From a virus, in the IMG/VR virus record IMGVR_UViG_3300046007_010921, positions 1 through 26,168 of that record: a stretch of DNA of 26,168 nt. One strand, given 5' to 3'. The position numbers and the translations under genes were made by a program. A model generated the notes under the pieces. It was not told the DNA's origin. It did not search any database and saw only the letters and a list, made by a program, of their open reading frames with translations. Positions within the stretch are counted from its first letter, which is position 1. Each line of letters starts with the position of its first letter. Shown here piece after piece: positions 1-26,168 of this stretch.

Positions 1-349
1 TAAACATTTCTCTAATTGATTTGAAATCATCTAAAGATACTTTTCCATCACTTCTTTCAGCGATAGCGGCATTAGCATCCCCTCTATTCTTAATAATATC
101 ACTTTGTAATTTAGCAATTTCTAATTTTACTCTTATTGCAGAATCTTTAACTTTAAGTAAGTTACCTTTTTCTTTTGCTATTTTAGTCAAATCATCAACC
201 CCATCTGGGTTTACACCAGTTGTTAATTCGTTGATTGTTCTTTGAACGTCGTTGATTTGTAAACACGCGTCATTATAAGTTTCTTGCATAAGACCTTCTA
301 ATGATTCGTTATTGTTTACTTTAACATCATGTTTTCTTTTTCTAGGCAT
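1..349 (-). CDS. Unrecognised phage protein, N-terminal part (runs off left edge)
   Basis: The reading frame is open from an ATG at 349-347 to the left edge, giving 116 visible residues; the C-terminus lies outside the window. The N-terminus is very basic (MPRKRKHDVK). The rest is polar and rich in Lys, Glu and Leu with helical character, for example DLTKIAKEKGNLLKVKDSAI, which suggests a coiled-coil or helical bundle. I recognise no catalytic motif. It lies directly downstream of the gp55-like sigma gene with a 25 bp gap. Its leader resembles the one before phoH (a shared GATATTTAT element and a shared ATGCCTAGAAAA start). A plus-strand frame at 21-245 is its antisense shadow. A structural or packaging role is possible, but nothing seen here proves it. 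Confidence 0.75.
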   Translation of the reverse strand, partial: MPRKRKHDVKVNNNESLEGLMQETYNDACLQINDVQRTINELTTGVNPDGVDDLTKIAKEKGNLLKVKDSAIRVKLEIAKLQSDIIKNRGDANAAIAERSDGKVSLDDFKSIREMF

Positions 350-357
350 TGTTATTA

Positions 358-377
358 GTTTTTATTATAAATATCTA
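358..377 (-). promoter_or_regulatory. Leader element upstream of the first gene (shared with phoH)
   Basis: On the minus strand this reads TAGATATTTATAATAAAAAC and ends 8 bp before the ATG at 349. The phoH leader carries nearly the same string: GATATTTAT, an optional T, then AATAAAAA. The element overlaps the stop codon of the gp55-like gene. It could be a phage promoter, a translation-enhancing A-rich leader, or chance in AT-rich DNA. Its presence before two genes, at 13-17 bp from the start, is what makes it worth recording. Confidence 0.3.
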
Positions 378-1103
378 CAAGCCTCGTTTTGTTAAGATTT
401 CATACAAATCTTTAAATCTTTTCATCGCAATACGTATGTCTTTGGTTGAAAGATTTGTGTAATTTCTCATAGTTTCTAAAACAGAGTTTTTATTATATTT
501 TGAACCACCGTCAAAACCTTCAAAAGCAGATTCCCAATTTTCCAATATGTAAATTAAGGCTAAACCTACTTTCTTTTCGTTTTCGTTTAGTTTCTTTTTT
601 GGTGGTAGTTTTTCGTCGTTCATTTCTTCTTTGATACCTTCAATAAGGTTTAAGATGAAATCATCCATAACAAAACTATCATTATCAATTACATAAGTTA
701 AATCTTGGCGTTCCTCAAAATCAGTCATCATATCTTCGTAAGATGATGTTTGTCTTAAGTATTTTTCGTCTTTGATTAATAAACCTAATATATAATTTTT
801 ACTAATGGTCCCGAAGTATGAATAAGCTTTTTTACCTCGTCCAGCTTCAAATTTATGTACTTTCGTCATCAAGAAAGAAACGGTGTCACTATGAAGTTCT
901 TCATAAGTTTCACCCTTTCTATATAATTTATATCTCCTGATGATTGCTTCTATCATTTTATCCAAAGGGGCTTTTAACCATTCATTGAATATTAAATTTC
1001 TTTCGTTGGAATCTTCTGATTCTAAAAATCTGATAACTGCTTCTTCTTCTTCGGGACCAAAATACATTTCATTTGTTCTTTTGCGTCCTCGTTTAGTAGC
1101 CAT
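375..1103 (-). CDS. 55: T4 gp55-like RNA polymerase sigma factor for late transcription
   Basis: This 242-residue protein resembles the divergent sigma factors that T4-type phages use to direct host RNA polymerase to late promoters, usually with the sliding clamp. Residues 60-115 look like a sigma region 2 core: YRKGETYEELHSD, then KVHKFEAGRGKKAYSYFGTI and an adjoining helix (SKNYILGLLIKDEK). The 'HKF...GRGKKAYSYF' segment is the family signature that I recognise. Residues 190-242 form a helical C-terminal part ending in LSTKDIRIAMKRFKDLYEIL, possibly a region-4-like or coactivator/clamp-binding end. It is somewhat longer than T4 gp55 (about 185 residues). The start at 1103 lies 9 bp after the preceding glycosyltransferase gene. 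The stop is TAG, so TAG is not reassigned. Assignment is by pattern recognition, without a profile search. Confidence 0.8.
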   Translation of the reverse strand: MATKRGRKRTNEMYFGPEEEEAVIRFLESEDSNERNLIFNEWLKAPLDKMIEAIIRRYKLYRKGETYEELHSDTVSFLMTKVHKFEAGRGKKAYSYFGTISKNYILGLLIKDEKYLRQTSSYEDMMTDFEERQDLTYVIDNDSFVMDDFILNLIEGIKEEMNDEKLPPKKKLNENEKKVGLALIYILENWESAFEGFDGGSKYNKNSVLETMRNYTNLSTKDIRIAMKRFKDLYEILTKRGL

Positions 1104-1112
1104 TTATCATTC

Positions 1113-1907
1113 TTATACTTCATACGTTATTTTTCTATCATTAGCAAAATAATATTCTTTTTTAGCTGTTTGTAGCCACCATTTTGCTTCGGCTGGGTTC
1201 ATAGTTTCTTTGTAACTAGAAAATAAAGATTTTGGTCTTTGATTTACGTGTTTATACCCAAATTTTGGTACTGTCATGATTCTAACATCTTTAAATGTTA
1301 ATCTTAACAAGAATTCATAAATAAACGTTAATTTGATACTAGGTTTAAGTTTACCCATATCTTCATAGGTTGATTTTCTAACCACCATTCCATCAATGTT
1401 AAAGTTTTGATAAGCTAACAAAGCGTTGTTATCTAAAACACCTAATTCATCTGAAAAACTATTAGCCCAAACAGCTTCGTTTGTAAAACCAATAAAACGA
1501 CCTTCAGAATCTACATCGATAACAATTGGTAAGAATAAATCTACATTAGGATGAGCTTCTCTGTATTCAACAGCGTTTTTAAACCAAATCTTAGCGTATT
1601 CATCATCATATTCTAAGATAGAAACCCATTCTGATTTAGCAGCAGCTACACCAAAGTTAATTTGTGAACAAAAATCTGTTTCACCGTCATTTTCGACAAT
1701 AGTTATAATGTCTTTAATTTCACCAAAATCTAATTTTTTAACATATTTTGAAACATCGCTACCTTTAGGGGTAACAATGATAAGTTCATCAGGTCTAACA
1801 ATTTGTAGTTCAACACTTTTAATTGCGTTAGATAATGAATTTTTAGTCACGTCGTCTAATTCGTGAATTGGTAAAATTACCGAGATATCTGTTTTTTTAT
1901 TTTCCAT
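1113..1907 (-). CDS. Family 2 glycosyltransferase (GT-A fold)
   Basis: This 264-residue protein has the layout of a GT2 transferase, which moves a sugar from a nucleotide sugar to an acceptor. The N-terminus has the first Rossmann strand (SVILPIHELDD, residues 9-19) and the second strand ELIIVTPKG at 41-49. The metal-binding DxD-type motif is in WVSILEYDDEY (94-104). Residues 128-170 resemble the acceptor region. No membrane segment is seen, so it is probably cytoplasmic. It follows another glycosyltransferase with a 5 bp gap, and the two are probably cotranscribed. The donor and acceptor cannot be told from sequence. The family call is firm; the substrate is unknown. Confidence 0.85.
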   Translation of the reverse strand: MENKKTDISVILPIHELDDVTKNSLSNAIKSVELQIVRPDELIIVTPKGSDVSKYVKKLDFGEIKDIITIVENDGETDFCSQINFGVAAAKSEWVSILEYDDEYAKIWFKNAVEYREAHPNVDLFLPIVIDVDSEGRFIGFTNEAVWANSFSDELGVLDNNALLAYQNFNIDGMVVRKSTYEDMGKLKPSIKLTFIYEFLLRLTFKDVRIMTVPKFGYKHVNQRPKSLFSSYKETMNPAEAKWWLQTAKKEYYFANDRKITYEV

Positions 1908-1912
1908 TTTTA

Positions 1913-3061
1913 TTAAGCGTTTGTAGTTTCTTTTAGAGCATCTTCAAATCTCTCTAAAGTTATTTTTAATTCTGAAGTTCTATTTTCAAAAATAGCACCA
2001 TATACATCAGTAATTGCTTGTTTTTGGTTTTCTAAAGTATAAAGACCTTTAGATTCAGCCATACCTTCTAATAAATCACTTGGCACCGCGTCTTCTAACC
2101 ATATTTTTAAGTAAGTTGCAATTAATTCAGGTATGTTTAAAGTTGTGTTAGTCCAAACACCATTATTTTTTACTGAAACATCACCGTTTTCATCTACACT
2201 TTCTAACCACTCTGGAACCATATTAGGTATTTTTCCAATTACTGGTGTGTTACATTCAATAGCTTCTAAAGGGAAGGTACCAAACCCAGCTTGGTCATCA
2301 ATCCAAACAGCTAAACAACATTTTTCTAATTCTCTAGCGAATTTTTCTCTAGAAAAACCTCTTAATTCTTTAAAAGTCACCCATTTGTAAATAGGGAATT
2401 GTAAATAAAACGCTTTAGCTAATTTTGTTGCATCACCAGCATTTCTAGTTAACAAAGCAACAACTGGTGTTTTAGGTTTATCTGAAGGTTTAAAATATTC
2501 AGGGATTGACACAGGAACAACGTGTGTCATAATTGAAGGGAAAAGAGATTTGATGTAATCTGCTTGTTTTTTTGAAGTTGTGATAACATCGTTAAATCCA
2601 AAATCAAAATCCCATTTTTTACCAATAGGTAAAAGTTCTAATAAATAATCATAACTTTGTGATAGTACAATTTTTTTACATGGGAAGCTTTTTACTTGGT
2701 CCATGATATTCGCGAAGATTTCTGGGATTATAATAAAATCTGAAGGTGTAATCATTAATTCTTGACCTTCAATAGATGCATGTGGTAATTGTGCGTATTC
2801 TTCGCCTAACCAATCAGCAACACCTTGCCCGTTTTCGTCACCTCTAAGTTTATAATCATTTTTTTCGTGTAAGATACTTGCGTTGTAACCTAATTCGTTA
2901 AGAATTTTTACGTGCTCGTAAATGTTAGCAATACCTGCTGTTGGGTTACCTTTAGTATCCAACGTGAAAAAATACATTTTAAAATTTTTATTTTCTAAAT
3001 TACCGATAATTTCTTTTAATTGAGAAATTTGGTTTTCAATTTGGTTTTTATTTTCTTCCAT
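1913..3061 (-). CDS. GT4-like glycosyltransferase (GT-B fold)
   Basis: This 382-residue protein has GT-B features. The N-terminal domain contains GIANIYEHVKILNELGYNAS (residues 43-62), the usual opening of GT4 proteins in which the first helix binds the acceptor side. The linker has DVITTSKKQADYIKSLFP (158-175) and VVPVSIPEYFKP. The C-terminal donor domain ends in FGTFPLEAIECNTPVIG (260-276), which corresponds to the EX7E region. The first 25 residues (ENKNQIENQISQLKEIIGNL) look like a short coiled coil, which is unusual at the start of a GT4 and could mediate oligomerisation. The leader before the ATG is TAATTAATAATAAAAAAAA, A-rich with no Shine-Dalgarno. Substrate unknown. Confidence 0.8.
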   Translation of the reverse strand: MEENKNQIENQISQLKEIIGNLENKNFKMYFFTLDTKGNPTAGIANIYEHVKILNELGYNASILHEKNDYKLRGDENGQGVADWLGEEYAQLPHASIEGQELMITPSDFIIIPEIFANIMDQVKSFPCKKIVLSQSYDYLLELLPIGKKWDFDFGFNDVITTSKKQADYIKSLFPSIMTHVVPVSIPEYFKPSDKPKTPVVALLTRNAGDATKLAKAFYLQFPIYKWVTFKELRGFSREKFARELEKCCLAVWIDDQAGFGTFPLEAIECNTPVIGKIPNMVPEWLESVDENGDVSVKNNGVWTNTTLNIPELIATYLKIWLEDAVPSDLLEGMAESKGLYTLENQKQAITDVYGAIFENRTSELKITLERFEDALKETTNA

Positions 3062-3080
3062 TTTTTTTTATTATTAATTA

Positions 3081-3452
3081 TTATTGTACCTCTACTAGTA
3101 TTTCGTAGTGTATTAGTGTGTTAAAAGCTATTTTATATGAAATACTCATTTTATCTAAGGCTCTTTCAGAACCTAATTCTTCATCCATTTCATCTGTTTC
3201 ATTTAAAACGATATCAATCATTTCTCTTAGTAGTTCGTACATTGTTTGTTGAATGTACATCTCTCTTTCTTTTTTTGTTGTTACAACTTCAGATGTAATT
3301 GTTTTACCATTTTCATCTTTAATTTCTTTGGTTACCGATTCGGTAATGAAATTACCGTTTGGGTGGTCTATTTTAATAATTTCTGTGAACTTGTCCACGT
3401 CAAAATAATATACCGAACCACCAAAATCTAGCAGGTTATCATAGTTCTTCAT
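3081..3452 (-). CDS. Unrecognised small acidic protein
   Basis: A 123-residue protein that I cannot assign. Residues 9-25 (FGGSVYYFDVDKFTEII) look like beta structure. A middle segment has a beta-hairpin-like 'DENGKTITSEVVTTKKER'. The C-terminal half is helical and acidic (NETDEMDEELGSERALDKMS). There is no signal peptide or membrane segment. The start overlaps the end of the upstream degenerate HAD-like gene by 14 bp, so the two are translationally coupled and may work together. The start is not certain because no ribosome-binding site is visible, but no later in-frame ATG would keep the N-terminal beta segment. Confidence 0.7.
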   Translation of the reverse strand: MKNYDNLLDFGGSVYYFDVDKFTEIIKIDHPNGNFITESVTKEIKDENGKTITSEVVTTKKEREMYIQQTMYELLREMIDIVLNETDEMDEELGSERALDKMSISYKIAFNTLIHYEILVEVQ

Positions 3453-4068
3453 AAGTAGTGATTTTTGTGTTTAAAATTTTATTTCTTAAATCTTCATCGT
3501 TAATAAATTCTAAGATTGAATTTAGTTCATAATCACCTTTTACATCATGATTATACGATGAATTAATTTTAACAGATATTTTACTGTTAGGTTTTTTTGA
3601 AAGCGAAATTGGGTTTGATGTGATTAAAACATCGGCGTCACCCCATTCATCTTCATTGTCCTTAACAAATCTAATTTTATCAATTAAACATGCTGTTTTA
3701 GATAAAAAGAAAAAGGTTGATGGGATGCTTTTATCGACTTCTCGACTTACTAATTCAATTTCATGTTCTTCATCATCTTTTATGTCTGATAAAAAACGAT
3801 TAAAGTGAATCATCAACCCATCTGACATCAAATCAGCGTGACCAAAAATTTCTAGAGGTGCTTCTTTATAAAGAAACGTATTGAGTCTGTTGATGTCACC
3901 AAACTCAAAATGGTCTAATAAATTAAAACTGGTTACATCTTCAATTTCTACTTCTGAATATTTTTTACCTTCTTTTTCTAATTCTGGTACAATGTATTTT
4001 TCATAAGTATAAATGAATTGGCCAATATAATCTCGTAAAACCTCATTTATGCTAATAGCTATTTTCAT
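3439..4068 (-). CDS. HAD-like fold protein with the catalytic aspartates replaced
   Basis: This 209-residue protein resembles HAD-type 5'(3')-deoxynucleotidases in layout, but the key residues have changed. The N-terminus MKIAISINEVLRD aligns by eye with the HAD motif I form 'IAxDxDGVLRD'. Both aspartates are replaced (Ser6, Asn8). VSREVDKSIPSTFFFLSK (108-125) sits where motif II would follow. DADVLITSNP (144-153) sits at motif IV, where an acidic pair would be expected but T-S-N is present. SKISVKINSSYN follows in the usual place. It is therefore probably a non-catalytic HAD derivative, perhaps a binding or regulatory protein. It is upstream of and overlaps the small acidic protein gene. The HAD link is my inference, not proven. 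Confidence 0.5.
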   Translation of the reverse strand: MKIAISINEVLRDYIGQFIYTYEKYIVPELEKEGKKYSEVEIEDVTSFNLLDHFEFGDINRLNTFLYKEAPLEIFGHADLMSDGLMIHFNRFLSDIKDDEEHEIELVSREVDKSIPSTFFFLSKTACLIDKIRFVKDNEDEWGDADVLITSNPISLSKKPNSKISVKINSSYNHDVKGDYELNSILEFINDEDLRNKILNTKITTYEEL

Positions 4069-4117
4069 AAACGAAATTTACTGACTAAATAGCTATAAGT
4101 AAAGTAAAAATAACTCT

Positions 4118-4999
4118 TTATTTAAAAAAATTAATAATTTTTCTAATAAACGGCGAGCCACCCTCATTAATCACTCTAGGTTGTGTTTTTATTACCTTAT
4201 CATGTTCAGGTACAAATTGTTGTTTCTTTTTATAGTTCGGATGTTCAAAAAGTCTTACGAAATACTTTGTAAGTCTGTGTCTAACAATTTCATCTTCAAC
4301 AAATTCTACTATTGAAACACCTTCTTCTGGTAAATCTTTAATCATTTTAATTAATTCACTTAAAGAGCTATCTTCTTTCTTTTTAAGGTCTATTTGATTA
4401 GTATCACCTAATAAAACAATTCTAGTGTCTTCAGAAAAACGAGTAAGGAAAGTTTTAGCATTACCATCGTTTACGTTTTGAAATTCATCAAATAATAGAA
4501 TGGTGTTGGCTAATGACCTACCTCTCAAAGAACCAAAAACTTCCATTTTAATATAACCAGCATCTAACATTTTATTTGTCAACTCTTCACCAATCAATTT
4601 GTAAAACGCGTCAAAAAATGACATCATGATAAATTTTAATTTATCACGCTCATCACCTGGCAACGTACCTAAATCTTCGTCTTTCAATTGAACTATTGAT
4701 TTAACTAATTTGATATCATGATATTTGTCAGGATTTGTTTTAAGTAACAATAATGCTTCAGCCACGCTAAGAAGTGTTTTACCTGTCCCAGCTGGTCCTA
4801 TACATACTGTTACATCGCCATTTTTTATTGATTGAGTTAACTTCTTTTGTGTTTCATTTTTGTGTTTTAAATCAACTTTTATTTGAGATAATAAATCTTG
4901 TTTAAGATTAATAGTTGGTTCTTTTGGTGAAACTGATTTTTTAGCTCTAGTGGTTTTTGTAGTACCACTTTTTGGAGCCGCTGTAACTTTTCTAGGCAT
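4118..4999 (-). CDS. phoH: PhoH-like P-loop ATPase
   Basis: This 293-residue protein has a complete PhoH core. Residues 1-30 are a basic, low-complexity extension. The Walker A motif is GPAGTGKT (68-75), the Walker B is ILLFDEFQN (167-175), and GDTNQID (198-204) is the sensor-type motif. LRGRSL (158-163) and a late basic segment IVRHRLTKYF (238-247) are also typical. PhoH-family ATPases occur in many phages. Proposed roles include RNA metabolism or phosphate-stress functions, but the phage role is unsettled. It lies 22 bp after fcl, at the junction between the sugar genes and the late-sigma block. Its leader shares an element with the leader of the first gene in the window. Confidence 0.92.
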   Translation of the reverse strand: MPRKVTAAPKSGTTKTTRAKKSVSPKEPTINLKQDLLSQIKVDLKHKNETQKKLTQSIKNGDVTVCIGPAGTGKTLLSVAEALLLLKTNPDKYHDIKLVKSIVQLKDEDLGTLPGDERDKLKFIMMSFFDAFYKLIGEELTNKMLDAGYIKMEVFGSLRGRSLANTILLFDEFQNVNDGNAKTFLTRFSEDTRIVLLGDTNQIDLKKKEDSSLSELIKMIKDLPEEGVSIVEFVEDEIVRHRLTKYFVRLFEHPNYKKKQQFVPEHDKVIKTQPRVINEGGSPFIRKIINFFK

Positions 5000-5001
5000 A
5001 C

Positions 5002-5024
5002 GTTTTTTATTAATAAATATCTTA
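5002..5024 (-). promoter_or_regulatory. Leader element upstream of phoH
   Basis: On the minus strand the string contains GATATTTAT followed by TAATAAAAAAC and then, 2 bp later, ATGCCTAGAAAA. It parallels the leader at 358-377. GATATTTAT overlaps the fcl stop codon, so any promoter here would restart transcription for phoH after the sugar genes. No -33-type element was recognised. It could equally be a translation leader. Confidence 0.3.
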
Positions 5025-5945
5025 TTGTTTTATATTGGGATAGTTTTTCTCAAACCATTCCACAGTTTCTTTTATACCAATATCAAAAGGTGTGAATTTA
5101 AAATCTGGTAAATAACTCATTAACTTTGAGTTATCACTAGGTTTTCTAAATTGCCCATCTGGTTTTGTTTTATCAAAAATTACATTACCTTTAAAGTTCA
5201 TAGCGTCTACAATAACCTTAACAACATCTTTAATTGATATTTCTTCTGAAGTTGATAAAATAATTGGTTCTGATTCATCGTAATTATCTAAAACCCACAG
5301 CGCTAATTCAGCAACATCTTTAGAATATATAAATTCTCTAAGTGGTTCACCAGAACCCCAAATAACCAAATCTGTATTATTTTCTCTAGCCATATAACAT
5401 TTGTGTATTAATGAAGGGATAACATGACCGTTTTCTATATTAAAGTTGTCGTTAGGACCATAAATATTCGTTGGGATTACCGAAGTATAGCTTAAACCAT
5501 ATTGCTCTTTATACGCTCTTATTTGAACTTCTGCCATACGTTTGGCGTAAGCATAAGCATCATTAGAAAAATGTGGAGCACCTAAATGTATTTTTTTTTC
5601 AGTTAAAGGATATTCTACATTATCTGGGAACACACATGTTGATAAGAAAGCAACTAATTTTTTTACACCATGTTTTCTGGCCGATTCAATTACATTGGTG
5701 TTTATCATAATATTGTCGTAAAAAAATTCACCTTTGTATCTCATATTCCCACCAACACCACCAACTTTTGCGGCACAATGTATAATTCTATCTACAAGAT
5801 GTTCTTTATTTGTATAAAATTCAATGATAGAATCAACTGTTTTTTTATCTCTTAAATCACCAACTTTTGATGTTATAGCGATTAAATCACCCTTAAATTG
5901 TGAACCAACTAAACCGTTTGCACCAGTAACTAATAATTTTCCCAT
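5022..5945 (-). CDS. fcl: GDP-L-fucose synthase (epimerase/reductase)
   Basis: This 307-residue short-chain dehydrogenase converts GDP-4-keto-6-deoxymannose to GDP-L-fucose using NADPH. The nucleotide-binding motif is GANGLVG (8-14) and the catalytic triad residues are visible: Ser102 in FLSTCVFP, then Tyr131 and Lys135 in AYAYAKRMAE. The family-specific acid/base pair also seems kept: Cys104 in the STC segment and His174 in NGHVIPSLIHK. CAAKVGGVGGN and PLREFIYSKDVAEL are typical of GDP-fucose synthases. I chose the ATG at 5945, which gives the usual MGKLLVTGANG start and a 2 bp gap after gmd. A longer frame from 5969 would overlap gmd by 22 bp and add eight atypical residues. With gmd it completes the fucose-donor route. 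Confidence 0.92.
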   Translation of the reverse strand: MGKLLVTGANGLVGSQFKGDLIAITSKVGDLRDKKTVDSIIEFYTNKEHLVDRIIHCAAKVGGVGGNMRYKGEFFYDNIMINTNVIESARKHGVKKLVAFLSTCVFPDNVEYPLTEKKIHLGAPHFSNDAYAYAKRMAEVQIRAYKEQYGLSYTSVIPTNIYGPNDNFNIENGHVIPSLIHKCYMARENNTDLVIWGSGEPLREFIYSKDVAELALWVLDNYDESEPIILSTSEEISIKDVVKVIVDAMNFKGNVIFDKTKPDGQFRKPSDNSKLMSYLPDFKFTPFDIGIKETVEWFEKNYPNIKQ

Positions 5946-5947
5946 AA

Positions 5948-6928
5948 TTAACTTAATTTGTTTAACCAATATTCTATCATTTCGTCTAACATACTTTCAA
6001 AAGTGTAGTTAGTTTTCCACCCTAATTTTTCTTTAGCTTTTGTAGCATCACCATGAAGAAAATGTAATTCTTCAGCGCGTTCAAATTTAGCGTCTGATTT
6101 AACATAATTGTCAACGTTTAATTCTAATTTATCAAACACATAATTGACCAAGTCTCTAACACTTTTTGAAACGCCAGTAGCTAAAACATAATCGTCTGGT
6201 GCTTCTTGTTGTAACATCAACCACATACCTTCTACGTAGTCTTTAGCGTGACCCCAATCTCTCATAGCACCAAGATTACCTAGTACGAGCTCTTTAGAGA
6301 ACCCTAGTTTAATTTTTACAGCTTCAAGCACTACTTTGTTAGTTACAAAGTTTATACCCCTTCTAGGGCTTTCATGATTGAATAAAATACCAGAACAAAT
6401 AAACATGTTATAAGCGTTTCTATAATTGTGACAAAGAGTGTGAGCATATAATTTACTACACCCATAAGGGCTAACTGGTGTTAACCTAGTTGTTTCTCTC
6501 TGATAACCATCATCGTCGATTGAGTTACCAAACATTTCAGATGTTGCCGCATGGTATATTTTAGAGTTTGGTGAAAATTTTCTAACAGCTTCTAACACAG
6601 CTAACGTACCGCCACCATTTACATCCAACGTGTATTTTGGTAATTCAAAACTGATTTGTACGTGGCTTTGAGCGGCTAAGTGATATATTTCGTCTGGTTT
6701 AAGTTCATTGATAATCGATTCAACACTTATTGGGTCAGTAAGGTCCATGTAGTGAAGTGTTATTTGGTTTGAATCTCTTAATCCTTGGATTCTGGTTGTT
6801 TGAGATTCTGGTACTGAATTTCTTCTAATAGTACCATGAACTACATAACCTTTTTCAATAAGTAATTCTGATAGGTATGAAGCATCTTGACCATTTGCCC
6901 CTAAAATTAAAGCTAATTTATTTTTCAT
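5948..6928 (-). CDS. gmd: GDP-mannose 4,6-dehydratase
   Basis: This 326-residue protein is an extended short-chain dehydrogenase that converts GDP-mannose to GDP-4-keto-6-deoxymannose, the first step to GDP-fucose. The NADP motif ALILGANGQDASYLSELL (6-23) is diagnostic. Catalytic residues are TSEMFG (129-134) and Tyr155/Lys159 in SPYGCSK. The GDP-sugar-binding FNHESPRRG (183-191) and GAMRDWGHAKDYVEGMW (220-236) are strongly conserved in Gmd. It is slightly shorter than many Gmd proteins (about 340-370) but complete. It is followed by fcl after 2 bp. Its leader is AAATAAAAAT, A-rich. A related heptose-specific dehydratase cannot be excluded, though pairing with fcl favours mannose. Confidence 0.94.
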   Translation of the reverse strand: MKNKLALILGANGQDASYLSELLIEKGYVVHGTIRRNSVPESQTTRIQGLRDSNQITLHYMDLTDPISVESIINELKPDEIYHLAAQSHVQISFELPKYTLDVNGGGTLAVLEAVRKFSPNSKIYHAATSEMFGNSIDDDGYQRETTRLTPVSPYGCSKLYAHTLCHNYRNAYNMFICSGILFNHESPRRGINFVTNKVVLEAVKIKLGFSKELVLGNLGAMRDWGHAKDYVEGMWLMLQQEAPDDYVLATGVSKSVRDLVNYVFDKLELNVDNYVKSDAKFERAEELHFLHGDATKAKEKLGWKTNYTFESMLDEMIEYWLNKLS

Positions 6929-6970
6929 ATTTTTATTTAAAAATAAGTAAAAAAATAAAAATTGTAAAGG

Positions 6971-7408
6971 TTATTTATAATTTTCTATGTAGTCACTACA
7001 AATACCAATACATTCTGTAACATCATCGTTATGTATTTCTGGCATAACGGCAATACTTTTTTTGATGGGTTGTTTTGATGGGTAAGCCCATATATGATTA
7101 AGAGATGTTAATGTGATAGTATCATTCTCATGCCAAAAATAATTAAACGGGTATTGATTGTCTTTGAAGAATAAAACAGCTTCTATGTTTTTACAATGAA
7201 CCCATAATTTGGTCAACCTGTCTCTAAACCATCTGAAATCAACACCATATTGTGGTTTATCGTGACCCAAATATAATTGCCCATCAACATACCAAACATC
7301 TACTTCAACATCAAACCCTTTTTTTATTGCTGTGTCAATATACATCGGTTCATTTTCAAAAGATTCCATAGGGCCATTTGTATTTCCTCTATGAGCGATT
7401 AAAATCAT
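6971..7408 (-). CDS. GDPD-like phosphodiesterase family protein
   Basis: This 145-residue protein resembles glycerophosphodiester phosphodiesterases. Visible motifs: AHRGN (5-9), ESFENEP (15-21), EVDVWYVDGQLYLGHD (35-50) with the acidic pair Glu35/Asp37 and His49, and a final GICSDYIENYK. Ordinary GDPD enzymes are longer (about 240 residues). I believe this compact form, ending at 'CSDYIENYK', is a recognisable short family that occurs in surface-polysaccharide clusters, so I do not treat it as truncated. The start overlaps the stop of the SGNH gene as ATGA (7405-7408), so the two are coupled. It may hydrolyse a phosphodiester in the glycan or its precursor; the substrate is unknown. Confidence 0.75.
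   Translation of the reverse strand: MILIAHRGNTNGPMESFENEPMYIDTAIKKGFDVEVDVWYVDGQLYLGHDKPQYGVDFRWFRDRLTKLWVHCKNIEAVLFFKDNQYPFNYFWHENDTITLTSLNHIWAYPSKQPIKKSIAVMPEIHNDDVTECIGICSDYIENYK
6972..6979 (-). promoter_or_regulatory. Candidate T4-type late promoter (TATAAATA) upstream of gmd
   Basis: The minus strand reads TATAAATA, the T4 late-promoter consensus, overlapping the stop codon of the GDPD-like gene. It is 43 bp before the gmd ATG, in the longest gap of this region (42 bp). A gp55-like sigma is encoded nearby. AT-rich DNA yields several such octamers by chance, so this is only a candidate; the position is the main support. Confidence 0.3.
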
Positions 7409-8043
7409 ATTAAATTTTTCTCTTTAAATCTTTCTAAAATTATAGACATAGATGTTTGACTTAAATGCATATGTGAACCATTCCAATCATCTAAATAATA
7501 AGTGTTTGTTTCATAATTTTCATTAATCATATCATAAAAAATTGTAACAAAGTGTACATCATTTTTAATACAAAGTTCTTCAACATATCTATTGAATTCT
7601 TTGGTGATTTTATTTCTTTCAACACAGGTTCCAAAACTAGGTCCAGAATATCTTTTACTTTCATGCCATGATGCGATTGGTCCCCATACAATACAATTAA
7701 TATTTTTGTTTTTATATGATAAGATAACGTCAAAATATCTATCAACACATTCTTTAACTATATCTTCCAAAGTTCTACTTTGTAAACTCATTTGTTTCAT
7801 TAAATGAGCGCGTATATCCACTTCACCAAAACAAAATAATATACTATCATTTTCTTTAACGTGTTTATTAATAATGTCATCAATTAGGTGTTTTTTATTT
7901 TCTAATTGATATGCAGTAGCTGGTCCTAACCTATAGCTATTAAAATAAGGTAATTTGTTAGAAGCTATTTGTGGCCATTCTGGTTGCATAGTTTCTTCAC
8001 CACTAAAGACAGCAGAATGGCTGTCACCAATACAATGTATCAT
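7405..8043 (-). CDS. SGNH/GDSL-like hydrolase, FGEVD type
   Basis: A 212-residue protein with SGNH hydrolase features: GDSHS (6-10) places the nucleophile at Ser8, Gly40 (RLGPATAY) is block II, and FGEVDIR (72-78) is block III. In classical SGNH enzymes block III carries GxND. The 'FGE(I/V)D(C/I)R' form is one I associate with a family in polysaccharide clusters, so I do not call it broken. His191/His193 in GSHMHLS (189-195) is the likely catalytic histidine region, with Asp185/Asp186 just before. Such proteins commonly attach or remove O-acyl groups. The gene ends in a TGA that overlaps the next ATG. It may edit acylation of the glycan; the substrate is unknown. Confidence 0.7.
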   Translation of the reverse strand: MIHCIGDSHSAVFSGEETMQPEWPQIASNKLPYFNSYRLGPATAYQLENKKHLIDDIINKHVKENDSILFCFGEVDIRAHLMKQMSLQSRTLEDIVKECVDRYFDVILSYKNKNINCIVWGPIASWHESKRYSGPSFGTCVERNKITKEFNRYVEELCIKNDVHFVTIFYDMINENYETNTYYLDDWNGSHMHLSQTSMSIILERFKEKNLI

Positions 8044-8045
8044 AC

Positions 8046-8363
8046 TTAAATTATATATTTATCATCTTTTGAAGACGGAATCTTAACTACAACTGTAGTT
8101 ACATCAGTTAGACAGTTAAAATCAGTGACTTCATTAGGGTTTATTGTTATTATGTCGTTTTTTGTGTATTCGATATCGTTCATTAATACAGTTCCTTCAA
8201 CGATTACTGTAAATTCTGTAGAAATCTTATGATAATGTGATGGTTCATAGTCACCTAATTTATAATGTTTGACAGCAATTTCAAAATCATCAGTGTTAAA
8301 TAATGTAGGTTCAAAATTACCAATAAACCAACCTTTTGTAAAATTAGTTAAATTTTGTTTCAC
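8046..8363 (-). CDS. Small cupin protein
   Basis: A 105-residue single-domain cupin. Metal ligands of cupin motif 1 are visible: HYHKISTEF with His43, His45 and Glu50, followed by VIVEGTVLMN. In motif 2 the expected histidine is absent (INPNEVTDFNC has Asp81 in its place), so any metal site is altered. The start codon is GTG at 8363, overlapping the TGA of the upstream gene as GTGA. An A-rich leader (TTTAATAAA) precedes it. Such small cupins accompany sugar-nucleotide genes and may be isomerases, epimerases or sugar sensors. It lies 2 bp from the SGNH gene. Function not assigned. Confidence 0.75.
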   Translation of the reverse strand: MKQNLTNFTKGWFIGNFEPTLFNTDDFEIAVKHYKLGDYEPSHYHKISTEFTVIVEGTVLMNDIEYTKNDIITINPNEVTDFNCLTDVTTVVVKIPSSKDDKYII

Positions 8364-9160
8364 TTTATTAAATTTTCTCTAATATAATTTTTTATAGGGC
8401 AATTTCTAGAGTAATTAACTCTTTTAATTGAAAAATACCCTTTGTTCTTTTTATCTAAAACTTGTTCTATAGTTATAAGATAATTTTTTGGTTGTGGGTT
8501 AGATGGGTCGTATGTTCCAAAATGTGGTGCAAACTCCCAAGGTTGTTGACTTAATAGAATCATATATGGAACATATACATTCATTAAATCTCTATTAGGG
8601 TAAATTTTTAGCGCTATATTTATTTTTTCTTTACATAACAACATAACCTCCTTAGTAAATGTAACACACTCCCAATTACTAATCATTGGTAATTCAATAC
8701 CTAGTTCTTTATATAAACCACCATCATCCCATGTTCCACCGTTTAAATATGGTTGTTTAATAGGGAAACCAACAATTGTTTTATCCATATCTTTACCAGT
8801 ATAATCATCATCAAAATTTTCTGTTGTATTAAATTGAGCGTAATTAATTCCTTTTTCAAATTTAATATCATCGATAAAATATTGGTTTGCCGATACTAAA
8901 CAAAAATGTTCATATTCATTTATTTCGTCAACAGTTAATGAATTAAATAATTCAATTAAAGCACCAAAAATAAAATTTGAGTGGTTTAATACTCCAGGTA
9001 CATGTCTTGTTCTAATTTTTGGGTGGTCTAGTGTTGGGTGATTTACAAAAAATTCACAGTTATCGTGAAAATGTGAAATATTATTAATCATGTCGTCAAT
9101 ATCTTCATTCGACTGAACAAATGAATGGGCAAATATAATAAAACCTGTTTTACTTTTCAT
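8360..9160 (-). CDS. Possible glycosyltransferase (GT14-like fold)
   Basis: This 266-residue protein starts with GFIIFAHSFVQSNEDIDDMI (6-25). That is followed by FFVNHPTLDHPKIRTRHVPG (37-56) and YEHFCLVSANQYFI (83-96). The middle element resembles 'LLLSGQDYPI'-type segments of GT14/core-2-type transferases. Conserved aromatic stretches (NGGTWDDGGLYKEL; PWEFAPHFGTYDP) suggest a sugar-binding fold. It overlaps the GatZ-like gene by 11 bp and the cupin by 4 bp, so it is part of the same transcription unit. There is no membrane segment. It could be a glycosyltransferase or another nucleotide-sugar enzyme. The GT call rests on weak resemblance and context. Confidence 0.45.
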   Translation of the reverse strand: MKSKTGFIIFAHSFVQSNEDIDDMINNISHFHDNCEFFVNHPTLDHPKIRTRHVPGVLNHSNFIFGALIELFNSLTVDEINEYEHFCLVSANQYFIDDIKFEKGINYAQFNTTENFDDDYTGKDMDKTIVGFPIKQPYLNGGTWDDGGLYKELGIELPMISNWECVTFTKEVMLLCKEKINIALKIYPNRDLMNVYVPYMILLSQQPWEFAPHFGTYDPSNPQPKNYLITIEQVLDKKNKGYFSIKRVNYSRNCPIKNYIRENLIK

Positions 9161-10145
9161 TTAACGTAGTTATTAACTCATTTATTCTATTATAAACCTT
9201 TTCTTGGATTAGTTTATCCAAACCATTATTAAATTTATTTTTCAAATCTATAAATTTAGGTTCAGATAAAACATAATGTCCGCTAATGTTTATAACTTCT
9301 TCTTTATTATTTTCTGGGATAAAAGATTCGTCCACCCACTTAACCCAACGTTTTGAATCATAACAAATTTGATAAAACTCATCAAATAATTCTGGGTGGT
9401 TAGATTTTATTTCTTCAAGTATAATTTTAGTTTCAATTTGGCCAAATTCTGGCGCTATATTGATACAATCTAAACCATTATCAAATTTAGACTTAACTAA
9501 TTCATTGGTTAAATAATCACCATTGTGTTCTTTTGAAATTAACCCAAATTCATCAACAACGTTGACCATATCAATTAACCTATCTTGGTTGAAACTACCT
9601 ATGTTTGTGTTACCTTTTAAAGCTGTTCCAGATTGAATTACAGCGTAAGTAATTTTAGAATAAATTTCTTCTGGTAATTCTGCTTTTAAATCTGTTAATA
9701 GTTGTTTTAATTCAGTAGCATCAGTTGGTCTTATGGCTTCTTCAGTCCCCACTTCGAATTGTAAATTGCTATTAATTCCGTGACCTAACTTAATAAAACT
9801 AATAGTTGCTTTTAACCCATCTTCATAACTTTTGTGTTTTTTCCAAACATCAACATGAATTACATCAAAATAATTACAATCCTCTATAAACGAAATCAAC
9901 CCATCATCTTCATCATATCCTTGAAGAGGTCCTGAATGGTCTCTAACCAATAAGATATTTTTAGATTTTGATTTAACATAAGTGCAAAATTCTTCGGTTG
10001 TCCAATTATTAACATAACCGCCATTATATTCTACTTGTCGTCTAGATGGAATTAACCCAATGTGTGTGTTGTTATCATTAGAGTAGTTAATTATCGCATC
10101 TACGATATTTTTACTCATTGGTCCTATAAATATTTTTGGTTTCAT
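9150..10145 (-). CDS. GatZ/KbaZ-like class II ketose-bisphosphate aldolase family protein
   Basis: This 331-residue TIM-barrel protein has the segment order of GatZ/KbaZ (tagatose-1,6-bisphosphate aldolase non-catalytic subunit family). QVEYNGGYVNNWTTEEF (37-53) matches the 'NQVN..GGYTG' region and RDHSGPLQG (68-76) matches 'GGDHLGP'. EVGTEEAI (131-138) matches the 'IGTEVP' region. AVIQSGTALKG (168-178) and CINIAPEFGQIET (227-239) follow in the expected order. In the galactitol pathway GatZ is a chaperone-like partner of GatY, but no GatY-type gene is seen here. A stand-alone family member beside nucleotidyltransferases and a kinase suggests a carbon-skeleton reaction in making an unusual sugar. 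The specific reaction is unknown. Confidence 0.7.
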   Translation of the reverse strand: MKPKIFIGPMSKNIVDAIINYSNDNNTHIGLIPSRRQVEYNGGYVNNWTTEEFCTYVKSKSKNILLVRDHSGPLQGYDEDDGLISFIEDCNYFDVIHVDVWKKHKSYEDGLKATISFIKLGHGINSNLQFEVGTEEAIRPTDATELKQLLTDLKAELPEEIYSKITYAVIQSGTALKGNTNIGSFNQDRLIDMVNVVDEFGLISKEHNGDYLTNELVKSKFDNGLDCINIAPEFGQIETKIILEEIKSNHPELFDEFYQICYDSKRWVKWVDESFIPENNKEEVINISGHYVLSEPKFIDLKNKFNNGLDKLIQEKVYNRINELITTLNEK

Positions 10146-10157
10146 GTTTTAAATATA

Positions 10158-11711
10158 TTATTTTTTTAAAGATTTGTAAAGATTAAGTCGCCCAAAATAG
10201 TATAAAAATTCACCCATTCTATAATCGTGTAGTGGTGACATATTTAACCAAATAATAGCAGTCAAAACTTTAACTTTGTTCAAATCTAAATTATTTTTTG
10301 TAATCCATTCGTGATAATTCTCTCTACAATTTGTTAATATGTCACTTCGTAAAATATCACATTTAACTGAGTTTTTACTTTTTTCGACACTAAATAAATT
10401 TTGGTGAACAATATCGTGATTGAATAGTAGATTGTGGTTTAATTTAGCTAAATCATAATATATATCACCATCTTTTAAGTCACCACCAAAATCTTGTCTC
10501 CAATCTAACAGAACAAAATCATCTTCACCTTTGTAAATGATATTATCTAATATGAAATCACCATGGAACTGATAGGCTAAATTTGAACATAACCAATCTT
10601 GGTCTATTGATTTAATCATTTCTAAAGCTGATGGCACCATTACACCATTTATCAATATTGGTTCATCTGATATTTTATGGTCGTTAAATAATTTTTCTAA
10701 TCTTTCATAAGTTTTATCAAAATAAAATTTTTTACAGATGTTAGAAAATTCTTCTATTTTGCCATGTTCAACCCAAAGATTATCTTTACTCCATTGTAAA
10801 AAATTATCAAAAATAGTTTCGTCAACGACTGTTGCTAATAAATCACCTACTGCGTATTCATATTTATAAAAATTTTCAGTGTATGATATCATTTTAGGTG
10901 TTAACCCAGACAGTTGTTGACATCTATCAACTCTATTTTGACAAATTTTTTTATTATAAAAGAATTTGATTACAAAATCTTCAAACAAAAAAATAGATTC
11001 ATCAACTTTATCTAGTAATTCAAATTTATCGTGTATGACTTCCCTAGCATGTTTTAAATCAGAAACATTACCGATGTCTAACCAATTAAAATATTCTATC
11101 ACTTCCCATTTATTAACACTCATTTTGTTTATTGCGTGACAATCACTCAAGGATGTATTTAAGATATCATTATCATATTCTTCTTGTAACACACTCCAGA
11201 ATTTTTTATAACTATTGATTCCAGCCAATCCAATATAAGCAAAGTTTGAATTCATATCACCCTTGTCATAAATCATGTTAGCTTGGTTGAATGAAATAGT
11301 TCTGTATTGTGATGTGTTTTCTTTCAAAGAGGAACCTAACCAATCATGTGTTGGTTCGCTAATTTTTTCAGTAATTATTGTATCAGCAGCATGAAAAATA
11401 AAAGGACATTGTAATTCATCTTTAGCTTTCAACATAGAATAACCAAGACTAGAACCATCACCTTCAAATTTATCTATTTCAATAAATTTGAATTTCCTAT
11501 CTGGATACACTAAAGTTAAAAAGTCTTTAACTTGTGTTCCAAAATAACCAATTGTGATGACCATTTCAACATCCTTTGGATAAGCTTCTACAATGTATGA
11601 TATCGCTGGTTTCTTACCAACTCTAACCAAACATTTGTTAGTAAATTTTGTTAAATCACCCAACCTAGAACCAATACCGCTAGTCGTTATTAAAACTTTA
11701 TACTCTGCCAT
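10158..11711 (-). CDS. Nucleotidyltransferase-kinase fusion (NTP transferase plus APH/choline-kinase-like)
   Basis: A 517-residue two-domain protein. The N-terminal domain is a sugar-phosphate nucleotidyltransferase: GIGSRLGDLTKFTNKCLV (12-29), VGKKPAISYIVEAY and HAADTII with the metal-binding Asp, then FNWLDIGNVSDLKHAR before the linker. The C-terminal half is an APH/choline-kinase-type domain: HGDFILDNIIY (383-393) with catalytic Asp and Asn, and VLLDWRQDFGG (metal-binding Asp403). The pairing suggests that a substrate is phosphorylated and then activated to a nucleotide diphosphate form, as in LicA/LicC-type pathways, though the substrate is unknown. I chose the ATG at 11711 (MAEYKVLITTSG), which overlaps the cupin by 14 bp; a start at 11735 adds eight residues and overlaps more. 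Confidence 0.75.
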   Translation of the reverse strand: MAEYKVLITTSGIGSRLGDLTKFTNKCLVRVGKKPAISYIVEAYPKDVEMVITIGYFGTQVKDFLTLVYPDRKFKFIEIDKFEGDGSSLGYSMLKAKDELQCPFIFHAADTIITEKISEPTHDWLGSSLKENTSQYRTISFNQANMIYDKGDMNSNFAYIGLAGINSYKKFWSVLQEEYDNDILNTSLSDCHAINKMSVNKWEVIEYFNWLDIGNVSDLKHAREVIHDKFELLDKVDESIFLFEDFVIKFFYNKKICQNRVDRCQQLSGLTPKMISYTENFYKYEYAVGDLLATVVDETIFDNFLQWSKDNLWVEHGKIEEFSNICKKFYFDKTYERLEKLFNDHKISDEPILINGVMVPSALEMIKSIDQDWLCSNLAYQFHGDFILDNIIYKGEDDFVLLDWRQDFGGDLKDGDIYYDLAKLNHNLLFNHDIVHQNLFSVEKSKNSVKCDILRSDILTNCRENYHEWITKNNLDLNKVKVLTAIIWLNMSPLHDYRMGEFLYYFGRLNLYKSLKK

Positions 11712-12051
11712 ATTTGTCTTCCAATCTAATAACATCGTCTAAGAAATTAGTTGAACTCTCCAAATAAAGGCTGTCAACAATCGCTTCCATTTTATGCACA
11801 ACGAATGGTTCTATTGTATGGTAATCACCTGGTTTTAGAATCATTTCGGTTAAGTTGTCTTTATCAGGCCCAACCAAAAATTTTAATTCACCAGATAAAA
11901 CATAAAATGATTCATGTTTATGTTCATGATATTGTAGACTGCAACTATTCCCAGCTGTCATATACAATTCTTTCACAACATAATTTTCATTTACTTCAAT
12001 CCATTTTTCCCAACCCCATGGTTTATCAACTTTTGTTACTTCTTTTTTCAT
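11698..12051 (-). CDS. PMI type II-like cupin (mannose-6-phosphate isomerase domain family)
   Basis: This 117-residue single cupin matches the C-terminal isomerase part of ManC-type proteins. DKPWGWEKWIEV (8-19) is the family opening. LQYHEHKHESFYVLSGE holds the metal ligands, followed by LKPGDYHTIEPFVVHKMEA with the second-motif histidine. In usual ManC proteins this domain is fused to a GDP-mannose pyrophosphorylase; here it stands alone, and no ManC domain is seen in the window. It could feed mannose-6-phosphate into the GDP-mannose pool or act on another ketose/aldose phosphate. I chose the ATG at 12051 (MKKEVTKVDKPWG), 1 bp after the upstream stop (TAATATG); a start at 12084 would overlap the HAD gene by 32 bp. 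Confidence 0.75.
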   Translation of the reverse strand: MKKEVTKVDKPWGWEKWIEVNENYVVKELYMTAGNSCSLQYHEHKHESFYVLSGELKFLVGPDKDNLTEMILKPGDYHTIEPFVVHKMEAIVDSLYLESSTNFLDDVIRLEDKYGRV

Positions 12052-12052
12052 A

Positions 12053-12412
12053 TTATAATTCTTTAAGATTTTCGATACCTTCATTTCTATCTAAATTTAT
12101 AGCAATTGCGGTATCGTGAGTTTTATTTTTCTTTCTGTCGTTAACCACGACTCTAATTCCACCACCTAACCCCATGATTAATTGGTCGTAAAAAATACCT
12201 AATTCAGATAACTGTTGTTCAGTTACTTTTCTAGCACTTTCTCTTCTACCTGTGGTTAAAATTATGTTATAACCTTTTCTATCCCATTCAGTTAAGGTTT
12301 CTAAGGTACCGTTTAATAATTTAGGTTTTGCAGTTAGTTGTTCTGTTATCTCTTCGGTATGTTCAATTAGAGTACCGTCGATGTCTAAAAAAATTGTTTT
12401 TGGTCTATTCAT
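12053..12412 (-). CDS. Small HAD-superfamily phosphatase
   Basis: A 119-residue capless HAD protein of the kind found in polysaccharide clusters. Motif I is FLDIDGTL (8-15) with Asp10 and Asp12. Motif II lies in ILTTGRR (51-57), and VVNDRK (89-94) gives the motif IV acid region. INLDRNEGIENL ends the protein, as in the related phosphatases I recognise. It probably removes a phosphate from a sugar phosphate intermediate in the pathway made by its neighbours. It follows the HAD-nucleotidyltransferase fusion by 6 bp and precedes the PMI-type cupin by 1 bp. Its ATG context is AAAATAATATG. Substrate unknown. Confidence 0.82.
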   Translation of the reverse strand: MNRPKTIFLDIDGTLIEHTEEITEQLTAKPKLLNGTLETLTEWDRKGYNIILTTGRRESARKVTEQQLSELGIFYDQLIMGLGGGIRVVVNDRKKNKTHDTAIAINLDRNEGIENLKEL

Positions 12413-12418
12413 ATTATT

Positions 12419-13792
12419 TTAATTAATAAAGTTTTCTAAATAGTTTTTAAGGTCTTCAGGTGTACCCAAGCCCCACATTTTATTTATGTTATAAGTTTTA
12501 AGTTTTAAACCATCTAAAATGGCTTCGTTATATACTGGAGCAACATAAAATTCATTATTTACTCTGATATTTTTGTTAATCATCTGTTCTGCATATTTAA
12601 CATATTCTGAACCTTTATTCCAATAATAAATCCCAACTGTAGCGATATCGCTAATAGGTTTTTTTTCTGCAATTTCAGTTATATATCCATTGTCATCTAA
12701 TTTAGCAAAAGACCATTTAGGGTGTGTAGCTTTAAATGTTAACACCCCACCATCTAAATTATCATTGGTCATTGAATAATAAAAGCTATTACTATCCCAT
12801 TCAACGAATTGGTCTGAATTGGCGATGATTAAATGTTTATCATTGTTTATATATTCTTTAGCTAACAAAGTTGTACAAGCAGCCCCTTCTGTAACACCTT
12901 CTACTTGAACAATTTCACAATTAGGTGTTATTAAGTTTAATAAAAACTTCAAATTATATTTCTCGTAATGTTCTTTTTGGACAATATAGATAAACTTAGC
13001 TTTGATGTTTAAATTTTCAACAACAACTTGAATCATAGGTTTATGGTTAACCTCTATTAATGGTTTAGGGAATGTGTATCCAGCTGAACTAAATCTAGAA
13101 CCAGCTCCAGCCATAGGAATTAGAATGTTAAAATCGTCAGTTTCCCATTTTTTAGTTGATGATGATACATCGTTTATGTTTATGATTTGTTTGTTTAATT
13201 TTTCATAGGTAACATCTTTTGGTGTTTCTACTGGGCATAAATGACCACCAGAATCAATGGCTGCTTGTCTACCGTGAAAACTATCTTCAACTATCAAAGT
13301 TTCACTAGGTTTTACACCAGCATGAACCATGCATTTTAGATAAATTTCTGGGTGTGGTTTTGTTTTACTAACATCTTCGTTTCCTAAATAATAATCAACA
13401 TATTCAATCAAACCTGTTTTATATAACATAAGTTTTATTGTTTCTCTGATTGAGTTAGAGGCTACATAAATCTTATAACCATCTTCTTTAAGTTTTTTTA
13501 ACACATTTTTTAAACGTGTATCTTCTGTTAATTGTTCTTTGATTACACCAGAAGTTAGTAATTGTTTTAATTCCCAGATTTTATCGTGACTAGATGACGG
13601 TAAATCTTTATCTATACTTAATAAATTTAACTTTGTTTTAGTAGTTAAACCATCGTATTTTGTTAAGTGTTCTTCCCTAGTAATAACAAATTTTTCATCA
13701 ATTTGTTTTAGGGCTTTATTTAATGATTCATAATGAATTTCTTTAGCGTCTACTAATACTCCATCTAAATCGAAAATTATTAATTTAACCAT
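12419..13792 (-). CDS. HAD phosphatase-nucleotidyltransferase fusion
   Basis: A 457-residue two-domain protein. Residues 1-205 are a HAD enzyme of the beta-phosphoglucomutase/phosphatase type: FDLDGVLVDA (7-16), VASNSIRET (110-118), KTKPHPEIY (143-151) with the motif III lysine, and IVEDSFHGRQAA (167-178). Residues 220-457 are a nucleotidyltransferase: ILIPMAGAGSRF (223-234), FPKPLIEV (241-248), NSDQFVEWD with the metal-binding Asp, and VNNEFYVAPVYNEAI (acceptor side). Both halves appear intact. The fusion suggests two steps of one pathway, dephosphorylation and NDP-activation, perhaps on different intermediates. It is the first gene of the cassette running down to the GDPD-like gene and is 3 bp after a glycosyltransferase. 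The sugar is not identified. Confidence 0.82.
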   Translation of the reverse strand: MVKLIIFDLDGVLVDAKEIHYESLNKALKQIDEKFVITREEHLTKYDGLTTKTKLNLLSIDKDLPSSSHDKIWELKQLLTSGVIKEQLTEDTRLKNVLKKLKEDGYKIYVASNSIRETIKLMLYKTGLIEYVDYYLGNEDVSKTKPHPEIYLKCMVHAGVKPSETLIVEDSFHGRQAAIDSGGHLCPVETPKDVTYEKLNKQIININDVSSSTKKWETDDFNILIPMAGAGSRFSSAGYTFPKPLIEVNHKPMIQVVVENLNIKAKFIYIVQKEHYEKYNLKFLLNLITPNCEIVQVEGVTEGAACTTLLAKEYINNDKHLIIANSDQFVEWDSNSFYYSMTNDNLDGGVLTFKATHPKWSFAKLDDNGYITEIAEKKPISDIATVGIYYWNKGSEYVKYAEQMINKNIRVNNEFYVAPVYNEAILDGLKLKTYNINKMWGLGTPEDLKNYLENFIN

Positions 13793-13795
13793 AAT

Positions 13796-14470
13796 TTATT
13801 GTCTTCTTAAGATATGTTTATAAATGTAATTTGTGAAGCCTGTATCGTAACTAAAATGTGTTTGATTCCAGAACCAATCACCGACCAATTCAGCTGTTGA
13901 AGATATACCGCTAGAATAATAAGCAATCGCCCCAATTAACCTCTCACTGTCATATGTATCATTTTTATTTTCTGCAATAATTTTATGAATTCCAAATTCA
14001 ACCAATTTATTTTTACCTTCTTGTGTGATATAAAAATTATTAGTCATAACACCATAACTTTCATTTGTTGGGAATGGTTTGTTGAATGTTTTTTCAAAAA
14101 ATACTTTACCACAACCATAACACGGGTCTTCACTTAAAGGATATGAACAAAGAGCTACTAATTTTTCACCATTACTTGGTTTTCTAAGCATATCTTCCCA
14201 TTCGTTTTTTAATATTTCAATAGAATCTTGAAACATAAAATATTCTGACTCTGTTGGGTATTTAGTTATGGCGTGGTTAAACGCCCCTATTTCATATTTA
14301 AGTTCGCTATTGGAAAATAAACATTCATATTTTTTGGCAATATCTTCTGATATATCTGAATCAGAAGTTTCAACTACTAAAATTTTATGTTTTTCCTTCG
14401 AAAACGACCTGAGGGAAACCAAACATTTTTCTAAAATTGTTGGGCTTTTATGTGTACAAACAATTATCAT
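13796..14470 (-). CDS. Probable GT-A glycosyltransferase (GT2-like)
   Basis: A 224-residue protein with the first strand MIIVCTHKSPTILEKCLVSL (1-20) and second strand KILVVETSDSD, as in GT2 enzymes. FMFQDSIEIL (78-87) occupies the place of the DxD motif, with a Q-D-S in place of a classic DxD. NHAITKYPTESEYF (65-78) matches the 'N.g...a.geyi' region of GT2 proteins. An unusual Cys-rich segment, YGCGKVFFEK, follows. It overlaps the GT10-like gene upstream by 4 bp (ATGA), so translation is coupled. Acceptor and donor unknown. Confidence 0.65.
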   Translation of the reverse strand: MIIVCTHKSPTILEKCLVSLRSFSKEKHKILVVETSDSDISEDIAKKYECLFSNSELKYEIGAFNHAITKYPTESEYFMFQDSIEILKNEWEDMLRKPSNGEKLVALCSYPLSEDPCYGCGKVFFEKTFNKPFPTNESYGVMTNNFYITQEGKNKLVEFGIHKIIAENKNDTYDSERLIGAIAYYSSGISSTAELVGDWFWNQTHFSYDTGFTNYIYKHILRRQ

Positions 14471-15354
14471 ATATTTAAAATTTTATTAAATATACTTAAA
14501 ATATAATCAACAGTGAATAGTTCATCATTATTAACATATTTTTCTTTTATATAATCTAAATATAAATTGTCATCATTATCTATTCTAATGATTTCTTCAA
14601 TGACTTTTTCATCACTACCGTAATCATCCCAATTGATAAAACTTTTAGTGTTAAAATCTTTTATTATTTCTGGATTACCCCAATAGATAGGGATACTATC
14701 AGCCATAATTGGTTCAAAAATTTTTTCAGTTGTGTATCCATGGTATCCATTGAAATATTGTCTATTCTCAAAAGCCATAGTAAACTTGTAACTTTTTAAA
14801 AATAAAGTTTTATTTATCGACCCTTCTATAGTACCAGCTTCTCCATTAACCGAAGGGTGATTATTCAAATAAGTACCAGCTGAATCAACTTTTTTATATT
14901 TTGATAATTCTAAAAAAAACCTAGTTCTAATACATTCAGGATACCCAGCACCCTGCGAGATAAACGAACAAAAATTAGTTTTATTTTTTAATATTTCATT
15001 TGGGTCTTTCATATTTTTAACCAAATGTGAATAATCATTAATGAACCCATGTTTTAAATAATCATAATTGTAAAGTAGGTATAAAGGTACTCTAAAAAAC
15101 CTAAAATCATCATTATAAAATGAAGTCATAGCATAATCACATAAACCAATATCAAAAAATGGTTCACCACTATAATAAACCATTTTAGCATTTTGATAAC
15201 GTTCGTTTGGTAGTAAGGTAATCACTATATCTGGGTTGTTATCAGTTACTATAACATTATATTTGTGGGATAAAACCCATGTAAATAAATTGTTGTATTT
15301 ATCAAATTTACCCCAAAAATATGTGAACCATATTTTCACATCTGTTTTATCCAT
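14467..15354 (-). CDS. Alpha-fucosyltransferase-like GT10
   Basis: A 295-residue protein with the C-terminal signature of GT10 enzymes (alpha-1,3/4-fucosyltransferases using GDP-fucose): AFENRQ (194-199), YTTEKIFEPI (207-216) and SIPIYWGNPEI (220-230). GYPECIRTRFFLELSK (137-152) resembles the conserved region after the N-domain ('R..f...L..y'). FCSFISQG precedes it, as in the family. Encoding gmd and fcl in the same region fits a GDP-fucose donor. It has no membrane segment and starts with a 1 bp TAATG overlap after the FkbM gene. The fucose donor is inferred from family and context. Confidence 0.85.
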   Translation of the reverse strand: MDKTDVKIWFTYFWGKFDKYNNLFTWVLSHKYNVIVTDNNPDIVITLLPNERYQNAKMVYYSGEPFFDIGLCDYAMTSFYNDDFRFFRVPLYLLYNYDYLKHGFINDYSHLVKNMKDPNEILKNKTNFCSFISQGAGYPECIRTRFFLELSKYKKVDSAGTYLNNHPSVNGEAGTIEGSINKTLFLKSYKFTMAFENRQYFNGYHGYTTEKIFEPIMADSIPIYWGNPEIIKDFNTKSFINWDDYGSDEKVIEEIIRIDNDDNLYLDYIKEKYVNNDELFTVDYILSIFNKILNI

Positions 15355-16070
15355 TATACTTGTTTTAAAAATAAAAAATCACCTTCGTAATTGTCATGGT
15401 ATTCTGATTCTATTAATTCTAAATTAAATTTTGAAAGATAGCTAATCACTTCATCTCTGTGTGCACCACCGTGATAATAAGGAACCACAGCTGATTCAAC
15501 ATAAATACCTTTTAGTGTGTTTAATAAATCACCCATACCCATCAACACATTTAATTCTGACCCTTGAACATCCATCCAGATAAAATCAACCTTGTCAACA
15601 CTGTTTTCTTTAGCCCATGACTCAATAGTTTTTACGTTTACTTTGATTTCCTCAGATACTGGCCCTGTTTTTAATAAAATTGATGGTTCTAATAAAGAAG
15701 ATGCACCTATATTTTCATTTGTCACAAAAAATGTAGATTCACCGTTAAAGTTAGACATTGCTAATTCATGTACTTTAATATTATCAACGTTTTCAGTACA
15801 TCTTAAAACATTTATTAATGATTCTGGATTAGGTTCAAATGCATGTATAAAAACATTTGGTATTCTATCTGTAAACATTACGCTTTCAATACCAGTAAAA
15901 GAACCAACATCTAACATTGTTTTTATTTCATCTAAACTAAATCTAGTTTTTATTTTTTCGACTACGTTTTGTACTTTAGGTTCAATAATTGCAATCATTT
16001 GGTCTGGATAACCATCTGGGAAAAATCTATCTTTTACTTTGGTAAATTTTGTGGTATAAGTATAATTCAT
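15354..16070 (-). CDS. FkbM-family SAM-dependent methyltransferase
   Basis: A 238-residue methyltransferase of the FkbM type, which O-methylates sugars or polyketides. The SAM-binding motif is MLDVGSFTG (52-60), the acidic turn HAFEPNP (76-82), and IWMDVQGSELNVL (164-176) is the family-typical post-IV segment. ESAVVPYYHGGA is also characteristic. The gene lies between a GT25 and a GT10 gene with close coupling, so methylation is probably a glycan modification, either capping a chain end or altering a sugar before transfer. No signal or membrane segment. The acceptor sugar is unknown. Confidence 0.88.
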   Translation of the reverse strand: MNYTYTTKFTKVKDRFFPDGYPDQMIAIIEPKVQNVVEKIKTRFSLDEIKTMLDVGSFTGIESVMFTDRIPNVFIHAFEPNPESLINVLRCTENVDNIKVHELAMSNFNGESTFFVTNENIGASSLLEPSILLKTGPVSEEIKVNVKTIESWAKENSVDKVDFIWMDVQGSELNVLMGMGDLLNTLKGIYVESAVVPYYHGGAHRDEVISYLSKFNLELIESEYHDNYEGDFLFLKQV

Positions 16071-16080
16071 GATTTTGTAT

Positions 16081-16791
16081 TTATTTTTTATGTATTAAAT
16101 CTACCTCATATAAAGAACAATCTAAATTTTCTTGTATAGAGACTTTAGGTGTTATAAGATAACAAGGTTCGTTTTTTTGTTTTATTATTTCACTATACGC
16201 ACCGTCGGCAGTATAATAACAATCTTTATTAAAATCGTATAATTTTTTTGCAAAATCTTTAGTCAAACCAATAGAATGACTGCAATGAACATAAGTAAAG
16301 TTATCGTTTCTTAATTGATATATATTTTCAGAAATATTACCATTTGTTATTGGTGCAGTCCAACCCAAATAAACCAAACCCCAATCACTAGGTAATTGAT
16401 TCATGTAATGTTCTAAATTTTTAATTTCTGGTAAAAAAACACAATCATTTTCTAAAACTAAAACACGTTCCCATGGTCCGTTACTTATTTTTTCATACAA
16501 ATTAATATGTGACATGGCACAACCCATTTGGCCTAACGTTAACCCTTGTGGTTTTGTAACTAAAAAACCATTGCTATTTCTTTCTACCGAAGTAAAACCA
16601 TATGTGGCACCATTAACACCATAGTATAATTCATAATCTAACCCTTCTAATCTATCAATTAATCGTTGTGTTCTATTTTTACCCGTTGGTTGAAGGTTGT
16701 CTACCTGAATGAATTTTTCTTCTTCAAATTCGTGGTCTATTGTAATTACAAATATCTTATCAAATATTTTATTAAGTATTTTTAAATCCAT
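16081..16791 (-). CDS. GT25-family glycosyltransferase
   Basis: A 236-residue protein of the GT25 type (LPS/LOS galactosyl-type transferases). FDKIFVITIDH (10-20) is the family opening. LTLGQMGCAMSHINLYEKI (84-102) is the GT25 signature ('GxxGcxxSH'). RVLVLENDCVFLPEI (109-123) holds an END metal motif equivalent to the 'EDD' of the family, with a substitution (Asp to Asn). YLGWTAPITNG follows. The gene lies 10 bp after the FkbM gene and its start overlaps the upstream GT-A gene by 10 bp. A second GT25 is at 19106-19729. Donor unknown. Confidence 0.82.
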   Translation of the reverse strand: MDLKILNKIFDKIFVITIDHEFEEEKFIQVDNLQPTGKNRTQRLIDRLEGLDYELYYGVNGATYGFTSVERNSNGFLVTKPQGLTLGQMGCAMSHINLYEKISNGPWERVLVLENDCVFLPEIKNLEHYMNQLPSDWGLVYLGWTAPITNGNISENIYQLRNDNFTYVHCSHSIGLTKDFAKKLYDFNKDCYYTADGAYSEIIKQKNEPCYLITPKVSIQENLDCSLYEVDLIHKK

Positions 16792-17474
16792 ATTTTTGTT
16801 TCTTTTAAAACAGTTATTTTATCGTCATCTGGTTCGTTAAAAACCTTATCTTTTACACCTTTAATAATAAAAACACTAGAATTAATATTCATATTAAATT
16901 CATATTTCTTCCTAACTTGTTTAGACCATAGGACATCTTCTCCCTCACCCCAAGCTAAATTTTCATCCAAAGGAAATTCCAACATAACATCTTTTTTAGC
17001 AATCCAATACGAACCAGATATGTACATGTATTTTGACAGGTGGATAATATCGTAAGGTATCAGACAATCTCGTCCAATAAAAGCATCCATTTTATTATTG
17101 TTATGCGGCCATATACACCAATCTCTAAACCTTTCACCATTATTATTAATGATTTTATCCATCCTTATTTTAAAATCATCACCAGACTTTAATTGTCCAT
17201 TATACCAATCTTCATTTAATTTAATGTAATCATGTAAATAAACGATGTTATCAAAATTTGCTTCGTTAGTGATGATATTTTTTTTCTTGGTAATCCATGC
17301 TCTTTTGATATTTTCATCAAAAGAGATAATTTTGGTGTTATTTCTATTTACAGAGCTATTACCAACTATTATTATTTCATATGATGGTATATTTTCTTTT
17401 TCAATAGAATCTATGATTTCATTAATCATAACGTCATTATTACCACCAGTTATTATTCCAAAAGTGAAATTCAT
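16782..17474 (-). CDS. GT-A glycosyltransferase (GT2-like)
   Basis: A 230-residue protein with GT2-like features: FTFGIITGGNNDVMINEIID (3-22) and YEIIIVGNS (32-40) form the nucleotide-binding strands. KKNIITNEANFDNIVYLHDY (64-83) corresponds to the 'arN.g...a.gd.i.flDdD' segment with HDY at the metal position. LAWGEGEDVLWSKQ (173-186) is the 'GEDxd' acceptor-base motif. Length is short but complete. Linked by TAATG overlap to the GT10-like gene upstream and by 10 bp overlap to the GT25 gene downstream. Substrate unknown. Confidence 0.72.
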   Translation of the reverse strand: MNFTFGIITGGNNDVMINEIIDSIEKENIPSYEIIIVGNSSVNRNNTKIISFDENIKRAWITKKKNIITNEANFDNIVYLHDYIKLNEDWYNGQLKSGDDFKIRMDKIINNNGERFRDWCIWPHNNNKMDAFIGRDCLIPYDIIHLSKYMYISGSYWIAKKDVMLEFPLDENLAWGEGEDVLWSKQVRKKYEFNMNINSSVFIIKGVKDKVFNEPDDDKITVLKETKIWI

Positions 17475-18298
17475 TATTTAAAAACATTTGTATTTTCGTA
17501 TATCCAATCTTCGGCAATCAAGAATTTTTTGGCTAATTCAAAATTTTCTTTAACTGCTGGGAGCATGGATTTATATTTTTCCAAGGATAACGAATTTAAT
17601 TGGAAAAGTAAATCATTAACATCGTTAAAAACTATCATTCCGTCTAAATTAAAGAAATCACCTATAGAAGGACACCCCCAATAGATTGGTACTGTTCCAG
17701 TCATAAATGAATCAATTAGTTTTTCAGTAAAATAATAGTCAAATTTTGAGTTTTCAATAACAATTGAAAAAGCATAATCGCTAAATGCTTCTAACTTGTA
17801 TTCTATTGATGAGTAACCTCTACCATAAACGTCTAAATTTATACCGTTATTCTTAGCTACTGATATCGATTCGTGTCTTAACCTGTGACCAAAAGTGGAT
17901 TGTTTGTTTGAAGCAACTATAGAAACTAATTTATTTTTTTCATAAATTTTTTGGTCTTCTGGTTTTATCCAACAACCACTATGTGGATAAAATTTAAAAA
18001 CTTTAGACGTATCTAATAATTCTTTATCATAGGTGAATATTGTATCAAATGTTGAATAGTTTGACTTAACCCATTCATAGATTGAACTGTTTATCGCTCT
18101 TGGCTCCATCATGAAACCATACCGTTTACCGTTTGTCATTAAGCGCATTGAATTGTCGGTTAAAAAAACTATATCTTCTTCTGTTAAAAATCTAGTGTCT
18201 CTATCCCAATCAATGTGTTTTGATTCTTGAAAATCGGTTGAGAATTTGGCGTGCGCAAAATTAGTGTCAATTATTTTAACTTTCATTTTTGAATTCAT
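17474..18298 (-). CDS. Second GT10 fucosyltransferase-like protein
   Basis: A 274-residue protein with the GT10 C-terminal signature: SIVIENSKFDYYFTEKLIDS (178-197) followed by VPIYWGCPSIGDFF. GHRLRHESI (137-145) and LDVYGRGYS (155-163) are the other family landmarks. The N-terminal domain is different from the GT10-like protein at 14467-15354, so the two probably act on different acceptors. GDP-fucose is a likely donor by family and because gmd/fcl are encoded, but not proved. The start at 18298 overlaps the upstream gene by 23 bp. A later ATG at 18286 (MKVKIID) is possible and has the A-rich leader CAAAA. Confidence 0.78.
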   Translation of the reverse strand: MNSKMKVKIIDTNFAHAKFSTDFQESKHIDWDRDTRFLTEEDIVFLTDNSMRLMTNGKRYGFMMEPRAINSSIYEWVKSNYSTFDTIFTYDKELLDTSKVFKFYPHSGCWIKPEDQKIYEKNKLVSIVASNKQSTFGHRLRHESISVAKNNGINLDVYGRGYSSIEYKLEAFSDYAFSIVIENSKFDYYFTEKLIDSFMTGTVPIYWGCPSIGDFFNLDGMIVFNDVNDLLFQLNSLSLEKYKSMLPAVKENFELAKKFLIAEDWIYENTNVFK

Positions 18299-19106
18299 AT
18301 TTTATTTCTTTGTGAGGTCCATTCACACCAGAAAAATCCATTGCATTTAAATTTATTGTTTCTCCTGATATAAATTTGTCGTTTAATTCTTTTTCATGGA
18401 TACCAAATTTTAAACCATGTCTATTGTTGAAAGTATTGTTAACTAAATTTACAGGTATACTAACCAATTTAGACTCTATAAAACATTTAATCATTTTAGG
18501 TATTGAGTATGAATTCACAAATCTTTGTAAATTTGATTCTAGTGTGTTTGGATTATGAAAATCAATCTCTATTAGCAATTCTTTTATTGTGTGTGTGTTA
18601 AAAATATGACCATCAGTTGATAGCGGGTATTTAAAATCACCTATTTGTTGTTTTGTATAATCAAAAACAATATATTCTCCTTTTATTTCATGCTCACCTA
18701 AAACATATTCTAAATTGGCTGGGTGTGAGTAGACGCAATTTAATCCTAATCTCAACGAAAATATAAAATTTTCTTCAACAACTGGTTTTATAATGTCTAT
18801 CTTTCTGGCCATTATTTTTTTAAAAATAACAGCATCGTCAACCATGAATGTTGTTACCTCTATATTGTCATCAATCAACCTAATTGTTTCATTTCTAAAA
18901 TTTTTTTCATTGACAAACTCAATACTTGGGTATTTTTCAAACAATTTTTTATAACCATAAAAATATTCTTCGTTATCATATTTGTATAATACAGATATTT
19001 TATCAAACAATAATGGTGAATTTTCCTTGATAGAGTCTAATAATAGATTTAATTGACAAGCTCTATTTTTTGAAAAAATAATTAATTGGTTTTTATAGTT
19101 TTCCAT
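18276..19106 (-). CDS. Possible GT-A glycosyltransferase
   Basis: A 276-residue protein with an N-terminal strand QLIIFSKNRACQLNLLLDSI (7-26), a helix like those in GT2-type enzymes, and a DxD-type motif in TTFMVDDAVIFK (85-96). The body is otherwise unlike GT2 proteins I know, with a Tyr/Lys-rich middle and no obvious 'GEDxd' motif. It starts with TAATG overlap after the second GT25 gene and overlaps the GT10-like gene by 23 bp, so it belongs to the transferase run. The glycosyltransferase call is based on the DxD and context, and the fold is uncertain. Confidence 0.55.
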   Translation of the reverse strand: MENYKNQLIIFSKNRACQLNLLLDSIKENSPLLFDKISVLYKYDNEEYFYGYKKLFEKYPSIEFVNEKNFRNETIRLIDDNIEVTTFMVDDAVIFKKIMARKIDIIKPVVEENFIFSLRLGLNCVYSHPANLEYVLGEHEIKGEYIVFDYTKQQIGDFKYPLSTDGHIFNTHTIKELLIEIDFHNPNTLESNLQRFVNSYSIPKMIKCFIESKLVSIPVNLVNNTFNNRHGLKFGIHEKELNDKFISGETINLNAMDFSGVNGPHKEIKYEFKNES

Positions 19107-19729
19107 TAGTCTTTAAAATAGTTTGAATAATCAACATTACGATTTTGTATGTCACTAAAACCAGCAGTTTGTTTAGCTATATTTGGGTAAAAACAATACG
19201 CATTAAACGTTTCTTGTAAATCAGCATAATACGCGTCTACTTGTTTTTGCATTTTAGGTAAAATACCTTCAATTACTTCAAACACAGAACCGTTAATAGC
19301 AACACAATGTAACGCTACGGTATAGTTTAGTTTTATTACTCTATCGTTTATAAAAACTGGTGGGTTACCATAAACATGATTACCACCAAAATATAAAAAC
19401 TCCCAATCTTTTGGGACTGAAGACATGTAATCATCAAGTTTAAGTATTTCATCTGAAAAAAACACATCATCTTCCATTATAAGGACATTGTTTAACCCTT
19501 CTTCCTTACATTTTTTAATTATAGTTAAATGTGATTGTAAAATACCTATTTCACCAGCCAATAATTTTACATTATTTTGGGTTATTAAATTCCCATCAAT
19601 TGCTGAAAATTTTTCTATATTTTTAATCCCAAATTTACACATTTCTGTTTTAAAAGATTCATACCTATCTGGTCTTCTATCTAAATTAATAACATAAATT
19701 TTATCAAAATATTTACTTAAATTAACCAT
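19106..19729 (-). CDS. GT25-family glycosyltransferase (second copy)
   Basis: A 207-residue protein with a clear GT25 pattern: YVINLDRRPDRYESF (12-26), GEIGILQSHLTIIKKC (59-74) matching 'GElGcalSH', and VLIMEDDVFF (82-91) with the EDD metal motif. FLYFGGNHVYGNP follows where the family has 'YLG'. This copy keeps the standard EDD, whereas the GT25 at 16081-16791 has END. Start TAATG overlaps the unknown 315-residue gene's stop. It is probably involved in the same glycan. Donor unknown. Confidence 0.87.
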   Translation of the reverse strand: MVNLSKYFDKIYVINLDRRPDRYESFKTEMCKFGIKNIEKFSAIDGNLITQNNVKLLAGEIGILQSHLTIIKKCKEEGLNNVLIMEDDVFFSDEILKLDDYMSSVPKDWEFLYFGGNHVYGNPPVFINDRVIKLNYTVALHCVAINGSVFEVIEGILPKMQKQVDAYYADLQETFNAYCFYPNIAKQTAGFSDIQNRNVDYSNYFKD

Positions 19730-20676
19730 TATTTTTTATCTTTATTTTTATATTTTTTTTCTAATTCTTCAACCATGTGTTTTTCTAAAATATCTTTACC
19801 ATTTATAATAACATCAGCTTTAAATTTAATGACATAGAAACCATTAAATTCGATAATTTTATCGAATTTAATATTTTCATATCGATATAATAAAAAATCT
19901 TCAGAACCAATTGTTTTAAATGTTAAAAATTCAACAACATCAAAATCTAAAAAAGAACTATGTTTCCCACCTATAACTTTTTTTATAGATGATAATAAAA
20001 GAGTAGTTGTTTTATTATATTCATCAGGATAACTACTAACATAAAATTCCAACATTTTTTCTTTTTTATTTATCTTTCTAACGTTTAATTTTTTAGTATA
20101 GTTTTCGATTAAAAAATTAGTTAAATCAGTTCTTTCAATTTTTATAGGTCTATCACCCTTTTCAGTTGCCATTAGTTCTGTTGAACCTATGGTTGCGTGT
20201 GAAAGACTAACTAAATTACCATCATCATCATAATTTTCTAACACACTGTCTAATATAGATAATTCTTCGTTACCCATAATATCTGTTGTACTTAGTGCAA
20301 TTTCACTATTGTCTAAAACCATTTCTAATTTATAATCATCATGATGGTCAACTTTAATTTTTTTAAGACCTAATTTTGGGTTCTTTTTAGTTGTTTTAAC
20401 AATTGGTATATTATCTTCATCATAACCAACAATCGTTGATTTTACACCTTCGGTTGCTTTAAGGATTTTATACGTTCTCCATTTAAGGTTTAACACCTCT
20501 TGAGTGATTTCACCATTTATTAATGAATCAGCGACTTGACCTTGGGTTAATCTTTGATGTTTGTTAACATCGGTTTCTAAACTTTCACCTTTTTGACCTA
20601 ACGCATTTTTTTCAACGTTTGAAACAGAGAACATTATCCTAGCAATTTGATTGTTTAACCATTTTTTAATTTTCAT
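19729..20676 (-). CDS. Unrecognised 315-residue phage protein
   Basis: I cannot assign this protein. The N-terminus has a basic amphipathic segment MKIKKWLNNQIARIMFSVSN (1-20), followed by a polar stretch with LTQGQVADSLINGEIT (43-58) and NLKWRTYKIL (62-71). The middle contains LEMVLDNSEIALSTTD (about 117-132), which looks like an extended beta structure. The C-terminus is very basic (KKYKNKDKK). No enzyme motif is visible. It lies between a glycosyltransferase fusion and the GT25 gene with 1 bp couplings, so it is co-expressed with glycan genes. That position could mean a scaffold or acceptor protein, or simply a phage gene. I chose 20676 (TAATATG junction, MKIKKW); a start at 20694 would overlap the upstream gene by 17 bp. 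Confidence 0.6.
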   Translation of the reverse strand: MKIKKWLNNQIARIMFSVSNVEKNALGQKGESLETDVNKHQRLTQGQVADSLINGEITQEVLNLKWRTYKILKATEGVKSTIVGYDEDNIPIVKTTKKNPKLGLKKIKVDHHDDYKLEMVLDNSEIALSTTDIMGNEELSILDSVLENYDDDGNLVSLSHATIGSTELMATEKGDRPIKIERTDLTNFLIENYTKKLNVRKINKKEKMLEFYVSSYPDEYNKTTTLLLSSIKKVIGGKHSSFLDFDVVEFLTFKTIGSEDFLLYRYENIKFDKIIEFNGFYVIKFKADVIINGKDILEKHMVEELEKKYKNKDKK

Positions 20677-20677
20677 A

Positions 20678-22324
20678 TTATAAAATTTCAACATATTCTT
20701 TAATTATTTGTTTTATTACATTATCACTTTTAAATTTTTCAATATCTTCTGGAACAACGTGTAATTTTTTATCTAATATATTACCCATATTATCAACATT
20801 ATAAATCCAACCATTTTTACCACACATCCACCCTTCTATTGTTGTTCTACCCAAAAGAATACCAGCGGTTTCATCACATTGGTGTATATGTTTTTCAACA
20901 TTATTCGTTGGACCAAAATATTTAACATGTTCTTGATTACTTAACATTTCATCTAAATATGTATCATTTTTCTTACCAACAATCCAAAGTTCTTGGTTAT
21001 TTTCTTTTGTCACATTGATTAAATCTTGAATGGTATTTTTCCTTAAATAATCTATAGTACCAACAAATAAAATTCTTTTTTTATCGCGTTTTTCATTAGT
21101 TTTAATAACTTTAAATCGGTTGTTATCTATTGGGTTATAAATCACACTTACTAAATTTTCATCAATACCAAAATTATTAACAATGTGCGATTTTATTTCT
21201 GGTCTAATAGCAATGTATTTTTTTATATTTGGTGAAACAACAGGTTCCTCTAAGGAAATAACTTCAGAATGTATAGAACATATAACAGGCGTTTCTGGAT
21301 ACACTTTTAATAAATGTTCTGTGATTGGTTTATGGTTTAAATGAAGAATATCAAAATTTACATCTTGAACTTTATATAAAGTATTTGGTGTTGATGGTAT
21401 TTCACCATTATGAGTTTTTAACAACCATTTACCATCACCTAATTTATAACCTGGTGGTTCTTGAATGTTATATAATTTAACACCTAGTTTATGAGCAGCT
21501 GACAACAAAGGTTCACCTATACTTGAACATATGGAAACCTCACAATTTTGTTTAATCAATTGTTTTGCTAATTCAAAAACATATAATTCAGACCCAGTGT
21601 AATTTGAAAAATTTAAACATCCTATTAAAACTTTCAACTTTTGGTTTTTCCTTAATGTTCTTTTCACATTAGCTGGTAAAACTTCTTTAAAAGTATTAGA
21701 AAAATCAACTCTGTTTTTCTCCCAAGCTTCGTTAGTCATCCCAATAGATTGGTGATTAACCCTAACAACTGTAGTAACACCAACTTTAACCCCTTCTAAG
21801 AAATTTTCAAAAGAAAAAGTTACATCGTAAAAGTGAAACCCCTCAACAGTTTCATTGAAAGACTTTTTAATTCTTTTTTTGTGAGCAGCAAACCAAACAC
21901 CATCAACAACAACAACTTCTTCTAATTCTTGTCCTAAATCATCACTATAAGTTGATAACCAAGTTTTACCCTCGTGCGTGTGCGCGACTCTACCGTACAT
22001 TTTATTTCTGTTTTCCCACCATTGACCAGAAACTGGCATGTTTTTACTACCAGCAACACCAATAATACCATATTCTGGGTTTTTTTCAAATAATTTAACC
22101 AACTTGTTACCCCATTGTTTGGTTTCGACAGTTAAATCATCATGACAAAACACCACGATGTCGTATTTCGCTTGTTTTAAGCCACGATTATACGCGTGAG
22201 TTAATGATTCACCATTATTAATGATTTCTATCACCTCGACGTGTTTATGTAAGCCAGAAGACTTAATTAAGTGTTCTTTATGTTCTGGGTTTGTTTCTCT
22301 TGTACAATATACTATACTTACCAT
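20678..22324 (-). CDS. GT2-GT4 fusion glycosyltransferase
   Basis: A 548-residue protein with two transferase domains. The N-terminal GT-A domain (1-220) has IVYCTRETNPEHKEHLI (4-20), NRGLKQAKYDIVVFCHDD (46-63) with HDD as metal motif, and VVVDGVWFAAHKK (138-150). The C-terminal GT-B domain (230-548) has YTGSELYVFELAKQL (242-256), VSVIYNPIDNNRF (392-404), RILFVGTIDYLRKN (417-430) and TTIEGWMCGKNG (494-505) in the EX7E position. A single protein adding two sugars in order is plausible. It is followed at 1 bp by the unknown 315-residue gene and starts 3 bp after the IMPDH/GMPR gene. Substrates unknown. Confidence 0.82.
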   Translation of the reverse strand: MVSIVYCTRETNPEHKEHLIKSSGLHKHVEVIEIINNGESLTHAYNRGLKQAKYDIVVFCHDDLTVETKQWGNKLVKLFEKNPEYGIIGVAGSKNMPVSGQWWENRNKMYGRVAHTHEGKTWLSTYSDDLGQELEEVVVVDGVWFAAHKKRIKKSFNETVEGFHFYDVTFSFENFLEGVKVGVTTVVRVNHQSIGMTNEAWEKNRVDFSNTFKEVLPANVKRTLRKNQKLKVLIGCLNFSNYTGSELYVFELAKQLIKQNCEVSICSSIGEPLLSAAHKLGVKLYNIQEPPGYKLGDGKWLLKTHNGEIPSTPNTLYKVQDVNFDILHLNHKPITEHLLKVYPETPVICSIHSEVISLEEPVVSPNIKKYIAIRPEIKSHIVNNFGIDENLVSVIYNPIDNNRFKVIKTNEKRDKKRILFVGTIDYLRKNTIQDLINVTKENNQELWIVGKKNDTYLDEMLSNQEHVKYFGPTNNVEKHIHQCDETAGILLGRTTIEGWMCGKNGWIYNVDNMGNILDKKLHVVPEDIEKFKSDNVIKQIIKEYVEIL

Positions 22325-22327
22325 GTA

Positions 22328-23323
22328 TTATTTATTAAAACGATTATAAGCGTTGTCGCTTATTTTTATTGTATCAGCTTTCCCAATAAATTGAGCTAGG
22401 GTTTTAGTGTTAGAATAACTCATCGCTGAACGAAGATAATCTTCAAAATTATTAACCCATTGTTTTAAGTTATATTCAACCTTTCTAAATCTAACAACAC
22501 CTTCAGACGTTGTTAATTCTTTTTTACCCCATTTTTTTTGAACTTCTTTGGTACTCATACCTCTGAATTTCTTATATACGGTAATTTTATTTTTATAACA
22601 TAAATTAGCAATTCTTTGTGGTATCCATATTTTTTTGAACAAATAGTTTTCACCACAAGAATCGATAGCTTTGTTAAAAAGACTACCAACCATAACAAAG
22701 TTAGCACCTAACGCCAATGCTTTTATAACATCTGAATAATTTTGCATACCACCATCCGCTACAATATACGCTGCATCATCATATGTTTTAGCTATATCAT
22801 AACATTCTTTAATCAAAGACGCCATAGGGTAACCAACACCAGTATGTACTGTTGTGCTACAACCACCACCATTTCCGATACCAATCCTAACAAAATCAGC
22901 ACCAGCTAAGGATAATTTTTCATATGTTTTAGGGTTAGCAACATTACCAACCATTAAAATCAAATTAGGATAACTCTCTTTTGTTTTTTTAACAGTTTCT
23001 AAAAGTTTACCCATATGACCATTTGCGATATCAATTAAATAAAATCCAGTTTGATTTAATTCTTTTTTATCAAACAATTCATCAAATTCAGATAATGAAA
23101 AAGACATAAAACCAGTTGTGTTTTTTTCACCTCTAGGTGAACATGTAATGATTTTTAAACCATCATATAGTTTTTCATTATTTTCATCGATAACAGAATC
23201 CATTGGTGCTGTTATTAGAGGTAAATAACCATTAATAAATGGTTCTACTTCTTTTCTACTATCTATTTTAGATGTTATAGAAGGTTTGATTAAAATATCG
23301 TTAAAATCGAATTTTGTTGCCAT
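22328..23323 (-). CDS. IMP dehydrogenase/GMP reductase family enzyme without CBS domain
   Basis: A 331-residue TIM-barrel protein of the IMPDH/GMPR family. FDFNDILIKPS (5-15) is the family start, LITAPMDSV (36-44) the IMPDH-like strand, and GIGNGGGCSTTVHTGVGYP (148-166) carries catalytic Cys155. VADGGM (188-193), MVGSLF (211-216) and RGMSTKEVQKKWG (254-266) follow, then LRSAMSY. No CBS (Bateman) domain is inserted, as in GMP reductase. APMD points to IMPDH and 'GMS' to GMP reductase, so I cannot decide. It adjusts the purine pool, fitting dUTPase nearby. It starts with a TAATATG junction after the dUTPase. Confidence 0.85.
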   Translation of the reverse strand: MATKFDFNDILIKPSITSKIDSRKEVEPFINGYLPLITAPMDSVIDENNEKLYDGLKIITCSPRGEKNTTGFMSFSLSEFDELFDKKELNQTGFYLIDIANGHMGKLLETVKKTKESYPNLILMVGNVANPKTYEKLSLAGADFVRIGIGNGGGCSTTVHTGVGYPMASLIKECYDIAKTYDDAAYIVADGGMQNYSDVIKALALGANFVMVGSLFNKAIDSCGENYLFKKIWIPQRIANLCYKNKITVYKKFRGMSTKEVQKKWGKKELTTSEGVVRFRKVEYNLKQWVNNFEDYLRSAMSYSNTKTLAQFIGKADTIKISDNAYNRFNK

Positions 23324-23324
23324 A

Positions 23325-23900
23325 TTATTTTATACCTGTACTACCAAAACCACCAGAATTTCTTTCAGTGTTTTCATTTATTTCTTTAACTGCATTTAAA
23401 GTTAACACATTTTTACCAATAACTGAAGCGATAACACCTTGTGCTATTCTATCTCCATTTTCAACATAAAATTCATTTAAACCATGGTTGATTAGAATTA
23501 CTTTAATTTCACCTCTGTAATCAGCATCTACGGTTCCTGGAGAGTTCAAAACACAAACTTGATTCTTAGCAGCTAAACCACTTCTACTTCTAACTTGAAT
23601 TTCAAACCCTTCTGGTAATTCAAAATATAAACCAGTTGGTATGATAGCGAAACCTCCTTGTGGTGACAATTTAATAGTTTCTGTTAAATTAGCTCTAAGG
23701 TCAAACCCAGAAGACCCAGATGTTGCATATTCTGGGTCTGGGTTTGTTGATTCGTTTTTAAAATTAACATTAATTTTAAAAGGATTTTCATTTGTTAAGT
23801 TTTTTTGAGAAAACTCTGAATTAAAATCTTCTTCAGTGTATGGGTCATTAGAGTCAATCATCCTAAGAACTTTTTCACGCATGTATTCTATATTAAACAT
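23325..23900 (-). CDS. dut: dUTPase with N-terminal extension
   Basis: A 191-residue trimeric-type dUTPase, which hydrolyses dUTP to dUMP and pyrophosphate and so keeps uracil out of DNA. All five motifs are visible: GSSGFDLRA (62-70), VRSRSGLAA (103-111), GTVDADYRGEIKV (122-134), GDRIAQ (149-154) and NSGGFGSTG (181-189). The N-terminal 40 or so residues (rich in Asn, Glu and Lys) are extra relative to the typical 145-150-residue enzyme. The ATG at 23900 follows the HD gene after 1 bp (TAATATG); a start at 23930 would overlap that gene by 29 bp. The active site looks complete. Confidence 0.93.
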   Translation of the reverse strand: MFNIEYMREKVLRMIDSNDPYTEEDFNSEFSQKNLTNENPFKINVNFKNESTNPDPEYATSGSSGFDLRANLTETIKLSPQGGFAIIPTGLYFELPEGFEIQVRSRSGLAAKNQVCVLNSPGTVDADYRGEIKVILINHGLNEFYVENGDRIAQGVIASVIGKNVLTLNAVKEINENTERNSGGFGSTGIK

Positions 23901-23901
23901 A

Positions 23902-24462
23902 TTATTCAGATTTTTCGTGTTTAATTGCAAAAATGTTAGCCATTTTTAATAATTCACCAAGAGTGGTGTTATGGTATTGTGCCATTTGGTCATCAGTTTT
24001 GTCGAACATTAAAATAGCAGCGTATTCTTCATCTGTAAACTTAACACCGTTAGATAACGCATAGTAAATACTTCTTTCGCTAACACGCATTGAAACTAAG
24101 TTATTATTGAAGTCATACATTTTACCTTGGTTTTTTCGGTGCCATTCTGAATCACATGGTACGTATAAATTTGCCTTACCAATTTGGTGAAGTAAGCAAA
24201 TTTTAAGTAATGATGCTTGGTTTACTTGTTTATCCTCAGGTAACGCATTATTAAAACGGACAGCATAAAACGCGACTCTAAGTAAATGGTCAACAAGACC
24301 ACCCTCAAAGGCATTGTGTAAGCTATCCATTGTAGATGCTGGTGCTTTTATGAAAGATTCACCCAAAAATTTCATGAGTTCATCTGTCATAAACTCATAC
24401 TTTGTTGCTGTTTCAAAATATTTTTTAGTATTAGAAACAATTTTTTCTTGTGTTAAAGACAT
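23902..24462 (-). CDS. HD-domain-like protein with altered HD motif
   Basis: A 186-residue helical protein similar to HD phosphohydrolases: LHNAFEGGLVDHLLRVAFYA (48-67) is the usual 'GGLxxH' element, and LLHQIGKANL (90-99) sits at the HD position, but the Asp is Gln93. Near the C-terminus MANIFAI (174-180) stands where 'ADxxA' is expected. SERSIYYALSNGVKFTDEEY (128-147) matches the rest of the fold. Both metal-binding Asp residues therefore seem changed, so the metal-dependent activity may be lost or different. It leads the block encoding dUTPase and IMPDH/GMPR, behind a probable promoter, so a nucleotide-related role is plausible but unproved. Confidence 0.7.
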   Translation of the reverse strand: MSLTQEKIVSNTKKYFETATKYEFMTDELMKFLGESFIKAPASTMDSLHNAFEGGLVDHLLRVAFYAVRFNNALPEDKQVNQASLLKICLLHQIGKANLYVPCDSEWHRKNQGKMYDFNNNLVSMRVSERSIYYALSNGVKFTDEEYAAILMFDKTDDQMAQYHNTTLGELLKMANIFAIKHEKSE

Positions 24463-24497
24463 TGATTTTTATATTAAATAATTGTTATTCATTTTTA

Positions 24498-24528
24498 CAA
24501 ATATACGCATAAAAAACATAAAAATCAA
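24498..24528 (-). promoter_or_regulatory. Candidate Bacteroidota-type promoter for the HD-dut block
   Basis: On the minus strand, TATATTTG at 24505-24498 fits the -7 consensus TAnnTTTG exactly, and TTG at 24528-24526 lies 20 bp upstream, matching the -33 element. Both lie in the longest intergenic gap of the window (24463-24540), 36 bp before the ATG of the HD gene. This suggests that host RNA polymerase drives the HD-dUTPase-IMPDH/GMPR genes, perhaps early. Start-site mapping would settle it. Confidence 0.55.
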
Positions 24529-24540
24529 TGTTTTTATAAT

Positions 24541-24990
24541 TTAATTTGAAGAGTTACCACTAAAATTTATTCTAGGGTTTTTTTCATAATAATTTAAATC
24601 TGATGGTGGAACACTAGGTGTGTATGGTAAAATCGTTTCAATTGAATCTAACACATTTTTAGATTCTTTAAGAGTTTCAAAAATATCATAGTTCTTTGTT
24701 TCAGTCTCATGGTTTTCAATTATTTTTTTATCTTTTTTGAAATTTTCAATTAAATCTCTTTCATTTTCTGGTACTATTTTAATCCCAGCTTTTTTAAGTT
24801 TACCCATGTCTTCAACGCGTTTCATAACTTTTAATATTTTTTCAACGCTTTCATCTTTTTTTGGTGTTTCAGTTAATAATTGTTTTTCTTCTTTTTTTTT
24901 AACTTCAACTATTTCAGTTTCGTTACTTTCATCTTTTAACATTTCAATCATGAAATTTAAAAGCATTTTTACATCATCTTTTCTAGACAT
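24541..24990 (-). CDS. Unrecognised charged coiled-coil-like protein
   Basis: A 149-residue, highly charged protein (Lys/Glu rich) that I cannot assign. It has a long helical region (VEKILKVMKRVEDMGKLKKA, 49-68, and neighbours) and a C-terminal Pro/Asn-rich tail (PYTPSVPPSDLNYYEKNP). No enzyme motif or membrane segment. It overlaps the upstream glycosyltransferase gene by 22 bp if it starts at 24990. A later ATG at 24966 (MLLNFMIEML) would leave a 2 bp gap, but the leader of 24990 (AAAAAATAAAAAATCAG) resembles other starts here. The plus-strand frame at 24737-25048 is its shadow. Function unknown. Confidence 0.65.
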   Translation of the reverse strand: MSRKDDVKMLLNFMIEMLKDESNETEIVEVKKKEEKQLLTETPKKDESVEKILKVMKRVEDMGKLKKAGIKIVPENERDLIENFKKDKKIIENHETETKNYDIFETLKESKNVLDSIETILPYTPSVPPSDLNYYEKNPRINFSGNSSN

Positions 24991-26168
24991 GGTTCTGATT
25001 TTTTATTTTTTGTTAATTGTAAATATAATTCTCTTCTTTGTCCAGTAACACTTTCCATTGAATAAACATCTTTTACAGAATTGTATAAGTTTTCTTGTAA
25101 AACAGAAATCATATCTGGGTTTTGAATAAGTTTTTTAAGTGAAGAATACCAGTCTTTGTGGTTTTTTCTAGTTTCAATAAGAATACCGTTGGCTGTTTTA
25201 TCAAATTCACCACCAAACTTAATCGCGTTGGTTAAATCTAATTTATAAGGTCCAAAATCTTGTGCGATAATTGCTTTATGGTGGAAACCAGCTTCAATTA
25301 CTTTTAATTGACTTTTAACTTTATTAAAAACATTTTCTTCTAATGGTGCCAAAGAAATATCAAACAAATTATAGTTTGAAGCGTAAGTTGAAATTGGTTT
25401 TGTCCAAACTCTTCTATATGGTTCGTTAGCGATATTTGGGAATTCATCCTGTGTAAACCTCATTAAAAAGTTTTTATATTCTGGACTAACAATATTGTAA
25501 TTATCAGTAAAGATTTTTTCATAACGATACCAAACGCTTTCCATAGGTGTTATCGCTCTAACTTTTTGTTCACCAGTATTTGTGTCAATATCAGTATGTG
25601 TACCTCTAGTATCAAAACCACACAATACAAATTGTACTTTATCGATAAGGTTATCACTTTTTAATTTTGAAACAACGCCACTAAGAATTTCTAAATCTTT
25701 TAAGTGAGAAGAACCACCTAACCACCCAATTCTAATTCTATCGGATTTTTCTAAATTAGGTGTAAATTGTTTTTCTTTTGGGTCGACAGCATTAGGGATT
25801 ACAAATACATTTTTATTGTATTTTTTAATCTCATCAGCAAATAACGGTGTTGTTGTCGTTACATTTCTAGCAACTTTAATATTATCTAATATTTTTTTAT
25901 CTAGACCAGCTGATTTAATAATATGATAAGCTGGGTGGTGAGTACCTGGAGCCCAATAATCGTCCAAATCCATAACACTAATAATCCCTAGACTATCTAA
26001 TTTATCTAACAATTGAGGCATTGTTTCATAAGACCCTAATGTTCTATGGTAATGAATAATATCATATTGTTTTAACCATTCATCATCATTTAATTGTGGT
26101 TCATAATCGATATCGATTGAAAATTCATTTGAATATAATGTTTCTAATGCGATGTGTGGATTTGTAGA
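24969..26168 (-). CDS. GT4-like glycosyltransferase (N-terminus beyond right edge)
   Basis: The frame is open from the window edge to a TAA at 24971-24969, 399 visible codons; the first ATG inside the window, at 26021, is internal. Visible landmarks are YDIIHYHRTLG (35-45), VMDLDDYW (65-72) after it, NVFVIPNAVDP (120-130) and RIGWLGGSSHLKDLE (146-160), the usual N-domain/linker pattern of GT4-type proteins. Later FDISLAPLEENVFNKVKS and KVIEAGFHHKAIIAQ give the donor-site region (EX7E equivalent). No membrane segment is seen. It precedes the charged coiled-coil gene by a 22 bp overlap. Donor and acceptor unknown. Confidence 0.82.
   Translation of the reverse strand, partial: STNPHIALETLYSNEFSIDIDYEPQLNDDEWLKQYDIIHYHRTLGSYETMPQLLDKLDSLGIISVMDLDDYWAPGTHHPAYHIIKSAGLDKKILDNIKVARNVTTTTPLFADEIKKYNKNVFVIPNAVDPKEKQFTPNLEKSDRIRIGWLGGSSHLKDLEILSGVVSKLKSDNLIDKVQFVLCGFDTRGTHTDIDTNTGEQKVRAITPMESVWYRYEKIFTDNYNIVSPEYKNFLMRFTQDEFPNIANEPYRRVWTKPISTYASNYNLFDISLAPLEENVFNKVKSQLKVIEAGFHHKAIIAQDFGPYKLDLTNAIKFGGEFDKTANGILIETRKNHKDWYSSLKKLIQNPDMISVLQENLYNSVKDVYSMESVTGQRRELYLQLTKNKKSEPCLEKMM

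Follow-up and report, generated by a model that had tools for sequence, protein, structure and literature searches.

A run of five consecutive genes in a viral genome record raises the question of what, if anything, they make together. The record is IMG/VR virus record IMGVR_UViG_3300046007_010921, positions 1 to 26,168, and we refer to this whole stretch of 26,168 nucleotides as the window. An earlier note, made from the sequence alone, proposed that the genes form an uncharacterised sugar-activation cassette. All five ORFs are found where that note placed them, on the minus strand at 9150–13792 (all coordinates below are on that strand), with neighbours that are adjacent or overlap by a few bases. 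Profile searches also match its domain calls: a GatZ-like protein, a nucleotidyltransferase (NTPT)–kinase fusion, a PMI-type cupin, a small HAD protein, and a HAD–NTPT fusion.

Genes that occur together

Viral loci were found with a profile of the NTPT–kinase fusion, and in those with at least 4.5 kb on each side, all ORFs were scanned for cassette members. The GatZ-like gene is present in 57/57 of these loci, and the cupin and the small HAD are present in 56/57 each. Bacterial genomes found with the NTPT–kinase profile alone serve as an independent test, and a GatZ-like gene lies on the same fetched stretch in 7/8 of them. The grouping of these four genes is therefore not a product of chance, and a chance island of glycan genes is ruled out. 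Judged from sequence, the conserved cassette consists of the cupin, the NTPT–APH-kinase fusion, the GatZ-like protein, and the small HAD, with predicted catalytic motifs intact. The same co-occurrence supports the proposal of a conserved and uncharacterised sugar-activation cassette.

The fifth gene (12419–13792, 457 aa) encodes a beta-PGM-like HAD fused to an NTPT (HAD_2 and NTP_transferase by profile search). It is present in 13/57 cassette loci, a GatZ-like gene occurs in 3/52 HAD–NTPT loci of 10 kb or more, and proteins about 59% identical to it are found in Synechococcus phages, which together rule it out as a core pathway member. It is a common cyanophage gene that adjoins the cassette and is independently distributed, which leaves a core with a single NTPT, kinase, HAD, cupin, and GatZ-like protein. 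The five-gene set put forward earlier thus recurs in other genomes as four co-conserved genes, with the HAD–NTPT fusion outside it.

The cassette is found in hundreds of viral contigs versus about 0–2% of sampled cellular genomes. Its carriers are marine phages, along with a few scattered bacteria and archaea, and genes that read from sequence as polysaccharide-type adjoin the bacterial copies. In a GatZ tree, the phage sequences form their own supported group (35 rows, two MAG sequences within), ruling out that the phage gene was recently copied from sampled bacteria.

The GatZ-like protein

The GatZ-like protein (9150–10145, 331 aa), a predicted metal-dependent ketose-phosphate 4-epimerase, is only about 15% identical to E. 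coli GatZ/KbaZ. It scores 16.1 bits against PF08013, below the curated cut-off of 26.7, and 18.9 bits against the KbaZ equivalog NF012002, below the 707 needed; its bacterial orthologue (L025) scores 34.5 bits against PF08013, above the cut-off. In E. coli, GatZ/KbaZ convert fructose-6-P into its C4 epimer tagatose-6-P, and roles as catalytic Asp and His/His/Glu metal ligands have been proposed for E. coli GatZ residues, in a mechanism which its authors state to be a docking model (PMC11907403). These residues (D87, H88, E171, and H257, the proposed base and metal ligands) align with D69, H70, E135, and H207 of the window protein and are invariant across the GatZ-like family alignment.

The predicted model of the protein (pLDDT 90) matches the GatZ/KbaZ–UxaE ketose 4-epimerase fold group over the whole chain, better than it matches other families. 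Its Z scores are 30.1 with GatZ (2fiq), 28.3 with 3txv, 26.8 with a tagatose 4-epimerase (9kcs), and 24.9 with UxaE (6il9), whereas the best class II aldolase reaches 22.4. UxaE and the tagatose 4-epimerases (6il9, 9kcs, 9lhw) share with it the fold group and, by prediction, the C4-epimerisation chemistry, but they are longer and their substrates are unphosphorylated ketoses or ketouronates.

The protein also appears to work without a GatY partner, as first noticed from the sequence. No GatY/FBA class II aldolase (PF01116) was found among the window proteins scanned by profile, and this catalytic partner, which distinguishes the GatYZ tagatose-bisphosphate aldolase, was found in 0/16 related viral records of 66–281 kb, which may be fragments (the same PF01116 scan was positive in 11/14 control genomes). 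Given the GatZ/KbaZ activity (PMC11907403), the conserved ligands and base, and a model nearest to GatZ and the 4-epimerases, C4 epimerisation of a ketose phosphate is the more likely step than net C–C bond formation. The earlier note had instead envisaged a true aldolase that builds a new C–C bond from DHAP and an aldehyde. The class II aldolase fold agrees with this, and the epimerase mechanism itself runs through aldol chemistry, but the nearest folds are those of GatZ and 4-epimerases rather than aldolases, and no conserved gene provides an aldehyde or DHAP. We consider it very unlikely.

An epimerase need not share the substrate of E. coli GatZ. The second shell differs in the alignment (K279 is N, and E44 is P or A), so a substrate other than fructose-6-P is possible. 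The cassette protein also differs from GatZ/KbaZ in its SRRQ, WxKW, and GHY motifs and in a setting that is biosynthetic rather than catabolic, although a ketose phosphate is a plausible substrate for both. Related single-copy GatZ genes occur in fructose-type PTS operons, one of them with a transaldolase and a transketolase.

A heptulose or pentulose phosphate is a possible substrate on these sequence grounds. If a ketose phosphate other than a hexose, such as sedoheptulose-7-P, were the substrate, then the product would be an NDP-heptose or NDP-pentose, in parallel with the HldE–GmhB pathway to ADP-heptose. That pathway follows the same logic as the cassette, with kinase and NTPT in one polypeptide, a HAD phosphatase, and an isomerase upstream, but its N-terminal kinase is of the PfkB/ribokinase type, its isomerase is GmhA (SIS) rather than a cupin, and it has no C4 epimerase. 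One locus without GatZ (L061) fits such a product, as the HAD, cupin, and NTPT–kinase there have as neighbours a SIS-domain (GmhA-like) isomerase and a transketolase that is split. However, hexulose phosphates are the substrates of those GatZ relatives that have been characterised, and conservation with the cassette extends to no further heptose-specific gene, so we regard a heptose or pentose product as unlikely.

Predicted isomerase, phosphatase, kinase, and nucleotidyltransferase

The PMI-type cupin (11698–12084, 128 aa, start probably Met12) is a predicted sugar-phosphate isomerase. It scores 36.3 bits against PF01050, above the gathering cut-off of 23.6, and Q51, H53, E58, and H97 (QxH...E...H) are invariant in its alignment. 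Against the ManC equivalog, it scores 35.5 bits versus 372.95, and it is a separate gene, which places it outside ManC. ManC likewise associates a PMI cupin with an NTPT, but in the order NTPT then cupin and without a kinase, whereas eight viral loci carry a cupin–NTPT–kinase triple fusion whose NTPT is LicC/RmlA-like. In profile searches, neither NTPT of the window has a ManC C-terminal or GlmU acetyltransferase domain, in agreement with the earlier reading.

The cupin also bears on whether the product might be an NDP-ketose (e.g., NDP-tagatofuranose). In that case, once C4 had been epimerised, the HAD and kinase would relocate the phosphate to C2, the anomeric carbon, and the cupin would not be an aldose–ketose isomerase. 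Ketofuranoses are known in bacterial capsules (e.g., fructose in C. jejuni HS:1), and viral locus L071 has the NTPT–kinase and GatZ-like genes without a cupin, which favours this product; its lack of both cupin and HAD counts against the scheme we prefer. The cupin is nevertheless present in all but one of the 57 loci, keeps its PMI-like residues, and is fused to the NTPT–kinase in the triple fusions, making an NDP-ketose improbable.

The small HAD (12053–12412, 119 aa) is a predicted sugar-phosphate phosphatase. The phosphatase slot is filled by this sHAD or by HAD3 (another small HAD) in phages and by a KdsC-like HAD in bacteria. These proteins are weakly or undetectably related to one another: sHAD and HAD3 are distantly related, while sHAD and the KdsC-like HAD were rejected as orthologues, with pairwise BLAST giving the DxDG motif only and profile comparison aligning 21 columns.

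The fusion at 10158–11735 (525 aa) joins an N-terminal NTPT (LicC/RmlA/MurU-like) to a C-terminal APH-type small-molecule kinase; its homologues begin near residue 9 (MAEYKVLI). Both domain matches are weak by profile search in the window protein, but the APH domain of the bacterial orthologue L025 is above its cut-off (31.3 versus 23.2 bits), and the kinase motifs are conserved (HGD 391–393, N398, and DWR 411–413). By sequence, the kinase domain has no clear relative among solved structures and gave nothing usable, and the matches listed by a Foldseek search with the NTPT–kinase model were filled by the NTPT domain; MurU is among its structural neighbours.

In both the sequence-profile and the Foldseek search, the NTPT domain finds its best PDB match in LicC. 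This might indicate a LicCA-type CDP-alcohol system, in which the kinase and a cytidylyltransferase would act on an amino alcohol or polyol and GatZ and the cupin would serve another purpose. However, VIA-align places RmlA, GalU, and PntC level with LicC, and linkage to a predicted sugar-phosphate epimerase, isomerase, and phosphatase is near-perfect, so we think such a system highly improbable. Still, the NTPT resembles LicC, a CTP:phosphocholine cytidylyltransferase, about as closely as it does sugar NTPTs, which counts against an NDP-sugar scheme.

The HAD–kinase–NTPT trio parallels the Pseudomonas MupP–AmgK–MurU route to UDP-MurNAc (PMC5371407), with a predicted HAD sugar-6-P phosphatase, anomeric kinase, and nucleotidyltransferase acting in sequence. 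Such a set (HAD, APH-family kinase, and MurU-like NTPT) occurs together in the viral loci, the HAD beside the NTPT–kinase in 56/57. The Pseudomonas route, however, is a salvage route with separate genes, without epimerase or cupin, and its substrate is MurNAc.

A candidate route and its meaning

With slightly better than even confidence, we read the cassette as a phage-borne nucleotide-sugar pathway, in which a 4-epimerase feeds a line of isomerase, phosphatase, anomeric kinase, and NTPT to yield an NDP-sugar. The GatZ-like protein, without GatY, would use a bound metal for a retro-aldol/aldol reaction that inverts C4 of a ketose phosphate; in the simplest case, fructose-6-P would become tagatose-6-P. 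The cupin would convert the ketose phosphate to an aldose phosphate, and a mannose-type isomerase acting on tagatose-6-P would yield talose-6-P. In either order (as in MupP–AmgK or HldE–GmhB), the terminal phosphate would be taken off by the small HAD and the anomeric hydroxyl phosphorylated by the APH-type kinase. The fused NTPT would then join the sugar-1-P to a nucleotide to form an NDP-hexose (NDP-D-talose, for example), which neighbouring glycosyltransferases may consume to build a surface glycan. As a prediction from gene content, this bears out the earlier idea of phosphorylation or dephosphorylation followed by nucleotide activation of a sugar, but not that of a new C–C bond product, as the residues, the model, and the GatZ/KbaZ activity favour epimerisation of one molecule.

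That the product is specifically NDP-D-talose is possible but doubtful. Somewhat less doubtful, though still tentative, is the broader proposal of an undescribed de novo route, with marine viruses as its main vehicle, in which C4 of a ketose phosphate is set before activation by a metal-dependent 4-epimerase that needs no cofactor, to give NDP-D-talose or another 4-epimer, with a second subtype adding a shikimate-dehydrogenase-like oxidoreductase. The extra protein of that subtype is not explained by the 4-epimerase/NDP-sugar scheme and counts against it.

We found no pathway of this composition in the searchable literature: open-access papers on phage GatZ, talose nucleotides, capsules with fructofuranose, and glycan loci with a tagatose aldolase do not describe the cassette. 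Nor did the searches made find every gene to be orthologous to a known pathway, which the earlier note would have counted against its proposal. The design of at least one survey of viral metabolic genes across the ocean left out contigs with nucleotidyltransferase/carbohydrate-kinase islands (PMC11360552), so the cassette may have been filtered out. Its enzymes are small and soluble and lend themselves to direct assay.

In most known routes to C4-epimeric glycan sugars, an NAD-dependent enzyme inverts C4 once the nucleotide sugar is complete. If our reading is true, an epimerisation that takes place earlier, at the ketose-phosphate stage, would represent another biosynthetic logic, and GatZ-like proteins that carry the annotation ‘non-catalytic subunits’ would gain a job. 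The cassette looks like an undescribed route from a sugar phosphate of central metabolism to an unusual activated sugar for surface glycans.

Genes of the cassette and its surroundings

The window, a viral record of 26,168 bases, encodes PhoH, a dUTPase, a sigma-70-region-2-like protein and numerous glycosyltransferase-type genes, and its gene-like ORFs lie on the minus strand. All five ORFs that the earlier note placed at 9150-13792 are there, transcribed in the order HAD-NTPT fusion (12419..13792, minus strand), small HAD, cupin, NTPT-kinase fusion (a nucleotidyltransferase joined to an APH-type kinase) and GatZ-like gene. The cupin and NTPT-kinase ORFs are reported from their first ATG, and comparison with homologues suggests true starts approximately 9-12 residues further in.

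Domain matches vary in strength. The GatZ-like protein matches PF08013 weakly (E 0.0047, under the cut-off), and its groundwater-bacterium orthologue (L025) scores above that cut-off. The NTPT-kinase has weak NTP_transferase and APH matches, the latter over the cut-off in L025. The cupin exceeds the cut-off for PF01050, the small HAD matches several HAD families, and the HAD-NTPT fusion is over the cut-off for both HAD_2 (beta-PGM-like) and NTP_transferase. In the NTPT-kinase model (mean pLDDT 90.7), the N-terminal NTPT domain is equally near RmlA, GalU, PntC and LicC (Z about 25), and MurU is among the model's Foldseek matches. A sequence search gave no clear solved relative for the kinase part, in which the HGD...N and DWR motifs are invariant.

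Other genes of the window are also of note. A pair of GDP-mannose 4,6-dehydratase-like and epimerase-like genes (5022-6928), possibly for GDP-fucose synthesis, shares an island with two fucosyltransferase-like genes (GT10; 14467-15354 and 17474-18298). A short phrog_34507 protein (6971-7408) resembles by eye the N-terminal part of glycerophosphodiester phosphodiesterase (HRGN...E.DV), and its relatives repeatedly occur near the cassette (L002, L071, L099, L100, L107, L114). A 331-aa phage gene at 22328-23323 has an IMP dehydrogenase/GMP reductase domain (PF00478, E 1.8e-41).

Linkage in viruses and cells

With the GatZ-like protein as query, 19 viral loci and 12 cellular ones came up. Eighteen of the viral loci extend far enough for their neighbours to be seen; 18/18 have NTPT-kinase and cupin, and most have the small HAD. 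We also took the best 80 of 351 viral loci encoding a relative in an NTPT-kinase profile scan, and counted partner genes within 4 kb in the 57 with 4.5 kb or more of flank on either side: GatZ-like 57/57, cupin 56/57, sHAD (the window-type small HAD) or HAD3 (another small HAD of phages) 56/57, and HAD-NTPT fusion 13/57. Linkage within the five-gene set of the earlier note is supported for the four core genes and not supported for the HAD-NTPT fusion. Because the profile includes rows originally found via GatZ and a few contigs recur (e.g., those of L002, L012 and L018), the two viral sets are not fully independent, though most loci are new.

A cleaner test uses only the NTPT-kinase profile to search cellular genomes. 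Seed genomes aside, matches were rare: one in approximately 300 genomes of the phylum of G001, one in approximately 370 of the class of G002, six in approximately 300 of the order of G004, and 0/250 in the phylum of G008. In seven of these eight new genomes the fetched stretch also encodes a GatZ-like protein, and in most a KdsC-like HAD (the bacterial type) and a cupin as well. The eighth, from a Pelagibacter-group order (L061:7845-12812, partly masked), pairs cupin and KdsC-like HAD with a divergent NTPT-kinase and has no GatZ-like gene; in its stead are a split transketolase and an isomerase with a SIS domain.

The HAD-NTPT fusion adjoins the core directly upstream and shares approximately 59% identity with proteins from several Synechococcus phages. 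Of 52 viral loci that have it and span at least 10 kb, only 3 encode a GatZ-like protein, so its genomic context argues against the earlier note's inclusion of it in the sugar-activation set, and it probably belongs to a different pathway.

Gene order and variants

Bacterial cassettes usually run KdsC-like HAD, GatZ-like, a 274-aa protein with no Pfam match, cupin and NTPT-kinase, often ending in a methyltransferase; in phages, homologues of this methyltransferase carry a C-terminal C-methyltransferase domain. Phages mostly have cupin, NTPT-kinase, then GatZ-like, and the HAD may precede or follow these. Among 62 viral loci with context, the HAD slot holds sHAD in 39, HAD3 in 20 and both in 2, and in bacteria it is KdsC-like. 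Proteins of this slot are related weakly or undetectably: sHAD is distantly related to HAD3, and the KdsC type shares little with them past the DxDG motif. A slot that stays in place while its occupant is exchanged for a non-orthologue is a good indication that the route requires a phosphatase.

Eight viral loci (L003, L004, L007, L008, L013, L016, L017, L019) encode a single-chain cupin-NTPT-kinase of about 635-650 aa, and in 8/8 a shikimate-dehydrogenase-like gene (about 7380-8000) lies between this triple fusion and the GatZ-like gene. Among sampled loci, it was otherwise found only beside two cellular NTPT-kinases (L032:7733-8533; L060:10424-11212). The 3/3 aligned sequences retain the MPFK motif, whose K occupies the usual catalytic position, and loci with this gene are a second cassette subtype. 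One phage GatZ-like protein (L071:9554-10876) has a SnoaL-like domain fused C-terminally, at a locus with neither cupin nor HAD; a stand-alone SnoaL-like gene lies close to the cassette in other phages, a Pelagibacter and a Thaumarchaeon (L100:7347-7685; L107:7333-7695; L026:11874-12203; L032:12412-12765).

The GatZ-like protein and a proposed pathway

GatZ and KbaZ of E. coli, long named aldolase chaperones, convert fructose-6-P to tagatose-6-P (PMC11907403). In an alignment of GatZ, PTS-operon relatives, and bacterial cassette and phage proteins, E. coli GatZ residues D87, H88, E171 and H257, for which that paper proposes roles as catalytic base and metal ligands, are invariant (D69, H70, E135 and H207 in the window). 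Changes occur in the second shell (K279 is replaced by N and E44 by P or A), and the preferred substrate may accordingly be another one. The predicted structure (mean pLDDT 90) is closest to GatZ (Z 30.1), followed by another protein of the PF08013 type (28.3), a tagatose 4-epimerase from an archaeon (26.8) and UxaE (24.9), with class II aldolases behind (22.4 and below). As in the earlier note, no GatY partner is seen: the class II aldolase family was found in 0/16 related viral records, in a search whose controls worked.

PTS operons of the fructose type from Listeria and Klebsiella plasmids also contain single-copy GatZ relatives, accompanied in Klebsiella by transaldolase and transketolase. 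On a Sinorhizobium plasmid (L033:8016-11492), a GatZ-like gene adjoins cupin, DegT-type aminotransferase and HAD genes, perhaps an amino-sugar variant of the cassette's opening steps. Phage GatZ-like proteins form a supported tree group separate from cellular ones, with two MAG sequences inside it: one from Flavobacteriaceae (L021:10001-10975), whose stretch has none of the rest of the cassette, and one from Chloroflexota (L022:9306-10010), which lies at a contig end after a KdsC-like HAD.

From the gene set, linkage, motifs and fold observed here we infer every reaction: the set reads as ketose-P 4-epimerase, PMI-type isomerase, sugar-phosphate phosphatase, kinase and nucleotidyltransferase. 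The HldE-GmhB line also uses phosphatase, kinase and nucleotidyltransferase activities, and MupP-AmgK-MurU has the same last three activities as the cassette. In the latter, a HAD takes off the 6-phosphate, an anomeric kinase gives the 1-phosphate and MurU adds UMP (PMC5371407). The simplest route would start in central metabolism, with fructose-6-P converted to tagatose-6-P, then to talose-6-P, talose-1-P and finally NDP-talose, although this specific product is a guess that we consider rather doubtful. The open-access literature searched holds no description of this gene set. Every enzyme type is already known; what appears new is their assembly, along with the proposal that a GatZ-type epimerase works in making nucleotide sugars.
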